Virus record (IMG/VR): IMGVR_UViG_3300025127_000009
Span: 124,001 to 188,000 of that record
Source of the DNA: a virus
DNA length: 64,000 nucleotides
Direction: 5' to 3' (one strand)
The stretch's first letter is position 1. Each line of letters begins with the position of its first letter. The notes under the pieces are model-generated. The model made no database searches, had not been told where the DNA came from, and saw nothing but the letters and a program-made list of their open reading frames with translations. Below are positions 1 through 64,000 of the stretch, piece after piece. The position numbers and the translations under genes were made by a program.

Positions 1-54
1 TTTACAGAAACCCTTTGCCCTTCCTTTATGAAGGATATATGTAAAATCTTTTTT

Positions 55-222
55 TTACTCACCTTTCTTTCTCTCTAGTCTTTTACTTATAGAGTATTTA
101 ATACGATCTTTGGCCAACAAACTAAGCGCATAAATACTACCAGCAGCCAGTACAGGAAACATTTGCACCAGCAATATACACGTATCATAGTGCGGTAGTC
201 TTAGATTGTTTTTAATCTTCAT
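55..222 (-). CDS. small membrane protein, unknown
   Basis: A 55-residue ORF with one strongly hydrophobic segment (about residues 15-38) and a basic C-terminus (ISKRLERKK), so probably a single-pass inner-membrane protein. An in-frame start lies further upstream at 279, but the ATG at 222 overlaps the preceding gene by only 11 nt, as is usual in this genome. No clear Shine-Dalgarno is visible, so translation may be coupled. The family is not recognised. The 54 nt between this gene and the window edge hold no supportable gene. Confidence 0.5.
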   Translation of the reverse strand: MKIKNNLRLPHYDTCILLVQMFPVLAAGSIYALSLLAKDRIKYSISKRLERKKGE

Positions 223-475
223 AAGTATACTCAAGCATCCTAATGTTCTTACAAAACCTAACAAACCTAACTGGAGCAAAGCCTGGTTTCTTTCTCTTTA
301 AGATCGACGCTCTTGGCTCGCACCATTCATGAGTATCCGGCAAGTAAACTAAATATTTACCACCATCTACCTCTCTGTAAAACATGCCCTCTTTATCTTT
401 TGCGTTATAACCAAAAACTTCGTAGTCATCAGTAAATATGACAACTTCGCCTTTTTTTAGTTTAACTTCTGACAT
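212..475 (-). CDS. small SH3-like protein, unknown
   Basis: 87 residues beginning MSEVKLKKGEVVIF. The ATG at 475 follows a strong ribosome site (GGGGAGTG), which argues against the longer reading to 517. The N-terminal half has the GE-V-hydrophobic strand pattern of small SH3-like barrels (KKGEVVIFTDDYEVFGY, then KYLVYLP), a style shared by several other small genes in this region. The C-terminus is basic. The function is unknown; such proteins are common in phage accessory regions. Confidence 0.6.
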   Translation of the reverse strand: MSEVKLKKGEVVIFTDDYEVFGYNAKDKEGMFYREVDGGKYLVYLPDTHEWCEPRASILKRKKPGFAPVRFVRFCKNIRMLEYTYED

Positions 476-476
476 A

Positions 477-566
477 TTATTCACTCCCCAATATATAACA
501 CAAATATGTAAACACAAACAAACCTATGATTAGCAGATAGGATACTGTACCGATCTCGGCTATCAT
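477..566 (-). CDS. 29-residue membrane peptide
   Basis: A short ORF too small for routine gene callers: ATG at 566, TAA at 477-479, encoding MIAEIGTVSYLLIIGLF and then more hydrophobic residues ending in LGSE. About 20 consecutive apolar residues give one transmembrane helix. GAGG and GGTGAT lie upstream of the ATG, and the ORF fills the gap between its two neighbours, which is otherwise unusual for this compact genome. The function is unknown, and it could be non-coding. Confidence 0.4.
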   Translation of the reverse strand: MIAEIGTVSYLLIIGLFVFTYLCYILGSE

Positions 567-583
567 AAGATCACCGATTGCCT

Positions 584-805
584 CTAGTATTTCCTTAACT
601 GCCAAATCCATACATCTTCTACCTGCCCTGTATTCCAAACAACTTTATATTTTTTTGTTAAGTTTGGATTCGTATCATCTAAAATTCTCTCAATAATAAT
701 TCCTCTAAGAGGCATCTTCTCGGGCTTAACATGCTCAGAATACCTCTTAAGGTCTGGTCTGACAAGAAGCCCTGGCTTGGCTTCTCTGTCTTTTATTCTA
801 CCCAT
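584..805 (-). CDS. small SH3-like protein, unknown
   Basis: 73 residues. The C-terminal half (GIIIERI, then YKVVWNTGQVEDVW) has the Y-x-V-x-W-x-x-G strand-turn-strand signature of small SH3/Tudor-like barrels common in phages. The N-terminus is charged (MGRIKDREAKPG). It overlaps the upstream gene by 8 nt, so the two are probably cotranslated. No function can be assigned. Confidence 0.65.
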   Translation of the reverse strand: MGRIKDREAKPGLLVRPDLKRYSEHVKPEKMPLRGIIIERILDDTNPNLTKKYKVVWNTGQVEDVWIWQLRKY

Positions 806-1079
806 TCTCGTAAAAGTTCATATTCTTTGAAATGTGTCTGGCCAATGCCTGAGAGGCGCTTAAGACATCATCCTGGTTATCACAGCACCAGGAGCCCTGC
901 ATTGTGAGCATGTTACGGATATCAACAAACAACCTCTCAAAGGTCCCGTCAGCATCTTCTAGGCTCTTCGTGTCTAAATTATCATTTATATATCCATAAG
1001 TCTTTTGGGTATGCGTCTCGTCTACCCATTTGTATTGTGATCCACTGCGCTCTTCTGAAAAGTCATATCTGTTCTTCAT
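798..1079 (-). CDS. unknown protein
   Basis: 93 residues, acidic in the middle (LDTKSLEDADGTFERL), with a helical second half and a WCCDNQDD motif near residue 65. It overlaps the upstream gene by 17 nt and the downstream gene by 8 nt. I do not recognise the family. The pattern VDIRNMLTMQGSW suggests a soluble helical protein. Confidence 0.6.
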   Translation of the reverse strand: MKNRYDFSEERSGSQYKWVDETHTQKTYGYINDNLDTKSLEDADGTFERLFVDIRNMLTMQGSWCCDNQDDVLSASQALARHISKNMNFYENG

Positions 1080-1257
1080 TTAAAACTAAACTCCAAAATT
1101 TAAATTTAAGTATCTTGCCTTCGTTAAGGCCATTGTCCATAAGGACGTTATAATAATCGTTACCCAATACACCAACAATGGTGCCGCTTATATTCAGTGG
1201 TCTACCTAGCGGGTAGTCCGTTATGTATACTTTATCTCCCTTTTGATAGTCGGCCAT
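1063..1257 (-). CDS. small SH3-like protein, first gene after a promoter
   Basis: 64 residues with the opening KGDKVYITDYPLGR and later SGTIVGVLGNDYYNVLMDNG, a classical GD-x-V SH3-like or KOW-like beta-barrel pattern. It is the first gene downstream of a near-consensus sigma70 promoter (1293-1321) and has a GGAG ribosome site 11 nt from the ATG. It overlaps the next gene by 17 nt. The function is unknown. Confidence 0.65.
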   Translation of the reverse strand: MADYQKGDKVYITDYPLGRPLNISGTIVGVLGNDYYNVLMDNGLNEGKILKFKFWSLVLNEEQI

Positions 1258-1292
1258 CTTTATTCATACTCCGATGGCCAGTTTGTTTTTAC

Positions 1293-1321
1293 ATTAAAAC
1301 AAAAATTTTGAATTATGTCAA
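1293..1321 (-). promoter_or_regulatory. sigma70-type promoter
   Basis: Reading the minus strand: -35 TTGACA at 1321-1316, a 17-nt spacer, and -10 TTTAAT at 1298-1293. The TGA inside the -35 box is also the stop codon of the preceding gene (1318-1527). It should drive 1257 downwards. Confidence 0.7.
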
Positions 1322-1527
1322 ATGTTTTTTCTATTATCTGCATAATCTTTTGCTTCCCTGAGTAGTTCACAGGTAGCATCAAGATTAAAGCGCTTTGGTA
1401 TTTGAATCATTGGGAGAATCCCGTGAACAATGAAGAAGACTGACCGACAAAGGAAACCTAATCCTATTGAGCATGCAAATTTTAAATGTGATAGGTATGT
1501 TTCGTTATTGTCAATCAAGTGCTTCAT
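1318..1527 (-). CDS. membrane protein resembling DUF6356
   Basis: 69 residues. The core NETYLSHLKFACSIG, followed by an aromatic hydrophobic stretch and VHGILPMIQIPKRF, resembles the small DUF6356 family (a His-containing NETY-x-x-H opening, one or two membrane helices, then an H-x-x-x-P motif). This assignment is from memory of the motif pattern. Its stop codon lies inside the -35 box of the next promoter. It starts 7 nt after the upstream lipoprotein gene. Confidence 0.55.
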   Translation of the reverse strand: MKHLIDNNETYLSHLKFACSIGLGFLCRSVFFIVHGILPMIQIPKRFNLDATCELLREAKDYADNRKNI

Positions 1528-1534
1528 ACACTAA

Positions 1535-1795
1535 CTAGATCGAATAATCAGATCTTTCTGAGGAATCATCACCACCTATCGGGAAGTGAATCGTAACTTC
1601 TGGAGTTTGATCCTCCACAGTCAACGCAATACATTTAAATGTTGTTCCCTCTGGTGCGATATTCATACCGCAAACAGAACCGCGATTGCAAACGACCTGA
1701 TCAGATCTGCAATCATCTTGAATCTCCTCAAAGGAACCCTCCTCATCACCACAACCGATAAACATACACGCCAACAAAACTAAAACCGTCTTCAT
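1535..1795 (-). CDS. small predicted lipoprotein
   Basis: 86 residues with a type II signal peptide: MKTVLVLLACMFIGCGDEEG. The lipobox cysteine is either C9 (LLAC) or C15 (FIGC). The mature part is acidic and Cys-containing (DDC, VVC, VC). The gene has a strong ribosome site (AAAGGAGG). Lipoproteins encoded by lytic phages are often linked to superinfection exclusion (Llp-like), but nothing in the sequence proves that here. It is the second lipoprotein in the window besides 25137-27389. Confidence 0.7.
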   Translation of the reverse strand: MKTVLVLLACMFIGCGDEEGSFEEIQDDCRSDQVVCNRGSVCGMNIAPEGTTFKCIALTVEDQTPEVTIHFPIGGDDSSERSDYSI

Positions 1796-1818
1796 AGTAA
1801 CCTCCTTTCTGTTTGTAT

Positions 1819-2328
1819 TTACAGTTTTAAAAATTTCTTATAATAATCTGGAAAATTTTGAAAGTATTTAGTCTGCATGAGATTTTTATGCGCCTTATTT
1901 AACACATCTTTTTTTATAATACTTACCAAAAAATACGGGGCTTGGCCCCTTGGATTAAACTCATCTATACTATATGTGTCGTTAGGATTGATACATATAG
2001 TTTGATACCCTTCAATGTTGTTTTTATCTAAAGACTTATTAAAAATATTCTGGAGTTTTTTAGTATACTCTCCCTCAACTTCAACCGGCTGATCATCCTC
2101 AAAAAGAGCCCAAAGTCCCGATTGATACCCGTCATCCTCCATATCTTTTACCACTTGAGCAAAAGTAGTATAACTAGGATCATATACATCAATCAATAGA
2201 TCACCGCTCACCCTTTCGGCTTTCGCGTAAGGACAAGCAGCAAACCCAGAAAATTCTTCTCTTGGTTGTTCTAAAACTTCGATCAAATATGTAATGATCT
2301 TACCGACTATTTGTTTTTTTTGCAACAT
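1819..2328 (-). CDS. unknown protein with PREEFSGFAACPYAK motif
   Basis: 169 residues. The N-terminal motif PREEFSGFAACPYAK and the C-terminal pattern (NPRGQAPYFLVSI, then ALHKN-type helix and YFQNFPDYY) suggest a cytosolic single-domain protein, loosely like DUF1415 proteins with a Cys-Pro-x-Ala-Lys signature. That link is a weak inference. It starts 5 nt after the upstream gene with no clear ribosome site, implying translational coupling. Confidence 0.65.
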   Translation of the reverse strand: MLQKKQIVGKIITYLIEVLEQPREEFSGFAACPYAKAERVSGDLLIDVYDPSYTTFAQVVKDMEDDGYQSGLWALFEDDQPVEVEGEYTKKLQNIFNKSLDKNNIEGYQTICINPNDTYSIDEFNPRGQAPYFLVSIIKKDVLNKAHKNLMQTKYFQNFPDYYKKFLKL

Positions 2329-2333
2329 CTTTT

Positions 2334-2729
2334 TTATTTAAATGAATTAATTAAACTTCTTTGTGCCTTTCTTTTTTCAACCAAATAAGAAAACTTACTT
2401 GTTGAAAAAACTTTATCCTCTGGGGATTCATAGATCATGTGTACTTTTGACATAGGAAACCCTTTTAAAGTTACACCATCACCCTTAAATTCTAAATACT
2501 CTTTTGTTAAGTCAGAAGAGTTTATATAACCGGAAGAGTAAGACTTTGGATCTCCAGTGTCTACCAACAACAAAACATCAAATTTTATAACATCAGAAAT
2601 AGACCTGGCCGAAGCATCACCTAAAGAATTCATTAGTTTAATACCGCTAACTACGTTTTTGATATTACCTTTTTCACTCTTTAAACAATGCTTTTGGCTT
2701 TTCATTTCAATTTTAAATTTCGCACTCAT
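2334..2729 (-). CDS. unknown protein
   Basis: 131 residues, basic N-terminus (MSAKFKIEMKSQKH) and a mixed alpha/beta core including FDVLLLVDTGDPKSY. No family is recognised. It overlaps the upstream TTG-initiated gene by 17 nt and is followed closely by the next gene, so it belongs to the cluster driven from the promoter at 2947-2975. Confidence 0.6.
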   Translation of the reverse strand: MSAKFKIEMKSQKHCLKSEKGNIKNVVSGIKLMNSLGDASARSISDVIKFDVLLLVDTGDPKSYSSGYINSSDLTKEYLEFKGDGVTLKGFPMSKVHMIYESPEDKVFSTSKFSYLVEKRKAQRSLINSFK

Positions 2730-2913
2730 GATCCCAACCTTGCTTGTCTACATGAATTATCTTTCCATCAGAAAAAGTTTCAACTGCCAATTCAAGAATA
2801 TCTGATTTATCAAACCTATTCTTTCTAGTGTTCAATTCATCTCCTATATTGTAAACCATATCAAAAAATTTTGACCACTCAACTTGGCTAAAAATATTAT
2901 CTATTTTCTTCAA
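2713..2913 (-). CDS. small unknown protein with TTG start
   Basis: 66 residues (MKKIDNIFSQVEW). The initiator is TTG at 2913, chosen because a strong AGGAG site lies 9 nt upstream and a near-consensus promoter lies just beyond it. The C-terminal segment (LELAVETFSDGKIIHV) looks alpha/beta. The function is unknown. Confidence 0.55.
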   Translation of the reverse strand: MKKIDNIFSQVEWSKFFDMVYNIGDELNTRKNRFDKSDILELAVETFSDGKIIHVDKQGWDHECEI

Positions 2914-2946
2914 TTAAAAAAACTCCTTTCCAAACACTGTGGAATA

Positions 2947-2975
2947 ATAATAGCAAAAATTTATTACTAATGCAA
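2947..2975 (-). promoter_or_regulatory. sigma70-type promoter
   Basis: Minus strand: -35 TTGCAT at 2975-2970, a 17-nt spacer, and -10 TATTAT at 2952-2947. It lies in the 75-nt gap after the fibre-like gene 2989-3468 and upstream of the TTG-started gene at 2913. Confidence 0.6.
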
Positions 2976-2988
2976 CATAAAAAATCAA

Positions 2989-3468
2989 TTAAAAAGGCTG
3001 TAATTCAAAAACAACTAGTACGTTCACCCTACCATGATTATTTGTTGGATTAATAGATAATCCGATTACATCATGAGCGCTGAATGTCGCAGAGTTTGAA
3101 AATGTTGCTTTAACCACTGTATTCGCTGTGGATAAATCTATAGTCTGAGTTTCTGTTGCCGTTGAATTTATTTGTTCTGTACCGTCAGAAGACTTGTGAA
3201 AACCAACCTCCGTACTCCCTGGGGTTGCGTCAGACCTAATCAACACATGCTTCAATGTCCCATTTGAAGGCACAATAAACTTATTATTAACACCTGGACT
3301 TGTAGTAGAACCGGTATCAACTGGTCTAATAAATATCTTACTGCTCCCGCCTGTATTTGTATACTTTGCACTAAAAAAATGTTTCAGCACTAATGTACTT
3401 TCGTCTATATCATCACCAGTAACAGTATCGTCTGTTATTTGTTTTCCGTCTATTCCTGTTCTTGCCAT
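2989..3468 (-). CDS. fibre-like beta-structured virion protein
   Basis: 159 residues starting MARTGIDGKQITDDTVTGDD, the ITDDTV-type opening seen in phage tail-fibre and appendage proteins. The rest is rich in Ser, Thr and Asn with alternating beta-strand character (GTLKHVLIRSDATPGST, HDVIGLSINPTN). It is probably a small trimeric or sheet-rich virion or decoration protein, but it sits about 36 kb from the other tail genes, directly downstream of the tmRNA. A GGAG site lies 13 nt before the ATG. The receptor-binding role is inference. Confidence 0.55.
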   Translation of the reverse strand: MARTGIDGKQITDDTVTGDDIDESTLVLKHFFSAKYTNTGGSSKIFIRPVDTGSTTSPGVNNKFIVPSNGTLKHVLIRSDATPGSTEVGFHKSSDGTEQINSTATETQTIDLSTANTVVKATFSNSATFSAHDVIGLSINPTNNHGRVNVLVVFELQPF

Positions 3469-3497
3469 ATCTTAATTAATCTCCAAAATAAGAAAAT

Positions 3498-3785
3498 TGG
3501 TGGAGGTGGCGGGACTCGAACCCGCGTCCAGAATTTCTCAAATAGTACGTCATTCACAAGGTTAGTTAGTTTTAGGCTCTAACAAGCACACGCGACAAAA
3601 GACAAAAAATTTGCAACTTTGGGTTTCAAGGTTGTTGCCACCCCGAGACAATTAAGCAGCGAGTGCGAAGTCGTCTAATTCAACGTCATTATTTGCGTTT
3701 ATATTTTTTGGGTATTTTTACTGTGCCTACCCACACAGCCTTGCACGCAGTATTATCCTCACCCTGTCGAAACCAAGTCACCCCC
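3498..3785 (-). ncRNA. ssrA: transfer-messenger RNA (tmRNA)
   Basis: A 288-nt one-piece tmRNA read on the minus strand. The 5' end GGGGGUG pairs with CACCUCC before an encoded 3' CCA (3500-3498). The T arm is GCGGG-UUCGAGU-CCCGC, and the 5' domain has the typical GGUUUCGACAGG. The resume codon GCA at 3696-3694 opens the tag reading frame, which runs to UAA at 3654-3652 and encodes ANNDVELDDFALAA. tmRNA and SmpB rescue stalled ribosomes and tag the nascent chain for ClpXP-type proteases. The 5' end lies 1 nt after the FKBP stop codon, so it must be cut out of a longer transcript, presumably by host RNases. No SmpB gene was found in the window. Confidence 0.95.
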
Positions 3786-3786
3786 T

Positions 3787-4260
3787 TTATTCTCCAATTT
3801 CCACTAGTTCAATTTCAAAATTCAATGGTTGACCGGCCATAGGGTGGTTAAAGTCGATGATAACAGATTCATCACTTACCTCTTCAATAGAACCGCGAAC
3901 TTGATTGCCATTGATCGAACCCTCAACAACTACACCAGTTTCAAACTCAAAATCTTCTGGGAAAGATGTCTTTGGCACTTCTCTAACGGCTTCATCAATT
4001 CGCTCACCATATGCTTCGTCAATCTCAAGATTAACTGTCTTTTTTTCACCAACTGTCATTCCGTTAACGGCTGCGTCAAAACCAGGGATCATCTGGCCAG
4101 AACCAACTGTAAATTCAATTGTTTCATTCCTATCATAAGAACTATCAAATACAGTTCCGTCGTTTAAAGTACCCCTATAGTGGACCTTAACGTTGTTGCC
4201 CTCACCAGCAGTAGGTGTGGTCTTCTTGGTGCTCTTCCTCTTTCGCTTCGTTGTGCTCAT
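3787..4260 (-). CDS. FKBP-type peptidyl-prolyl isomerase, SlyD-like
   Basis: 157 residues. A lysine-rich N-terminal tail (residues 1-17) is followed by an FKBP fold: VKVHYRGTLNDGTVFDSS, GSGQMIPGFDAAVNGM, VGEKKTV. An inserted chaperone flap of about 50 residues comes next, then the SlyD-type signature IIDFNHPMAGQPLNFEIEL. It should catalyse prolyl cis-trans isomerisation and bind unfolded chains in the cytoplasm. It lacks the His/Cys-rich metal-binding tail of E. coli SlyD. It has its own promoter (4301-4329) and is followed after 1 nt by the tmRNA, suggesting joint expression of a folding factor and a ribosome-rescue RNA. Confidence 0.92.
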   Translation of the reverse strand: MSTTKRKRKSTKKTTPTAGEGNNVKVHYRGTLNDGTVFDSSYDRNETIEFTVGSGQMIPGFDAAVNGMTVGEKKTVNLEIDEAYGERIDEAVREVPKTSFPEDFEFETGVVVEGSINGNQVRGSIEEVSDESVIIDFNHPMAGQPLNFEIELVEIGE

Positions 4261-4300
4261 GGTATCTCCTTTATAATTGTTGGCACGTTCACATCATACA

Positions 4301-4329
4301 ATTGTAAAACAATTATATAATAAATTCAA
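4301..4329 (-). promoter_or_regulatory. promoter of the FKBP-tmRNA unit
   Basis: Minus strand: -35 TTGAAT at 4329-4324, a 17-nt spacer, and -10 TACAAT at 4306-4301. An inverted repeat AATTGT-AAA-ACAATT (4300-4314) overlaps the -10 box and could be an operator, though AT-rich DNA makes such dyads common. Confidence 0.55.
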
Positions 4330-4337
4330 GTTTTTTT

Positions 4338-4661
4338 TTAATGTTTGCGCTTTATTCTTAATTTTCTTTGTTTTGATTCTCTTAGTCGCGATCTTGCTTC
4401 TTGTACTTTAACCACTTCAAAGCCTAACTTCTTCAGAGTGTTAACATATGAATCCCAAGGATACGGGCTGGGTTTCCAGCCTCTGATGCGCCTTCGTGCA
4501 ATCTCGTTGAGAGCCCATCGTTCACTATAATCTTCTTTATCTTCCGGTGGATTCTTTATGGCTGCAGCAGTCTCTGGATAGACATTTTTAACAGTTAAAA
4601 TATCTTCGTCAATCTTTTGACCATCACGGACTACACGATATTTTATCTTAAATGCTGGCAC
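4338..4661 (-). CDS. unknown basic protein
   Basis: 107 residues: an N-terminal beta region (FKIKYRVVRDGQKIDEDILTV), a central segment with GWKPSPYPWDSY, and a strongly basic tail (SRLRESKQRKLRIKRKH) that may bind nucleic acid. No family is recognised. It is the last gene before the FKBP promoter. Confidence 0.6.
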   Translation of the reverse strand: MPAFKIKYRVVRDGQKIDEDILTVKNVYPETAAAIKNPPEDKEDYSERWALNEIARRRIRGWKPSPYPWDSYVNTLKKLGFEVVKVQEARSRLRESKQRKLRIKRKH

Positions 4662-4685
4662 TGTATCTTTCTCCCTTTTTTGTAA

Positions 4686-4871
4686 TTATGCTCTTTTTAG
4701 AAAATGATCTGGCAATACTGCAATCTGAGTTAAAACCCCAAAACAAACTTGCACCATATACCAATTTGAATCCCCTACTCGTCTAACGACTGTAGCATTA
4801 ATTACTGGCTCCTTACTTGACATAAGGTGCTCCGCTTCCTCTTTCACCAGGACGGAATCTCCTGCCTTCAT
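4686..4871 (-). CDS. small SH3-like protein, unknown
   Basis: 61 residues: KAGDSVLVKEEAEH at the start, then INATVVRRVGDSNWYMVQVC and LPDHFLKRA. The GD-x-V strand, a turn with GDSNWY, and a C-terminal LPDHFL strand fit a small SH3-like barrel. Function unknown. It starts 2 nt after the upstream gene ends. Confidence 0.6.
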   Translation of the reverse strand: MKAGDSVLVKEEAEHLMSSKEPVINATVVRRVGDSNWYMVQVCFGVLTQIAVLPDHFLKRA

Positions 4872-4873
4872 TT

Positions 4874-5326
4874 TTAATCCTCCCCTTTTGAGACAATTCT
4901 TATTATTGGACGATAAGGGCTGGGAGGAATTTCATCTTGTACGAAAAAGATGTAACCATCATCCCTTAACAATTCCTGAACAAACTCTAACCTTTCTTCG
5001 TCTTGTCCTATCAATATTTTACATGGTAACTCCACAAAGTCGAGGAAATTATTTAAAAAATCTTCACTCTTTCTGTTAGAAAGACCTGACAAGTTTAAAC
5101 TTCGATTTGTAGTTTTTAATCTACGGTACTTATTGTTTCTGCCGTATTTTATTTCAATAGAACCTATGTCTATCATATCCCACAATTGAGATTTTCTAAC
5201 CCTTGCTATTTTATTTTTAAAAAGATAGTACCAATAAGTGCGAGTTTTTCTAGTAAGAATACCGATCCCCATTGCAGTTATAATCGCATCACCAGTTTTT
5301 AAACTATATTTCGCTGAGTTAAACAC
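4874..5326 (-). CDS. unknown protein with SH3-like N-terminus, GTG start
   Basis: 150 residues. The N-terminus (LKTGDAIITAMGIGILTRKT, then WYYLFKNKIARVRKSQLW) again reads like an SH3-like barrel. The second half is alpha/beta (EDFLNNFLDFVELPCKILIG). The start codon is GTG at 5326, overlapping the upstream DUF2061 gene by 8 nt. No family is recognised. Confidence 0.6.
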   Translation of the reverse strand: MFNSAKYSLKTGDAIITAMGIGILTRKTRTYWYYLFKNKIARVRKSQLWDMIDIGSIEIKYGRNNKYRRLKTTNRSLNLSGLSNRKSEDFLNNFLDFVELPCKILIGQDEERLEFVQELLRDDGYIFFVQDEIPPSPYRPIIRIVSKGED

Positions 5327-5558
5327 TTGATTCTTTTACTTCGTCATCTTTGTTATTAAAAATAACACCCCACTTAGTTTTATACCAAGTTCTCTCATGT
5401 AAATAGTACAGCACAGTCTTTGTTATAGTCTCTAAAATACTTAGAGAAGCGCCCATTTTCATAGAGCCAGTTATAAGCCAGCCTAACAAAAAAGTATCAG
5501 CACTTCCTACAATACGCCAAGTAACAGCCTTGGCTAAATGTCTTTTTCTCTGTATCAT
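5319..5558 (-). CDS. DUF2061 membrane protein
   Basis: 79 residues matching the DUF2061 pattern: RHLAKAVTWRIVGSADTFLLGWLITG, then a second helix with ASLSILETITKTVLYYLHERTW. Two short membrane segments are predicted. The family is found in bacteria, cyanobacteria and marine phages; its function is unknown. An AGGA site lies next to the ATG and a promoter lies directly upstream. Confidence 0.8.
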   Translation of the reverse strand: MIQRKRHLAKAVTWRIVGSADTFLLGWLITGSMKMGASLSILETITKTVLYYLHERTWYKTKWGVIFNNKDDEVKESSV

Positions 5559-5566
5559 ATGTTCCT

Positions 5567-5595
5567 AATATATCAAAAGATTTTATACAAGTCAA
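5567..5595 (-). promoter_or_regulatory. sigma70-type promoter
   Basis: Minus strand: -35 TTGACT at 5595-5590, a 17-nt spacer, and -10 TATATT at 5572-5567. The TGA stop of gene 5592-6209 lies inside the -35 box. The predicted start site is only a few nt before the ATG at 5558, so the leader would be very short. Confidence 0.5.
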
Positions 5596-6209
5596 CAAAA
5601 ATTTAAATCTTTTTCTTCAATGAGTGTATAAGTAAATTTATTTCCCCATCTATCCTTCGAAAGATTACATATTTTCATAAACCTATCAAAGTCTCTCGCA
5701 CTCTTAAACACCTGGCATCCAGCACTAGATCCTCCCGTGTCCGTTCTTGTGTCCGGACCTGAGTGTTTGTGTATGTTAATACCATACCAACCTTCGTCTT
5801 CTGGCCCCACGTAATCTGGCTCACTGTCTCTGTTGTTGTCTCTCCAGACCTTAACAGTGCCACCTCTCTGACAGAGTGCAGGATAGGTTTTATGTATATC
5901 AATTTTGTAAGCGCCCCTATATTGATCCGGCACCAATATCGCTGTGCCTTTCTCGTTTATGGGTCTCTTGAGTATTTTCCAGCCAGGTTCAGTGGTGATT
6001 TGGAAACAATCCCAAATCCAATTCCCTCTAACCTTATAGAACATATTCAGGAAATCATCAAATTTGCTGGCGTCTCCAGATGAGTTCCTTACGCCAATGA
6101 TATTTAAATTATAGTCTCCTGATTCAAAAAAAGTATATCCCTTTGTTTCCATAGACTTTTTAAACTTTAGCGCCATGACCCTTGCAGCCAAACCTTTTAC
6201 TGTTGCCAT
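5592..6209 (-). CDS. candidate cell-wall enzyme, L,D-transpeptidase-like motif
   Basis: 205 residues. The C-terminal half has GWYGINIHKHSGP, 12 residues later SSAGCQVF, then DFDRFM and W. The spacing of His, then S-x-G-C, resembles the catalytic H...SxGC core of YkuD-type L,D-transpeptidases, and similar proteins occur in phages as putative murein-active lysis proteins. The N-terminus is basic with no signal peptide. The ribosome site AGGGGAT precedes the ATG. The adjacent HExxH protein may be functionally linked. It is the best candidate endolysin in the window, but no lysis function is shown by sequence alone. Confidence 0.5.
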   Translation of the reverse strand: MATVKGLAARVMALKFKKSMETKGYTFFESGDYNLNIIGVRNSSGDASKFDDFLNMFYKVRGNWIWDCFQITTEPGWKILKRPINEKGTAILVPDQYRGAYKIDIHKTYPALCQRGGTVKVWRDNNRDSEPDYVGPEDEGWYGINIHKHSGPDTRTDTGGSSAGCQVFKSARDFDRFMKICNLSKDRWGNKFTYTLIEEKDLNFC

Positions 6210-6213
6210 TGTT

Positions 6214-6570
6214 CTATCCCCTCAACCAAGCATAACGAACTCTTTTTGAAAGATATTCTTTATCATGCTCGTTACCATGTGCCTCTTTTTCAGCCCTTAT
6301 ATTCTTATAAGACTGTGCCCCGCTGACACCTTTTAGTATACTTTTAGCATAGTCCCAAAGATAAATCAAGTAAAATCCTAGAACACCAGTTTCTAATTGT
6401 TGTTGAAAGTGTATTGTTTCGTGTCTTTTTGTATCTTCTGACATTTCGCCTACGGAAAAAACAAACGGGAACAGGGCTATGGCTCCAATTTTAATCGGCG
6501 CGAATCTTGATAAAAATACTGGAACCTTGCTATTTTCGATCATTATTGGTTTTAATTCTTTTATATTCAT
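6214..6570 (-). CDS. small HExxH metallopeptidase-like protein
   Basis: 118 residues. The motif RHETIHFQQQLE contains HExxH, the zinc-binding signature of gluzincins, and a downstream RAEKEAHGNEHDKEYL offers a possible third ligand (Glu). A hydrophobic stretch precedes it (IGAIALFPFVFSVG) and another follows (FYLIYLWDYA). It may be a small membrane-associated zinc peptidase. GGGAG lies upstream of the ATG. The neighbouring wall-enzyme candidate hints at lysis or envelope remodelling, which is inference. Confidence 0.5.
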   Translation of the reverse strand: MNIKELKPIMIENSKVPVFLSRFAPIKIGAIALFPFVFSVGEMSEDTKRHETIHFQQQLETGVLGFYLIYLWDYAKSILKGVSGAQSYKNIRAEKEAHGNEHDKEYLSKRVRYAWLRG

Positions 6571-6850
6571 GCTTTCTCCCTTTATCCATTATATAAAGCC
6601 ACTTGCAATAAATCCAACCTTGTCCTAGCCTTGCATCAGCCTTACCTAGATTATAAAAGTAATCTTGATATTTAGTGCCTGGTATTATTTTTACCAGCGC
6701 TTTTTCACTATCATATTTCTCAGTGATTGTGCATTTTTCACCTAATAGATGTAATTTTAGCACTAGTCCTATCCACTCTCTAGTATGCAAATAGTGACCC
6801 ACTAAATCCCCTACCTTGAATCCCTTTGGCTTTTGGAAGGAGAATGTCAT
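6530..6850 (-). CDS. unknown SH3-like protein
   Basis: 106 residues with FKVGDLVGHYLHTREWIGLVLKL near the start, a GD-x-V barrel-type opening, and a lysine-rich tail. It overlaps the downstream HExxH gene by 41 nt, longer than usual here. No Shine-Dalgarno is visible, but the ATG follows the stop of a tiny ORF (6858-6959) by 7 nt, suggesting coupling. Confidence 0.55.
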   Translation of the reverse strand: MTFSFQKPKGFKVGDLVGHYLHTREWIGLVLKLHLLGEKCTITEKYDSEKALVKIIPGTKYQDYFYNLGKADARLGQGWIYCKWLYIMDKGRKHEYKRIKTNNDRK

Positions 6851-6857
6851 GAATTAA

Positions 6858-6959
6858 CTAGTCTTCGTAAACTTGATTAATACTAGCGTTTTCGATGTTT
6901 CTATTGTCGTCACAATCTTTTATCATGAACACACCAAATGTTAATATTGCAGACCACAA
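6858..6959 (-). CDS. possible 33-residue membrane peptide
   Basis: An open frame between two genes: possible TTG start at 6959, in-frame ATG at 6926, and TAG at 6858. The TTG reading gives a hydrophobic N-terminus (LWSAILTFGVFMIKD) and an acidic/polar tail ending QVYED. The neighbouring ATG lies 7 nt after its stop. The start is uncertain and it may be non-coding. Confidence 0.25.
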   Translation of the reverse strand: MWSAILTFGVFMIKDCDDNRNIENASINQVYED

Positions 6960-6984
6960 TATTAAAGATAGTCTTTCTAAAATT

Positions 6985-7536
6985 TTATGTGATAGTTGAA
7001 TAGTCGTTTACCTCCACTACCTGACCTAATACATAGGTATATCGGCTTAAGACATCACCTCTTCCTCTATCCTTCGCATCTTCTATAAGATGCCTCATTC
7101 TATGAAACAAGGTCTCGCAGTTTATATAAAAAGACAAAGCATCTACTAACGCCGTGACACCTGTCAGGCCCATTGAGGATCCGTTAGAAGTAAAATCTGT
7201 GATGTATCCTCTTGAGTTTTTAAATTGTATCTTTATTCTCATGTTAGACTTTAAAATTTCTGCTTTGTGGTCTATCTGGAAATAAGCATCGTGAAGCGCC
7301 AAAGTGTTCAGAGAAGTGTGCTTTTTCTGATAGTGAGAAAACAATGCGGAATACGCAGAATCAAGGAGGCCGACACCTGAACCCTTAAGAGTCCTTGCTT
7401 TCTCGCCCTCTTTAACTTTAATTTTTATTGTGGATTCACTATCTGCAAATTCTTGTAGACTGTAATCTAACAAGTCTAATGTAAATATGTCTTGTAAGTA
7501 TTCCTGAAAAAATTCACGGAGTTGTTCTTTGTTCAT
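6985..7536 (-). CDS. LeuA dimerisation-domain-like protein
   Basis: 183 residues. The layout GSGVGLLDSAYSAL, LNTLALHDAYFQID, a strand with NMRIKIQFKNSRGYITDF, then SSMGLTGVTALVDALSFYIN matches the regulatory (LeuA_dimer) domain of 2-isopropylmalate and citramalate synthases: G-x-G-P-V-D-A, L-x-D-Y, and D-I-I-x-A-S-x-x-A-x-x-x-A-x-N elements in the same order. The catalytic TIM barrel is absent. It overlaps the 778-residue gene upstream by 4 nt. A role as ligand sensor or decoy for host leucine or isoleucine synthesis is inference. Confidence 0.5.
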   Translation of the reverse strand: MNKEQLREFFQEYLQDIFTLDLLDYSLQEFADSESTIKIKVKEGEKARTLKGSGVGLLDSAYSALFSHYQKKHTSLNTLALHDAYFQIDHKAEILKSNMRIKIQFKNSRGYITDFTSNGSSMGLTGVTALVDALSFYINCETLFHRMRHLIEDAKDRGRGDVLSRYTYVLGQVVEVNDYSTIT

Positions 7537-9869
7537 AGATCGGCCTTTTCAAATCCTGCAGAGATTTTAAATATCCTAACTACTCCCTTTGTTTTTCTTA
7601 TTGCTTGTAGTATCTTCACCTTAGCATCTTCTGGCGACCTTAGTATACCCGGTATGCTTGGAATGAATTTTATCTTGAGACCAGCGATAAAATCAGTTTC
7701 ACTGATTCTCTGGTTCTTGATCTTAACATCAACAACTGTAACACTTGGGACAGCGCGAATATCTGCCACGATATCTTCAAGACCTCTCATCTTGTCATCT
7801 GTGTCTTTGGCAGGGCGATATCCAAGCATGAGATAGAAAGCATATATTTGTGTTTGCCTAGATCTTTCACTAATCATTTCATTAAAATAATTTGAAACGT
7901 CCTCTTCTATATCCTCGCTATCATAATTTACCCACGATCCAGGCTCATATGTTCTCATATAGTCTTCAATTGCAGCATCAAAACTTTCTTTAAAGAACGC
8001 CTTATTTCCATCTATTAGTTTCATGAGATTTAAGAGCGCCATCACATCCTCGTCATCATGCTTATAGTTAATTTCTATCACAGGAAAAAGTTCTATTGAA
8101 CTCTTGTCCTGGCTATCTTCATAATCATCCATGTTCCACGTATTGGCACGAAAAGAAAAGCCTCTGCTGCGTTCAGGCATACTATCGTCTAGAACTGATA
8201 CTATGCTATCTAGTCGGTCTGGCGGTGCAACTGACTTAACCCGCTTAAGCATATGCTTTTTTAGCACTTTCATTAACTGACGAGACTTCTTTGTCAGTGC
8301 ATCGGACTGGGCCTGATCCCAGGGATTGGGAGGAAACTGATAGTTTTCGTTGTCAGTCTCATATTCAAACCTACCGCCAACGTATTTTTTAAATGCATTC
8401 TCAGTTGGATAACCATCTATATACCTGATACCGCGATCTCTTATAAAACTATCTAAACCCTTTGTGACCTTCTCTTCATTTGAAGCAACGGTGTAAAACA
8501 AATTTGCTTTTACTACACCCTTTTGTATAAGTTCTTGCTTTATGGACGCTTCAATGTCCATTCCGAAACCTTGTGAGATTGTTCTATATCTTAGAAATTT
8601 TTTAAAACTTTCAATGCTCATGTCGAATGCATCTCGCGATCTGCTGACTGCGTTTTGATTAGTAGTAAATTCTGGTGTCAAATCAAAAATAATTTTGTTT
8701 TCTTTTGTGGAAACAATAACGGCATCGGATGCTCCTATTCTTCCACTCCCTAAATAGAATCCTGCTACGCCAGCAAACATATCTGCAATTGAACCTAACA
8801 AACCCTTTGACTGTCCTATTAAGGGGTCGCCACCTTTATCTTCCGTGAATTCTCCTGGTGCAAACTGCATTGTATACATCGCACCAAATTGAATACCCGG
8901 TTGGCCATCTTTTCTCTTTGTGTAAAAAACATCAAAATTGCTGTGAAAATTTGACCTGGCGGTGTTCAACACACTTTTCGCTTCTTTCATTTCCTGTTCG
9001 GTTGTGTCTGGTGGATTGGTCCTCGCATTTTCTAGCGCGGCTCTGGTTATATCATCATATAGATCGCCTACGTCAGTCCCCTTTAAACCTGAGAGTTTGA
9101 GGGCTGCAGGCAGTACATCCTCTACTTGATAATCGTTGTCCGGTGAATCCCAAGCATCGATAATTTCATAGTTGCCCGTGTCCTCTTTGCCTATACGAAG
9201 TGCAATCCTGTGAAGCGGATTGTCTGTTGGAATTTTTGGAAACCTTATAATAGCAAAAACATAACCCTGTTTAGTGTAATTTATGAATTGATTTTCAAAA
9301 TCTAAATTATCCTCATCTGTGCCTGAGATGCACCATTTAGTGTTCCTACCAAGGAAACAAGATGCTTCAGTAGTGTGAGGACGTTGAACTACTGCGATTT
9401 GATCTCTATAAAGTTCATCAACATCTTGTTTCAAAACTTGTTCCGTTTCGCTGCGACTTGGACCCACTTTCATCACAGCATTTTCTAAATCTACAGGCTT
9501 TTTATATTTCATGATATCTTTTTCTGGAATCTTTGATATGTTCTTGTCGAATTTTTGAACTAAATTTAAAAAGTCTATAGCGGTTTCTTCTATGTCTTCA
9601 ATAGCATCGTCTTCTTCATCTAAAGGTTCGTCAGGATCATAATCTGAAACTTTATTTTGGAAAGCGTTCTGCATTGACATCGTAAGCCACTCAATGTATT
9701 TAGAAACTTTCAATTTCCTTTTTGTTAACTCACGCACGAAGAGGTCTATTACGTTCCAAGTGTTCCAGTGTGGATATTTAACCTTTACATCTTTAATCCT
9801 GGCCTCAGTGAGGAGATCAAAGGAATTATCATTTAAGAATTTTTTCCAGGCTCTAGTGCTATAAGACAT
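7533..9869 (-). CDS. large unknown protein with TKWC motif
   Basis: 778 residues, soluble, no transmembrane segment. Features: an acidic patch at about residues 78-94 (DPDEPLDEEDDAIEDIEE), a conserved-looking motif SCFLGRNTKWCISG near residue 170 followed by a beta hairpin (GYVFAIIRFP), a Gly-rich stretch in the middle (GLLGSIADMFAGVAGFYLG), and an alpha/beta C-terminus (VVDVKIKN, KTKGVVRIFKI). TKWC-type motifs occur in other unexplained large phage proteins. It could be injected or virion-associated, but I cannot assign a role. It shares a 4-nt overlap with the LeuA-like gene. Confidence 0.7.
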   Translation of the reverse strand: MSYSTRAWKKFLNDNSFDLLTEARIKDVKVKYPHWNTWNVIDLFVRELTKRKLKVSKYIEWLTMSMQNAFQNKVSDYDPDEPLDEEDDAIEDIEETAIDFLNLVQKFDKNISKIPEKDIMKYKKPVDLENAVMKVGPSRSETEQVLKQDVDELYRDQIAVVQRPHTTEASCFLGRNTKWCISGTDEDNLDFENQFINYTKQGYVFAIIRFPKIPTDNPLHRIALRIGKEDTGNYEIIDAWDSPDNDYQVEDVLPAALKLSGLKGTDVGDLYDDITRAALENARTNPPDTTEQEMKEAKSVLNTARSNFHSNFDVFYTKRKDGQPGIQFGAMYTMQFAPGEFTEDKGGDPLIGQSKGLLGSIADMFAGVAGFYLGSGRIGASDAVIVSTKENKIIFDLTPEFTTNQNAVSRSRDAFDMSIESFKKFLRYRTISQGFGMDIEASIKQELIQKGVVKANLFYTVASNEEKVTKGLDSFIRDRGIRYIDGYPTENAFKKYVGGRFEYETDNENYQFPPNPWDQAQSDALTKKSRQLMKVLKKHMLKRVKSVAPPDRLDSIVSVLDDSMPERSRGFSFRANTWNMDDYEDSQDKSSIELFPVIEINYKHDDEDVMALLNLMKLIDGNKAFFKESFDAAIEDYMRTYEPGSWVNYDSEDIEEDVSNYFNEMISERSRQTQIYAFYLMLGYRPAKDTDDKMRGLEDIVADIRAVPSVTVVDVKIKNQRISETDFIAGLKIKFIPSIPGILRSPEDAKVKILQAIRKTKGVVRIFKISAGFEKADL

Positions 9870-9904
9870 TTAGTGTACCCTTTTTCAACTAATTAGTGCT
9901 ATTT

Positions 9905-9935
9905 TATAAGAAAAGAGGAGCAAATGCTCCTCTTT
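9905..9935 (-). terminator. rho-independent terminator after Hsp20
   Basis: Minus strand: a 10-bp stem AAAGAGGAGC / GCTCCTCTTT with a 4-nt loop, followed by TCTTAT to make a U-rich tail. It lies 28 nt after the Hsp20 stop codon. Confidence 0.8.
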
Positions 9936-9962
9936 AATTATACAGGTTGCGGGTTATATTTT

Positions 9963-10361
9963 TTAGGATACAGTAATACTTCTGGTATTTATACCAGCCT
10001 CTGTCTTGGGCACTGTTACTGTCAGTATACCATCTTCCGCAATTGCTGTAATGTTCTCTACGTCAACATTCTTTGGCAACGTCCACGATTTACTAAAAGA
10101 CCTTGTGGCAACGGAGTTGGCTGTAGCCTCTTCCTGTTTATAAGAAACTGTTACCAAATTGTCTTTTACGTCAACCTTTACCTGGTCCTTTGGCACACCG
10201 GGAACTGCTAATTGAATATCATAGCCGCTCTCGGTTTTATTTACGTTAGTCGCCACTTGCGTGTTTGATAGTGGCCTTGTGCTTACAAATCCGTCAAATA
10301 AAGAATCGGTAAATGTATCAAAAATATCTCTGTTAGGGTTCCAATGTGCAAGAAAACTCAT
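9963..10361 (-). CDS. small heat shock protein (Hsp20/alpha-crystallin)
   Basis: 132 residues. The alpha-crystallin domain spans about residues 35-125: YDIQLAVPGVPKDQVKVDV, NLVTVSYKQ, SFSKSWTLPKNVD, and the signature GILTVTVPK. The short N-terminus contains hydrophobic Phe-rich residues (IFDTFTDSLFDGF) used for oligomerisation and client binding. It is an ATP-independent holdase in the cytoplasm. It has a perfect promoter, an AGGAGG ribosome site and a terminator, making it a monocistronic, probably strongly expressed unit. Hsp20 genes are known in cyanophages. Confidence 0.95.
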   Translation of the reverse strand: MSFLAHWNPNRDIFDTFTDSLFDGFVSTRPLSNTQVATNVNKTESGYDIQLAVPGVPKDQVKVDVKDNLVTVSYKQEEATANSVATRSFSKSWTLPKNVDVENITAIAEDGILTVTVPKTEAGINTRSITVS

Positions 10362-10397
10362 AGTTAATCCTCCTTGTTGTTATTTCCTTGTGTTTAT

Positions 10398-10425
10398 ATT
10401 ATAAGCACGTCTGGAAATATGTCAA
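10398..10425 (-). promoter_or_regulatory. consensus sigma70 promoter of hsp20
   Basis: Minus strand: -35 TTGACA at 10425-10420, a 16-nt spacer, and -10 TATAAT at 10403-10398. The TGA stop of gene 10422-10763 is embedded in the -35 box. Confidence 0.85.
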
Positions 10426-10763
10426 TAGCGAATTTGAATATAAAGTATTAAAAGTGCGAGAAAGAGACAAGAAAGCGTTTTGGGATTCAACATAGACTCT
10501 CCCAATATTGTCCATGTTAATGCGCCAAAAACTACCACCCCAACTGCTTGAGCAATAAATCTTGCGGCCCACACGGATTCTGAATCAACCCATATTAGAC
10601 GCCAACCATACCAAAATGCAATAGAACAAGGAATCCCCATGACCATCGCGGAAATCACTGGCTTATCTTGCCACCACTCAGATAAAAATTGAGAATTTAA
10701 TTGAAACCAGGCTAAGGTTTGGCCAATGAAAAAAAATATAATTGCTTGTATTAGGTTGCTCAT
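10422..10763 (-). CDS. four-helix membrane protein, unknown
   Basis: 113 residues with about four hydrophobic segments (residues 5-20, 36-58, 66-86, 92-111): IQAIIFFFIGQTLAWFQL, VISAMVMGIPCSIAFWYGW, and so on. It is an integral inner-membrane protein. A Trp-rich first half (WFQL, EWWQDKP) is unusual. No family is recognised; a holin is possible but not supported. It overlaps the upstream gene by 4 nt. Confidence 0.6.
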   Translation of the reverse strand: MSNLIQAIIFFFIGQTLAWFQLNSQFLSEWWQDKPVISAMVMGIPCSIAFWYGWRLIWVDSESVWAARFIAQAVGVVVFGALTWTILGESMLNPKTLSCLFLALLILYIQIRY

Positions 10764-11107
10764 TGTAAAGACAAGTGTATTCCTCTATCTTTAAGTTCTT
10801 GCTTCGATTCTACGAGGGCTATAACACACTTGCTAACATTTAAAACCTCGTCTGTTTCTAATGAATACAAATTTTCAACATCTAGTTTCTTAGTTTTTAT
10901 TAGTTTGCTTAGATATTCCAGAAACAAATATGAATTTGAATACAACTTAGTTATCTCAAAAAAATGTTCTTCAGAATAATTGTTTTGGCCAATAAAGTGA
11001 TCAAACATTAATCTTTTGCAGAAATCCATATTCTGCTTGGCCATCTCTGAAAATGCTTTTGCTTCTGCAGGAGATACCTTTACACCAAATTTAGTTTTCT
11101 TATCCAA
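10760..11107 (-). CDS. unknown helical protein, TTG start
   Basis: 115 residues, almost all helical (SPAEAKAFSEMAKQNMDFC, NSYLFLEYLSKLIKTKK). The initiator is TTG at 11107, preceded by a good GAGG site overlapping the end of the upstream gene. The function is unknown. Confidence 0.6.
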   Translation of the reverse strand: MDKKTKFGVKVSPAEAKAFSEMAKQNMDFCKRLMFDHFIGQNNYSEEHFFEITKLYSNSYLFLEYLSKLIKTKKLDVENLYSLETDEVLNVSKCVIALVESKQELKDRGIHLSLQ

Positions 11108-11492
11108 TTATTCCTCTCCCCCAAAAATGTTTGTTCTTTCTATCATTAGTAACTAGTAAAGCCAAAATAAGAATTTTATCTTCCTCTTTTTTAATTTGTG
11201 CTTTATACAGTTCTAGTTTGCCGAATTTAGGAACTGGCTTCTTTTTTTGATACTTTTTTCTTGGAGGAGGTTGATTAATATAATCAACACAACCTTCGAT
11301 TAATTCATTGTCTGATGTATTTTCTGGAACTTCATCCTCGACTAGGATTCTGGCTGCAACAACCCACTTTTTAGATGCAAAGCCTGGAATATCCCAAAAC
11401 ATGCTCCCATGATATCTGCCTGATTTTGTTTTTGCCTCTAGGTGCCCCAAAGACTCATACTCTGACATAGGTATAAAACTACATTTAAACAT
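11100..11492 (-). CDS. unknown protein
   Basis: 130 residues with an N-terminal beta region (CSFIPMSEYESLGHLEAK), a central acidic part, a basic stretch PPPRKKYQKKKPVPKFGK, and a hydrophobic strand ILILALLVTNDRKN near the end. It overlaps the glutaredoxin gene by 8 nt. Not recognised. Confidence 0.6.
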   Translation of the reverse strand: MFKCSFIPMSEYESLGHLEAKTKSGRYHGSMFWDIPGFASKKWVVAARILVEDEVPENTSDNELIEGCVDYINQPPPRKKYQKKKPVPKFGKLELYKAQIKKEEDKILILALLVTNDRKNKHFWGRGIIG

Positions 11493-11724
11493 CCAGATAT
11501 TCTTTCAGGTTGTCGCAACCACCTATTAATGTAACTTTACCAGTATTTTTATTATTTTTCAACACAATTGGTACGGTTGTGCGATTATAAAACTGCTTTG
11601 CCTCTTCTAAGTGTTCCGGTTCCAAATCAAAAAAGTGATGTTCTATTTTTAAATTCTTAAGAACTCGAACCGCCTCTACACAATAATTGCACGTAGACCT
11701 ACCATAAACAAAAAATCTAACCAT
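11485..11724 (-). CDS. glutaredoxin
   Basis: 79 residues with the thioredoxin-fold glutaredoxin pattern: VRFFVYGRSTCNYC (active site C12-x-x-C15), a following helix, the cis-Pro strand TTVPIVL, and the C-terminal IGGCDNLKEYL (GG-x-D-x-L). A small dithiol glutaredoxin acts as electron donor to reductases or for Fe-S handling. The ribonucleotide reductase of this phage (28467-30329) and IscU (14327-14710) are plausible partners, by inference. Phage T4 also encodes a glutaredoxin-like NrdC. Confidence 0.9.
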   Translation of the reverse strand: MVRFFVYGRSTCNYCVEAVRVLKNLKIEHHFFDLEPEHLEEAKQFYNRTTVPIVLKNNKNTGKVTLIGGCDNLKEYLDV

Positions 11725-11986
11725 AAAGCACTTCCTTTGATCTTTTGATTTTATTAGAAAGTTTCATAAAGTTACCTAAAGCCACGACAGTTTTCGTTTC
11801 ATTGCCAAGAGAATATGTTATTTCTGTAAACTCTTGAATGTGTGCGTCTGGACCTCTCAGTTGCCTATACTCCCAAATACCATTTTTAATAGGGCGCATT
11901 GTTACAATTGAGTTAGGATTAATCGATAAAAAAGTCGTATCACCGCTTTGGTGTCTAGAATCCTCAAGCACTTCTAGATTTAACAT
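11717..11986 (-). CDS. unknown protein
   Basis: 89 residues from the ATG at 11986. This start is preferred over the ATG at 11995, which sits only 1 nt from the GGAG. The sequence is beta-rich (TTFLSINPNSIVTMRPI, IWEYRQLRG) with a basic end. It overlaps glutaredoxin by 8 nt. Not recognised. Confidence 0.55.
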   Translation of the reverse strand: MLNLEVLEDSRHQSGDTTFLSINPNSIVTMRPIKNGIWEYRQLRGPDAHIQEFTEITYSLGNETKTVVALGNFMKLSNKIKRSKEVLYG

Positions 11987-12311
11987 TTTCTTCATTCTCC
12001 TGACTATTTTCTTTTAATTGATGAATCTTATTCTGAAGTTCCTGATCGTCTTCGGGTGTCACGACAGGGACCATTGTTCTCAGAAAACCCGCGAGTATGG
12101 AGGCACAATCTGCATAGTTTTCTGAAAGAGACGCTGTTTTTTCTGCTAGTGTTTCTAGTTTCTTGTGCGAAGAAACGCCATAATCACCAACGCACAAGTC
12201 ATCATTAAGGTCTGTCAATTGCGACAAGACCTCTGCATTTTTATTTATTAGTTGTCTTAATACTTCTGGGACTTCACTTAAATCAACTGCATACGAAACT
12301 TTAACTTTCAA
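11964..12311 (-). CDS. unknown protein, TTG start
   Basis: 115 residues. The start is TTG at 12311 with an AGGAGG site 5 nt upstream, overlapping nothing on the 5' side. The N-terminus is a beta strand (KVKVSYAVDLSEVPEVL); the rest is helical with heptad-like acidic residues (LQNKIHQLKENSQENEE), perhaps a short coiled coil. The function is unknown. Confidence 0.55.
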   Translation of the reverse strand: MKVKVSYAVDLSEVPEVLRQLINKNAEVLSQLTDLNDDLCVGDYGVSSHKKLETLAEKTASLSENYADCASILAGFLRTMVPVVTPEDDQELQNKIHQLKENSQENEENVKSRSA

Positions 12312-12312
12312 C

Positions 12313-12591
12313 TTAACCTCCTATAGTTTTTAATACGAAAGCGCTGGCTAGGCCAACAAGAGCAGTGAAGAGTGTCCACAACATCTTGGAAGACGTAGAC
12401 TTCCAACTCTCTAGTGCTCTAATTCTAGCATATAAGCCTTCATCTGGATTATACACCGCTTCTTTAATTTTTGCAACATTTTCTACCATCTCATCCTGCC
12501 TCTCTTTCATGGAATCTATAGAGTTGCATAATTTATCTAACTTTCTTGTTAGTTCTAATACAAATTCGTTACTAATTGGCGTTTCTGACAT
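12313..12591 (-). CDS. coiled-coil protein with C-terminal membrane anchor
   Basis: 92 residues: a coiled coil (about 8-50, LTRKLDKLCNSIDSMKERQ), then a C-terminal hydrophobic helix (SKMLWTLFTALVGLASAFVL). This coil-plus-tail-anchor layout recalls XhlA-type lysis accessory proteins and class III holin partners, but there is no decisive motif. A strong AGGAGG site precedes the ATG, and a CTATTTA late-type motif lies about 75 nt upstream. Confidence 0.55.
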   Translation of the reverse strand: MSETPISNEFVLELTRKLDKLCNSIDSMKERQDEMVENVAKIKEAVYNPDEGLYARIRALESWKSTSSKMLWTLFTALVGLASAFVLKTIGG

Positions 12592-12662
12592 TGAAAGGAC
12601 CTCCTGCTTGGTGTGGTTAAATTAACAAAAACAGCGACCCATATAGAAGTGACAACCTACAA

Positions 12663-12673
12663 GATAAATAGAC
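12663..12673 (-). promoter_or_regulatory. possible late-promoter-like motif
   Basis: GTCTATTTATC on the minus strand, in the 91-nt gap between groEL and gene 12313-12591. It shares the CTATTTA core found before several tail genes. Evidence is motif recurrence only. Confidence 0.3.
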
Positions 12674-12682
12674 TTAAATATC

Positions 12683-14278
12683 TCAGTTTTCTTTATTATC
12701 TTGAATAATCGCAAAATTAGTTGTTAATAAAGTTCCAGCCGCAGAAACTGCATTTCTTAGCGCATTAACTGTGACCTTGCAAGGATCTATTATTCCCTCC
12801 TCAAACATGTCAACCACTTCACCAGTCAAAAAATTAAAACCGACACTATTATTATTTTGTTCTAAAAGAATTTCATTAATCTCAGAAAAATTTAGGCCGG
12901 TATTTTCGATCATAGTTGAAATTGGAGATCGCAATACTTTTAAAAATATATCAACAGCAAAAGACTGTTCATTGGATAATTCCAACTCCTCTACATCTGT
13001 TTCTAAAGATTGTGCTATTCTATAAAGCGTCATGCCACCGCCAGGAACAATACCCTCCTGTTGTGCTGATCTAACCGCCTCTAGAGCATCTTCTATCCTG
13101 TGTTTCTTTTCAATCATTTCAATTTCAGTTGCAGCGCCCACTCTAACAATGGCGACACCGCTAGACAGTCTAGTCACTCTTTCTTGAATTTGCTCTGCAT
13201 CTACTAAACTTTCAGAATCTTTAACTTGCTGTCGAAGGTCGTCAATTCTATCAGATAGTTCTGATGTGTCTGCTGCGCCACCCACAATAATAGTATTGTA
13301 TTTCGAAATCTCCACGGTCTTGCATGTACCAAGATCGTTAATTGTTGCCGTCCGTAAATCATCACCAAGCATAGTTTTAAAGTATCTAGACCCAGTTGCA
13401 ATTGCCATGTCCTGCATTATCGCCCTGCGCTCCTCTCCGTATCTTGGAGATTTAACGGCAGCAACCTTCATTGAGCCACGCGCTGTGTTCATAATAAGAG
13501 CACTTAAAGCCTGACCTGCAATATCATCTGCAACTATAACAAGTGGTTTGTTCTCTCTGGCTGCAATTTCTAACACAGGTAAAATTTCTTGAACATTCTC
13601 AATCTGCGAGTCGCACAAGAATAAAAGTGGATTTTCATATCTACAAACATTTCTTCTTTGATCTGTAACAAAATAATTTGAAACAAAACCAGAGTTAAAT
13701 CTAAAGCCCTCAACAAGATCAAGAGTGGTCTCTGTAGAACGGCCATCTTCAATAGTAACAGACCCTGACTTACCAACCTTATCAACCGCAGTGGATATAA
13801 GATCACCAATAACTGGATCGTTGTTCGCTGATATCTTTGCGACGAAGGCGATATCTTCAACGCTAGAAATAGGACGAGAAACCTCTCTTATTTTATCGCA
13901 TACAAGCCCACAAACCTTGTCTAAGCCACGTTTTACCTCAATAGGAGATATACCCTTACTCAGCAATTCAAGAGAGTTAGAGAACAATTCTCGCGCTAAA
14001 ATGGTAGAAGTTGTAGTACCATCACCAGCATCTGAATTAGTTCTCTCTGACGCTTGCTTAACAATTTCAACTGCCACGTTTTGAAAAGGATTTTCTAATT
14101 CTACAAACCTAGCAACTGTAACACCATCTTTTGTTATGATGGGAGACTTACCTTTTTCTTTTATTATTACATTTCGGCCACGGGGACCGTATGTAGATGC
14201 TACATTGTCGGCTAGTGTGTTTACACCCTCCAACATTAATTCATGCAAACTCTTTCCATTAGAATAACTCTTGGACAT
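12683..14278 (-). CDS. groEL: chaperonin GroEL (Hsp60)
   Basis: 531 residues, essentially full-length. Visible features: N-terminal STYGPRGRNVII, ATP site DGVTVA and DAGDGTTTS (Asp86 corresponds to E. coli Asp87), apical-domain IVADDIAGQALSALIMN, and the C-terminal ATPase segment KKHRIEDALEAVRSA with EGIVPGGG. The usual Gly-Gly-Met tail is missing; the protein ends IIQDNKEN. It forms a double-ring folding machine needing a GroES-type lid; a candidate lid is 28087-28413. It has its own near-perfect promoter. Phage GroELs are known in some large phages but remain uncommon. Confidence 0.97.
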   Translation of the reverse strand: MSKSYSNGKSLHELMLEGVNTLADNVASTYGPRGRNVIIKEKGKSPIITKDGVTVARFVELENPFQNVAVEIVKQASERTNSDAGDGTTTSTILARELFSNSLELLSKGISPIEVKRGLDKVCGLVCDKIREVSRPISSVEDIAFVAKISANNDPVIGDLISTAVDKVGKSGSVTIEDGRSTETTLDLVEGFRFNSGFVSNYFVTDQRRNVCRYENPLLFLCDSQIENVQEILPVLEIAARENKPLVIVADDIAGQALSALIMNTARGSMKVAAVKSPRYGEERRAIMQDMAIATGSRYFKTMLGDDLRTATINDLGTCKTVEISKYNTIIVGGAADTSELSDRIDDLRQQVKDSESLVDAEQIQERVTRLSSGVAIVRVGAATEIEMIEKKHRIEDALEAVRSAQQEGIVPGGGMTLYRIAQSLETDVEELELSNEQSFAVDIFLKVLRSPISTMIENTGLNFSEINEILLEQNNNSVGFNFLTGEVVDMFEEGIIDPCKVTVNALRNAVSAAGTLLTTNFAIIQDNKEN

Positions 14279-14302
14279 TATACCTCACTTTGTTATATTA
14301 AT

Positions 14303-14330
14303 ATTATACACACTATATCATGTGTGTCAA
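14303..14330 (-). promoter_or_regulatory. consensus sigma70 promoter of groEL
   Basis: Minus strand: -35 TTGACA at 14330-14325, a 16-nt spacer, and -10 TATAAT at 14308-14303. The TGA of iscU is inside the -35 box. The leader of about 20 nt carries GTGAGG before the ATG. No CIRCE element is visible. Confidence 0.85.
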
Positions 14331-14710
14331 GGATTATTTTTATTTTTATAATCTTCTATCGCTGCTCTTATCGCATCTTCGGCCAGCACCGAGCAATGAA
14401 TTTTCACTGGTGGCAAACAGAGGTGTTCTGCTATATCTTTGTTCTTTATTTTTATTGCTTCGTCTAGTGTCCTACCCTTTACCCACTCTGTAACAAGTGA
14501 AGATGAAGCAATTGCGGATCCGCAACCATAAGTTTTAAACTTAGCGTCTTCTATTAGGCCGTCATCATTGACCTTAATTTGCAGCCTCATGACATCTCCA
14601 CAAGCAGGAGCGCCGACTAAACCAGTGCCGACGCTTTCATCTTTCACATCTAAAGAACCAACATTTCTGGGATTCTCGTAGTGTTCCAAAACTTGCTTTG
14701 AATATGGCAT
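14327..14710 (-). CDS. iscU: Fe-S cluster assembly scaffold IscU
   Basis: 127 residues aligning along the full IscU family. The three cluster-ligating cysteines sit at C37 (APACGDVM, with Asp39), C63 (YGCGSAIASSS) and C106 (KIHCSVLAEDAI), the same numbering as E. coli IscU, and LPPVK (99-103), the HscA-recognition motif, is intact. It should assemble and transfer [2Fe-2S]/[4Fe-4S] clusters using host IscS and HscA/HscB, since no partner is encoded here. It lies 7 nt downstream of gene 14718-15704. Confidence 0.96.
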   Translation of the reverse strand: MPYSKQVLEHYENPRNVGSLDVKDESVGTGLVGAPACGDVMRLQIKVNDDGLIEDAKFKTYGCGSAIASSSLVTEWVKGRTLDEAIKIKNKDIAEHLCLPPVKIHCSVLAEDAIRAAIEDYKNKNNP

Positions 14711-14717
14711 ATTATAA

Positions 14718-15704
14718 CTAATTAGTTGTTTCTATATCTTGGGCGCTTGCTCTAACCTTTTCGGCTTTCTTTTTCGCAGCGCCAGCAGACTGCTTAGTTT
14801 CTTTATCATCTGTGGCTGAATACAATAGGTCGTCTACTTGGTTGACAAGATCTTGCATCTCTCTTAGAAGACCTTGAAACTTTTTGTCTAAGGCTTCAAA
14901 TACTTTTTCTGTAACCTCTAAACATCCTCTTAAATCTAGAGGAGAATTGGATAACTCCTGAAATTGAAACTTGTCTGCATACTCTGGTGAACGTAATTTT
15001 TTTATACTGAAATTCATTTGGCCTTTCTTGGTCACTGGTACAGAATCAAAGTTAGCACGGTCAACCACAAACAAGAAGAAACGAACAACACCTTGTTCTT
15101 TGCCTTTACCCTTGGTACCAACTAAATAACTTACACTGCCATCTTTGTCCACTGTTGTTTGCATTTCAATCATGGAGCCTTTGATAACACCACCTGGCTT
15201 AATAAATTTAGCAGAGATACTAACCCTATCTCCAGGAAAATGAACATCTGTTATTCCAGGCTCTCCTTGTGCTGGAATCACCCTACCCCCAAAGACGTGT
15301 GCTAAAAAGTGCTCAAAGTCGTATCCCTTGCTCTGCTCATTGGGAGAAGTCAACAAGTGGTAGAAAGTTCTCAAAACGTCAACTCGCGATATCGCCTCCG
15401 AATGGTTTGACGCATCTATTGGCTGTGAAACAAAATTATTCATCGCACCAAGAAACTCGTCAATGTCTGCTATTCCTGTTACTCCAAGGTTGTTGATTGC
15501 TTTTTTGAGTTTATTATATTGTGCATTTGATGTTGCCGCAGCCTCATCATTCATCCAATTCCGATCAATTGTAATTGGAGTGTACCTTAATACTATGTCT
15601 TCACTTTGTTCTTCAATGTTTTGTTCAGCAACCATTGGCAAACTAACAACTTTGGCCAGTTCTTGCAGTAGTTGATCTCTATAGTGGTTAAGTATATCAG
15701 ACAT
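14718..15704 (-). CDS. unknown protein, possible PD-(D/E)xK nuclease fold
   Basis: 328 residues. The middle (about 125-170) shows YDFEHFLAHVFGG, then GITDVHF and VSISAKF. A helix Glu, an Asp and an x-x-Lys strand in this order resemble restriction-endonuclease-fold cores. The C-terminus is a coiled coil rich in Lys and Ala (GAAKKKAEKVRASAQ). It sits between clpP and iscU with gaps of 2 and 7 nt, so it is part of that operon. The nuclease call is tentative; a virion or assembly role next to ClpP is equally possible. Confidence 0.6.
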   Translation of the reverse strand: MSDILNHYRDQLLQELAKVVSLPMVAEQNIEEQSEDIVLRYTPITIDRNWMNDEAAATSNAQYNKLKKAINNLGVTGIADIDEFLGAMNNFVSQPIDASNHSEAISRVDVLRTFYHLLTSPNEQSKGYDFEHFLAHVFGGRVIPAQGEPGITDVHFPGDRVSISAKFIKPGGVIKGSMIEMQTTVDKDGSVSYLVGTKGKGKEQGVVRFFLFVVDRANFDSVPVTKKGQMNFSIKKLRSPEYADKFQFQELSNSPLDLRGCLEVTEKVFEALDKKFQGLLREMQDLVNQVDDLLYSATDDKETKQSAGAAKKKAEKVRASAQDIETTN

Positions 15705-15706
15705 AA

Positions 15707-16372
15707 CTAAAAAATCTCGTCAGCGATCCCGTGTTCAATCGCTTCCTCTGCAGATAAATAGACATCAACATTAGGAATAAGTAGTTTTTTTACTTTGGCC
15801 TTAGTCAACTTGGTATGGCTACACAAGTAGTCAAAGAACATTTCCTGAAGAGCCTTGGTCTCTTTCATCTCGTTCTCCAAGTTAGCAAATGACCCGTGCT
15901 GTCCTGCATTAACACTGTGAAGCATTACCCTGCAGTTTCTGCCTATCTTTCTTTTACCCTTCGTACCTGATGCCAAGAGTAAGACACCTGCCGACATCAC
16001 CTTACCGAGACCAATTGTCTCAATGGCACAACGGTTTTTGATATCATCCATCACATCAAGAATAGAGAACATATCATTCACTATGCCGCCGTGAGTGGAA
16101 ACATACATTTTAATTGGCTTGTTGATTTCCATTGTCTCACCGCTTTTGGTTTCAACAATTTCTTTACTTGTATGATCGAAGTACAACAAAGCCTGCAAAA
16201 CTTCAGTTGCCATCGCTTCGTTGATATCGCCATAAAGTGTGATACTCCTAAGTGAATCACGACCGTCACCCTTATCGCCAGAGTCAATATTATTAATTAT
16301 GTAAATTGGTTGTTGTTCTTCTATTGTAGCAGCGTCTGGTAACTGCATATTATCTGATAACTTTATCTGCAT
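15707..16372 (-). CDS. clpP: ClpP-type serine protease
   Basis: 221 residues matching ClpP throughout. The catalytic triad is Ser127 (GLGKVMSAGVLLLASG), His152 (VMLHSVNAG) and Asp203 (VDVYLSAEEA). The GGIVND oxyanion/strand region and KGKRKIGRNCRV are present. The N-terminus is about 25 residues longer than host ClpP and carries an inserted loop around residues 67-82. It could be a true ClpP recruited by host ClpX/ClpA, or a ClpP-family prohead protease. Its position among chaperone genes, and the ALAA tag of the phage tmRNA, favour proteolysis. No ClpX is encoded in the window. Confidence 0.9.
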   Translation of the reverse strand: MQIKLSDNMQLPDAATIEEQQPIYIINNIDSGDKGDGRDSLRSITLYGDINEAMATEVLQALLYFDHTSKEIVETKSGETMEINKPIKMYVSTHGGIVNDMFSILDVMDDIKNRCAIETIGLGKVMSAGVLLLASGTKGKRKIGRNCRVMLHSVNAGQHGSFANLENEMKETKALQEMFFDYLCSHTKLTKAKVKKLLIPNVDVYLSAEEAIEHGIADEIF

Positions 16373-16649
16373 TATAAACCTTTTCTTTGTTTCGCTTTGA
16401 TTTCTCTACAATTCTATATGGAAATTGTTTAAGAAACTTTTTCCATAGGTAATCACTTTTAAATTCTTTTGTAAAAAGCAATATTGCGTCTTTACTAACA
16501 TGACTATAGCCTTCGCCAGATTGACGCCAATCACTTAATTGTTTTAAAACAGTTTTGATTGTTCTGCCATCTTTATAAGAAACTTGAATCATACACTTGA
16601 TTTTATCATCGTTTAAAACATTTTGCTTCCAACCAACAATATCCATCAT
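16350..16649 (-). CDS. unknown protein
   Basis: 99 residues, basic, with a beta hairpin start (KIKCMIQVSYKDGRTIKT) and helical end (YLWKKFLKQFPYRIVEKSKR). It overlaps clpP by 23 nt. Two consecutive ATG codons occur at the start (16649 and 16646). Not recognised. Confidence 0.6.
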   Translation of the reverse strand: MMDIVGWKQNVLNDDKIKCMIQVSYKDGRTIKTVLKQLSDWRQSGEGYSHVSKDAILLFTKEFKSDYLWKKFLKQFPYRIVEKSKRNKEKVYNADKVIR

Positions 16650-17005
16650 CTCTTTCTCCCTTTCTTTTTAACAAGAGGTGAATCTTCAAAAAACACTCTA
16701 TACTTTTCTGGAAGACACTCCAGCATAATTTTGAATGAAACAACTTCCCAGTTGTCTATTACATTATTATCTAGTTCTTTAATTTTGTCAAGTTGTTTTT
16801 TATCTATATCTGTTGAATCTAATGCTTGGTGCTTTAAATTATAGCCACCTCTGATTTCTTTTTTAAGTTGGGTTATTAAGTAAGTGAAAGTTGCAACTAA
16901 TCTTACGATAATGTTGCGTTGCTCGTTGAAGTGAAGTGTGCTTTTAACTGCGAGGGCTGCAACAGCCCCCGCAGAAAACCACAAAAAGGAGAGTATCATT
17001 TCCAT
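16646..17005 (-). CDS. membrane-anchored unknown protein
   Basis: 119 residues. A hydrophobic N-terminal helix (MILSFLWFSAGAVAALAV) is followed by a cytosolic, charged helical domain (LITQLKKEIRGGYN, KKQLDKIKELDNN) and a basic tail KKKGRKR. It overlaps the next gene by 4 nt. The AT-rich 41-nt upstream gap holds only weak promoter-like sequence. Not recognised. Confidence 0.6.
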   Translation of the reverse strand: MEMILSFLWFSAGAVAALAVKSTLHFNEQRNIIVRLVATFTYLITQLKKEIRGGYNLKHQALDSTDIDKKQLDKIKELDNNVIDNWEVVSFKIMLECLPEKYRVFFEDSPLVKKKGRKR

Positions 17006-17046
17006 TTTTCAAATGTAGCACACTTTATAATATTAATCAAAACTAA

Positions 17047-17748
17047 TTAATCTTTTTTGTCTTTGTTAACTTTTCTCTTAAGTGCTTCCTGAATTTTCTT
17101 TGCAACACGACTTGCAATTCTTTCTGCAACTTCTTCTAATTCTTCTTGATCGACCTCTTCTAGGGGTTCTTCGCTGTCAATCTCATCCAAAGACTCCTCG
17201 TCTAAAGGCTCTTCTTCATCAAGATCCTCATCACCCATGTCCATATCGTCTTCATCGCCGCCGTCAAGAGCAGCAAGAATTTGGTCTAGGACATCTCTAG
17301 CGGTCCTCAATGAGGCGGCATCAGACTCGGGAACATCAACTTCGATGTCGTCACCGTCGTCCATGTCATCTTCCATGTCCATGTCGTCGTCGCCCATGTC
17401 CATGTCGTCACCCATTTCATCTTCAGCAGCGCCGCGCATGTCGCCTTCGTCAACCTCGTCCTCGTCTTCGGCTGCGCCACGCATCATTCCCTCATCAACT
17501 TCGTCTTCGTCTTCGGCTGCGCCTCTCATAGCGCCTTCCTCAACTTCGTCTTCCTTCTCGCCACGCATTGCGCCTTCGTCAACTTCTTTTTCATCGTCTT
17601 CTGCAGCGCCGCGCATACCCTCTTCGATCTCCTCGTCTTCTTCAAAGACGTAAGACTTCTCATTAATAGGCCTTAAGCCTGCGAGTTTCCAAAACCTACG
17701 GGTTGTGGTCTCGTTCAAAATTGCTTTCTTGGTTTTCTTATCAGACAT
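17047..17748 (-). CDS. very acidic repeat protein, possible head scaffold or core
   Basis: 233 residues. The N-terminus is basic and ordered (TTRRFWKLAGLRPINEKS). Residues about 38-110 are five imperfect repeats of the type VDEGxMRGAAEDEDE. An Asp/Met/Gly-rich region (DDMDMGDDDMDMEDD) and a Glu-rich region follow, ending in an amphipathic basic helix (ERIASRVAKKIQEALKRK). Extreme acidity, repeats and end helices recall prohead core or scaffolding proteins of T4-like phages, and a nearby ClpP-like protease could act on it. This is inference. GGAGAG precedes the ATG. Confidence 0.6.
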   Translation of the reverse strand: MSDKKTKKAILNETTTRRFWKLAGLRPINEKSYVFEEDEEIEEGMRGAAEDDEKEVDEGAMRGEKEDEVEEGAMRGAAEDEDEVDEGMMRGAAEDEDEVDEGDMRGAAEDEMGDDMDMGDDDMDMEDDMDDGDDIEVDVPESDAASLRTARDVLDQILAALDGGDEDDMDMGDEDLDEEEPLDEESLDEIDSEEPLEEVDQEELEEVAERIASRVAKKIQEALKRKVNKDKKD

Positions 17749-17793
17749 GTCACTCTCCTTTTATTAAAAGAAATAATTTTGTGCTAACACTAA

Positions 17794-17803
17794 TATAAAT
17801 AGA
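17794..17803 (-). promoter_or_regulatory. possible late-promoter-like motif
   Basis: TCTATTTATA on the minus strand, 46 nt before the acidic-protein gene. It shares the CTATTTA core with motifs before tail genes and reads TATAAATA on the opposite strand. It is weak evidence alone. Confidence 0.3.
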
Positions 17804-17830
17804 CTAAATAAAAACAAAAAGAATATTAAA

Positions 17831-18094
17831 TTATAGTTCATTATAGAACAGATTTTTAAGTTCCTTCTTAAAATTAAGTCTTTTCAGTGCTCGAATTTCT
17901 ATTTGTCGAACTTTTAAATAATTTATCTTTAATCTTTCTGCCACCTCATGTAGGGTTAACCCCTTTTCCTTATCATCTATCGATATTAAGCAGCAGTTTT
18001 TTTCTTCTGGGTAATCAATCCACATTTTACAATCAGCAACTGGACACCCAACGCCCAGTTCTTTACATCGTTTAGAACATTCTGGTAGACTCAT
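17831..18094 (-). CDS. sigma-70 region-4-like DNA-binding protein
   Basis: 87 residues. The C-terminal half (about 46-75) reads GLTLHEVAERLKINYLKVRQ and continues IEIRALKRLNF, a clear sigma region 4 helix-turn-helix, close to the bacterial E-V-A/G-x-R-L...R-V-R-Q-I-E pattern that contacts -35 DNA and RNA polymerase. The N-terminal half has seven cysteines (CSKRCKELGVGCPVADCKMW, then NCC), possibly a zinc or Fe-S site. It is too short to be a complete sigma factor. It may be a phage transcription regulator, for example for late genes. It overlaps the upstream gene by 1 nt. Confidence 0.75.
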   Translation of the reverse strand: MSLPECSKRCKELGVGCPVADCKMWIDYPEEKNCCLISIDDKEKGLTLHEVAERLKINYLKVRQIEIRALKRLNFKKELKNLFYNEL

Positions 18095-18423
18095 TATGTA
18101 TCATCTTCTCCTCTTTCAATTAAATCATAAACAAAATCTAAATCCTCTTCTGTCAATCCCAAGTCTTGCAAAGTTTGATTCCCTTTTTCTATAAGAGATT
18201 TTTGCTTTTTCAATTTGACTTTACCAATAAGTTTTTTCTTTTCTTTAACTGAAGATATATAAGAAACTATATTTGGATCATTTTCTATATATCCTGTCAC
18301 AATAGATTTAAAAAACTCAACTTGAGATAGACCGTCTCGCCTCAACTTCAAACGTAGATCTGCATGACGCTTGTCAGTATCAGCGAACATTATCTTTTTT
18401 TCTTCTTTGCCGTACCTATACAT
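18094..18423 (-). CDS. basic protein, possibly ribbon-helix-helix-like
   Basis: 109 residues. The segment HADLRLKLRRDGLSQVEFF followed by KSIVTGYIENDPNIVSYI looks like a strand plus two helices of a ribbon-helix-helix DNA-binding protein; the rest is a basic helix (KKKLIGKVKLKKQKSLIEKG) and a short acidic C-terminal helix. The start at 18423 overlaps guaB by 8 nt with no ribosome site; an internal ATG at 18390 is an alternative. It immediately precedes the sigma-like gene and could be a partner regulator. Confidence 0.5.
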   Translation of the reverse strand: MYRYGKEEKKIMFADTDKRHADLRLKLRRDGLSQVEFFKSIVTGYIENDPNIVSYISSVKEKKKLIGKVKLKKQKSLIEKGNQTLQDLGLTEEDLDFVYDLIERGEDDT

Positions 18424-19453
18424 TTTTATTTAGAATATGCGTTCCACTTTCTACACGGCCTGCGGCAGTTTGAGTTATAAATTCACAACGCGACTGCAAC
18501 TGTGTTATATTCCTAACACCAGTATATGATAATCCAGATCTTATATTCATCGCTAAGTTGCTTAATATTTTTTCAACTGAACCTTTAAAGGGTATTGTGG
18601 TAGAGACTCCTTCTAATGAGCGAGCATTTCCTCTCCATGCCACCTGCGCCTCTACACTTGCCATGCCTCGATAGACCTTGTATCTTTTTCCATTCGATGC
18701 CGCGAACACAGAGCCAGGACTTTCCTCTGTTCCTGCCAGCATTGAACCAAGCATAACAAAATCTGCACCGGCTGCCAAAGCCTTTACAATATCCCCCGCC
18801 GTCTTGATGCCGCCATCTGCGATTATCGCTGCACCGTCCGTATACTTGCAATCATACACAGATTGAAAAGTCGGGACTCCATGACCGGTTTGAATTCTTG
18901 TTGAACATATAGATCCTCCACCGATACCAACCCTAACTGCGTCGGCCCCCCACTCTGATAGATCTAAATAGGCCTCTTTTGTCGCAACATTACCCGCGAT
19001 AATAGCAATATTCGAATCCCACTGGTTTCTTATCTTCTTAATAGCATTTTTAACTAGTTTGTGATGACCGTGGGCCACGTCAATGCAAAGTATGCGAGCG
19101 CCAACATTGTACAATTCCTGGGCTCGTTCAAAAAAGTCTCCAGATGTTCCAATTGCTGCAGAAATAGAATTAACTTGTTGACTCTGCTCTTCTTCTAACG
19201 TGTTCCTTATGTCGCCAACCATTGCTGTTTGTTCTTGAATAGTACTATATCTATGTACAATACCAAGACCCCCCGCTTTAAACATCTTCAATGCCATATC
19301 GGTCTCAGTTACAGTATCCATAGGGCTAGATATTATTGGCAGATTAAAACTTACATCGGTAATTTTTCTTTCCAAACTTACTTCACTTCTGGAATTTATG
19401 TCACTGCTTTGCGGTACTAGCAAAACATCATCAAAACTAAGTGTTTGTTTCAT
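18416..19453 (-). CDS. guaB: CBS-less IMP dehydrogenase family protein
   Basis: 345 residues of IMPDH/GMPR TIM barrel: SFDDVLLVPQSSD, SPMDTVTE, the substrate loop GIGGGSICSTRIQTGHGVP with the catalytic Cys, IIADGGIKTAGDIVKALAAGADFVMLG, and flap YKVYRGMASVEA. YRGM and the EGVST-x-IPFKG region resemble IMP dehydrogenase more than GMP reductase, but there are no CBS domains, which normally regulate host IMPDH. It would oxidise IMP to XMP with NAD for GTP and dGTP supply, escaping nucleotide feedback. GMP reductase cannot be fully excluded because the length (345) matches that family. Confidence 0.85.
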   Translation of the reverse strand: MKQTLSFDDVLLVPQSSDINSRSEVSLERKITDVSFNLPIISSPMDTVTETDMALKMFKAGGLGIVHRYSTIQEQTAMVGDIRNTLEEEQSQQVNSISAAIGTSGDFFERAQELYNVGARILCIDVAHGHHKLVKNAIKKIRNQWDSNIAIIAGNVATKEAYLDLSEWGADAVRVGIGGGSICSTRIQTGHGVPTFQSVYDCKYTDGAAIIADGGIKTAGDIVKALAAGADFVMLGSMLAGTEESPGSVFAASNGKRYKVYRGMASVEAQVAWRGNARSLEGVSTTIPFKGSVEKILSNLAMNIRSGLSYTGVRNITQLQSRCEFITQTAAGRVESGTHILNKNV

Positions 19454-19709
19454 TTACGTGCTCCTTTAACTGTTCTAAAAATTCCTTTGCATTATTCCAA
19501 CATGTTGGGCAGTATAGATTTACCTTTTCCTGTTTCTTTCTGACCACTACACTCCAAGTGGTAACATGCTCTTTATTATTTTTATCATACGGTTCTCCAC
19601 AAGTCAAGCACATATTAGGTATTTTATCAAATAGACCCAATGTTTCTTGCATCTTCTTTTTTGCTTTTTTAAGTTTAGTTCGTCTCAACTTTCTATTGGC
19701 AGAAGACAT
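19437..19709 (-). CDS. small zinc-ribbon protein
   Basis: 90 residues: a very basic N-terminus (NRKLRRTKLKKAKKKMQ), then CLTCGEPYD and, 30 residues later, YCPTCWNN. The two C-x-x-C pairs form a likely zinc ribbon. It is probably a nucleic-acid- or ribosome-binding protein. It overlaps guaB by 17 nt and shares 1 nt with dut. Confidence 0.65.
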   Translation of the reverse strand: MSSANRKLRRTKLKKAKKKMQETLGLFDKIPNMCLTCGEPYDKNNKEHVTTWSVVVRKKQEKVNLYCPTCWNNAKEFLEQLKEHVNETNT

Positions 19710-20158
19710 TAGTATAATCCTGTAGAGCCAAAACCACCAGCACCTCTTTCAGTTTCAGTGCCATAAATATCATCTTCATTGATTTGTTCAATCTCTGGAG
19801 TGACGATTGGAACTAGCACAGCCTGCGCTATTTTTTGTCCCGGTTTCAATACTTGTACATCTGTACCGATGTTGTGAAGGTTAACAAACACCTCGCCGTT
19901 ATATCCATTGTCAACCACGCAAGCACCAACAACCAATTGCTTCTTGTATGCTACGCCTGACTTGTTTTTAATTTCAAGCATGTGATTAGGTGGCACAGAA
20001 ATTTTTAGCCCAGTAGGAAACAATTCAGTTTTACCTGAATAAATATTTTTTGGTTGGTTGTTTTCCGGACAGAAAAACAAATCCATTCCCGCATCTGTTG
20101 AGTGCGCACGCACTGGTAACTTAGCATTTTCTCTAACTTTATAAACCTTAAGTCTCAT
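19709..20158 (-). CDS. dut: dUTPase
   Basis: 149 residues with all five trimeric dUTPase motifs: DAGMDL, NKSGVAYK, VVDNGYNGEV, a motif IV region (GQKIAQAVLVPI), and the C-terminal GAGGFGSTG that closes over the active site. It hydrolyses dUTP to dUMP, keeping uracil out of DNA and feeding ThyX with dUMP. A strong AAAGGAG site precedes the ATG, 16 nt after dnaE ends. Confidence 0.97.
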   Translation of the reverse strand: MRLKVYKVRENAKLPVRAHSTDAGMDLFFCPENNQPKNIYSGKTELFPTGLKISVPPNHMLEIKNKSGVAYKKQLVVGACVVDNGYNGEVFVNLHNIGTDVQVLKPGQKIAQAVLVPIVTPEIEQINEDDIYGTETERGAGGFGSTGLY

Positions 20159-20174
20159 TTTTTCTCCTTTCTAC

Positions 20175-23100
20175 TTAAGCCAATAATTTAAACATTTTTC
20201 TAACAGATCTAGTGCTAAAGCCCCACTGAGGATCCCAATCGAGTCGGGCCATGTAGGGCCTATTCACAAAAACAAAGTCTTTCTCTGGTTTGACTCCCCA
20301 ACACTTAATTGTGTTAGTTTCTGAGTTTGAATCAACAACCCTAACAATATAAAAGTCTTTACCGTTGCGTGTCTTCTTGACTATAACTTCGCGAGGTATA
20401 AACCAACACACTTGAAGTTCGGCGTCAAACTCAGATATCGGAGGTATCATTAAACTATCAATTTTGCTTTGCAAATTTTCATTCATTACTAAACTAATTG
20501 GAAACACTCCGATTAAATCTACAAGGTATTGTATTTTTTCTTCTTCGGTGAAGTCCCCTTCATCTCTATAGTTGTTGATGTTCTCCAAAAGATTTTTTTC
20601 TTTCCTCGGCCTATCAACCGCGATTGAAGACCAAAAATGCTTAAGACCTGTAAATCTTTCATCCATCAGGCAGTTAAGCGCTTGGCTTCTGCAGAGTGCA
20701 TCTAATGACTTTTTATTCAATTTAGAATACACAATATTATCATTGAATATAAACTCCTCTATTGTGTCGAAAGGCCTATTTTCTATAATTTGCTTTATCG
20801 CTGAATCGCCTAACCCCTTTATAGAGGACAAAGGCTGAATCAAAGTTTTGCCATCGCTGCTAATCTCCCACACTACACCAGAAGTATTAACGTTTAACGG
20901 CTCTATAGAAAAGCCATAAGACTTGGCTATGTTGATAGCCTTCTCTTTTCTGCTATCTGGCTCTTTATCAAGGAATGCAGCCATCCAACACTCAGGATAA
21001 TAATTCAACAACCAAGCACACTGGAAAGACAGAACACAATAGGAAACCGCATGAGATTTATTAAAGCCGTATCCTGAAAAGTACTCAAACTTATCCCATA
21101 TTTCTTTTGCCTCATATACTTTCATTCCTTTCTCTATGCACCCATCTTTAAACTTGCACCAAATTTTATCTTTTTCTTTTTCGACCTCGCCTGTGCCTTT
21201 CTTTGTCAAAAGTTTGCGCAACTTGTTGCCTTCGTCTAGACTTAGATCTTTACCAAGTTTATGAGCCAACAAAGCAATCTGCTCTTGAAAAATAAGAAAG
21301 CCGTAAGTTTCTTCAGTGACTTCTCTTACATAATAGTTTAAATACTCTACCTCATGCGGATTTTGTTTTGCCCCAACATAAGCCTTGTCTACCCCTGCCG
21401 ACAAAGGACCGGGCCTATATATGGAAGTAATAGCAGCAAGATCAGTTATATTATCTGGCTGTGCCTGTTTGCAAAAAGACTGCGCTCCACCCTCTGTAAA
21501 CTGAAATATTCCAGCCCATTTACCTTCATGGAATATATTTTGCCAAACCTGTTTATCATCCAAGTTTAGCCTTTCGGGATGCAAGTTGTTTTCATAAAAG
21601 TTTTTTATATCTTCAAAACTAGGATCCTCTATATCGTGATATCTTTTCAAGACATGTCCTATCGCACCCTCTATCATCCTAAGAGATGCCAGACCCAATA
21701 TGTCAAACTTAATAAAACCCATTGGCTCCAAGTGTCTGACATTCATACCTTCTGACCAAGGAGTTTGGGTGACACCACCACTGTTTATAAGAGGCATCCA
21801 TTCATTTAAATTTTCACCAACCACTACACCACCAGCATGCCTAGATGCTGACCTGGTTTGTCCGTAAAGCGCATTAACATGTGTTTTAACATCTGGATAT
21901 TTATCCAAGAACTTTTGTAAAGATTCAGAATATTCCATAAGTTCTTCAAATGTTGGATTGTAAACACCTGCACTAATACCGTGCGCCTTCTTCGCCAAAG
22001 GGGTTGCTTCGTGGACCATCTTATTTGTAACGGCATTAACTTCAGTAAATTCTATACCATAAAATTTTGAAATATCTTTTATTAACGACCTTAATTGAAG
22101 CGTATTCCAATTGGTTATCGGGACAACAGTTGTGCTCCCCCACTCCTCTATCAATTGTTCTTTGAGAACCATTGGATCAGATACATCATAGTCAATATCA
22201 GGATAGCCTGAGCCACCCTTTGTCAAGAATCTTTCAAATTGAAGTCCGTGACGTATTGGATCAACCTGCGTAATCCCAAGGGCATATGCAACTAATGATC
22301 CTGCTGCTGAGCCTCGACCCGCACCCGTCAGTTGCATTAACGTTGCTTTATCAGCAATTGCTTTCATTGTCAAAAAGTACTTTGAAAAACCTCTCTCTTC
22401 AATTACGGCAACCTCTCTTTTCAACCTGCTGACATACGCGGACTTATTGTGAAAGCCTTTTTCTTTCGCCCCAGATATACAAAGCATAGCCAATGCTTGC
22501 CCTGGAGTTTGTCCTTCGGGCACGACAAAATCAGGCAAGCGAACTGTATTGTCGGGAAGGAAAGATTCTATTCTATCAAAGGCTATCTTGTGCGTCTCTT
22601 TTATTGAATTTAAAATTAGTTCATCATCATATTCGACTCCACACATTTTAGAGTATTTCTTATAAGAATCCCACATCTGATCACCATTCTTGGGGTACAG
22701 TTCATAGCCAATCTCTTCAACGTCAATCGGTAGTTCGCTGCTAAGCCATTCTGGCCTCTTACCTAAGAAGCCCAATCTCTTGTATAGTTCTCTATCTTTC
22801 CAAGCATCTGGAGAATAGTAATGAGAATCAGCGGTTGATATAAGTTCTATTCCAAACTCATAATGCATTTGTATTATATATTGATTTAATTCGTGTTGCT
22901 CAGGCACATTATTCCACTGTAATTCACCATACCACCTGTCTCCAAATATAGATTGCATTTTTTGTGTGGTGTGCCTCATTGCGTCTACAATAGCATCTTG
23001 ACCGGCGTCACGATTTTGCCAGTAATTGCCTGCATAAACCCCCCCAAGACATGCACTGGCAGCAATAACACCCTCGTTATGTTTCTTCAACATTGCATAA

Positions 23101-23606
23101 TCAATACGAGGATATCGATAAAAGTTTTCTGAACTGTATGATTTTGAAATCATTTTAAAGATATTCTGTAGGCCCGTTTGATTTTGGGCTAAAAGAATAA
23201 GATGACTTCTACGATTCAAAATAGACTTCATCTTCTTTTTAGAAGCCTCATTTTCAATTGTCGCGCCTGATCTAACATCATCTAGTTGCTTTTTGCTTTT
23301 AGCATCTTCTTTCGCTTTATTGTAATCTTCCCTCCAATTAGCAATTGATGGAATAAAATATGCTTCACAGCCAAAAATAGGCTTGAATTCTTTACCTTGA
23401 TCTTGCATCTTCTTGGCATGAAGTACCTGATATGCCAAACCATTTGCATTGCCATGATCTGTAAGCGCCAATGCATTCATTCCATTGTTGTATGCATAAT
23501 CCATATGCTGCTGTGGATAACCCAGAGCATCAAACAATGATCCTGCAACGGAATGTGCATGTAAACCAACGAAAGGTATAGATGGATTTTCTCGGTTCTC
23601 TGTCAT
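20175..23606 (-). CDS. dnaE: DNA polymerase III alpha subunit (DnaE)
   Basis: 1143 residues, a full bacterial-type C-family polymerase. The PHP domain starts FVGLHAHSVAGS with DHGNANGL; the palm has GRGSAAGSLVAYALGIT and the catalytic PDIDYDVSD; the fingers carry YRPGPLSAGVDKAY; the helix-hairpin-helix region is SIKGLGDSAIKQIIE; a C-terminal OB-like domain follows. DnaE as phage replicase is unusual among T4-like phages, which use family B. The catalytic triad context PDIDYD replaces the usual PDIDLD with no loss of acidic residues. It begins directly at the stop of gene 23607-24434. Confidence 0.97.
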   Translation of the reverse strand: MTENRENPSIPFVGLHAHSVAGSLFDALGYPQQHMDYAYNNGMNALALTDHGNANGLAYQVLHAKKMQDQGKEFKPIFGCEAYFIPSIANWREDYNKAKEDAKSKKQLDDVRSGATIENEASKKKMKSILNRRSHLILLAQNQTGLQNIFKMISKSYSSENFYRYPRIDYAMLKKHNEGVIAASACLGGVYAGNYWQNRDAGQDAIVDAMRHTTQKMQSIFGDRWYGELQWNNVPEQHELNQYIIQMHYEFGIELISTADSHYYSPDAWKDRELYKRLGFLGKRPEWLSSELPIDVEEIGYELYPKNGDQMWDSYKKYSKMCGVEYDDELILNSIKETHKIAFDRIESFLPDNTVRLPDFVVPEGQTPGQALAMLCISGAKEKGFHNKSAYVSRLKREVAVIEERGFSKYFLTMKAIADKATLMQLTGAGRGSAAGSLVAYALGITQVDPIRHGLQFERFLTKGGSGYPDIDYDVSDPMVLKEQLIEEWGSTTVVPITNWNTLQLRSLIKDISKFYGIEFTEVNAVTNKMVHEATPLAKKAHGISAGVYNPTFEELMEYSESLQKFLDKYPDVKTHVNALYGQTRSASRHAGGVVVGENLNEWMPLINSGGVTQTPWSEGMNVRHLEPMGFIKFDILGLASLRMIEGAIGHVLKRYHDIEDPSFEDIKNFYENNLHPERLNLDDKQVWQNIFHEGKWAGIFQFTEGGAQSFCKQAQPDNITDLAAITSIYRPGPLSAGVDKAYVGAKQNPHEVEYLNYYVREVTEETYGFLIFQEQIALLAHKLGKDLSLDEGNKLRKLLTKKGTGEVEKEKDKIWCKFKDGCIEKGMKVYEAKEIWDKFEYFSGYGFNKSHAVSYCVLSFQCAWLLNYYPECWMAAFLDKEPDSRKEKAINIAKSYGFSIEPLNVNTSGVVWEISSDGKTLIQPLSSIKGLGDSAIKQIIENRPFDTIEEFIFNDNIVYSKLNKKSLDALCRSQALNCLMDERFTGLKHFWSSIAVDRPRKEKNLLENINNYRDEGDFTEEEKIQYLVDLIGVFPISLVMNENLQSKIDSLMIPPISEFDAELQVCWFIPREVIVKKTRNGKDFYIVRVVDSNSETNTIKCWGVKPEKDFVFVNRPYMARLDWDPQWGFSTRSVRKMFKLLA

Positions 23607-24434
23607 TTATAAATGCCTTTCAATCTTTTTTATATTTCCAGTAAATAAACTTTTCCAAAATGGTATCGATTCAAAACTTAAACCTTGTTTAAAAAATGTT
23701 TGATACCCTTTCCAATCTTTTATATTAAAGTAACTATCAACATGACTCGTAGCCATATTTTCCCTCATTATATCATCGCCAAAAATAATGTCAAGACTAA
23801 ACTGAGTTTTTGTGTTCATTCTTTTGTATAAATAATTGCAATGTTTAAATTGTTTCGGGCTTAAACTAAAACCTAAATGATCATTTGTAAATACACTTTT
23901 ATTTTCAAAGTTAAATACGAACGAATCATGTGATAATATCTTATCTCTTTGCTCTTTGATGAGATAAGGGTCATAAACTCCATAAGGACTTGAAACATAA
24001 TATCTTTGTGGCACAACCCATTTAGATATATTACTACTAACTGCAAAACAAGCAGTTATACCATCTAATACTGAAACCCCTAATCCTTCCTTGTTTTGAT
24101 TTTTATACGACAAAGGAGAATAAAATATCGGTATTGATTTTAGATTCTCTTGAGGAAAAACTTTGTATTTAGAATTAATAATCGCGATTGGATCTTGTAT
24201 AAAGTCTCCGCAGATCTTTTTTATCAAAGGAGCAATAGAGTCGTCGCAGACAACCCATATCGTCTTACACCCAGCAAAAGCGCACTCTACAATACTTCTT
24301 TGTATAGCATAAAAACCATTATCTATAGGCATAACACAGGGGTGGAAAATCAAATCAAAATCAGAATTAATTTTAGATACTGGGACAATCCCTGCGATAT
24401 GCTTGCTCAATGCGTTTTTCGTCGTCGTATCCAT
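23607..24434 (-). CDS. nucleotidyltransferase-like protein
   Basis: 275 residues. The N-terminal part (FDLIFHPCVMPIDNGF, then IVECAFAGCKTIWVVCDDSI) reads like a Rossmann-type sugar-nucleotidyltransferase core in which neighbouring strands and an A-G-x-K-x-I-W-V-V motif recur; later GFSLSPKQFKHCNYLYKRM and a Trp/Phe-rich end. The usual G-x-G-T-R-L signature is absent, so the enzymatic activity is doubtful. Its start overlaps the upstream gene by 62 nt. The protein may act on surface or DNA modification, which is a guess. Confidence 0.45.
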   Translation of the reverse strand: MDTTTKNALSKHIAGIVPVSKINSDFDLIFHPCVMPIDNGFYAIQRSIVECAFAGCKTIWVVCDDSIAPLIKKICGDFIQDPIAIINSKYKVFPQENLKSIPIFYSPLSYKNQNKEGLGVSVLDGITACFAVSSNISKWVVPQRYYVSSPYGVYDPYLIKEQRDKILSHDSFVFNFENKSVFTNDHLGFSLSPKQFKHCNYLYKRMNTKTQFSLDIIFGDDIMRENMATSHVDSYFNIKDWKGYQTFFKQGLSFESIPFWKSLFTGNIKKIERHL

Positions 24435-25146
24435 AATTCTTTATCTTTTCGCTGCTTTCAAACACAGTTTTTTCGATTGTCTCAACGTGCCTAGAAGTTA
24501 CGACCAAAAGAGGTTTTTTTCTATACTTGCCGTCTTTAGTCGCTGGTGCTGTTTCAATGTTTAAATCTTTTAATATCTTCTGCAAAACAAATCTAGACAT
24601 TGTGTCAGAATAATTAAAATCTAATAACTGCTCTTTATTTAAAACAGAAACGCACACAGCATTTCTTGGGCCTTCAAACAATATTTCTTTTATAAAAGTG
24701 TCAGTAGGACTAATGCCATCTAATTCCGAAACATTGCAATAAGATATCTTAACAAAGTCCAAAACTTTATACAAGCCTAAATTTATTATCTTCTCAACAT
24801 TATTAATGCATTTGATCTTAGAATCACTAAACAGTAAACACTCCTTATATTCAAGAGAAATTTTCTTCTTCGATAAATTAAAAAGTATTTTATCCTCCAC
24901 TCTAACATAATCTGGATTTGAATGATTCCTAAGTAACCCTCTCTCTGAAACAATAAATTTTAAAAATTGCCAGCAATCAAAGTGCTTTGTAAAAGAAATA
25001 TTTTCTACTATCAGTGGCTCTAAAAATCGCTGGTCAACAGAAGGTGCTTTAAAAGAAGACAAAACTATTGGTATATTCTTGTGATAAGATAAAAGCAAAG
25101 CGCTCAAACTTGAGCCAACTATTATCTTGTCATCATTCACAGGCAC
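24373..25146 (-). CDS. unknown protein
   Basis: 257 residues. The N-terminus DDKIIVGSSLSALLLSYHKN looks like a first strand and glycine-containing turn of a nucleotide-binding (Rossmann/oxidoreductase) fold, and PLLVVTSRHVETIEK occurs near the end. No diagnostic motif follows. It has a long 62-nt overlap with the next gene and a 10-nt overlap with the lipoprotein gene, so these three are probably one transcription unit. Confidence 0.5.
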   Translation of the reverse strand: MPVNDDKIIVGSSLSALLLSYHKNIPIVLSSFKAPSVDQRFLEPLIVENISFTKHFDCWQFLKFIVSERGLLRNHSNPDYVRVEDKILFNLSKKKISLEYKECLLFSDSKIKCINNVEKIINLGLYKVLDFVKISYCNVSELDGISPTDTFIKEILFEGPRNAVCVSVLNKEQLLDFNYSDTMSRFVLQKILKDLNIETAPATKDGKYRKKPLLVVTSRHVETIEKTVFESSEKIKNYGYDDEKRIEQAYRRDCPSI

Positions 25147-27389
25147 ACTAACCCTATGTAATCATAACGATGTGCTACAAAGTTAACTGGCTGTGTCTCG
25201 TTGTTTGATTGCTGCCCTGAATTGTCAGATGGCCCTAGACATGCTTCATCGATTATGGACATTAAATTTTCGTACATCTGATTTTGATTCCAAGTTAGTT
25301 CAAAGGACCTGCCGCCTGTTTGAATCGCCCAGTCTTCCCAATTAGCAGCGTTGTGAGGGTTTATAAAAGTATAAAGTTTAAATCTATTGATTCCTCCTAG
25401 CGTCGTTGTTATTAAGTCTTGTGTTATTTCAGGATCGAGCCAAGATTGATCTTCTTCGTCAGTAAAAACAATTGCAACTCTATCTACGTTCTGTCTCCAA
25501 TTAATCTTGAAGTTCTCTTTACTTGGAGTTGATGCAGTGTCACTAAGCCAAATAGAGTTTCTAACATCAAAATTAGCATTTGAAGATATATCTCTCGTAA
25601 CAAAATACAGAGCATCCCTGAGCATTTCCTGGCTAGTATCCATACCTTCAGCATCTAACGCTGCGAAAGACGAAAGAAAATCTTCAAAAGGAGATATATC
25701 AGTTACCAAGTACAGTCTCTCTCTTTCGCGATCATCTTTCTTAGGACCAATTACAAGGCCCCAATGAAGTTTATCTTCTGCCTGAAAATGTGCTGCAAAA
25801 CGATTTAATGCTGATCGAACCGCTGTTATCTCCTCATCCATTGAACCTGACCAATCAACAATGAACAAAATATCTGTTTCTTTAATCTCTTCTCCGTAGT
25901 CTGTTTCTCCGTCGCAGTCATTATCTGCACCATCACAAACTTCTTGTTGTGGGGTAATTTCATCTTTACAAAGGTCTCTACGGAAACGATCCCACCTATC
26001 GAAATTACCCCACTGTCCTTGATTGCAAACCATGTTTCCAGCAATACAAACCCCGACATCCAAAGTTCCATCTGGCCCTGTATAGCACGCTACCATCAAC
26101 TCCTCATCAATATTTTGGTCGCAGTCTTCATCAAAATTGTTACATATTTCATTTTGTACTGCCATGCCCGCATAACGGTCACATTCTTGATTAGCCAACG
26201 TTTCTAACTGTGCACATAACGCAAGACATTCTGACATCCCTAATTGTGTGCATTCAGGAGGATCATTGCAAGTGCAAGTTTTAAATCCTTGGCCACACCT
26301 TAAAGGTGGTTCAGTGCAAGGAATCAATACTCCAACATCTTGCACAGTGCAATCGCAGTTAAGACCTTCATCAATTAACCCATCACAATCTTGGTCTATA
26401 CCATCACAAGGATCAACCTCTTCTTCTGGTTCAGGAACAGTGCAAGATATCCAATTACCAGAAGAACAAGTCTCAAAACCAACACCGCAAGCAGTTTCAC
26501 ACTCACGAATTAAATCTTCATCAACACTGCCGTCGCAGTCATTATCTTGTCCGTCACACTCATCAGCAGGGACTGGGCCGCATTTGTCGCACTCATTGCG
26601 CTGACCCTCGTCTACTCTTGAGTCACAATCATTATCTTCATAATCACAAACTTCTTCGTTGGGGAAGGGTGCATCGCAATCTATGATCTGTTGGTCAACA
26701 CAGAATCCCCAACCCGTACCACATTCACTTTCGCAGAGAAACCTACCCTCGTCTACCCTATCATCGCAGTCATTATCTTCTCCATCACAGGATTCATCCT
26801 GACAAGGCCGACAAGGGCCGTGAATCAAATTTCCTTTATTGCAAACAACTCTCTGTTTGCCAAACCGACCATCAGCCAACTCACAGTCAAACCACTGAGT
26901 TTGATTAATCTCTGTGTTAGGGGGACACTCGAAAGCCAGTTCACACTCTTCTCTTCGAATAATTTGAGGAGGAGGACAACCTTCATCAAAGCCAAAATCA
27001 CAAGGTTGGCTAGTTTCGTCACACACAGAAACAGTGACTCTTGATCTATGAATCTGGTTATCCGGACGAGGTGGGCAATACCATTGCTGCTGTTCACAAC
27101 ACTGTGGATTACACCTACAATAAAGTTCGAAATCTGAAGGATCCTCGTCTCCTTCGCACTCACTAGTGAAGCCTACCTCGCTCACTGGTGGTAAGTCTGT
27201 GCCTGCCGTGCTCAAAGGAGTAAAAACATCAATTGGCACAGACCCAGCAGAAGACTCTTCAATTGGTAATTCAGGAGGAATTGCTAGGCTTGGTTCACCT
27301 GCCGCTTGAACTTGAGCGTATTCAGATGATGCCGTCTTATCATTACAAGATAACAATGAAAATAAAATTAATATTGCTAAGTACTTCAC
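25137..27389 (-). CDS. VWA-domain lipoprotein with six MopE-type metal-binding repeats
   Basis: 750 residues, GTG start with GGAG upstream. A lipoprotein signal peptide (MKYLAILILFSLLSC, lipobox LLSC, Cys15) is followed by a Cys-rich extracellular part with six repeats of the type CDGxDNDCDGxxDEG, the calcium/copper-binding MopE-like motif. A von Willebrand factor A domain follows, with MIDAS motif DWSGS (FIVDWSGSMDEE). Such proteins are typical of the cell surface of Myxococcota-type bacteria. In a phage this is probably an acquired host gene, for example affecting adsorption or superinfection, which is inference. It lies between thyX and unknown genes. Confidence 0.9.
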   Translation of the reverse strand: MKYLAILILFSLLSCNDKTASSEYAQVQAAGEPSLAIPPELPIEESSAGSVPIDVFTPLSTAGTDLPPVSEVGFTSECEGDEDPSDFELYCRCNPQCCEQQQWYCPPRPDNQIHRSRVTVSVCDETSQPCDFGFDEGCPPPQIIRREECELAFECPPNTEINQTQWFDCELADGRFGKQRVVCNKGNLIHGPCRPCQDESCDGEDNDCDDRVDEGRFLCESECGTGWGFCVDQQIIDCDAPFPNEEVCDYEDNDCDSRVDEGQRNECDKCGPVPADECDGQDNDCDGSVDEDLIRECETACGVGFETCSSGNWISCTVPEPEEEVDPCDGIDQDCDGLIDEGLNCDCTVQDVGVLIPCTEPPLRCGQGFKTCTCNDPPECTQLGMSECLALCAQLETLANQECDRYAGMAVQNEICNNFDEDCDQNIDEELMVACYTGPDGTLDVGVCIAGNMVCNQGQWGNFDRWDRFRRDLCKDEITPQQEVCDGADNDCDGETDYGEEIKETDILFIVDWSGSMDEEITAVRSALNRFAAHFQAEDKLHWGLVIGPKKDDRERERLYLVTDISPFEDFLSSFAALDAEGMDTSQEMLRDALYFVTRDISSNANFDVRNSIWLSDTASTPSKENFKINWRQNVDRVAIVFTDEEDQSWLDPEITQDLITTTLGGINRFKLYTFINPHNAANWEDWAIQTGGRSFELTWNQNQMYENLMSIIDEACLGPSDNSGQQSNNETQPVNFVAHRYDYIGLVCL

Positions 27390-27392
27390 TTC

Positions 27393-28097
27393 TTACTCCA
27401 AGTCATACTTTTTTCTATACGCCTTAACAGAAAAAGGGAAATGCTTTTCTGCTATTTTCAAACAGGCTTTCGCAACTTGTTGAATTTCCCACTGTGCTCC
27501 TTCGTGTACACGCAAAGAAACAAACTTTAAAAGGTTGTGTAAATTTACCGTGCCATAATATTGAGTATATAAATTTTGAGGCAACACACCTCTTGCTTGC
27601 TCTCTACAGACCCCTGCTTTTAGCATTGAATCAAAAAGTTTTACACATTCTCTGTGATGTGCAGATACTAAATTTGAAGCCGTTGAAGATACAGGCCATC
27701 CGGCCCTGTTGTATTCCAACAAAGGGTCGTTTGTTTCATCAGTGCTTGCCTGACGATTAGACTTGTGTTGTGTCCTAAAACTTTGTGGCTCGTAGAACTG
27801 TAAGTCAACACTAGTATATCTCCTGCTAATCTCATTGTAAGCCCAAGTTCTATGCCTGTGGTGTTGGCTTCTAATAAAAAGAGGTACCACAAACTTCATA
27901 GTTATAGCACAGTGCTCAAAAGGGCTTGTATGATTGTGATTCATAAGATAGTTAATTAACTTAACATCTTTATCGTCCACCGCTTCCTTCTCTACATTAA
28001 AAGAAACGCGAGCAGCATTGACAACAGAGAGGTCTGTTCCCATGTGAGATATGTATTCAACTGACCCAATACCGTCTTCAAAAATATCAATTTTCAT
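27393..28097 (-). CDS. thyX: flavin-dependent thymidylate synthase ThyX
   Basis: 234 residues with the ThyX signature RHRx7S: R81-H-R83 followed by TWAYNEI and Ser91, plus HTSPFEHC and AGVCREQARGVLP. It converts dUMP to dTMP using methylenetetrahydrofolate, FAD and NADPH. With the phage dUTPase, ribonucleotide reductase and thymidine kinase it completes dTTP supply. It overlaps the GroES-like gene by 11 nt. Confidence 0.97.
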   Translation of the reverse strand: MKIDIFEDGIGSVEYISHMGTDLSVVNAARVSFNVEKEAVDDKDVKLINYLMNHNHTSPFEHCAITMKFVVPLFIRSQHHRHRTWAYNEISRRYTSVDLQFYEPQSFRTQHKSNRQASTDETNDPLLEYNRAGWPVSSTASNLVSAHHRECVKLFDSMLKAGVCREQARGVLPQNLYTQYYGTVNLHNLLKFVSLRVHEGAQWEIQQVAKACLKIAEKHFPFSVKAYRKKYDLE

Positions 28098-28413
28098 CTA
28101 AGCCCCTAAAAATACCCATAACATAGTTTTCCAATATAAAATAGTGAACCTTATCTTTTAAGACTACTTCTTCAATCATAGTCTTATCAACCACAATTAC
28201 ATTGTTTTCGGGGAGAGAAGTAGTTTTCAATCTTTGAAAAACAGTTGCACAGTCTGGCGCTACCTTCACCACTGTTGCTAATATATATCTATCTTCTTCT
28301 GGTTTAAAATCTTCTGGTAGTAGTACAGGGGAATCAGGCTCCCCCTTATTAAAATGTGGTACAATCGTTATGTGACGATTGACTGGATTTAACGCACGCA
28401 AAAACCTAGACAT
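28087..28413 (-). CDS. GroES/gp31-like co-chaperonin candidate
   Basis: 108 residues. The order of elements matches the GroES fold and its T4 gp31 version: RHITIVPHFN, a flexible acidic loop (KGEPDSPVLLPEDFKPEED), RYILATVVKVAPDC, then NNVIVVDKTMIEEVV and YFILENYVMGIF. GroES-type lids have a mobile hydrophobic loop; SPVLLPED here could be that loop. The similarity is by pattern only. It would serve the phage or host GroEL, though it is about 14 kb from groEL. It has its own promoter and AAGGAGG ribosome site and leads into thyX. Confidence 0.5.
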   Translation of the reverse strand: MSRFLRALNPVNRHITIVPHFNKGEPDSPVLLPEDFKPEEDRYILATVVKVAPDCATVFQRLKTTSLPENNVIVVDKTMIEEVVLKDKVHYFILENYVMGIFRGLDEN

Positions 28414-28431
28414 GAATCCTCCTTTCTTTAT

Positions 28432-28460
28432 AGCATAGACAATTATATCATCAATGTCAA
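28432..28460 (-). promoter_or_regulatory. sigma70-type promoter before the GroES-like gene
   Basis: Minus strand: -35 TTGACA at 28460-28455, a 17-nt spacer, and -10 TATGCT at 28437-28432. It lies in the 53-nt gap after nrdJ and should start the GroES-like/thyX/lipoprotein unit. Confidence 0.65.
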
Positions 28461-28466
28461 ATGGTT

Positions 28467-30329
28467 TTATACAAATTTAACTTCGCATGCTCCACCAGAG
28501 CAAGCGACTTCGCCGGATAAATTAGTGTTATCCTCTACTTCGGATACCTTTGTGAGATCTACTTCCTTTAAAGATTCCATCAATACATCATAGGTTTCTT
28601 TTGAACAATCCTCAAAGGGCGCTTGTGTGTAAGTGCCACCATCATATGGCAACACAGACAAGCCGTTATAAGAACTTCTATTTTCCCACATCCACTCACC
28701 AACGTCAGCCCACTCAGCATCTTTAATAGATATTGTAGCGGACACATTGTGTGTGTTTTGGCCTTTCCTGAAACCAGGCTTTATCCAATTTTGAGTAACA
28801 TGATCAACTCTCTTTAATAATTGAAGAGCAGACTCTGTTCTATATATGGCACCCTCTGGGGACTTCTGAGGAACAGAAATAACCGCCGTCGTATGAGGGC
28901 TAAAGTACTCGTCTTCAACCAACTCAGGGTGATTTTCAATTAAATAATTATAAATTGATTCGTTTTTACCCACCCTAAGACGTCTAATATAAAAATCATT
29001 GTGCCATGCATGGATTCCAGAACTGGTTCCAAGAACCAAGGATGTTGTTCCTGCTGGTTTGACGCAAGTTGTTCTTGCTGCTGGTCGTATGTTTATTAAA
29101 TCTGCGACTCTTTTGTTTTCATTCTTAACTGCATTCGCTGCCGACTTCATATCAAGTTCTAAGACCTTACCAGAAGCGATACCGGTCATACTGACGCCGA
29201 TAAGGGCATCTTTTTCAGTGGTTCTACGCCACACATCTCGAAGGTAATGAAAATCAGTGTAACTAGCCTGCAACGTACCAATAAAAGTTGCTGCTTTTAC
29301 TCTTTCCTCTAAGTCTTCTTGACTTTCCAAGTTTGAAACATTTACTTCCGTTAAGTTACAAAATTGATACGGACGAAGACCAATCTCACAACACGGATTC
29401 GTGCCCCAATCTTTGTCATTGGAAAAATAAAATCCTGGCTCGCCTGCGCCAGATGCCTTTACCCTTTCCCACAACCCCATGAAATATTCTTTATCTATTT
29501 TATGTCTCAACAAAACAACAGAATTATTTGCGCGGCCTCTTTGAGGGTTTTTCTCCCACCAATTACCAGACTTTGCAGATATCATATCGTTATCGTCTGC
29601 TGAGAAAAGGGATATCAAGGCTGCTCGTCGAATACCACCAGCCAAGACTGCATCGGCTATGTGACAGACCATATCATGAACTTCGATTGGAATAAGTTTA
29701 TCTCCATCTTCTTTTTGAGATAACAATCCCTCTAACTTAACCAAGCATTCGCGAAGCGGTTGAGGTCCTGGTGCTTTACCTCCGGAAGTTATAAGTTGCG
29801 CACCCTTTGGTCGAATATCAGAATAATCAAATCTTAGCCTAGAGCCACCAAAAAAATATGACCTTATCAAAGCCTTAACTGCATCAGCCCAGCCTTCAAT
29901 CGAATCTGCAATAAGAAACCTTCTATTTCTTTTCATGTTAGGCTTTCTTATTTCAGGAAGTTTATCTACGTGATGGTTTTGTACGCTGAAACCTACGCCC
30001 GTTCCGCCGAGAAGTAAAAACATCGCCTCGCTAAAAGAACGCCAATCGTCAATCGGCATATAAGCACAATTAAATATTCTATTTGGTGCTACTTCTATTG
30101 GCTTTCCCCCGAATTGAAGCGATCTCATAGATGGTAGTACCTTCTTTTCAAAAACAAATTTGTAGTTTTTGATAATCTGAAGTTCTAATTCAGGATACTT
30201 CTTGAGATGCATATTCATATTTCTAGTAACCAATTCTTCCCACGTTTCTCTTCGGTTTTCCTCTGCTATATATTTAGCATATTTCATGTGTACAGTGATG
30301 TCTGATAAAATGTCATTTGATAAACTCAT
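28467..30329 (-). CDS. nrdJ: B12-dependent ribonucleoside-triphosphate reductase, class II
   Basis: 620 residues. Features: FNCAYMPIDDW with the first redox Cys, GGTGVGFSVQ, the thiyl-radical region NPCCEIGLRPYQFCNLTEVN, RPAARTTCVKPAGTTSL, and the C-terminal redox pair CSGGAC. This is the monomeric adenosylcobalamin-dependent type, reducing NTPs to dNTPs without oxygen dependence. NPCCEI instead of the usual NPCGEI is a notable change at the active site. It is shorter than the Lactobacillus enzyme (739). It overlaps the helicase gene by 4 nt. Confidence 0.95.
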   Translation of the reverse strand: MSLSNDILSDITVHMKYAKYIAEENRRETWEELVTRNMNMHLKKYPELELQIIKNYKFVFEKKVLPSMRSLQFGGKPIEVAPNRIFNCAYMPIDDWRSFSEAMFLLLGGTGVGFSVQNHHVDKLPEIRKPNMKRNRRFLIADSIEGWADAVKALIRSYFFGGSRLRFDYSDIRPKGAQLITSGGKAPGPQPLRECLVKLEGLLSQKEDGDKLIPIEVHDMVCHIADAVLAGGIRRAALISLFSADDNDMISAKSGNWWEKNPQRGRANNSVVLLRHKIDKEYFMGLWERVKASGAGEPGFYFSNDKDWGTNPCCEIGLRPYQFCNLTEVNVSNLESQEDLEERVKAATFIGTLQASYTDFHYLRDVWRRTTEKDALIGVSMTGIASGKVLELDMKSAANAVKNENKRVADLINIRPAARTTCVKPAGTTSLVLGTSSGIHAWHNDFYIRRLRVGKNESIYNYLIENHPELVEDEYFSPHTTAVISVPQKSPEGAIYRTESALQLLKRVDHVTQNWIKPGFRKGQNTHNVSATISIKDAEWADVGEWMWENRSSYNGLSVLPYDGGTYTQAPFEDCSKETYDVLMESLKEVDLTKVSEVEDNTNLSGEVACSGGACEVKFV

Positions 30330-31711
30330 TCTTTACTCCCCTTATTTTTAAACTTTTTATACTTCTCTGTCAATAAATCCCTTTGTTTTTTTGCCGCGTT
30401 CTTTACCACATCTTCCATGTCTTCACTGCTAAGCGGTTGTTCTAAGACTTTTATCTTTACATTGCTTGTGTCCATAAATATTGGATAGATCAATCCATCT
30501 GGGCCGTTTCTATTTTTAGCAATAAAAATCCGCCCACCGTTTGTTTGCTTGTCTTCAATAGTTCTCGAAACCGAAAAAATAAAATCTGCAACGAAGCACT
30601 TATTGAATGCTTCGGAAATGGATTCCATAGTTATAACCTCGGCATTTAGACCCGACCGATTCGTTTGAGAAGCGGTCCAAATAGGGCACTCATAGATTTG
30701 TGAAATACCCCGTAACTCCTCATAAATAGTTTCCAACTGATGTCTTTTCTCGTCTTTTGAGAACTTTTCAGGTTTTATTAGGTCTCCATAATCGACAATA
30801 ATAAGGTCTGGCTTAAAGTCATGATTCTTCATTTTTTCTAAATGATTTTTAATTGTCTCAACAGTTGCAGATCTAGTTGGATACTCTTTTACAACTAATT
30901 TGCCAGGCACTTCTTTAACTTTATCATAGATCTGCTCTTTAAACACACGTAGATCTTTAAGATGATATCCTGTAATTAAACTGTCATATCTGCCAGCAAC
31001 CACTGTGTCTGCAAGTTCTAATGTGTAATGCACTACATTTTTACCACGCAACAATGCATGAGCACCTAAATGCACTAAAACCATTGACTTTCCTGCACCA
31101 GTAGGCGCTATTACTACGCCCAGTTCCCCTGAACCTAAACCACCTTTTGTTAATTTATCAACAGGTGTCCACCCTGTGCTTATCGGATTTCTTGCTTTTA
31201 GTTCAAAGCGCCTCTCAAAATCAGCCAAATAATCATAACCTATATCATTACTTGTACCAAGTTTTAGAGCGTCATTAATAACTTTAGCAACTTCATCAAA
31301 AGAAGATTTTTTAATTAAATCAACAGACTGAATCATAGCCTCCTTCAATTTCTGTTTTTTGCAGAAATCTAGCGCAGTATCTTTGATATATTCAGTGCCG
31401 TCTATTTCATCTTGCTTTGCCAAAATCCTAGCAAAATAATCACGAAGCAACTTTTGAACGGACTCTTGTTCAGAAGTCAAACCAGTTCTCATTATGCTGG
31501 TCATTATTTTTTTACTAGGATGCACACCATATTGTTTTTTATATTCTTGAATCTTCTTTACAAAAACTTTTAGATAAGTGAGTTCTAAAAAATTAATATC
31601 TAGAACCTCAAATATTTGATCTGCAAATGGCCTATCTTCAAGAATCAAATGACACAGACTTTCTTGAAAAGACTTTCCAAATTTTGAAAAATCTTCTTTT
31701 GTTTGAAGCAT
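30326..31711 (-). CDS. replicative DNA helicase, DnaB/gp41 type
   Basis: 461 residues. A helical N-terminal domain is followed by a RecA-like core: Walker A APTGAGKS (202-209), Walker B DLIIVDYGDLI, the Gln/Ser sensor WTASQTNRSG, and arginine-finger region RIFIAKNRNGPDG. It unwinds the fork 5' to 3'. No separate primase is visible in the window. It overlaps the exonuclease gene by 1 nt and nrdJ by 4 nt. Confidence 0.93.
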   Translation of the reverse strand: MLQTKEDFSKFGKSFQESLCHLILEDRPFADQIFEVLDINFLELTYLKVFVKKIQEYKKQYGVHPSKKIMTSIMRTGLTSEQESVQKLLRDYFARILAKQDEIDGTEYIKDTALDFCKKQKLKEAMIQSVDLIKKSSFDEVAKVINDALKLGTSNDIGYDYLADFERRFELKARNPISTGWTPVDKLTKGGLGSGELGVVIAPTGAGKSMVLVHLGAHALLRGKNVVHYTLELADTVVAGRYDSLITGYHLKDLRVFKEQIYDKVKEVPGKLVVKEYPTRSATVETIKNHLEKMKNHDFKPDLIIVDYGDLIKPEKFSKDEKRHQLETIYEELRGISQIYECPIWTASQTNRSGLNAEVITMESISEAFNKCFVADFIFSVSRTIEDKQTNGGRIFIAKNRNGPDGLIYPIFMDTSNVKIKVLEQPLSSEDMEDVVKNAAKKQRDLLTEKYKKFKNKGSKE

Positions 31712-32709
31712 TAATTAAACCCTATTCCTTCCTGAATCATAGCATTGAATCGTCTAACCAAACAATCTAGGTTTGTGGACATCATCCCGTCAGATGATAG
31801 CATTTTCCTAACCTCTGTCATGTTTAGCATTGGCTCATACTCTTCAAATGTTTGATTAATATATAAAGCAGATTGCACCGATATAAGCGGAGTTGCAAGT
31901 TGCATTATAGAGTAATTATTACACACTTTCTGATAATCTTCAAGCACTTTGTTATAAATTTTTAATTTAGATTCTTCTATCATTTCCTCAGAATAAATTT
32001 TAATATCTGATAGTAGATAATCTTTATCATTCGCTAAAAAAGGAAAAGCCTTAGACACTGTTTTTAATCCAACACCTGGTAATCCATCGATGTTGTCACT
32101 TTTATCACCAACCATCGCCCTTGCTAAAGCAAAATTATTAGGATGAATAGAGTGTGTTTCTAAAATACGATTCGTGTTCAACACTTCTTCTTGAGTTGGT
32201 CTAAACAACAAAGTTTTTTCATCCAACAACTGAATAAAATCTTTATCACTTGAGACTACAACTTTTTGCCACTCAGAGAAAATAGGCATCGACTTAACAT
32301 ATGATATGACATCATCAGCCTCAACGTTGGGTTCTCTAAATTGAATAATTGGCATTTGATTTACGTATTCAATTGTTCTAAGTTGTTGCCATAATCTATT
32401 TTCTTCTACTTCTTCCTGTGACATCTCATTTATCCACCTATTTAAGCGCATCTTGGATTGGCTTTTGAGTTTAGGTGGTTTTCTGCCCATTTTATAATTT
32501 TTGTTTTGCGCCCTCCTTTGCGTAGAACCGCCTTCCCCATCCCAAACCACAACAAACAAATCTGGTTTTATTTGATTGCACAATTTGTTCAATGTATGTA
32601 AAAAACCCACAGTGCCACCGATTGGAAAACCATTTGGTGTCATAGTGGGATTAACAATATACGAGCGGATAAACTGGTTCTGCGCGTCTATTAACATTAA
32701 TCTTTTCAT
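31711..32709 (-). CDS. 5'-3' exonuclease (RNase H/FEN type)
   Basis: 332 residues of the PolA-N/FEN family: LMLIDAQNQFIRSY, VVVWDGEGGSTQRR, EPNVEADDVISY, VVSSDKDFIQLL, and the helix-hairpin-helix region GDKSDNIDGLPGVGLKTV. The acidic metal ligands are all present. It corresponds to T4 RNase H, which removes RNA primers. It has an AGGAG site, and the recA terminator lies just before it. Confidence 0.92.
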   Translation of the reverse strand: MKRLMLIDAQNQFIRSYIVNPTMTPNGFPIGGTVGFLHTLNKLCNQIKPDLFVVVWDGEGGSTQRRAQNKNYKMGRKPPKLKSQSKMRLNRWINEMSQEEVEENRLWQQLRTIEYVNQMPIIQFREPNVEADDVISYVKSMPIFSEWQKVVVSSDKDFIQLLDEKTLLFRPTQEEVLNTNRILETHSIHPNNFALARAMVGDKSDNIDGLPGVGLKTVSKAFPFLANDKDYLLSDIKIYSEEMIEESKLKIYNKVLEDYQKVCNNYSIMQLATPLISVQSALYINQTFEEYEPMLNMTEVRKMLSSDGMMSTNLDCLVRRFNAMIQEGIGFN

Positions 32710-32719
32710 ATTTACTCCT

Positions 32720-32748
32720 AAAGAAAACCCCCTATTTCTAGGGGGTTT
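32720..32748 (-). terminator. rho-independent terminator after recA
   Basis: Minus strand: a 10-bp stem AAACCCCCTA / TAGGGGGTTT with a 4-nt GAAA loop, followed by TCTTT. It lies 6 nt after the recA stop and 10 nt before the AGGAG of the exonuclease gene, so downstream genes need read-through or their own start. Confidence 0.85.
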
Positions 32749-32754
32749 GTTTGT

Positions 32755-33894
32755 CTACTCTTCTGTAGAATCTGAACCTTCTGGTTCGTCTGGTTCGTAA
32801 AAATCAGACGCATTTCCTGTTCTGTCACTAAATTTCTTAATAACATCTTCGTCCATAATATGAAGAACTCTTTCTTTAAACTTATCATTCTCCAGTTTTG
32901 ACAGCCAATGTGCTCTTTGAAATTTTTCTTTAGTGCCATCTTCATACACAAGAGCATACCAAGCGCCGGATTGTTCAAGATTTTCTGAAATTTGGATTGC
33001 ATCAAACCAACTCTCTCTATCTTGAATACCGACATGATCGGTCACATCCCAAAGGATTTTAAAGTTGCAGGTTCGGCCAGTTGAGCCAAAGCGAGACTTT
33101 TCAATCTTACACTTCACCTCTGACCCGATCCTAAAACCATTATCATCCAAAACAAAAGATGCCTTTGCTTTGCGACCAGTTAGCCAAATTCTTAACGAGT
33201 AAGAATATGGGAGCGTTTTACCGCCAGGAGTCATATAGGGTGTCGTCATTGCTTCGGAAGGGCTCCTTGTGATGTTGGTCTTTAATTGGTTCAACACCAA
33301 CAAGCAGGCCCCTGCGTTTGCAATTGGTTGCACTAATTTGGGCATACCCTTTGAAAGAATCCTCGCTTTCATAGCCATTGAAGATTGAGGATTGTAGTCC
33401 GATTCTATATCGTGCTCAGAGGGCGTGAGAGCAAGCGAATCCCAAATGAATAACCACTTTTCAGGAATCTTTAAAAGATCTTCTATTTGAGCCAGCACAC
33501 TTTCTACAGAAGTAGCCTGGATATAAACTAGATCGTCTAAAATACATCCGGACCTTTCAAGAAAGTTGGAATCAATTGCTGACTCTGAATCAAAATAGGC
33601 TACTCTAAAACCTTTTTCTTGTGCGTTGGCTGCAATTTGAGCCGCCATGAATGATTTACCTGTAGCCTCAAGTCCAGCGATTTCAGTGACCTTTCCCACT
33701 GGAATTCCTGCAAGTTTTCCTTTAGCGATAATAGAATCAAGCCAGCGAGAGCCTGTTGAAATCCAATCCTTAACATCCGTTGGATTTTCTTCTTGTAAAT
33801 CATAAGCAACGCTAACCCCCGCACGTTTATTTAGTTGCGAAATAATGTCTTTTGTCGATATTTTACCAGATTTCAATTTTGTTACCTTATTCAT
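32755..33894 (-). CDS. uvsX: RecA/UvsX-type recombinase
   Basis: 379 residues. Walker A is GLEATGKS (74-81), Walker B is the KWLFIWDSLAL strand, followed by SMAMKARILSKGMPKLVQ and a DNA-binding loop region LLVLNQLKTN with TPYMTPGGKTLPYS. The C-terminus is acidic (EPDEPEGSDSTEE), as usual for RecA proteins. It carries out strand exchange in recombination-dependent replication and repair. It ends 6 nt before a strong terminator and begins 6 nt after the ssDNA-binding protein gene ends. Confidence 0.95.
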   Translation of the reverse strand: MNKVTKLKSGKISTKDIISQLNKRAGVSVAYDLQEENPTDVKDWISTGSRWLDSIIAKGKLAGIPVGKVTEIAGLEATGKSFMAAQIAANAQEKGFRVAYFDSESAIDSNFLERSGCILDDLVYIQATSVESVLAQIEDLLKIPEKWLFIWDSLALTPSEHDIESDYNPQSSMAMKARILSKGMPKLVQPIANAGACLLVLNQLKTNITRSPSEAMTTPYMTPGGKTLPYSYSLRIWLTGRKAKASFVLDDNGFRIGSEVKCKIEKSRFGSTGRTCNFKILWDVTDHVGIQDRESWFDAIQISENLEQSGAWYALVYEDGTKEKFQRAHWLSKLENDKFKERVLHIMDEDVIKKFSDRTGNASDFYEPDEPEGSDSTEE

Positions 33895-33900
33895 CTTTTA

Positions 33901-34650
33901 TCAACCCAGCAACTCGTTGAACGCCTTTTCCACATCATCTGTGTTACTCTGCTCAACAACCGGCTTTTCACCAAACTTTTCAATCTGCTCAGATTCACCG
34001 GACAAATGTCCGTCTAGAATCTGCTGGACTTCATCAGACGTCTTCCTTTCAAAAATAGTATCAAAGTTAGGAATTGTTTCTAGCAACTCTGCACAACGCT
34101 CATCACCTCCGACTGCATCATCACATAGAGCAGACTTTCTAGGCCGAGGTCGAATATCTGTAGTGGGGAAAGACGCACCAGGAGCCTTTCCATAAAGTAA
34201 CTTAAGATCGTTGCCATCCGTAGGGTCTGTAATATCTCCATAATCAGGATCCAAAACAATACCAAGCAACTTCTGATAGGCTAACTTGCCATAGCCCCAA
34301 ACCCTAACACCTTCAGACTCCTCACCCCGTACCAACACGGGAGAGAAAAATCTCTGCTTGGCAAACATGGTCTTAGCCAAATTCTTGCTATCATCCGAAT
34401 TTTCATTCCAGAGTTGATTTGCGAAGTCGCACACTGGGCAACTATCGCCAAAATTTCGCTTTGGGCATAAGAAACTTTGACTTCCTACATTGTAGTGAAA
34501 CCATCTTTCCTTAAAAGGATCTCCATCTGCAGTTGGAACAATACGAATATTATTCTCTCCATCTTCTGGACGCCAGAAGTTCTTCTTCTTTTCGCCCTTG
34601 CCCTGTAGGGCATTCATCTTTTGTTTCATCAAATCAATATTTAAAGCCAT
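33901..34650 (-). CDS. gp32-like single-stranded DNA-binding protein
   Basis: 249 residues from the ATG at 34650, chosen because GGAG lies directly upstream; the frame is open to 34698 but that reading starts with TTG. Features: MALNIDLMKQKMN basic helix, NFWRPEDGENNIRIVP, a zinc site CPKRNFGDSCPVCD, and an acidic C-terminal tail (SNTDDVEKAFNELLG). These match T4 gp32-type proteins. It binds and protects ssDNA at the fork and recruits helicase and recombinase. It is driven by the promoter at 34720-34748. Confidence 0.9.
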   Translation of the reverse strand: MALNIDLMKQKMNALQGKGEKKKNFWRPEDGENNIRIVPTADGDPFKERWFHYNVGSQSFLCPKRNFGDSCPVCDFANQLWNENSDDSKNLAKTMFAKQRFFSPVLVRGEESEGVRVWGYGKLAYQKLLGIVLDPDYGDITDPTDGNDLKLLYGKAPGASFPTTDIRPRPRKSALCDDAVGGDERCAELLETIPNFDTIFERKTSDEVQQILDGHLSGESEQIEKFGEKPVVEQSNTDDVEKAFNELLG

Positions 34651-34719
34651 GTTTTTCTCCTGTTGTTTTTTTGCTCTTTGGCTAAAGCAGGTCAGCAAAT
34701 TTCCTGACCAACTGAATCT

Positions 34720-34748
34720 ATAATACTAAATGTTTTTTTGTTTGTCAA
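34720..34748 (-). promoter_or_regulatory. promoter of the ssb-recA unit (repeat copy 1)
   Basis: Minus strand: -35 TTGACA at 34748-34743, a 17-nt spacer, and -10 TATTAT at 34725-34720. It sits inside a 37-nt direct repeat shared with 35945-35981. The 5' leader also has an inverted repeat GGTCAG / CTGACC about 15 nt downstream of the -10. Confidence 0.85.
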
Positions 34749-34759
34749 CTATTTTTTTT
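34723..34759. repeat. 37-nt direct repeat, copy 1
   Basis: Identical to 35945-35981 by direct comparison. It spans the -35 box, the spacer and the edge of the -10, plus the T-rich end of the preceding gene. Confidence 0.95.
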
Positions 34760-35915
34760 CTTTCATAATGCCGTTTTTGTCTTGCACAAAATGCATTCCT
34801 TTATCAGAATTATGATTTAATTGTTTTACCCAGTAGACTTCCTTAATTTGAGCCCAGTTATTTTTTCTAAGTCTGGTATTTAACACATCAATCTTTGATG
34901 ATACAAAATCTCTCCTTTCCTTTTCAAGTGCTATGGGGTTAGTAGACGGTGAATTAACCTTCATTAATAACTTAATGCCTTTAGTTGTGCCCATGGCTGT
35001 GTCTAAATGCTTTTCCGTCAACTCTAATAAAACCTTCTCTTTTAGTTTGTTTCCGTTTGTAGAAACGGTAGTAATGTTTGTGTTATCTGCTGGATCAAAC
35101 CACTCATTAAAAGACATCCTTGATGGTTTCTTGTTACCTGGCTTTACTCCCGAAGGCCAGCCTCTTGAGGTTGCTGCGTGAGTCCAATCTGCAAATTCGA
35201 CCGGCTTAATTATTGATTTTCCTTTACCAGCCTTTTCTCTAATCTTGGTCCTTGTGCCTTTGCTAAGGAATTGTTTCGGGTGAAGTTCGTTCATTATATT
35301 ATCGAAAGGACCTTCGTTTTCTTCAAACCAATCTCCAGTCGGGTTTAAACCACGAAAAGTAGGATCAATATTGTAAAGTCTTCTAATTTGCTGACCAATA
35401 CATTCCATAGTGTATGGGTTGTTTGGAGGAGCACTATTGCTGCCAATTTTTGCTATCTCATCTTCAAATTGGTTATCCTTGCAGAGGGTATAAGTGCCAT
35501 CGTCATTTTCTAAATAAGGCTTTGATATCTCAAGAAAAGGCAATTTTTCACCTGGATATATTTCCATTAGCACTGGATACCTATTGTGGCCCGTTTCTAG
35601 AGTTTTTTGACTGTTTATATGGCAAACATAATGTAGACCTTCCTTTTCGATAAGAGGTTTAAGTTGTGCTTGACAATAAATAGGATCATAGTCCTTGTCT
35701 CTGACTTGAGATTTTTTTACCTGCGAAGGGTCTAAATAAAGAAAACTAGTAATAAATTTTCTATACTTCCGCCCATCGAAAGAGGTAAAAACAAGGCTTC
35801 TCAAATGGCCTTCATCCTTTCTGGGGTCTTTATAACCGGCTTTGATCAATTTTTGAACTGCCTTGTTTTCGGCAACCTCCATAGTGGGGATTTTTTTGTT
35901 TGCTTGTGCGCTCAT
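34749..35915 (-). CDS. possible ParB-like protein
   Basis: 388 residues from ATG 35915; AAAGGACG upstream favours this over the ATG at 35933, which would be at the transcription start. Residues about 70-125 contain LDPSQVKKSQVRDKDY, then LHYVCHINSQKTLETGHNRY, the layout of a ParB/Srx core with TGHNRYPVL in place of GHHR. The rest is rich in Lys and Trp (FADWTHAATSRGW). It may be a DNA-modifying or nuclease protein. Low certainty. It is downstream of repeat copy 2. Confidence 0.55.
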   Translation of the reverse strand: MSAQANKKIPTMEVAENKAVQKLIKAGYKDPRKDEGHLRSLVFTSFDGRKYRKFITSFLYLDPSQVKKSQVRDKDYDPIYCQAQLKPLIEKEGLHYVCHINSQKTLETGHNRYPVLMEIYPGEKLPFLEISKPYLENDDGTYTLCKDNQFEDEIAKIGSNSAPPNNPYTMECIGQQIRRLYNIDPTFRGLNPTGDWFEENEGPFDNIMNELHPKQFLSKGTRTKIREKAGKGKSIIKPVEFADWTHAATSRGWPSGVKPGNKKPSRMSFNEWFDPADNTNITTVSTNGNKLKEKVLLELTEKHLDTAMGTTKGIKLLMKVNSPSTNPIALEKERRDFVSSKIDVLNTRLRKNNWAQIKEVYWVKQLNHNSDKGMHFVQDKNGIMKEKK

Positions 35916-35941
35916 ATTATAACGTCCTTTCATTGTTTTGT

Positions 35942-35970
35942 AATATACTAAATGTTTTTTTGTTTGTCAA
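35942..35970 (-). promoter_or_regulatory. promoter of the ParB-like gene (repeat copy 2)
   Basis: Minus strand: -35 TTGACA at 35970-35965, a 17-nt spacer, and -10 TATATT at 35947-35942. The TGA of tdk (35967-35969) is inside the -35 box. Confidence 0.85.
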
Positions 35971-35981
35971 CTATTTTTTTT
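35945..35981. repeat. 37-nt direct repeat, copy 2
   Basis: Identical to 34723-34759. In this copy the T-rich end encodes the last Lys residues of thymidine kinase in a different frame from copy 1. Confidence 0.95.
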
Positions 35982-36512
35982 GTAATGTTTAAAACATCTT
36001 GGCTCGTACATTTCTGAGCCACCTATCAATAACTCTCTATCATCGTCAAATTTTCTATATGTAAAGTAAGCATCCTCCTCGCACTGAGCACACACTGATG
36101 GACATTTTACAATCTTTGTGGCCCAAGGCATCATTTTAGCAATTTCCTTAAATGGTTCAGCCTTAGAAGATAGGTCTAGACTTGATATTAGCACAGTTAG
36201 ACCGGACTTGTAAAGACTTATTACGGTGTTTCCTATGTTTTCTATCATAAAGGCTTCGTCTATCGCCACCACTTCGGCAGCGCTCTTTTCTAAAGATTCA
36301 AATATTTCAACACCAGAGACTATACATTGGGCTTTAATCCTACCTCCGTTGTGAGTAACAATTTCGCCAGTGGAGTATCTATTGTCTATCATAGGCTTGA
36401 ATGCTGAAATTGTTTTACCTTGATATTTATATCTTTCAAGCGCGGCAATTAGCCTTGTTGTCTTTGAGCCAAACATAGGCCCAACAAACATAACCAAATC
36501 AGGATTTTTCAA
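35967..36512 (-). CDS. tdk: thymidine kinase
   Basis: 181 residues. P-loop GPMFGSKTT (about 11-19), Walker B-like VVAIDEAFM, the lasso region and zinc-binding cysteines CPSVCAQC with a later YEPRC. It phosphorylates thymidine to dTMP for the phage salvage pathway, type II (cellular/T4-like) kinase. The stop codon is TGA within a promoter. Confidence 0.95.
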   Translation of the reverse strand: MKNPDLVMFVGPMFGSKTTRLIAALERYKYQGKTISAFKPMIDNRYSTGEIVTHNGGRIKAQCIVSGVEIFESLEKSAAEVVAIDEAFMIENIGNTVISLYKSGLTVLISSLDLSSKAEPFKEIAKMMPWATKIVKCPSVCAQCEEDAYFTYRKFDDDRELLIGGSEMYEPRCFKHYKKNS

Positions 36513-36527
36513 GTTATATTTCCTCTA

Positions 36528-37364
36528 TTAGAAATCTTGTACTTTTGATGTATAAATTTTCATATAACAGAAATCGGAATCATACTGTGTTTTGTAGACG
36601 CCGTAACTGTATTTACAGAACTCTTCGTTTTTATCTTTTATCAATTTTATAATATTTCTCTGAAGATTTTTATCATTATTTATATTTTCTTCAGTTATTC
36701 CAAAATATAATCTTTTGTCTAGCGGGGTATCAATTGGAAAAAATAATTTCTCATCTCCCGACTTTTGTTCTAAAAGGCCTATAGAATAAATTCTACGAGT
36801 TTCAAGCACTTCAGAAAAATTTGATGCTTCTGCGGGCTGGTTATCAAAAACCTTAATCATATGAAACGCATTCACAATCATGCTATTCATGCTAGTATAA
36901 TAATCTGATATACTAGCATCCTCAACCAAAGCGTCCATCGACTCACTTGAAATTAAAAACATATCTTCAAATAGGCCAGATCTAGTATACTCTTGTAGTA
37001 CTGAAAATATTACCTTATCTTGCATTCTTTTTTTGTCTGAAAGCAAAGCGGTCTCTGGCTTTATGTAAAGTATAGATATGTCTTTTTCTCTTATCCCATA
37101 CAGTAATTTTAACGCTATTGATGATACTGCGCTAGCGCCAGATAAAACACATATAACCTTATCTTTTACTTTTTTCTTTAGAGCAGGCTTAAGCGCTTTG
37201 AAGGCGTCTTCATATAACTCTGGCCTCTTTTGTTTTGTTATGGTGTGCTGATCTGTAAAGTTATGCTTTTCATCATCTACATAGATCAAATTATATTGAG
37301 GAAAATTACTAAAATTCTTAGCAACCTCTATCCCTATTCCACCAACTCCGATTACAGTATACAT
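36528..37364 (-). CDS. FtsZ/tubulin-like protein with degenerate GTPase signature
   Basis: 278 residues. The sequence order follows FtsZ: IGVGGIGIEVAKNF (nucleotide-binding start), NLIYVDDEK, a stretch KVICVLSGASAVSSIALKLL where FtsZ has GGGTGTG, ILYIKPETALLSDKKRM (FtsZ VTKPFxFEGxxR), and MFLISSESMDALVE followed by AFHMI. The GTP-binding T4 loop is not canonical, so GTPase activity or polymerisation is uncertain. Phages of the PhuZ type encode tubulins. The link is by pattern only. It overlaps the PolA gene by 1 nt. Confidence 0.45.
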   Translation of the reverse strand: MYTVIGVGGIGIEVAKNFSNFPQYNLIYVDDEKHNFTDQHTITKQKRPELYEDAFKALKPALKKKVKDKVICVLSGASAVSSIALKLLYGIREKDISILYIKPETALLSDKKRMQDKVIFSVLQEYTRSGLFEDMFLISSESMDALVEDASISDYYTSMNSMIVNAFHMIKVFDNQPAEASNFSEVLETRRIYSIGLLEQKSGDEKLFFPIDTPLDKRLYFGITEENINNDKNLQRNIIKLIKDKNEEFCKYSYGVYKTQYDSDFCYMKIYTSKVQDF

Positions 37365-38491
37365 TACACCTCTGTCATATCTCTAAAATTCTTGCCTATG
37401 CTGGCAGAAGTCAGATAATTGCCAAATCTAGTCTCACTAAACGTTTTTTGAATTTCATCAAATTTGCTAACGTCAGTTCTAGTAAAATCTAACACAATTG
37501 AGTCATGAAGTAAATAACAAATTTGTGTTTTACGTTCTTTTAATATTTCTCTAACTTTGTATGCCTGCTCAATACAGACATCACTACTTGTTGATTGTAC
37601 CAAATAGTTTAGCGCGTGATCTCTGTCGCACGGAATACGTCTTCCATATGGAGTCGTAACTGCTTCTCCATCCCAGTATTTTTCTATTATAGCATTCTTA
37701 TCATAATGCTTACTCAACACAGCATCTTCTGCTTTTGGGTTATACAGCCAAGCAAAGAATCGCTTTTTCATTTCATCTCTGGTAATTGAATTACCTGCTA
37801 CCACCTCTGTGTTCCAAGTGTGTATATCTTGTTCTGGCTGTTCTTTGCCACTCAAGGCAAGCAAAGTTCTTATTTCTGCGGCGTTGAAGTCAAACTCTAC
37901 AAATAAATCGTTTGTGGGTTCTAACTTTACTCTATCTTCTTTTTTCATAGTTAGTATAGGTATACCTGCGCCTTTATTCGATAATCTTCCGGTTCGCGTT
38001 CCAAATACGTTATAGTTAGTCGTTCTCTTCTTTTTATCAAATATATTCTTTCTTGTGTTCATCTCTTCAGATAAAATGTGCGCACGCTTAAGGGCTTCAT
38101 AATCATCTGGTTTGCTGTAAGAAGAGAATATGTTTTCAATAATTTGTTCTTTTAAAATAAGATATCTGCGAAGATATTTTTCTGGTATGTAATCATATAT
38201 ACAAGTTGTGTTTACATCACATTTTGCAACCATCACAGATTTCATAATTGACTTTATTCTAGTTGACTCAATATTCCACTGTTCGTTTATATGTCCTGGG
38301 CAAGAGGAAGTTAAATCTCCCTTAGACCAAAGATATGCATACTCTGGTTGCACCCCAAGACTATTGATTTGACTAGAATGCTTCCATGTGCTTTGGAAAT
38401 CTAGATCTTGAACCTCTTCAATAGAATTGAATTTCCCATCAGCAAAAACTTTTCTGCATTGCTCATTTGTATCGACTATTTGAAATATCAC
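37364..38491 (-). CDS. truncated PolA-type DNA polymerase, GTG start
   Basis: 375 residues, only the polymerase domain. The GTG at 38491 follows directly after the TAA of the upstream gene. Motifs: TRTGRLSNKGAGIP (template region), motif A FDFNAAEIRTLLAL (catalytic Asp), motif B TRDEMKKRFFAWLY, and motif C LLHDSIVLD, where Pol I has HDE. The catalytic Asp is kept and Glu is replaced by Ser. No 3'-5' exonuclease or 5' nuclease domain is present. It may be a gap-filling or translesion enzyme beside DnaE, or inactive. Confidence 0.85.
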   Translation of the reverse strand: MIFQIVDTNEQCRKVFADGKFNSIEEVQDLDFQSTWKHSSQINSLGVQPEYAYLWSKGDLTSSCPGHINEQWNIESTRIKSIMKSVMVAKCDVNTTCIYDYIPEKYLRRYLILKEQIIENIFSSYSKPDDYEALKRAHILSEEMNTRKNIFDKKKRTTNYNVFGTRTGRLSNKGAGIPILTMKKEDRVKLEPTNDLFVEFDFNAAEIRTLLALSGKEQPEQDIHTWNTEVVAGNSITRDEMKKRFFAWLYNPKAEDAVLSKHYDKNAIIEKYWDGEAVTTPYGRRIPCDRDHALNYLVQSTSSDVCIEQAYKVREILKERKTQICYLLHDSIVLDFTRTDVSKFDEIQKTFSETRFGNYLTSASIGKNFRDMTEV

Positions 38492-39610
38492 TTAAAGAAA
38501 AATGTCCCTTCGTTTTTTTAATAATTTCATTTCTGCAAAGTCTATTGATCTTTCAAAACTCTCATATTCGAACAAATAATAGCATGTTTCAAAATAAAAT
38601 TCAAATGCTTTTTTGCTAGTTTTAATCCTATTTTCTACTAGAAGCAATTGAAGGTATATTTTTAACCAATCTCTTGTGTTGTATTGAGCAATAACCTTTC
38701 TGAGTGACGGTCTAAGAACATTTCTCGTAATTGATTTTATTTTGTTTGTTTCTTTGCATATCTTGTTAACTCTTCTTACAGCGTTTAGCCTTGAAAAGTC
38801 TACATAAATATCATATAAAAATTTTCTTAACATGTCAATATCAAATCCTTGACATTCATAAAAATATTCTCTCATGATGCTTTCTTTGTCTGAAACGTCG
38901 TATTGCCTCACATAATCAAACATTATTGTAGAATCTAAATTGGCCACAAAAGTCCAAGGAGCATGTTTTGGAATTACAAAACCAAATCTAGCCGCCATTT
39001 TTGTGTAAAAATTAAAATCTTTACTGTTTAAAATTTGATATTTCGCCTGATTTACGTCGTGAGACGTGTCTGCAGTTTCAAGCACAAGACCTGTACAATG
39101 AATTGGGCAATTGTTAGACTTCACGAAATAAGAAAACAATATTGGTTCTTCTGCCGCTATGTCTTTCGCAAATTTCATAAAATAAAACACTACATCTTCA
39201 AAAGTATTTATTTTATTTTTATGTGGATTCAGGTATCCTACAAAAAACATTTCTTCTAATTTTTCTAAATGTGTCTGATAAAGAGAAATAGGATTTATGT
39301 AAGCCTTTTTGGGCACCAAGGTTCTCGCGCCGAGTATTGGTTCTAAATTTCTATTTGTTACCTGCTGAGAATATTGATAATTCATATCCGCAAAGGCATC
39401 GGCAACAAAATCTAAAGCCAAAAGATTTGAACCTGGTATTTGTTTTAAGGTAACTCTATCTAACGGTGCAACCACTCTACCATTATTGTTGACTCTGGCA
39501 TAAAAGAACTGCCTTTGTTCCCAATTGTCAAAATGATAGAAATGCGCTATATCTTTTGTTTTTTCGAGATACTTAACTCTATCCATAAATTTTTTTCTTG
39601 TACCACTCAT
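38492..39610 (-). CDS. unknown protein
   Basis: 372 residues, mainly helical and aromatic, with a strongly basic C-terminus. Motifs visible: WEQRQFFYARVNNNGRVVAP and CQGFDIDMLRKFLYDIYV. It sits between the baseplate gene 39623 and the polymerase. A ribosome site GGGAG precedes its ATG. It could be a replication or a tail assembly protein; I cannot decide. Confidence 0.55.
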   Translation of the reverse strand: MSGTRKKFMDRVKYLEKTKDIAHFYHFDNWEQRQFFYARVNNNGRVVAPLDRVTLKQIPGSNLLALDFVADAFADMNYQYSQQVTNRNLEPILGARTLVPKKAYINPISLYQTHLEKLEEMFFVGYLNPHKNKINTFEDVVFYFMKFAKDIAAEEPILFSYFVKSNNCPIHCTGLVLETADTSHDVNQAKYQILNSKDFNFYTKMAARFGFVIPKHAPWTFVANLDSTIMFDYVRQYDVSDKESIMREYFYECQGFDIDMLRKFLYDIYVDFSRLNAVRRVNKICKETNKIKSITRNVLRPSLRKVIAQYNTRDWLKIYLQLLLVENRIKTSKKAFEFYFETCYYLFEYESFERSIDFAEMKLLKKRRDIFL

Positions 39611-39622
39611 AATTTGCTCCCA

Positions 39623-41971
39623 CTAAGACTTAAGCGCCTTTTTTGCCTTTTTATCAACATAAACGTTATATGCTTCCAAACTGGTCGTAAACCCACTAGA
39701 CGAAAAAGAGTGCTCAACTTTTAGTGTCATATACGTGCCTGTTAATCCTAGCGTTTCTAGAATTGAATCTCTTGTACCTTGCGTTAAGCCTAACAAGGTT
39801 GGCTGCAGATTAAAAGAATAGCCGGGAAAAAAATTAACATTACCGATTATATCAAGCGAAACATTGTAAACTTGAGGTATTATTACCGAGTCTTCGTTTC
39901 TTAGAGATGCAACAACGTTATCATCTGCTCTTGCTTTCTGCACGGCTGAATTAGCCTGATTAAAACTTACTTTTTTAATTATGCTTTGCGCAGAGCCAAC
40001 AGTGTATTTATCATAACTTTTCAACATCTTATCATCTTGCGGAGGACTCGGAGAACTCACGCTAATAAAAAACAGAGATGTTAAATTTTTACTTTCTTTC
40101 TGATCCATTAAATTAATTCTCGGATTTCTTAAATTAATTTTCTTTAAGCGTCCTTCTCTTATGTTATCTTTTATTTTCCCTGCTGCATTTTTATTTACAA
40201 CAATTTGACCTGTTCTTATCGAGTTTTTTACTGGCCTGTGATCTAAAACAAAATCTCTTTCTACAAAATAAGGCTTTATAACCTTAGTTAACAGAGAGGA
40301 AATAAAATTTTTAAACGTTAGTCTTTTCCTGGTGGTATTAATGTAGTCTTCATAAATAATTTTCATTAAAGATTCCAACGCTATTGGTATATCATACAAA
40401 GAAGCAGTTATTACTTTTTTCTTTCCTCCCACCTCTCTACTCTGCACAGGAATTCTAATATTTCCTAAAATAATTCTAAAATCATTTTCTTTGAAATACT
40501 TTTCTCCGTTACTAGAAGCCAAAAATGCGGTAATGACATCTCCAAATTTAAAAAAGTTATAAACACCCAGCATCTCTCCCGGTGTAACAGTCCCAATGAA
40601 ATCTGATTCAGTAGACATTAATGATTCGCCAGATATATTTCTTTGTTCTGTTGAAATTTGATTTACTTGAAAATCTTTGCCCGCCTGCTCTCTAGAAACC
40701 GTAAGCAAGTTTTCCCTTGCGTATTCTACAAACGTATATTTATCTCCGCCTGACATGTTTTCTTGAGCGTAATATTCATCCATGTGGTTTGCGCCGACTA
40801 TATCAAAGAAAAGGTGCTGAACATAAGATGGAGAAAGTTCTATTGTAAAGCCCGCCCTATTTTGTAACAAAGATCTCACAAGGCCTTTCAGTTTATCTGA
40901 ATCTCTTTTTGAAAAAGCAATCTCAAGCCTCTCTATCTCTTTTAACGCATCTTTCTCTCTTTTGCCGTTTAAGTAATTAACAATTTTCTTTTTAGCGCTT
41001 TTACCTGCAGATGGAACTCGCGTCTTTATTAAATCATTTATTGCCGCTCCAACCGCTTCAGAGGTAGGCTTGTCCCTTTCCCTGCCTGACCCTGCATCTA
41101 TCATGTTGTCTATCTCTTTCGAAGAGGGTTCTAAAAAATTCACATCTTTTAAAAACTCATCAATTGCTGAAATATAATCTACCTTTAGTTGAAACGAACC
41201 ATCTTCGTTAAAACTAAACCCGTGATTGTAGTATCTCATAATGTATGTGGCCTGTTGAGCAGTAATGGCATCTATTTGTTTTTTTGTAAAGTTTAATCCC
41301 TTTCTCAATCCAGGAGTAGGAACGTTCCAACCAACTTGCATCATTAATTGATAGTGATTTCCCGCTTGGTTTTTAGAATCTCTTCTTGTATAGTAAGGAA
41401 CAATCAAAGGAAGGTATGTTTCCCCTTGACCTCCCCTTTCAAACACAGATAAATTATTGCCATAAAAAGTAACTGAACTTTCAATATCTGCTTTTTTTGT
41501 TTCGGGCGTAGTTCCTGCAAGTGATATATCTATTTGTTTAATCCCAAGATAACTATACCTTTTGTTTACGCTATCATAAGCACCTCTGCCAGGATTTAAA
41601 GAATTGTGCATATTTTGTAATGGTATGGGTATGACTTCTTTAGTTTCGTCGCCTCTTAAAAAAAACTTTATCATTGGCGTTAAAGATGTTAATTGTGCAT
41701 TATTGAATGTATTGAAAACATTGGACAACTCTCCTGTGCCTTGACTTTGTAAATAAGTGTCGAAAGTAAAAGGATGAACATCTTTGTTCAGAGTTATTAT
41801 CCTGTCTGATCTCCCTCCAACAGATACCTTAGAGTACTCTGGCTTTTCTAATAATTCAGGGGTTAAAGCAGCAAGAATATATTGAGAATTTGAGCCCTGA
41901 GATAGTGTTGCTACCTCTTCTTGCATTCTGTCTATTCCGTTTATTTTTCTTTCTGCATCAGACGACGCCAT
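39623..41971 (-). CDS. baseplate hub protein, gp27-like
   Basis: 782 residues from ATG 41971 (GGAG upstream; the frame is open further to a TTG). The C-terminus VYNVSLDIIGNVNFFPGYSF, then TYMTLKVEHSFSSSGFTTSLEA, is the hallmark of hub and late-control proteins, with the strand-rich I-x-G-x-x-x-F-x-P-G motif and a closing H-x-F-x-x-x-G-F-x-T. The middle is helical and basic. It is likely the central hub through which DNA and the tape measure pass. The gene upstream is gp53-like. Confidence 0.65.
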   Translation of the reverse strand: MASSDAERKINGIDRMQEEVATLSQGSNSQYILAALTPELLEKPEYSKVSVGGRSDRIITLNKDVHPFTFDTYLQSQGTGELSNVFNTFNNAQLTSLTPMIKFFLRGDETKEVIPIPLQNMHNSLNPGRGAYDSVNKRYSYLGIKQIDISLAGTTPETKKADIESSVTFYGNNLSVFERGGQGETYLPLIVPYYTRRDSKNQAGNHYQLMMQVGWNVPTPGLRKGLNFTKKQIDAITAQQATYIMRYYNHGFSFNEDGSFQLKVDYISAIDEFLKDVNFLEPSSKEIDNMIDAGSGRERDKPTSEAVGAAINDLIKTRVPSAGKSAKKKIVNYLNGKREKDALKEIERLEIAFSKRDSDKLKGLVRSLLQNRAGFTIELSPSYVQHLFFDIVGANHMDEYYAQENMSGGDKYTFVEYARENLLTVSREQAGKDFQVNQISTEQRNISGESLMSTESDFIGTVTPGEMLGVYNFFKFGDVITAFLASSNGEKYFKENDFRIILGNIRIPVQSREVGGKKKVITASLYDIPIALESLMKIIYEDYINTTRKRLTFKNFISSLLTKVIKPYFVERDFVLDHRPVKNSIRTGQIVVNKNAAGKIKDNIREGRLKKINLRNPRINLMDQKESKNLTSLFFISVSSPSPPQDDKMLKSYDKYTVGSAQSIIKKVSFNQANSAVQKARADDNVVASLRNEDSVIIPQVYNVSLDIIGNVNFFPGYSFNLQPTLLGLTQGTRDSILETLGLTGTYMTLKVEHSFSSSGFTTSLEAYNVYVDKKAKKALKS

Positions 41972-41988
41972 TTTAACAAACTCCAAAT

Positions 41989-42342
41989 TTACGTGTATTT
42001 ACCATCAGGTTCAACCACCGCATTATAAACTGACCTCCAGTTTTCGGGTATAAACACGGTCTCTCCAAGAGTAACATGAAAATCAGTTGGTTTTCTATTG
42101 TAAAACGCGATAACCCACCAAAGGTTTGGATCACCATATTCTTTGTCGGCTAGTTTATAAAATCTAGTTCCAAGTTTCCAAATTATTGGGTGTACGCGAA
42201 TATCTTGTATTTGCTCATCTGATAATAAAACAAATTTTGGGGCGGCATAATGTTTTATTGTTTTCACACCTCTTTCTTTTAATATGTTCTTGTACCTTTT
42301 TTCACTATTCTCTATAGTATCTCTTAACCCATATCTAGACAT
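41989..42342 (-). CDS. baseplate wedge protein, T4 gp53-like
   Basis: 117 residues. WKLGTRFYKLADKEYGDPNL followed by WWVIAFYNRKPTD and GETVFIP has the typical W-x-x-G-x-R-F-Y-K-L-A...W-W-V-I-A-x-Y-N order of gp53 family LysM-like baseplate proteins. In T4, gp53 completes the wedge. It shares 1 nt with the upstream gene and is separated by 17 nt from the hub gene. Confidence 0.75.
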   Translation of the reverse strand: MSRYGLRDTIENSEKRYKNILKERGVKTIKHYAAPKFVLLSDEQIQDIRVHPIIWKLGTRFYKLADKEYGDPNLWWVIAFYNRKPTDFHVTLGETVFIPENWRSVYNAVVEPDGKYT

Positions 42343-43211
42343 TATACGTTCCCCAAAATCTTGTTATACTTTTTCATAAGTTCTTTTGTGCTTTGATTAT
42401 CTGGTAAGTTGGTCTTCACTCTTAGCATCGGTGAGTCATCTCCATCCTCTACAAAGTGAACTTTGCCAGTTAATTGTTCTATCCCGTATGGATAGGCCGT
42501 GTTCTCTTCGTCAGAACTGCCTCGGCCACCAAGCCATTTGTGGTCTTTCCAGCCAAGTTTATGCTCATGTACAACCTGCAGACTGCATTGAAAATCAAAC
42601 GCTTTTGGTATAAAAGTATGGCTTTTATTTGGGGCGCTTTTATTGTTTCCATAATTGCCATTATAATCTTTGTAAATATTGCTAGGTGATGAGTGCAAGA
42701 CTGCACCTCCAGGTGGATGATGAAAACCTGCTTCTAAATCTGGCGTAAAACTTACTGAATTCATCCAACAAGCCAGACCCGCTTTAAAAGCATTTAATTT
42801 GTTAACTCTAAAATTTGCATTTTTAATTAAATTTGCAAACTTAACCTTTATTAGAGGATATGAAGACATTGTGTGAATGTCCTTACCATCAACCTCATAA
42901 CTAGGATACATGTTAGCAACTAAGTGTTCTAATTGATGCATATTCTCTCTTGCTTCCCTCAAACTATAAGATGGTATTTTTAGAGCCAGGTTTATTGTTC
43001 TGGTTGTACCAGCAAAACTGCCAATGGGATCGTTTCTACCAAAAACTTTTTCACTTGACCAGTCACTGTTAAAAGAGTCAGAAAAATCTGTAATCCAGGC
43101 GGGAAAGACTGCTGTTTTCTGTGACGCCAAATGCACAAATTCTATCAAATACCCACTTTCTTCCAAGGCACCTAAAACTGGGTCGAAAGATGTTGTATTA
43201 CTAAATCCCAT
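42342..43211 (-). CDS. tail/baseplate structural protein
   Basis: 289 residues, largely beta. Motifs such as AVFPAWITDFSDSFNSDW, SSEKVFGRNDPIGSFAGTTR and INLALKIPSYSLREARENM recall tail-end proteins of T4-like marine phages, with LEHLVANMYPSYE next. It is placed between gp53-like and tape-measure genes, so a baseplate or tail-initiator role (gp54/gp48 position) is suggested by order. Strong GGAG site. Confidence 0.55.
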   Translation of the reverse strand: MGFSNTTSFDPVLGALEESGYLIEFVHLASQKTAVFPAWITDFSDSFNSDWSSEKVFGRNDPIGSFAGTTRTINLALKIPSYSLREARENMHQLEHLVANMYPSYEVDGKDIHTMSSYPLIKVKFANLIKNANFRVNKLNAFKAGLACWMNSVSFTPDLEAGFHHPPGGAVLHSSPSNIYKDYNGNYGNNKSAPNKSHTFIPKAFDFQCSLQVVHEHKLGWKDHKWLGGRGSSDEENTAYPYGIEQLTGKVHFVEDGDDSPMLRVKTNLPDNQSTKELMKKYNKILGNV

Positions 43212-43224
43212 TTTACCACTCCTT

Positions 43225-46107
43225 TTAAGTTCTTCTTTGCACGGTAGCCAGCGAATCTTCTACCGCTGCTGCAAACTTCCTCTCACTAATAGATAGTTCT
43301 ACATCGCCTTTTTGTTCTAACAGTTTTTTTGTCACCGCTAGGATCTCATCCAAAGCCTTTGCAAGTGGGCCATCAGCCTTTGCAGCGTAAAACTTGTCTT
43401 TCTTATTAAAAACAGGTTGTACATAATTCTGTTCTAGATTTCCTGTGCTCATATTTGGCATAGTAGACATGGGAGAAGTAAGGTCCTCATAAGTTACAAT
43501 CTTTTTAAGTTGGCCGGTACGCAACAAATATTGTCTTTGATACTTATCTTTTCTCCTGTTTCTAAGCATCAAATCTCTGCGGTTTTGAACATTTCCTGGT
43601 GGGTAATCTTTATCAAATTGTTCTCGCTCTGGAGACTTATTAAATCCCATCAGACTTACTGTTCCATCTTCTGTCGCTGGAACAATTAATTCTCTTCTGA
43701 TTCCTTTAAATTGTTTTTCGGATAAGTTATCTGCTACCTTTTCCTCGTTCAGCGCTTCTTTTACCGGAGACTTTGCGGCTTGCGCCTCCTTTGCTTTCTT
43801 TTCTTGTAATTCTCGGGCTTTTTCTTCCTTCCTCTTTTTTTCTTCCGCCTTTCTTTTTTGAAGTGCCTGTAATCTTAATTCTTTGCGTCTTTCTTCTTTT
43901 TTCTTCTTCTCCTGTAACTGTCCGGACTTTATTTCTTCCTCTTCCTGTCTATTCTTTTCCATCATTATTGATTGAAGTTCTTTGTCGGTTCCGCTAATAG
44001 ATTGTAAAATTGGGGTTTTCTCATCAAGAAGTTGTTGTGCTTCTTTAGAAATAATCTCAGGACTCTTTACCTCGCTGGCAAGAGACATAATCACACCTTG
44101 TGTTTTGATATTTTCTGCTTTTATTAATTCTAAATCTTTTGCTCTTTGGGCTTCCTGTTTCTTTTGTTTTTGTTCCTCTTTCGCAACTTCTTGTTGCATT
44201 TTCTCGTCAAAAAAACCGGAGTGTAAAAGTTCTAACGGTTTAGGAGGTTCAGGTACCTCCGTGCTTGTGATGCTTTCTTCTTTTGGCTTGGCACCAGGCC
44301 TTGGTCTATCTTGATTATCTTCTTTGTCAAACACTGCCCCTTTTTCTAACAAATATGCAGCACCAAACATAGCGCCGCCTATCGCTGTGGCAGCGCCCGC
44401 TATGGCAAGGCCTTTTCCAAACTTGCCCCGCCTTTTGCCCGCACCTACAGCACCGCCCATTCCAGCCATTTTTACATGCTCTGGATTCATAGGTGTTGCA
44501 CCCCTGCTTAGCACCTTTGCACTAACCACTGCAGCGGCTGCGCCTAGAGCCCCCAAGCCAATAACAACTTTTCCAATATGGTTGGAAACGGTAGTTGCAA
44601 CCCAATTAAGCATTTTGTCGCCGTCTATCGTGTGAACTAGTTTGTCTATAAGATTAGTTAGTGCTGCATCTATTTTACCTTGCACAGTTAAAGAATTCTG
44701 CGCTTTGAGCACATTACTTTCAAGAGTGGTTTCTGCAGTGTCCATCTGGTCTCTTTGGCCATCAAATTTATCTTTTTGCAGTTTTAAAACACGTTGCAAC
44801 TCATCAACCGGCATGGCCAAATCTTCCCCCAAACCTCTCAAAACACGGGGACTTAAATCTGGGCTACCTGCCCTCTTGTATGCATCTGCAAACATTTGAA
44901 GTTTTTCTGCTGGGTCAGCGGCCAACAACTGCTGTGCACTTAGAAAAGGTTGGCCTATTGCAATATTAAACGCTTGTGCCGCTTTTGCTGCCCCCTCAAA
45001 AGTATCAACGCCTTCACTAAGATTTAATACTTGTGCCACTTCCATTTCAAGATTTTTCGCTTGAAGGGTTATATCTTTAAATATTTTTTCACTTTGACTT
45101 CCAAATCTAGTTAATATTGGTGCCGCTTTATTAAAATCGCTTAATAACTCTCCTGGTGGTCTGCCTATGGCTTCCGCCACCCCTACAAAATTGTTCATTA
45201 CCTCGTTGGCCTGACCTGGTGTTTTGCCTAAAGTCGCCGTTAAAGTAGTGAATGTTTGTGCGGATTCTTCCATTGAAACGCCAAAACGACTTAATACGCC
45301 AATAGTTTTTGTTGTCTCTTTGGCTTGAAAATCCGATAAATCCCCAAAAGTTCTTAAGTTGGTTTTTAGTGCTACTGCACTATTTCCAAGAATACCTTCG
45401 ACATCTTTCGAAACTGCTCCTAGTTCTGAAGCGGCTTCTACTAACCTTATTCTGTCTCTTGATATCGCTGCCTTTTCAAAGATTGATGCTTGAGCGGCAT
45501 CATAAGCCATTACTCTTTCGAAAACTTTTGTTACAGTAGAGCCAAAAAGATTACTAAGAGTCAACGACTCCGCTAATCCTTTTATTACTCCGGGAAAAAA
45601 CCCTCTAGCACTGGCAATACCTAATTCTGACCATCCAGTTTGTAAGCCCAAAGTTGCTTGCAACAACCCTTCTGAAACTCTTTCTCCTTTTTCTAGGGCA
45701 AGTTGATATTTTTTTAAACCTTTGAGTATCTTTGTGTTTTCTTTGTATGCCGAAACTAGTTGTTGATATCGTTCAGATTCAACCTCACCATTTGAAATTA
45801 AAAGGTCTATTTCTTCTTTTAAGACTCTTACCTTTTCTTGTTGTATTTTAACTTTTGCTTCATGAAGGTCTAAAACATCTTTTAAAACTCTAGAGTTTAA
45901 ATCTAAAAATTGAGATAATTTATCAAAATGTTCGTTTATGCTATCAACAGAAGATTTATCTAAACCGGTTCGAAGGCTTTTAGAATCTGTGTCTACCACT
46001 GAAAACAATTCGCTCAAATCATTGATTGCCCTTTCAACGTTTCGCGGATTCGAACTCAGCAGATTGGCTGCTATTTCATTTAATTTAAAGTCTTTTCCTT
46101 CAGCCAT
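43225..46107 (-). CDS. tape-measure protein, paralogue A
   Basis: 960 residues. The N-terminal third is coiled coil; the centre (about 150-430) has repeated helical segments with LTRFGSQSEKIFKDITLQAK and the motif LAADPAEKLQMFADAYKRAG followed by SPRVLRGLGEDL. A Gly/Ala membrane-like stretch lies near residue 540 (IGLGALGAAAAVVSAKVL), then a Lys/Glu-rich charged segment (KKKEERRKELRL). It shares these central motifs with the next gene upstream, so it is a tandem paralogue. Confidence 0.75.
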   Translation of the reverse strand: MAEGKDFKLNEIAANLLSSNPRNVERAINDLSELFSVVDTDSKSLRTGLDKSSVDSINEHFDKLSQFLDLNSRVLKDVLDLHEAKVKIQQEKVRVLKEEIDLLISNGEVESERYQQLVSAYKENTKILKGLKKYQLALEKGERVSEGLLQATLGLQTGWSELGIASARGFFPGVIKGLAESLTLSNLFGSTVTKVFERVMAYDAAQASIFEKAAISRDRIRLVEAASELGAVSKDVEGILGNSAVALKTNLRTFGDLSDFQAKETTKTIGVLSRFGVSMEESAQTFTTLTATLGKTPGQANEVMNNFVGVAEAIGRPPGELLSDFNKAAPILTRFGSQSEKIFKDITLQAKNLEMEVAQVLNLSEGVDTFEGAAKAAQAFNIAIGQPFLSAQQLLAADPAEKLQMFADAYKRAGSPDLSPRVLRGLGEDLAMPVDELQRVLKLQKDKFDGQRDQMDTAETTLESNVLKAQNSLTVQGKIDAALTNLIDKLVHTIDGDKMLNWVATTVSNHIGKVVIGLGALGAAAAVVSAKVLSRGATPMNPEHVKMAGMGGAVGAGKRRGKFGKGLAIAGAATAIGGAMFGAAYLLEKGAVFDKEDNQDRPRPGAKPKEESITSTEVPEPPKPLELLHSGFFDEKMQQEVAKEEQKQKKQEAQRAKDLELIKAENIKTQGVIMSLASEVKSPEIISKEAQQLLDEKTPILQSISGTDKELQSIMMEKNRQEEEEIKSGQLQEKKKKEERRKELRLQALQKRKAEEKKRKEEKARELQEKKAKEAQAAKSPVKEALNEEKVADNLSEKQFKGIRRELIVPATEDGTVSLMGFNKSPEREQFDKDYPPGNVQNRRDLMLRNRRKDKYQRQYLLRTGQLKKIVTYEDLTSPMSTMPNMSTGNLEQNYVQPVFNKKDKFYAAKADGPLAKALDEILAVTKKLLEQKGDVELSISERKFAAAVEDSLATVQRRT

Positions 46108-46113
46108 TTAAAA

Positions 46114-49100
46114 TTACCCCATTCTAGCCGTTGCAATTTTATTAAATCCAACAGTTAAATTAACTTTACTCTCTTTAATATGTATCTGTTCCAAGTTGTT
46201 TTTTAGCATAACTAATTTTTGTAACAACACATCGTCATCGTTTGAAGTCTCGAACTCTGCTTTAATCTTTGGTGCAACAGACATAGCGTATGGCGTGTCT
46301 TCAATTGGCTCAGTTCTTTCAATTTCTACTTTTGATATTGATTCACCTGTTATCTTTGTAGCATCGGCTTTATCTACCATTTCTGATTCTAAACTTGGCA
46401 TAAGACTCATAATGGTTGGTAAAAATGCATTTTGAATTGCAGGTATTGAGCCAATGTAATCCCCCAAAAGCGCACCGCCAATACCGCCGACAATGGTTCC
46501 GAGAGGACCTGCAAGAGAGCCTGCCACAGATCCAATTACACCACCGAGTATGCCTGATCCAACTTGCATAAGTTCTCTTGCTTTTTGTTCGACTGGGGCA
46601 TCCGACATTAACACACTAGCCACTGATGCCACACCTATCAAACTTCCGATGATACCTGCCCCTTTTAAAACTTTTGCCATCGTTGTTGGTGGAATTTTAC
46701 CTAGAAATTTTTGAAACTGCTGCACCGGCTTAAGTGATCTAATTTTTTCTGCTGCACTAGTTCCAATTTTAGCAACCGTATCGCGAGTTGTGCGAGCAGC
46801 GGTTGATATTCCTCGACCGGCTGCCTGGGCTGTGTCAGTTACCGTTGCAACCGCTCTTTGCGCACCTGTTGAAATACTTGATGCTGCCCGTGATGCTTTA
46901 GTTTTAACTTCAAAAGTAACATCTTCGATAGTGCGCGACACCGCTGTACCTGCCTCCTTAACTCCAGTAATAACGTTTCTTGAAGTTTTGGCGAGAACAT
47001 CTCTGGCTCCCTCAATTCTTGTAGATGCAGCAGTTCGAATCGATTGTGCTTTTCCTGTAATACTTTGACTAACTCTTTCGCTAAAATTGGCAATTGCTGA
47101 TCTTGCTTTTTGCGCACGGTCAGAAATACTTCGCAGCGCAGAGGTCATGTCTGCTGTTTTCGCCTTCTTAAAATCACCACCAGCAGCAGTAGCGCGAGCA
47201 CTCAAACTACTGGTAGACTTATATACACTACTAAGGCCAGAACTAACTCCCCCTCTAATTTTAGAAAGGGAGCCGCGCATGCCTTCAAACATGCTCTTAC
47301 CCATATTTCTGGCTGAATTAACAATGCTGTTTGTTCTTGTACGAAGACGGTTTGGGCCGTCTACGGTTACTTTTGGTGGCTCTGATGGTATCGGAGGTTT
47401 ACGAGTTGTCCGTTTAGAAAGGCCAGATTCGCGGGCTTTTGCCTCTGACATTTCTTTGCCATACACATCACGAAATTTGCCTGTGCTCTTATCATAATAG
47501 CCTGCTCTTTCCGATAAAGGAGGAGCACCTTTAGGGCGAGGTTTTGGTTTTTCACTTTTTGGTTTATCTGGTCCGGTAACGGGGCCACTGGGGCCATCAG
47601 GGCCACCAAAACCACCAGGACCCACAGGCTTTATAAATTTAGGATAGATTCTGCTACCTAAAGCCATCCTACCCACTGATAAAATAGCCCCCATACCTGC
47701 TGCTGCAAGAATAACTGTTTCTATATTATCTGTTATAGAGTTAACAGTTCTTCTTAGAATTGGAAACTCATTGTTAATAAATGTTGTTATTCTACTTATA
47801 TGCTTGGATATTGCATTATCAAGTTTCTCTTGTGCTGTGAGCGTTTGCTGAATATCAGCCTCTATCTGCTTCATTTTCGTTGGCTTTGGCGCTACTGCTA
47901 GTTCTTCTTCAAACCTACCAAACTCCGCGCCAACCATTTTTTTGAAACTAGAAGCATCCATTCCAAACTCTTTATACAAGGCTCGTAAAACTCTAGGATG
48001 TATCTCGCCTTGGGCTGCTTGGGCACGCTGGTATGCTCTTGCTATTAGTTTTACTTTGTCGCCTGGCTTAGCCTCTAATAATTCCAAGCCATTTAAAAAT
48101 TCACCACCTAACAAGGCGTTAAACTTCGCTGCCTTCTTCATCGCGTCTTCTGTGGTATCCAAAGACTCTGTTAACTTTTGAAGATCTGAAATGCTTATAT
48201 TCGTCTTTCTGGCCGCAAGGGCGATGCCTCTGAACACACTTGGGAAGTTTGCCCCAAAGCGCGAATACAAGGGAATAGACTCTGCCATTTCTCGAAACAT
48301 TTCTTCGGGCGTGCGAGCCATTTCTTTTGATTGAGCGAGAAGTTGCTTTAAAACATCAGCCTGCTGCGATGCAGTAAAGTCTAAATTTGCATTAAGAAAC
48401 TTATTTATTTCAAAAGTGGCAGAGGCAGACGCACCTAATTTTTGAAACTTACCAGCGAGTGCTATTATTTTTGTTGCTGATCCATCTGCTCTTATATCAC
48501 TAAAAGCCTTTATTGTCTTTTGTGCTTCTGCTGTTAATTGAGACGAAACTTCGGCTGCTTTAGGGCCGTAGGCTGTTCTCAACTCATCTGAAATATTTAC
48601 TAGTTCATCTGTAAACCCAGAAAGACCCGTGTCCTGAAAAAGACTGGCGCGTGCATTGTCCAACATCATCATTTGTTCTGCAACTCTTGTAATTGCTGAA
48701 CCTATCATGTTCATAGGATGAACAGATTTTGCTAGACCTTTTGCAAAGCCCTTTATATTTCCAAGTATGCTTTCAGATCCAAAATTATAAGCCTTTGTTA
48801 TGCCAAGAGTTGCTGCAACCATCCCTCTTGTTAATTCTTCTGCTTTTTCAAAGCCTGCCGTTATTTCGTCATTTGTCTTTATGGCTTTTCGAAGTTCAAG
48901 AAAAAATTGCTTCTTTTGTTCAAGTTCTTTTTCGGTTGCTTCATCTAACTTTCTTGAAGAAAGAAGCATTATCTCTCTCTTTATCGCTTCTGCTGTGTAT
49001 ACTTGTATGTCCCTTACTTCTTTAACAAAGTCCAGGTCCTCTTCATAAAAGACTTTTTCTAGTTCGGCTAATTTTACTTGTTTTTCGTAGAGTGCCACAG

Positions 49101-49260
49101 ACTCTGAGAATGTTAGATTTGATTTCTTGTCTGAGTTGTAGAGGGTTATTAGTTCTGCAATGAACTTCTTATCATCATCTGTTAACTTTCTTTCATTTAA
49201 AGGTTTTTTGAACTTCTCAAAGAGTTCTTGTAGTCTTTTTTGGACTTCTTGTGGAGTCAT
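46114..49260 (-). CDS. tape-measure protein, paralogue B
   Basis: 1048 residues. Coiled-coil N-terminus, a central block with PLYSRFGANFPSVFRGIALA, LEAKPGDKVKLIARAYQRAQ and HPRVLRALYKEFGMD corresponding to paralogue A, then a Pro/Gly linker (VGPGGFGGPDGPSGPVTGPD), many heptad repeats with Ala/Thr (TAAEKIRSL), and Gly-rich hydrophobic segments near the C-terminus (GVIGSVAGSLAGPLGTIVGG). Such proteins set tail length and may form the DNA channel. At 1.5 A per residue this would be about 157 nm (rule of thumb). Confidence 0.8.
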   Translation of the reverse strand: MTPQEVQKRLQELFEKFKKPLNERKLTDDDKKFIAELITLYNSDKKSNLTFSESVALYEKQVKLAELEKVFYEEDLDFVKEVRDIQVYTAEAIKREIMLLSSRKLDEATEKELEQKKQFFLELRKAIKTNDEITAGFEKAEELTRGMVAATLGITKAYNFGSESILGNIKGFAKGLAKSVHPMNMIGSAITRVAEQMMMLDNARASLFQDTGLSGFTDELVNISDELRTAYGPKAAEVSSQLTAEAQKTIKAFSDIRADGSATKIIALAGKFQKLGASASATFEINKFLNANLDFTASQQADVLKQLLAQSKEMARTPEEMFREMAESIPLYSRFGANFPSVFRGIALAARKTNISISDLQKLTESLDTTEDAMKKAAKFNALLGGEFLNGLELLEAKPGDKVKLIARAYQRAQAAQGEIHPRVLRALYKEFGMDASSFKKMVGAEFGRFEEELAVAPKPTKMKQIEADIQQTLTAQEKLDNAISKHISRITTFINNEFPILRRTVNSITDNIETVILAAAGMGAILSVGRMALGSRIYPKFIKPVGPGGFGGPDGPSGPVTGPDKPKSEKPKPRPKGAPPLSERAGYYDKSTGKFRDVYGKEMSEAKARESGLSKRTTRKPPIPSEPPKVTVDGPNRLRTRTNSIVNSARNMGKSMFEGMRGSLSKIRGGVSSGLSSVYKSTSSLSARATAAGGDFKKAKTADMTSALRSISDRAQKARSAIANFSERVSQSITGKAQSIRTAASTRIEGARDVLAKTSRNVITGVKEAGTAVSRTIEDVTFEVKTKASRAASSISTGAQRAVATVTDTAQAAGRGISTAARTTRDTVAKIGTSAAEKIRSLKPVQQFQKFLGKIPPTTMAKVLKGAGIIGSLIGVASVASVLMSDAPVEQKARELMQVGSGILGGVIGSVAGSLAGPLGTIVGGIGGALLGDYIGSIPAIQNAFLPTIMSLMPSLESEMVDKADATKITGESISKVEIERTEPIEDTPYAMSVAPKIKAEFETSNDDDVLLQKLVMLKNNLEQIHIKESKVNLTVGFNKIATARMG

Positions 49261-49272
49261 TTATAAGGCCTC

Positions 49273-49581
49273 TTACTTAAAAGGCCATATTAGTCCAGTG
49301 TCTCTTTCAAAGCCTTTAACAGCCCTGTTTAATTTAAACTTATCCTTCAACGTTTTAGGATTATTTAAACCGTACTGTGTTAGGGAAGACATATATCTTT
49401 TTTCACCCGCGAGGGCTTTAGTAAAAGAGTCAATTTGTGAGCGACTACCCCTAACAGAAACTGGAAAATATTCACCTGTGAAAAGTATATTCAATAACAT
49501 GCGGAGACGTGCGCCATATGCCGCCATAAAACTTTCATCAATTTTAGAAAAGTCAATAACTATTTCTTCTTGTTGTTGCAT
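49273..49581 (-). CDS. small tail protein, unknown
   Basis: 102 residues: MLLNILFTGEYFPVSVRGSR and VKGFERDTGLIWPFK. It lies between the chaperone-like ORF and the tape-measure gene. It has a GGAG site and a late-type motif directly upstream (49594-49606), so it starts its own transcript. Family not recognised; a tail protein by position. Confidence 0.6.
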   Translation of the reverse strand: MQQQEEIVIDFSKIDESFMAAYGARLRMLLNILFTGEYFPVSVRGSRSQIDSFTKALAGEKRYMSSLTQYGLNNPKTLKDKFKLNRAVKGFERDTGLIWPFK

Positions 49582-49593
49582 GGTTATTTCTCC

Positions 49594-49606
49594 ACTATTA
49601 AATAGT
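49594..49606 (-). promoter_or_regulatory. late-promoter-like palindromic motif
   Basis: ACTATTTAATAGT on the minus strand, 12 nt before the ATG at 49581, directly abutting the GGAG. The identical 13-mer occurs at 51412-51424 before the tail tube gene. It may act as a T4-type late -10 element. Confidence 0.45.
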
Positions 49607-49634
49607 TTACAATGCGCAAAAATGAATGCTATTG

Positions 49635-49805
49635 TTATTTTTTGGATTTAGATGCTTTTTCCATCTCTTCATTACGCTTTTCAAAGTGTTGACTCAATCT
49701 CTGGACAAACCAGTTCCTAATCGTAACAGGCAAGTCATACACATCAAAGTAATTCCAGTTGCCGTGTTGAATCAGATAAAATATCTGCTCATGCACATGA
49801 AGCAT
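49635..49805 (-). CDS. small tail-assembly chaperone-like protein
   Basis: 56 residues from ATG 49805, 4 nt after the gp26-like stop. The open frame continues upstream into that gene. The sequence YLIQHGNWNYFDVYDLPVTI followed by RNWFVQRL resembles small tail-assembly chaperones of myoviruses, where a W-x-Y...LP-x-x-x-R-x-W motif recurs. A run of seven T at 49830-49824 lies in the overlap, giving an option for frameshift fusion. Low-to-moderate certainty. Confidence 0.5.
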   Translation of the reverse strand: MLHVHEQIFYLIQHGNWNYFDVYDLPVTIRNWFVQRLSQHFEKRNEEMEKASKSKK

Positions 49806-49809
49806 GTAC

Positions 49810-50664
49810 TCAGAAGTCAGGCCAAAAAAACCCGGCCTCAAGGGGCACCTCCATTTCGGTTGTTGTACCGCAATACATGCACTCAAATGATTCAATCATT
49901 TCAACGTTTGGAACAAGAGCAGTGTAGTTCTTTCTCAAGAATCTAGAATCTCTTGCTGGTAGGTCTAGAATGGCCAGATTTAAAGACGCTGGGTCAGAAA
50001 CACCATCAATAGAAACAATGATAGACTTTAAGAAGTCTGTTGTGTTAGAATCTGCTAGATTGTTCTTTTGTCTCATTTGCTGAGCCTTTTGAATTCTTGC
50101 TTCATCTGCAGATGTCAATAACTTAACTATCACCTCATATCCAGAATGTGGTAAAACAGTTTTAAACGTCCCTTGTGGAGTTAATTCAAAGTTTTCACTT
50201 TGCTCAAACTTTGTAAAATACTTTGTATAATCTTCCAAAACAAAAGTATGATCATTTGGTGTATCACACTCTGGACATACAACCCTTGTTTCATATTCTT
50301 CGCCGTATCCCGTAATACGCGCTGCAATCATAATTGCTGACTTATCACCGATAAGTAAATCTGAAACTTTTATGTCTTGATTAACAAGAATATTTTGAAT
50401 AAATTTATCAACAGCCAAACCTTTTCGCAATAAGGCTGGGGACGTTAAAATATCCTCATCTCTCGCTGTCATATATCTAATTTCCACAACCTCTTGGTTA
50501 TGAAGGGCATGCCCCTCCGGATAAAAAAGCCCCCTAGAGGGCAATTCAACAAACTCTGTATTCGCAGTTCGTCTAGATGTATCTTGAGGGGGTGCGTGAT
50601 CTGCTACCGCGCTTTGTTCGGGTGGTGGCTGCTGAGCCTGCACCCGCTTAGAATTTCTACTCAT
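49810..50664 (-). CDS. T4 baseplate protein family (gp26-like)
   Basis: 284 residues. FVELPSRGLFYPEGHALHNQ then RYMTARDEDILTSPALLRKG, LLIGDKSAIMIAARITGYGE and a pair of Cys motifs VVCPECDTPN and ECMYCGTTTEM, a likely zinc site. These fit the T4_baseplate (gp26) family that assembles the baseplate hub. The gene has GTGAGG before its ATG and precedes the tape-measure genes. Confidence 0.8.
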   Translation of the reverse strand: MSRNSKRVQAQQPPPEQSAVADHAPPQDTSRRTANTEFVELPSRGLFYPEGHALHNQEVVEIRYMTARDEDILTSPALLRKGLAVDKFIQNILVNQDIKVSDLLIGDKSAIMIAARITGYGEEYETRVVCPECDTPNDHTFVLEDYTKYFTKFEQSENFELTPQGTFKTVLPHSGYEVIVKLLTSADEARIQKAQQMRQKNNLADSNTTDFLKSIIVSIDGVSDPASLNLAILDLPARDSRFLRKNYTALVPNVEMIESFECMYCGTTTEMEVPLEAGFFWPDF

Positions 50665-50737
50665 AATAACCTCACTTTAACATAACAATTCTAAACTAAA
50701 TTTATTATAAAACAAAATCAACTTGTATTTTGTCTAA

Positions 50738-51394
50738 TTAAACGCCAGGAGCCTGGTTTGGTCCTCTGACGTTTTGTGTTGTCGAACCAGCAAAACCAGC
50801 AGTACCAGTTTCATTGTTTCTTTGTGCCGAAATCATTGCGCCTCTATCGACTGTTCCCTTTGTCTCCAAGTTCGCCCAGTCATATCTCATTGTCAATTCA
50901 ACATTGACCAACTCATCAGACTCATAATCAAGGTCACCAAAGTTCACACTCTTAATCCACGGATTGTATAGAGTCCAAGTCTCAATTGGAGAACCATTTT
51001 CATCAATTGTATGGATAAACACTCTACCGCCAACGGCACTAGTTGCGCGGGCCTTCGAAAAGGTGACAATATTGCTTGCTACGCCACGTTCCAGTGGATC
51101 ATTAAGAAACTGATGAGGAGGAACGTATCCGGAAAGAAGCATAAGGTCAGTCATAGTCTTGGAAGCATCAGGATCAACTGGGTCAACAAGTGTCATGCTG
51201 ATTTCATCCCATTCAAGCCTTCCAGGATAATAAAACTTATAGTTAATAAAACTATGCTCAGATTCAGAAACTGAAAAATTAGGCTTTCCTGTTGTCTTAA
51301 CAATCCACTGTGGGATTCCGTTAAAGGAAAGCAGAAACCGATACTTTCTCTTTGGCTCGATGGCCGCATCAGACCAAAACTTATTTTGTGCCAT
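50738..51394 (-). CDS. tail tube protein, gp19-like
   Basis: 218 residues. RKYRFLLSFNGIPQWIVKTT, then FYYPGRLEWDEISMTLVDP and a mid region with WTLYNPWIKSVNFGDLDYES are typical of T4 gp19 tube proteins: N-terminal strands, the Y-P-G-R-x-x-W-x-x-I-x-x-T segment and a D-P-V-D loop. It polymerises into the inner tail tube through which DNA passes. It has a GGAGG ribosome site, and the late-type motif lies directly upstream. Confidence 0.92.
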   Translation of the reverse strand: MAQNKFWSDAAIEPKRKYRFLLSFNGIPQWIVKTTGKPNFSVSESEHSFINYKFYYPGRLEWDEISMTLVDPVDPDASKTMTDLMLLSGYVPPHQFLNDPLERGVASNIVTFSKARATSAVGGRVFIHTIDENGSPIETWTLYNPWIKSVNFGDLDYESDELVNVELTMRYDWANLETKGTVDRGAMISAQRNNETGTAGFAGSTTQNVRGPNQAPGV

Positions 51395-51410
51395 TACGTT
51401 ATTCCTCCTG

Positions 51411-51425
51411 CACTATTAAATAGTG
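51411..51425 (-). promoter_or_regulatory. late-promoter-like palindromic motif before tail tube
   Basis: CACTATTTAATAGTG, a 15-nt palindrome (7+1+7), 16 nt before the ATG at 51394, right before CAGGAGG. The inner 13-mer also occurs at 49594-49606. Confidence 0.5.
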
Positions 51426-51439
51426 TTTCTTAATATTTT

Positions 51440-54400
51440 TTAATCCTCAAATGATGCACCTGTGTTTGTAATCACGAAGTCAATTGCGATAAATTCAATG
51501 GCTCTTGCGGGCTTTAAGAAAATCTTCGCATACATAATGTTTCGGTCAATCAAATCAGGTGTAGTTGTTGTTTCATCTAAAACAACTCTAAACTCTGTCA
51601 AACCAAATCTAGACTTAACACTGTCTAGGAACGGCTCAACAGAACCTCTAAATCTATCCCAGGTTGCTTGAACATTCTGATCAAACAATAATGTTGCCGC
51701 CTTCCTGGAAACCTCTTTCTTAACGTAGATCATAAGTCTTCTAACGTTAATTCTATCAAGTGCCGACTGCGTAACCTGCAGAGTCTTCTGGCCAAAGACC
51801 ACAATCCCTTCTGCTGGGAACTGAGCAATCGGATTTACATTTGCTTCATACAGTTCGTCTCTGTCCTTAGAACTAAGCCTTTGCGAAACCTGTAGCACTG
51901 GAAGACCGCCTGCGCCGTCTGAAAGGCCACCGCGTGTGAAGCCTGCAGGCGCAAACCATAACTCAGAGCGGGCTTCGGTTGAACCAAAAGTACCCAGAGC
52001 AGTTACAGAAGGTGGTACCCAAACTTGAGCATCATTAATTGTATCTGCAATCTTTACCCAAGGAAAGAAGCAACAAGCATAACTTGAATTGAGTCCTCTT
52101 GCTTCTAGAGTGTTTACTGCAGCGTCAACACTAGCGTCCGAAATTCTCTTTTGGAAACTCTTGTTGTTCTCAGTGTTTGGCACATACCCACCATTTTCAA
52201 TATCGATGATTGCCAAAGCATCTGCTCTATCTTCGCAAACACTAATCATGTGATTTGTGACTCTTGGCTCAGTAACACCAGGTGCCACAAGAGTATTCAT
52301 CTCAATAACCTCTGGATCTGCTACTGAATCAATTGCTCTCTTAAGAGAGGCAATCTCATAACTAGTAATTTCTGATTTACCACTCATCTTACTATTGCGG
52401 AAAGCCTCTTTCTCAGTGATATCCAATCCATCGAAACCACCGTATACAGGGGCTGTAAACTTAGTATATCCTGATCTGATCAGGTCTTTATACCCATTAC
52501 CGGTGTTCGAAGCGTCTCTCTTTGCTGTGTAAGAAAGATTTCTTTTTCTTGAACCCTGAATATAGAAGGCTGCTCCAACATCTCTTGGTGCAATACCGCC
52601 CTGATCAACCTTACCAACTGGATCACTCAAAGATCCTGATGATCTGTGATTAAGGACTAAATCATCCAGAGAGAAGTGAAAAGAAACTTCTGTGTTTGTT
52701 CCATCTGCATCTTTTACGCCAGCACCCATGAATGCCTTTCCCATTCTTCTAGTCACGTCTGTGAAAGAAGGATCAAATCTTGTGTTAGATGGAGTTCTAT
52801 AGGTTGACACGCCAAAGTATGCTCTCTTGTTTTCAGACAATCCTTCAGCCGAAGAAGAAATACGAAGAGGCAATGTCGGATAAACAAGACTTGCTGTAGC
52901 ATTTGCTGGTAAACCTGCCAGTAAATTAGCACTGGTATGGCCAGGAAATGCCTTCCAAGTACTGGTTCTTGAAAATGTAGCAAGCACATCTGAAGCATTA
53001 CAGGTTGGTGCTAAGTTAAACCCTGTTCCACCTGAAGTTGTGGTCGCCTTAAGGCCAACAGAGGCTACTGTACCAGTCTTGTATCTAGGAGGCCCAATAA
53101 ATCCAAAAGGCAAGAGTGCTGGATCTGTTGCACCTGCATCTACGTCAGTCTGTATCTCTACTCTAAAGAAAGAAGACTGATTTGGAAAATTACCGTAAAT
53201 TCTGTATCTTTGATCTACAGTGTCCCATTCACGATACTGATCACCAATCTTTCGACCAATATAGTTTCTAGAATTAGGATTAAGTGTACATTGTGAAAAT
53301 CTTTCCAGAACAATTGGTCTAGCGTCATTGTCTGCAATTCTTCTCACTAACACTGTGAAACTACCGTATGGATTAACATCGGTAGGTGCTTTAATATCAG
53401 AGATCGAAACCTTAAGATACTTGGTATTCCACCCACCGTCGTTAATGCCGTGAAGTCTAAATAACTTCTGCATGTTTGCTGGCTCATATGCTGCGCCGTC
53501 AGTATCTAAATCTTGGCTGATGAACCAACCAGTGCAGGAGTTTTGATTTTCTAGATCTCTATTTAAACTGTTGTTGGTTGAATGCAATGGTAGTATTGCA
53601 CCACATAGAGAATCGTCAGCGCTCAAAGCACCGTGAAAATTTAATTTGTTAGTCGAGTTTTGCTGGCCGTGGACATCCTTAACATACCTATCGAATGTCT
53701 CGCCCAAAAAGTAGTTCTTTAATGCATCTGTTCTAGTAGTCTCAGCATTAATCAAGGTTGGGTTTGTGTTAAAAACCTTTCTAATATATTTATCAGAATC
53801 TCTATCAAAGTTGAATACAACCCTCTTTGCCGTCTGAGTACCATCATAGAAAAAGGCTGCAAATTCCATCTTTGCTGGCTGTGTCGCCCTTACAAGAGCG
53901 TGAGAAGCCGTAATTGCACTTGTTCCCGCACGCTTACCTGAACCGCCCGCTCTTTCGCGAATACCTTGTACTTTTGTTAATGCTGGAGCAGCACCTGAAA
54001 GAATAATACCGCCTTTGTTCATGTACCAAACTGCTGCCAAAGTTCCTGTCAAGGTTGTGGGTGATGCAGCGTGGCCAGCAACATTGTGCCCTGACATGGA
54101 TGATCTGGCATCAATGCCACCTGTCGAAAAGAGATAAAGTCCGTATATGGCAGATTTACTAGCACTACCAGGATCACTTGCATCCAAGGATTGATCAAGT
54201 TTCCAACCTGCTGCACCAGCGGTAGCAGCGGCGGGATCTTCTACGCCCAAAAGTCGTACAACATTGACTGGGCCACTGTTTTGTAAAAAGGCTTGGGCTG
54301 CATAAGCAGCATAAGTAGGAGCAGTTCTATTTCCATCTCTCCATACATCTCCGCCTTGCCCACCTGGCATTGGATTACCAAAAACTTCTACAAACTGAGT

Positions 54401-54556
54401 CATAGAATCAACAGTCAATGGAATAAGGCCAGGTCCTTTTTCTAGCCTACCAATTACGGTGGGGCCTACTGCTGCTGGTGGTCTTGGAAGTTGTGAGTTA
54501 TCAATTTCATTCAGAAACACGCCTGGGGATACGAATTTAAACCTTTTTACAGACAT
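51440..54556 (-). CDS. tail sheath protein, gp18-like
   Basis: 1038 residues. The N-terminus VSPGVFLNEIDNSQLPRPPA then VGPTVIGRLEKGPGLIPLTV matches contractile sheath proteins; the C-terminal domain has QFPAEGIVVFGQKTLQV, RINVRRLMIYVKKEV and TWDRFRGSVEPFL, closing with RAIEFIAIDFVITNTG. It is much longer than T4 gp18 (659), with extra beta-rich middle domains that may decorate the tail surface. The sheath contracts to drive the tube into the cell. AAAAGGAG precedes the ATG. Confidence 0.95.
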   Translation of the reverse strand: MSVKRFKFVSPGVFLNEIDNSQLPRPPAAVGPTVIGRLEKGPGLIPLTVDSMTQFVEVFGNPMPGGQGGDVWRDGNRTAPTYAAYAAQAFLQNSGPVNVVRLLGVEDPAAATAGAAGWKLDQSLDASDPGSASKSAIYGLYLFSTGGIDARSSMSGHNVAGHAASPTTLTGTLAAVWYMNKGGIILSGAAPALTKVQGIRERAGGSGKRAGTSAITASHALVRATQPAKMEFAAFFYDGTQTAKRVVFNFDRDSDKYIRKVFNTNPTLINAETTRTDALKNYFLGETFDRYVKDVHGQQNSTNKLNFHGALSADDSLCGAILPLHSTNNSLNRDLENQNSCTGWFISQDLDTDGAAYEPANMQKLFRLHGINDGGWNTKYLKVSISDIKAPTDVNPYGSFTVLVRRIADNDARPIVLERFSQCTLNPNSRNYIGRKIGDQYREWDTVDQRYRIYGNFPNQSSFFRVEIQTDVDAGATDPALLPFGFIGPPRYKTGTVASVGLKATTTSGGTGFNLAPTCNASDVLATFSRTSTWKAFPGHTSANLLAGLPANATASLVYPTLPLRISSSAEGLSENKRAYFGVSTYRTPSNTRFDPSFTDVTRRMGKAFMGAGVKDADGTNTEVSFHFSLDDLVLNHRSSGSLSDPVGKVDQGGIAPRDVGAAFYIQGSRKRNLSYTAKRDASNTGNGYKDLIRSGYTKFTAPVYGGFDGLDITEKEAFRNSKMSGKSEITSYEIASLKRAIDSVADPEVIEMNTLVAPGVTEPRVTNHMISVCEDRADALAIIDIENGGYVPNTENNKSFQKRISDASVDAAVNTLEARGLNSSYACCFFPWVKIADTINDAQVWVPPSVTALGTFGSTEARSELWFAPAGFTRGGLSDGAGGLPVLQVSQRLSSKDRDELYEANVNPIAQFPAEGIVVFGQKTLQVTQSALDRINVRRLMIYVKKEVSRKAATLLFDQNVQATWDRFRGSVEPFLDSVKSRFGLTEFRVVLDETTTTPDLIDRNIMYAKIFLKPARAIEFIAIDFVITNTGASFED

Positions 54557-54603
54557 ACTAAAAATCTCCTTTTAACAAAATAAAAAAACTATTTTATTTC
54601 TCT

Positions 54604-54615
54604 CTAATAAATAGT
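54604..54615 (-). promoter_or_regulatory. late-promoter-like motif before tail sheath
   Basis: ACTATTTATTAG on the minus strand, 48 nt before the sheath ATG. It shares the CTATTTA core with the motifs before gp19-like and gene 49273. Confidence 0.45.
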
Positions 54616-54646
54616 ATCTGCTTTTCTCAAAGGAATTGAAAAGAAT

Positions 54647-54675
54647 GAAAAGAAAAGGGGGACCGAAGCCCCCCT
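54647..54675 (-). terminator. rho-independent terminator after fibre gene
   Basis: Minus strand: an 8-bp stem AGGGGGGC / GTCCCCCT (one G-U) with UUCG tetraloop, followed by TTTCTTTTC. It lies about 30 nt after the stop of the 1252-residue fibre gene and before the sheath motif. Confidence 0.9.
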
Positions 54676-54703
54676 AGTGATGGAAATTAGTTCACTTTGT
54701 TGT

Positions 54704-57700
54704 TTAAGACTTGTACAACTCAGAACCAGAAAGGTAGGTAACTTGAAGAACGTCATCAGAGTCCATTGCCAAGTTAGGATGCAAAAAGATAGAAGCAGAT
54801 AGTGGCGAGCCACCAGCGCCTACTGTCTTATGTTCACGATAATCCAAGTTCAAGTGGTTGCCAGAAGGCTTACCTGTAATACCTGTCTTCTGAACGTGTA
54901 AACCGTTTAACAAGACACCATTAAGGTAGACGCACAATGAACCAGATTGTGGTGTAATTGCTGTACCCAATGAAGCGGTGAGATAATCACTACTCATTGC
55001 CTCTGCATTACCACTTGCAGTTCTCATAAACACTCTTCTGTTGAAACCAACAGATAATTTGCCACCGTCGTTGACAAGACCACCGTGAGCATCACCAGCG
55101 TCCAAGTTAATGTCAGATGCCATAAGAGCACCAGTAAGGAACATCGTACCTTGGATGTGAGCATCCTTGAAACTCTTTGCTGCAGAACCAAGATCAATAT
55201 CATTGTCAGTAGCAGGAGCGAGCAAGCCGTCTGTTAAGACCAATTGATCAGCACCTCCGACATCCATGATAATTCCAGCGGAATCGGCTGCAGCCATTTT
55301 AATCTGACCATCAACAGTGAGAGTCAAATCTGCTGCTGTGCCTGCTCCATCAACGGTGGTAATCGTAAGAGTACCATCTGCTGCAGAATCAAAAGTAACA
55401 GTGTCACCTGATGAAGGTGTGAAAACAATTTGATCAAGGTGTGCTGTACCATCAAGATAAAGATCTTTAAATTGGCCACCTGCATGACCAAGATCAACAT
55501 CATTGTTGGTTTCTGGTCTAAGAACACCATCTTCCAATCTAATCTCTGTAGTACCACCGATGTTAAAATCAAGTGCGAGGTTAGAGTGATCATACAAGAT
55601 AGCAGCGTTGCCTGCTGTAGAATCATCGCCGCCGATCTTAAGACCACCACCATCAGAGTTAGCAGAATTAGCATCTACCGCTGCAACAATCAATTTATCA
55701 GCAATTTCCAAAGTAGTTGCAGTCTTGGTGACAGAGTTAAGAACCTGCACGTCAAGATGGTCAACTGTCAACTGGTGAAATTCACCAATAGAGCCTGAAA
55801 TGTCAGAACCCTTAAGGTCGTGGAAAGTACCAGCAGAACCAGAAATTGTTCCTGCACTAGTAACGTTTGGAGTAAAACTCCAAGCGGCACCTGCAACCTT
55901 CACAACGTTATCACCATTCTCATCATAGAAAATCTTGGAATCATCATCGCTACCCAAGATAAGGTGCTTATCATCAGCAACCAAAAGGCCTGCAGAAGCA
56001 GTAACCTGGCCGACTGCTGTGACAACCTGGCTTGAATCAACTGTCATCGCGATTGTTGTGCCATGAGTTGCACCTACACCAATTTCAAGTTTATCAGTAC
56101 CATCATCAAGACCAACACGATAGTCCTGCGCGTTACCGTCAAAAACTAGCATTGTGTCTTCTGCTTCAGTATCACCAATGACAAGTTTCGGATTTGTACC
56201 AGCGATAACAACACCTGCAGCAGGCTGATGAATTCTTAGTTGATCTGTGCCATTTTCATCATACTCAATTGCCGCATCGCCGCCAGTACCAAATTCAATT
56301 TTGGTATCATCGCTGATTCTAAGAGTTGCACCAGCGTAAAGAAGTGTATCGGTACCATCTTCATCATACTCAAAACTTGCATCCTGGTTTGAACCAAAAG
56401 TAAGTTTTGTATCATCAGCAATAGCAAGACCATTGCTTGCACCCATAGTGAATAAATCACTGCCACCAATCTCAAATGCAATAACATCATCTGATTGAGC
56501 GCGAATAGAAGTATCATCATCAGCGTCTAGATCAATACGACCTGTACCACCCATGCTAATGCTACCCTGACCCTGTAGGTCGATTGCATCAACATATAGA
56601 TTTGACCAAGCCAAACTAGAAGCACCCAGTGCTCTGGCACTATCTGTAGAAGGTGTCAAATCACTGTCAAAACGACCAGTCGCAGTAATGGTATCACTAG
56701 TAGCGTTACCAAGATCGACGTTGCCATTAGCAACCAAATTGTTTAACGTTGCTGTACCACCGACACCAAAGTTGTCGCTGATGGATGCTGATTGTGCGTA
56801 AACAACATTCCAAGACTTTGTGGCGCTACCAAGACTATTTTGATTGTGAGTCTTAGGAACAAGACTTGTAATGATGCTTGCTGCAACAGCAAGTGTATCA
56901 CTATCTGCATCACCAAGAAGTACATTACCTGATGCTGTGATGTTTGTGGAGACAGATGCAGACAAGTAAGACTCAAGGTGATCAAGAGTCACTGCTCTTG
57001 CTGAGCCGCCCTTCGCCTGTACCACGATTCTATCCTCACCGCTCATGGAACCCGAAGTCACACTAGCCTCTGAGAAGTCTAAGTGACCAATTTCAACTGA
57101 ACCTGACGCAACCTGTTTGCCTTTTACGGCACCTTGAGCCAATAATTTACTACCAATCTTTGTCAATCCCATATCTGTTCCTCCTCCGCCGCCACCGCCG
57201 CCGCCGCCTCCGCCGCCGCCGCCTGACGCCATGTTGTTGATTGAAAAAATACGAACGCTATTACCTGAATTAACTGAACTAGGACTATGTGTTGCGATTG
57301 CTACCCTGTTATCTACAACGGGGCTAACATCGTGAAAAGACCAATTACTGCCAGCATAAAAACGATGCTGGAATGTGCTGTCTGCTACTGTTGTGCTCTT
57401 CCAACCTGATGAAGCATCATACTCCCAAGCAATTAACTTAGGTGTAGTACTTGACGCATCTACCCCGTCTGTATCTGAGATAGCAAAGAACCTATTACCG
57501 TTAAATCGGTCAGGCAGATAGCCTCTAAGGTTCCAAGAAAAAATATCTTGAGCAGTTGTTGTCAAACTAGCAGCGTTTGCTGGATACCACTCTCCTGGAT
57601 TGCCCGAAGCCGAAACAGCGGTATACAGATCAACTCCTGTTGGATCTCCTAGTCCTGAAGCAGGATAGGTGTCTGTTGTTCCATCAGCACCAACCATAAG

Positions 57701-58462
57701 GGTCGTATTACTACCTGAATGATAATGCAGGCCTGAACCAAGAAATTTGTGAGTGGTTGTATCACCTACAATGTTGTCTTCGTGTCTCCAGTGGGCTGAT
57801 GATGCGCCGGTTTGGCCAGACTTCAATGTTATTGCATTAACTCTACCCGCTCCGGAACCGTGATTTATATCAGAAAGCATAAAGGTTATATCGCTAGCCC
57901 AAGTGGCACCTTGATAGTCTGGTGAATTTCCTGTATTTAACTCAGAAAAGCCATCTTCATCAATGTTCCAATCACTGCCATCATAATAAATGTAGTGCAA
58001 ATCAGAACCATTCAACTCTACCATTGCACCCCTAGTTCTGCTAGGGTTCATCACAAGAGCAAACTCATCCTGATAGTGACCAATTTCATCAACTCTTGTT
58101 TGAGTCCATTGCGCACCGCCTGTATCATTCCAAACAAAAAATTGATACTTACTTGTACCATATCCCAAACCAATAACTTGCGTATCTGAAATAACGGCCA
58201 TGTTTACTAAACGCCAGTTACTGCTACTGTAATTTGAAGAACCGTACTCGCCTGCCTGTGCCCAACCACCTGATCCTGACGACCAAAGATCCCAACCATA
58301 AGTGCTGGTGGCACCGTAGTTCATCTTTTCTGTGGGCACGAATAACTTAGTTCCGTCATTGCTGAAAAAACCACCACGATATTTTGAAGACGCATGTGGT
58401 CCTTGGATATCTGTAATGATTACTGTACCAGCACCGACTGATTCGCTTACTTCATAAGCCAT
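54704..58462 (-). CDS. large tail fibre/appendage protein
   Basis: 1252 residues. Residues about 1-410 are Trp/Ser-rich repeated beta units (SSGSGGWAQAGEYGSS, GGAQWTQTR), possibly a beta-propeller-like domain. A run of 15 glycines (414-428) acts as linker to a fibre part with repeated GTADLTL, IDLGSAAKSFKDAHIQG and ALDHL-type strands, and a C-terminal module ending SIFLHPNLAMDSDDVLQVTY. It is likely a receptor-binding fibre. A TATAAATA motif and AGAGGAGG lie before the ATG, and a terminator follows. Confidence 0.8.
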   Translation of the reverse strand: MAYEVSESVGAGTVIITDIQGPHASSKYRGGFFSNDGTKLFVPTEKMNYGATSTYGWDLWSSGSGGWAQAGEYGSSNYSSSNWRLVNMAVISDTQVIGLGYGTSKYQFFVWNDTGGAQWTQTRVDEIGHYQDEFALVMNPSRTRGAMVELNGSDLHYIYYDGSDWNIDEDGFSELNTGNSPDYQGATWASDITFMLSDINHGSGAGRVNAITLKSGQTGASSAHWRHEDNIVGDTTTHKFLGSGLHYHSGSNTTLMVGADGTTDTYPASGLGDPTGVDLYTAVSASGNPGEWYPANAASLTTTAQDIFSWNLRGYLPDRFNGNRFFAISDTDGVDASSTTPKLIAWEYDASSGWKSTTVADSTFQHRFYAGSNWSFHDVSPVVDNRVAIATHSPSSVNSGNSVRIFSINNMASGGGGGGGGGGGGGGGTDMGLTKIGSKLLAQGAVKGKQVASGSVEIGHLDFSEASVTSGSMSGEDRIVVQAKGGSARAVTLDHLESYLSASVSTNITASGNVLLGDADSDTLAVAASIITSLVPKTHNQNSLGSATKSWNVVYAQSASISDNFGVGGTATLNNLVANGNVDLGNATSDTITATGRFDSDLTPSTDSARALGASSLAWSNLYVDAIDLQGQGSISMGGTGRIDLDADDDTSIRAQSDDVIAFEIGGSDLFTMGASNGLAIADDTKLTFGSNQDASFEYDEDGTDTLLYAGATLRISDDTKIEFGTGGDAAIEYDENGTDQLRIHQPAAGVVIAGTNPKLVIGDTEAEDTMLVFDGNAQDYRVGLDDGTDKLEIGVGATHGTTIAMTVDSSQVVTAVGQVTASAGLLVADDKHLILGSDDDSKIFYDENGDNVVKVAGAAWSFTPNVTSAGTISGSAGTFHDLKGSDISGSIGEFHQLTVDHLDVQVLNSVTKTATTLEIADKLIVAAVDANSANSDGGGLKIGGDDSTAGNAAILYDHSNLALDFNIGGTTEIRLEDGVLRPETNNDVDLGHAGGQFKDLYLDGTAHLDQIVFTPSSGDTVTFDSAADGTLTITTVDGAGTAADLTLTVDGQIKMAAADSAGIIMDVGGADQLVLTDGLLAPATDNDIDLGSAAKSFKDAHIQGTMFLTGALMASDINLDAGDAHGGLVNDGGKLSVGFNRRVFMRTASGNAEAMSSDYLTASLGTAITPQSGSLCVYLNGVLLNGLHVQKTGITGKPSGNHLNLDYREHKTVGAGGSPLSASIFLHPNLAMDSDDVLQVTYLSGSELYKS
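57179..57223 (-). repeat. poly-glycine codon run
   Basis: Fifteen consecutive Gly codons (GGC/GGA/GGT) in the 1252-residue fibre, a low-complexity tract prone to slippage and thus to length variation. Confidence 0.9.
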
Positions 58463-58475
58463 AATCTTCCTCCTC

Positions 58476-58483
58476 TATTTATA
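58476..58483 (-). promoter_or_regulatory. T4-type late promoter TATAAATA
   Basis: TATAAATA on the minus strand, exactly the T4 late promoter consensus, in GAGTATAAATAGAGGAGG, 13 nt before the fibre ATG at 58462. Confidence 0.6.
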
Positions 58484-58550
58484 CTCAAACTACCAAACTG
58501 TATCTTGAATTAAATTAGTTGGGAACAAAACGCAAACTGAAGTAAACATA

Positions 58551-58775
58551 TTAGGAAAATAATAATTTCTTGAGATTTCTCACATTATTGTCAAACTGAC
58601 AATACTCAGAATTTAAGAATTCCAAAGACAGCGCTTGACACTGGGAACTGCTATCATCAAATTCAAAATAGAATTTGCCTGATTCAAGTCTTTTGCAGAT
58701 TAGAAGTCTCATACCTTTTAATTGCAAAAAGGCAGCGATTCCAATGTCAGAAGTAATAAATTTATTGTCGGCCAT
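58551..58775 (-). CDS. small protein resembling DUF5659
   Basis: 74 residues. ITSDIGIAAFLQLKGMRLLI then KFYFEFDDSS and a C-terminal helix NNVRNLKKLLFS follow the DUF5659-like layout (D-x-x-x-A-A-x-L...G...F-x-F-E...). The function is unknown. A weak TATATAGA motif lies 22 nt upstream. It sits between the acidic gene and the fibre gene. Confidence 0.6.
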   Translation of the reverse strand: MADNKFITSDIGIAAFLQLKGMRLLICKRLESGKFYFEFDDSSSQCQALSLEFLNSEYCQFDNNVRNLKKLLFS

Positions 58776-58838
58776 CTTATGTAATTCCTGTTTCCATCTA
58801 TATACTAACTAGTCAGAAGTCCACGAACACGTCGTATT

Positions 58839-59261
58839 TTAGGTTTCTTTCTTAACAAAAACTAGAGTTGTGCCTTCTTGAGTTAGTCTGTAATTAAAGT
58901 TAGGGTTTAGTCTATATTTATCTCTTAGTGATTGTATTAATTTTTCTTGCGAATCTCTAAGCCCTTCTATCCCTTGTAATTTAGAAACTTTTAACACCTC
59001 ATGATCTCTCATGTATGTTCCAAAATCAGAAATGGCTGAGTTAAGTTTGTTGTTAAAAGAAACCATTTTTTTAGACTCCTCCTCTGATATTGGTATATAC
59101 GTATCGTCGTACTCTTCCTCTTCTTCCTCTTCTTCTAGTAATTCTGCATCTTCGTCTTCTATATTCAAGACTTCTGAAGCCATTTGAACCCTATTGGCCA
59201 ATTCAGGGTTCTCTTGTTTGACTTTCTCTAACATTTCGAGCAAATTATTTAGTATTGTCAT
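58839..59261 (-). CDS. acidic coiled-coil protein
   Basis: 140 residues from ATG 59261, which is better placed after AAGGAG than the GTG codon just before it. It has a helical N-terminus (NLLEMLEKVKQENPEL), a very acidic patch (AELLEEEEEEEEYDD), then a helical segment and a beta end (RLTQEGTTLVFVKKE). It may be a small assembly or chaperone protein for the neighbouring fibre. Function unknown. Confidence 0.6.
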   Translation of the reverse strand: MTILNNLLEMLEKVKQENPELANRVQMASEVLNIEDEDAELLEEEEEEEEYDDTYIPISEEESKKMVSFNNKLNSAISDFGTYMRDHEVLKVSKLQGIEGLRDSQEKLIQSLRDKYRLNPNFNYRLTQEGTTLVFVKKET

Positions 59262-59281
59262 CACGCATCTCCTTTTTGTAA

Positions 59282-62200
59282 TTATGCTTTAATATATGTA
59301 ATTCTTAAATTATCGTCAGTCTCTGGTGCTTCTTCAAACTCTATAGTCGTGTTGTTTGTCACTGTATAGTCGTTGCCAGATCCTGGCGTCATATATACAC
59401 CTTCTCTGAAAATCATTTGACTTCCTATCACGAATGCTTGCGCGACCGTAAATGTAGTTCTAGAATTATTTGGTGATTCTTGAAAACTGGTATTAGCCAA
59501 ATAACTGGTGATTACACCTGCAATGCTACTAGCACTGATTTGATTTGCTAACAGTCTATCTGTATCTAATAGATTATAAGTTCCAGTAGACCCGGATATT
59601 CTATGTATCGTTCCTAAAGAACCAGATATTGAGTTGAAATCTAGTTCCCTTGCCTCGACTCTATCTGCGTCAAGTAGATTAAAAGTTCCTGTTGAGCCAG
59701 ACATCCTGTGATATATTGCTGAAGATCCTGAAATTTCATCTCCTGCGTTTCCAGAAGCGGTGTCCAAGACTACTCTGTTGTTTGAGTCTAGAGTGAGAAA
59801 CCTAGAACTAACTGCGCACCCAATAGGAACATTAGTAAAAGTTAATTTTCCAGTAGAATTAAATTGCCTAACTTCAACCCTATCTGTGTCCAATAAATTT
59901 GTTGTTGCTGTTGATGCGGATAGGTTGTGAATTGCTCCAGAAGAACCAGAAACAGAAAACGTGTTAATATCGTTTGCCACAATTCTATCTGCATCTAGAA
60001 AATTAAACGTGGCCGCAGAACTTGATAAATTATGTATCGTGCCAGTAGACCCTGATATTTGATTTCCTTGCACTCTATCAGAATCCACCAAATTAAAAGT
60101 GCCTGTTGATCCAGATACTCTATGATACACCGCTGAAGACCCCGATACGAAAAGAGAAGCACCACCGACAGAAGCGGTCAAGACAACATTGTTACTAGCA
60201 TCTAGCGCTAAATATTTCGTATTAACAGCGGCAGCGTTGGAAAGGCCTGTAAGTTTGACGCCGCCTCCCACTTGTATTTGGTTTGACACTATTCGATCTG
60301 AATCCAACAAGTTAAACGTTGCTGCAGAACTTGATAAGTTATGATACACTGCGGAGGAACCGGAAACAAAAGATGCTGCACCGCCAGACGAACTTGTTAG
60401 TATTATATTGTTACTAGAATCGAGTGCCAAATATTTTGTGCTAACCCCTGCACCGCTAGATAAACCTGTTAATTTCACAGAACCACCTATTAACGCCTGA
60501 TTAGAAACTACTCTATCTGAATCAAGTAAATTAAAAGTTGCTGTAGAAGAACTTAAATTATGCAAGATTCCTTTAGATCCAGAAACTTGATTTACATTTA
60601 CTCTGTCTGCATCTAATAAATTAAATGTTGCTGCAGAACTTGATAAGTTATGATATACAGCAGAAGAGCCAGACACAAAACGGTTAGAAGAGTTTGCTGA
60701 ACTAGTTAAAACGATATTGTTGCTACCATCTAGTGCTAAATATTTGGTGCTGACAGCAGTTGCACTAGACAAACCAGTGAGTTTTACTGTCCCTGCAACT
60801 GTTACTTGATTTGCTTGTACGCGATCTGAATCGACCAAATTAAGCGTAGCAGTAGAACTAGACAAATTATGATATACAGCAGAGGAACCAGACACAAATC
60901 TACCACCGCCGACCGACCCTGTTAATATTACATTATTGCTAGAATCGAGTGCTAAATATTTTGTGCTAACTCCTACGCCGCTAGATAAGCCTGTTAGTTT
61001 AACCGATCCACCTGTTGTTATTTGATTCGCAACTATTCGATCTGTGTCTACGAGATTAAATGTAGCAGCAGAACTAGATAGATTATGATAAACTGCTGAT
61101 GAACCAGAAACAAACCTACCTCCACCGGCTGACCCAGTTAGTATAACATTGTTACTAGAATCAAGCGCTAAATACTTAGTGCTGACTCCCGTGCCTGCCT
61201 GAAGGCCCGTCAACTTTAGCGTTCCACCTCCTTGAATTTGATTTGAAACTATCCTATCTGTATCTAATAAATTAAATGTAGCAGTTGAAGAACTAAGGTT
61301 GTGTATTGTGCCAGTTGACCCAGATACTGATTTAAAGTCTACCTCTCTTGCTTCTACCCTATCTGCATCCATTAAATTAAAAGTTGCGACTGAAGAACTA
61401 AGATTGTGAATTGTGCCTGTTGATCCGGATACTGATTTGAAATCTACTTCTCCTGATTCAATTCTGTCCACATCGATTAGATTAAAAGTTCCTGTTGAGC
61501 CAGAGATTCTATGATATACTGCAGAAGAACCAGAAACAAACAAAGACGCACCGCCGACTGAGCCCGTCAGAACAACGTTATTATTAGAATCAAGGGCTAA
61601 ATATTTTGTGTTTACTGCTGCAGCATTTGACAACCCTGTTAATTTAACAGAGCCACCCACCAAAACTTGATTTGCATCTATTCTGTCAGTATCTAATAAA
61701 TTAAAAGTTGCTGCTGAACTAGACAAGTTATGGTAGACTGCTTGCGAACCTGAAACGAACAAGGAAGCACCACCTGTTGAACCAGTTAAAACAAGATTAT
61801 TACTTGAATCTAGTGCTAAATATTTTGTATTCACAGCGGCTGCGTTTGAAAGCCCAGTTAATTTAACCCCGCCGCCAATTTGCACTTGATTGACAAGTAT
61901 TCGATCTGCATCTAACAAATTAAAGGTAGCGGCAGAACTTGACAGATTATGATATATGGCAGAAGATCCGGATACAAAACGAGAAGAGTTTGCAATTGTC
62001 CCTGTTAATACCACATTGTTGCTACCATCTAGTGCTAAATATTTGGTGCTGATAGCATTAGCATTAGACAGGCCACTAAATTTAATCCCACCTCCAACAT
62101 TTAACTGGTTAGACAAAATTCGATCAACATCTAAAAGATTGGCTGTTATTGTGGATGAACTTAGATTGTGAAGTATTCCAGTAGATCCAGATACTTGATT

Positions 62201-63985
62201 TGCACTTACTCTATCCACATCTATAAAATTAAAAGTTGCGGCAGAACTTGACAGATTATGATATATGGCTGAAGAGCCAGATATAAATCTTGAAGCGTTG
62301 CCAAGAGTTCCCGTTAATACTATGTTGTTACTTGCGTCTAAGGCTAAATATTTTGTACTGACTGCAGTTGCACTAGACAAGCCAGTGAGTTTTACTCCCC
62401 CTATGACCTGAATTTCATTCGAAACTATTCTATCTGCATCTAATAAATTGAATGTTGCCGCAGAACTTGATAGGTTGTGTATTATCCCTTTGGAGCCAGA
62501 CATTTGATTTGCGTCTACTCTATCGGCATCTAGTAAGTTAAAAGTTGCAGCAGAACTTGATAAGTTGTGATATATTGCAGAGGAGCCAGACATGAATAAA
62601 GAACCGGCTCCACCCGCTGATCCTGTTAATACAACATTGTTGTTTCCATCCAAAGCCAAATATTTTGTATTTAATGCTGTAGCATTTGAAAGGCCAGTTA
62701 ATTTAACGCCTCCGCCAATTTGTATCTGATTAGATAAGATCCTGTCTGTGTCTAGTAAATTAAGAGTAGCAGTAGAACTTGACAAGTTATGATATATAGC
62801 CTGCGATCCAGACATAAAGAGAGAAGGACTACCAGCGGAACCAGTAAGAACAATATTATTACTAGCATCCAAAGCCAAATATTTAGTCGCGACTGCATTA
62901 CCTGTAGAAAGCCCTGTAAATTTAACACCCCCTCCTACCTGAAGTTGGTTAGAAATTGCTCGATCAATATCTAAAAAATTAAACGTTGCTGTAGAAGAAC
63001 TTAGATTATGTATAATTCCGGTAGATCCAGAAACCTGATTTGTGCTTATCCTGTCAATGTCTAAGAAATTAAAAGTTGCTGCAGAACTAGATAAGTTATG
63101 ATATATAGCAGAAGATCCAGATACAAATCTGCCCATATCAAGAGACGATCCTGTTAGTATCACGTTGTTGCTAGCGTCAAGTGCAAGGTACTTGGTGTTT
63201 ATACCAACACCAGTGGATAAACCAGAAAACTTAACCAAACCTCCAACTTGAATTTGATTGGTATCCACCCTATCAGTATCTAATAAATTAAATGTTGCTG
63301 CAGAAGAACTTAGATTGTGTATAATACCAGTAGAACCTGAGACCTGATTTATATCCACCCGATCTGCATCAAGTAAGTTATAAGTACCTGTCGAGCCAGA
63401 AACCCTATGATATGTTGCTAAAGATCCTGATATTGTGTCTAGGCTAGCGGAAGGGCCAGTTTCACCAGTCGCACCCCTAACATTACCAACATTTACAGTT
63501 GTTCCATTTGATAATGTTAAAACCAACTCATAATCTATAAGTTGTGCGTTTGTTACGCTAACGCCTGTTGGTCCTGTGGCACCCTGATCTCCTTGAGGCC
63601 CTGTTGGGCCTACATTTCCTTGAGGGCCAGCAGGGCCTGTATTACCAGTGTCGCCTTTAGAGCCTGGCGCACCCGTGCCTCTACCCTCACCGTTGCCTGA
63701 AGTCCCAGAAGACCTAAATGAATTTAACTTATTTCTAGATTCCTTAAATCTTGCTGGGAAATCTAGCCCTTCTAAACCAAAAAGTTTTCCGTTCCCTTCA
63801 AGTAGTTGGTCTGCCAACATTACCCTTTCTCTAGGAATTTTAATCTCTACTGCATTTTCTTGAATTGCAAAATCAGGCTGAAGGCTATTTTTGTCTCCGC
63901 CCGTGACCCAGCCTAAAACTTCTATATTTATTTTTGTTTCAAACTTCCTTTCCTCATTGGTATAATTCTTAAGATTATTATTCAT
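59282..63985 (-). CDS. giant repetitive tail fibre with collagen-like N-terminus
   Basis: At least 1567 residues. The frame stays open to the window edge, so the real start may lie outside; ATG at 63985 has no clear ribosome site. Residues 105-143 are 13 collagen-like Gly-x-y triplets. The rest is a tandem array: twelve copies (plus one degenerate) of a roughly 75-residue unit containing TKYLALDxSNNxVLTGS and SAVYHNLSSSAATFNLLD, interspersed with 25-residue units (VSGSTGIIHNLSSS). The C-terminus (GVYMTPGSGNDYTVTNNTTIEF) is a fibre end module. It probably forms a long trimeric fibre. Confidence 0.85.
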   Translation of the reverse strand: MNNNLKNYTNEERKFETKINIEVLGWVTGGDKNSLQPDFAIQENAVEIKIPRERVMLADQLLEGNGKLFGLEGLDFPARFKESRNKLNSFRSSGTSGNGEGRGTGAPGSKGDTGNTGPAGPQGNVGPTGPQGDQGATGPTGVSVTNAQLIDYELVLTLSNGTTVNVGNVRGATGETGPSASLDTISGSLATYHRVSGSTGTYNLLDADRVDINQVSGSTGIIHNLSSSAATFNLLDTDRVDTNQIQVGGLVKFSGLSTGVGINTKYLALDASNNVILTGSSLDMGRFVSGSSAIYHNLSSSAATFNFLDIDRISTNQVSGSTGIIHNLSSSTATFNFLDIDRAISNQLQVGGGVKFTGLSTGNAVATKYLALDASNNIVLTGSAGSPSLFMSGSQAIYHNLSSSTATLNLLDTDRILSNQIQIGGGVKLTGLSNATALNTKYLALDGNNNVVLTGSAGGAGSLFMSGSSAIYHNLSSSAATFNLLDADRVDANQMSGSKGIIHNLSSSAATFNLLDADRIVSNEIQVIGGVKLTGLSSATAVSTKYLALDASNNIVLTGTLGNASRFISGSSAIYHNLSSSAATFNFIDVDRVSANQVSGSTGILHNLSSSTITANLLDVDRILSNQLNVGGGIKFSGLSNANAISTKYLALDGSNNVVLTGTIANSSRFVSGSSAIYHNLSSSAATFNLLDADRILVNQVQIGGGVKLTGLSNAAAVNTKYLALDSSNNLVLTGSTGGASLFVSGSQAVYHNLSSSAATFNLLDTDRIDANQVLVGGSVKLTGLSNAAAVNTKYLALDSNNNVVLTGSVGGASLFVSGSSAVYHRISGSTGTFNLIDVDRIESGEVDFKSVSGSTGTIHNLSSSVATFNLMDADRVEAREVDFKSVSGSTGTIHNLSSSTATFNLLDTDRIVSNQIQGGGTLKLTGLQAGTGVSTKYLALDSSNNVILTGSAGGGRFVSGSSAVYHNLSSSAATFNLVDTDRIVANQITTGGSVKLTGLSSGVGVSTKYLALDSSNNVILTGSVGGGRFVSGSSAVYHNLSSSTATLNLVDSDRVQANQVTVAGTVKLTGLSSATAVSTKYLALDGSNNIVLTSSANSSNRFVSGSSAVYHNLSSSAATFNLLDADRVNVNQVSGSKGILHNLSSSTATFNLLDSDRVVSNQALIGGSVKLTGLSSGAGVSTKYLALDSSNNIILTSSSGGAASFVSGSSAVYHNLSSSAATFNLLDSDRIVSNQIQVGGGVKLTGLSNAAAVNTKYLALDASNNVVLTASVGGASLFVSGSSAVYHRVSGSTGTFNLVDSDRVQGNQISGSTGTIHNLSSSAATFNFLDADRIVANDINTFSVSGSSGAIHNLSASTATTNLLDTDRVEVRQFNSTGKLTFTNVPIGCAVSSRFLTLDSNNRVVLDTASGNAGDEISGSSAIYHRMSGSTGTFNLLDADRVEARELDFNSISGSLGTIHRISGSTGTYNLLDTDRLLANQISASSIAGVITSYLANTSFQESPNNSRTTFTVAQAFVIGSQMIFREGVYMTPGSGNDYTVTNNTTIEFEEAPETDDNLRITYIKA
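59400..63450 (-). repeat. tandem protein/DNA repeat array in the fibre gene
   Basis: Thirteen units of about 225 nt plus shorter ones, each keeping DNA-level similarity around the KYLALD and YHNLSSS segments. The outer edges are approximate. This favours recombination and copy-number change. Confidence 0.8.
63557..63673 (-). repeat. collagen-like Gly-x-y triplets
   Basis: Thirteen Gly-x-y triplets (for example GAP GSK GDT GNT GPA GPQ) encoded near the N-terminus of the giant fibre, expected to form a trimeric triple helix. Confidence 0.9.
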
Positions 63986-64000
63986 AGAAAAATTTTCTTG

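What the first reader, a model, noticed from the sequence alone, without database searches (positions are those of the whole stretch)
3498..4260. Phage tmRNA directly fused in transcription to a SlyD-like isomerase
The tmRNA 5' end lies 1 nt from the FKBP stop codon, so the RNA must be processed out of an mRNA. The tag ANNDVELDDFALAA ends in a ClpXP-type degron. A phage that couples a folding catalyst to a ribosome-rescue RNA could be clearing truncated proteins from degraded host mRNA during infection. From memory the AN-x-x-VEL start recalls myxobacterial tags; that needs checking.
Basis: partly seen in the sequence, partly recalled or inferred. Interest (0 to 1): 0.85.

Follow-up and report, generated by a model that had tools for sequence, protein, structure and literature searches.

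The report
Phage tmRNA gene abutting FKBP gene
A large, probably marine phage carries an intact gene for tmRNA, the RNA that frees stuck ribosomes and tags their unfinished proteins for destruction; it sits right behind a protein-folding gene, but relatives show that this neighbour is an accident of gene order, and phage tmRNAs are already known.

Summary
ARAGORN and Rfam RF00023 (123 bits) place a one-piece, 288-nt tmRNA at 3785..3498 (-), tag ANNDVELDDFALAA. It starts 1 nt after the stop codon of a 157-aa FKBP of the SlyD/SlpA type. Acceptor stem with G3-U pair, T arm, encoded CCA, PK1 and covarying helices are intact. No SmpB was found in the 192.6-kb record, so host SmpB would be needed. 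The tag start ANxxVEL is indeed a Myxococcota type. The 'FKBP-tmRNA coupling' is not supported. Of 80 FKBP-bearing phage loci with flanks, only the window's own lineage has a tmRNA nearby. A collinear relative, G312, has a 92%-identical tmRNA 32 kb from its FKBP, and FKBP relatives lacking the insert keep FKBP next to other genes. The tmRNA moved behind FKBP in this lineage. FKBP and tmRNA do tend to co-occur in large phages (13/17 against 7/19), together with Hsp20 and GroEL here. Phage tmRNAs are known (402 of 18,146 phage genomes, PMC9004378). One side finding could matter: in related phages the CDS before the tmRNA ends at, or up to 49 nt inside, the mature tmRNA, so tmRNA maturation would leave a nonstop message.

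The parts
3498..3785 (-). one-piece tmRNA (ssrA) gene, 288 nt, CCA encoded
3652..3696 (-). tag reading frame, resume codon GCA, ANNDVELDDFALAA plus TAA
   Evidence: (nt 90-134 of the gene)
3787..4260 (-). FKBP-type peptidyl-prolyl isomerase, SlyD/SlpA type with insert-in-flap region, 157 aa; its stop codon ends 1 nt before the tmRNA
3789..3818 (-). weak sigma-70-like match (TTGAAA-18-GAGAAT) inside the FKBP 3' end; not evidence of a promoter by itself
2989..3468 (-). next co-directional ORF, 159 aa, unknown function, starts 29 nt after the tmRNA
1258..3786 (.). segment (tmRNA plus about six ORFs) absent between FKBP and the 1063-1257 ORF in syntenic relatives L132-L136
9963..10361 (-). Hsp20 small heat-shock protein
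12683..14278 (-). GroEL-type chaperonin
14327..14710 (-). IscU-like protein (NifU_N); its orthologue lies beside the tmRNA in relative G312

Best explanation
The element is a genuine, constrained phage tmRNA gene. Inferred action: it is transcribed with a minus-strand operon, and host RNase P and 3' nucleases release the RNA. Host AlaRS charges it through the G3-U pair, and host SmpB and EF-Tu bring it to ribosomes stalled on broken messages. The ribosomes are freed and the ANNDVELDDFALAA tag sends the fragments to ClpXP-type proteases, which keeps translation going during infection. The FKBP gene next to it is an independent phage gene. In this lineage the tmRNA gene was relocated, with an inserted block, from its older site about 37 kb away to directly behind FKBP. 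Shown: gene, structure, tag, absence of a SmpB hit, relocation relative to relatives. Inferred: transcription, processing, charging, tagging and benefit.
For: (ARAGORN, Rfam); 7-bp acceptor stem with G3-U in all seven close relatives; PK1 second helix UGGGUA/UACCCA, UGAGUA/UACUCA or UGAGUG/CACUCA; the 3' helix occurs in four compensated versions (GUUAG/CUAAC, GUCUAG/CUAGAC, GUCUUG/CAAGAC, GUCUGA/UCAGAC); 92.3% identical to the G312 tmRNA, while FKBP is 57% identical at protein level. G312 is collinear with this phage over its length; FKBP is at the matching place, but the tmRNA is beside the helix-turn-helix-like gene whose homologue here is at record position about 89.9 kb (tmRNA here at 127.5 kb); syntenic relatives L132-L136 have FKBP followed by the 1063-1257 homologue, without the tmRNA block; 12 further FKBP phages of at least 100 kb have a tmRNA 22-128 kb away; no SmpB hit. 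PMC9004378 and PMC4131195: phage tmRNAs are established.
Against: No expression data. The record is a linear metagenomic contig, so SmpB could lie outside it or be too divergent. Relocation is inferred from gene order; the direction (which arrangement is older) rests on the helix-turn-helix-like gene/tmRNA linkage in G312, G016, L153 and the ANNN-tag group. The host is unknown.
Confidence: 0.82

Rival explanations
1. FKBP and tmRNA form one selected proteostasis unit: co-transcription matches the amount of folding catalyst to the amount of ribosome-rescue RNA.
For: FKBP-bearing contigs of at least 100 kb carry a tmRNA in 13 of 17 cases, against 7 of 19 tRNA-bearing background contigs of at least 90 kb (Fisher p about 0.02, not corrected for kinship). 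In four ANNN-tag phages (L015, L083, L095, L052) FKBP lies 0.2-1.1 kb downstream of the tmRNA, once with Hsp20 between. Hsp20 and GroEL are in this window.
Against: Order and side differ (FKBP upstream here, downstream there); 22-128 kb apart in the other large phages holding both; in a collinear relative the tmRNA is 32 kb away; FKBP is absent from 34 of 38 tmRNA-bearing contigs.
Confidence: 0.1
2. The tmRNA has its own promoter inside the FKBP 3' end, so it is not cut out of the FKBP message.
For: Sigma-70-like 9/12 match at 3818-3789, with a start expected near 3782.
Against: Weak match; promoter-like sites are expected by chance in AT-rich DNA (mean 5.1 per shuffled region); no such element upstream of the G312 tmRNA (by eye); the phage's promoters are unknown.
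Confidence: 0.2
3. Cutting the tmRNA out of the co-transcript leaves the upstream message with one base after its stop codon (here) or without any stop codon (in relatives), so tmRNA maturation makes its own nonstop substrate and represses the upstream gene, as happens for arfA.
For: Upstream ORFs end at tmRNA nt -1 (FKBP, window) and at 0, 0, +1, +1 and -6 in five close relatives, with three unrelated kinds of ORF. In 10 of 14 ANNN-tag loci the conserved MWK ORF ends at nt 8-49 inside the tmRNA, six of them using the tmRNA's own UGA at nt 6-8. arfA precedent: PMC10107115.
Against: Gene gaps of 1 nt or less are common here (22/64); FKBP keeps its stop codon; the ORF set is not phylogenetically independent; no RNA data.
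Confidence: 0.12
4. The phage RNA is a decoy that ties up host SmpB, or is inactive.
For: A tmRNA-domain-only phage RNA (DS6A type) is a known precedent for inhibition (PMC4131195).
Against: Complete tag frame, PK1 and charging determinants conserved with covariation.
Confidence: 0.05

Closest known systems
Phage-encoded one-piece tmRNA (Mycobacterium phages Bxz1 and Wildcat, Bacillus phage G, Streptomyces BE phages)
   Same: Complete tmRNA with its own tag in a phage genome; no SmpB found here; tRNA genes elsewhere in the genome
   Different: Different tag (ANNDVELDDFALAA); only the 3' tRNA-like part is alignable to named phages at DNA level
Melnitz / pelagimyophage ssrA (PMC9004378)
   Same: Marine myophage tmRNA inside an operon; same proposed roles
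   Different: Melnitz type is permuted two-piece and under a glutamine riboswitch; this one is one-piece with no Rfam riboswitch hit in the window
Myxococcota chromosomal tmRNA (tags such as ANDNVELALAA, ANDDVEMAMAA)
   Same: One-piece; AN[DN][DN]VE tag start and AA end
   Different: Phage tag carries an extra acidic-DF stretch; 53-54% identity over aligned positions
SlpA/SlyD FKBPs
   Same: FKBP fold with insert-in-flap region; FKBP core residues invariant in 12 phage homologues
   Different: No His-rich C-terminal tail; basic N-terminal extension

Membership tests
tmRNA (ssrA) | Covariance-model score above the family cut-off over the full length | tested here: met
   123.1 bits against 47, positions 1-374 of 374
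tmRNA (ssrA) | tRNA-like domain: 7-bp acceptor stem with G3-U, T arm, CCA end | tested here: met
   GGGGGUG/CACCUCC paired, G3-U, ACCA end
tmRNA (ssrA) | Resume codon and short tag frame ending in a hydrophobic degron | tested here: met
   GCA at nt 90...ALAA, UAA
tmRNA (ssrA) | Pseudoknot PK1 upstream of the tag | tested here: met
   Two interleaved helices, compensated across relatives
tmRNA (ssrA) | Full set of downstream pseudoknots PK2-PK4 | tested here: inconclusive
   288 nt; one downstream pseudoknot-like arrangement and a covarying 3' hairpin; region shortened
tmRNA (ssrA) | SmpB partner | tested here: inconclusive
   None in the 192.6-kb record; the host gene cannot be examined
tmRNA (ssrA) | Processed, charged and tagging in vivo | not testable with these tools
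   No RNA or protein data
FKBP, SlyD/SlpA group | FKBP_C domain with insert-in-flap region | tested here: met
   Pfam E 3e-25; phmmer alignments to SlpA/SlyD over residues 20-156
SlyD sensu stricto | His-rich metal-binding C-terminal tail | tested here: not met
   Protein ends ...FEIELVEIGE
FKBP-tmRNA functional module | Adjacency conserved across divergent phages | tested here: not met
   Only the window's lineage among 80 FKBP loci; 22-128 kb apart elsewhere

The most novel reading that the evidence does not exclude
Phage tmRNAs of this clade are placed so that the upstream coding sequence runs up to, or into, the mature tmRNA. Each tmRNA maturation event then truncates the upstream message at or before its stop codon, giving a built-in feedback in which tmRNA production creates its own nonstop substrate and silences the gene before it. 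In the window that gene is FKBP, with one base to spare.
Probability: 0.12. Interest if true: 0.65.

Novelty: new member of a known kind. Interest (0 to 1): 0.36.

Why it matters
It adds a one-piece, Myxococcota-style tmRNA to the known phage ribosome-rescue genes. It shows that such a tmRNA can move within a collinear phage genome while its sequence stays 92% conserved, which argues for selection on the RNA itself rather than on its neighbour. The tag start gives a weak host lead for an uncultured phage group. The overlap of upstream coding sequences with mature tmRNA in related phages is a directly testable regulatory idea.

Tried and rejected
Chance call of the tmRNA: rejected. Conserved FKBP-tmRNA operon: rejected by synteny, although FKBP lies downstream and near in four ANNN-tag phages. 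Paralogous structural genes as the cause of the move: window 2989-3468 against L007 9421-9939, no similarity. Terminator between FKBP and tmRNA or after the tmRNA: none found. A chromosome with the same tag (ANxxVE...FALAA, GCA resume codon): 0 hits in the GTDB genome set. Closest named phage at DNA level across FKBP plus tmRNA: no match; the FKBP hits annotated in 'phage' records of Acinetobacter and Salmonella look like mislabelled bacterial contigs.

Full report
Observation. ARAGORN and the Rfam tmRNA model agree on a complete one-piece tmRNA on the minus strand at 3785..3498. The FKBP reading frame 4260..3787 ends in TAA, one A follows, and the tmRNA begins. The window is positions 124001-188000 of a 192,597-bp linear virus record that also holds five tRNA genes and myophage-type genes such as a tail sheath. 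In the window itself lie GroEL, Hsp20, an IscU-like protein and a DNA polymerase III alpha subunit.

Is the tmRNA real and constrained? The acceptor stem pairs fully and keeps the G3-U alanine signal, CCA is encoded, PK1 is present, and helices are compensated among seven related phage tmRNAs. It is 99.7% identical to L131 (the same lineage), 92.3% identical to the tmRNA of phage record G312, and about 74-77% identical to those of G016, L152-L154 and G313. No SmpB was found in the record, so the RNA would have to work with host SmpB; the record may be incomplete.

The tag. A scan of 84,980 species genomes for GCA-AAY-RAY-RAY-GTN-GAR...GCN-NTN-GCN-GCN-stop gave five hits, four of them in Myxococcota MAGs, one being a marine Myxococcales MAG. 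Among the 30 best-scoring tmRNA loci in a sample of that phylum, 9 tags start AN[DN][DN]VE, five of them ANDNVELALAA. The acidic-DF extension (DDFALAA, FEDFALAA) was found only in phages. This is a host lead, not a host assignment. A MopE-motif protein at 25137-27389 points the same way only by general knowledge of where that motif is common.

The FKBP. It is a phage gene family of its own: 360 viral contigs match. In 80 loci with up to 10 kb of flank, the only tmRNA is in the window's own lineage. L132-L135 and L136, syntenic relatives at 63-66% FKBP identity, have FKBP followed directly by the homologue of window 1063-1257. The segment with the tmRNA and about six ORFs is thus an insertion here or a loss there.

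Where the tmRNA comes from. G312 (185.6 kb) is collinear with this record after circular permutation. Its FKBP sits in the same place, but its tmRNA lies between IscA/IscU genes and a helix-turn-helix-like gene whose homologue here is at record position about 89.9 kb. The same linkage of the helix-turn-helix-like gene with the tmRNA is seen in G016, L153 and the ANNN-tag phages. The simplest reading is that the tmRNA moved about 37 kb to the end of FKBP in this lineage.

Co-occurrence. FKBP-bearing contigs of at least 100 kb hold a tmRNA in 13 of 17 cases, counting the window's own record. tRNA-bearing contigs of at least 90 kb picked without regard to FKBP hold one above cut-off in 7 of 19; one of those seven is a short, 82-nt hit. 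The difference (p about 0.02) ignores kinship, and G307 and G309 look like the same virus. From the other side, 4 of 38 tmRNA contigs have this FKBP and 0 of 24 background contigs do. Three of those four (L015, L052, L095), plus L083, have FKBP 0.2-1.1 kb downstream of the tmRNA, and L052 has an Hsp20 gene between. A shared proteostasis theme is plausible; a fixed FKBP-tmRNA unit is not.

Tight abutment. In the close relatives the ORF before the tmRNA ends at nt -6, 0, 0, +1 and +1 relative to the tmRNA start, and at -1 in the window, although the ORFs are of three unrelated kinds. In a sixth relative (G313) the nearest upstream ORF ends 15 nt before the tmRNA. In 14 loci with the conserved MWK ORF, ten end inside the mature tmRNA at nt 8-49, six of them with the tmRNA's own UGA at nt 6-8 as stop codon. 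Since 22 of 64 gene gaps in the window are 1 nt or less, abutment alone is ordinary. Ending inside a processed RNA is less so, and would make the upstream message nonstop after 5' processing, as with arfA mRNA (PMC10107115). This is my most novel reading and is untested.

Known context. tmRNA genes were counted in 402 of 18,146 phage genomes, and the same roles (keeping the translation machinery running, or degrading host proteins) have been proposed (PMC9004378); earlier lists are in PMC4131195, and huge phages are reported with tmRNA and SmpB (PMC7162821). The finding is therefore a new member of a known kind.

Mechanism, with status of each step. Gene, fold and tag: shown. Transcription with FKBP: inferred from packing; a weak promoter match inside the FKBP 3' end is an alternative. 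5' processing by RNase P, charging, SmpB-dependent rescue and ClpXP-type degradation: inferred from established tmRNA biology. Benefit to the phage: inferred.

Noticed in passing
L026, L046, L064, L123, L192, L399, L130, L083, L095, L015 (tmRNA 5' ends): A conserved small ORF (MWKVYKWNGHYIQG...) just upstream reads into the mature tmRNA; in six loci its stop codon is the tmRNA's own UGA at nt 6-8.
   Followed up: partly
L125:3830-4150 (+): A ClpS adaptor gene (Pfam E 1.7e-30) lies 1.2 kb downstream of a phage tmRNA with tag ANNNYYYESARLAA: a phage pairing a rescue tag with a Clp adaptor.
   Followed up: no
L052 (tmRNA c3835-4225): tmRNA, Hsp20 and FKBP follow one another within 2 kb on the same strand in a 98-kb phage contig.
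   Followed up: no
G312:9639-9927 (L402) and G313 (L401): Phage iron-sulphur assembly genes IscA and IscU lie directly downstream of the tmRNA; the IscU orthologue here is beside GroEL at window 14327-14710.
   Followed up: partly
L128, L152, L153, L154 (ORF before the tmRNA): These ORFs share the N-terminus MPKFYRQNKKRIDPRYFLNE, but the rest of the proteins look unrelated.
   Followed up: no
L193, L404, L408, L409 (G015, G321, G314, G328): RF00023 hits above cut-off that ARAGORN does not call; sisters L406 and L407 read tags such as GETIAKLQAVGLIRTEEVTVA, a different tmRNA lineage in FKBP phages.
   Followed up: no
window 25137-27389 (-): 750-aa probable lipoprotein with a MopE metal-binding motif and a weak vWA match.
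   Followed up: no
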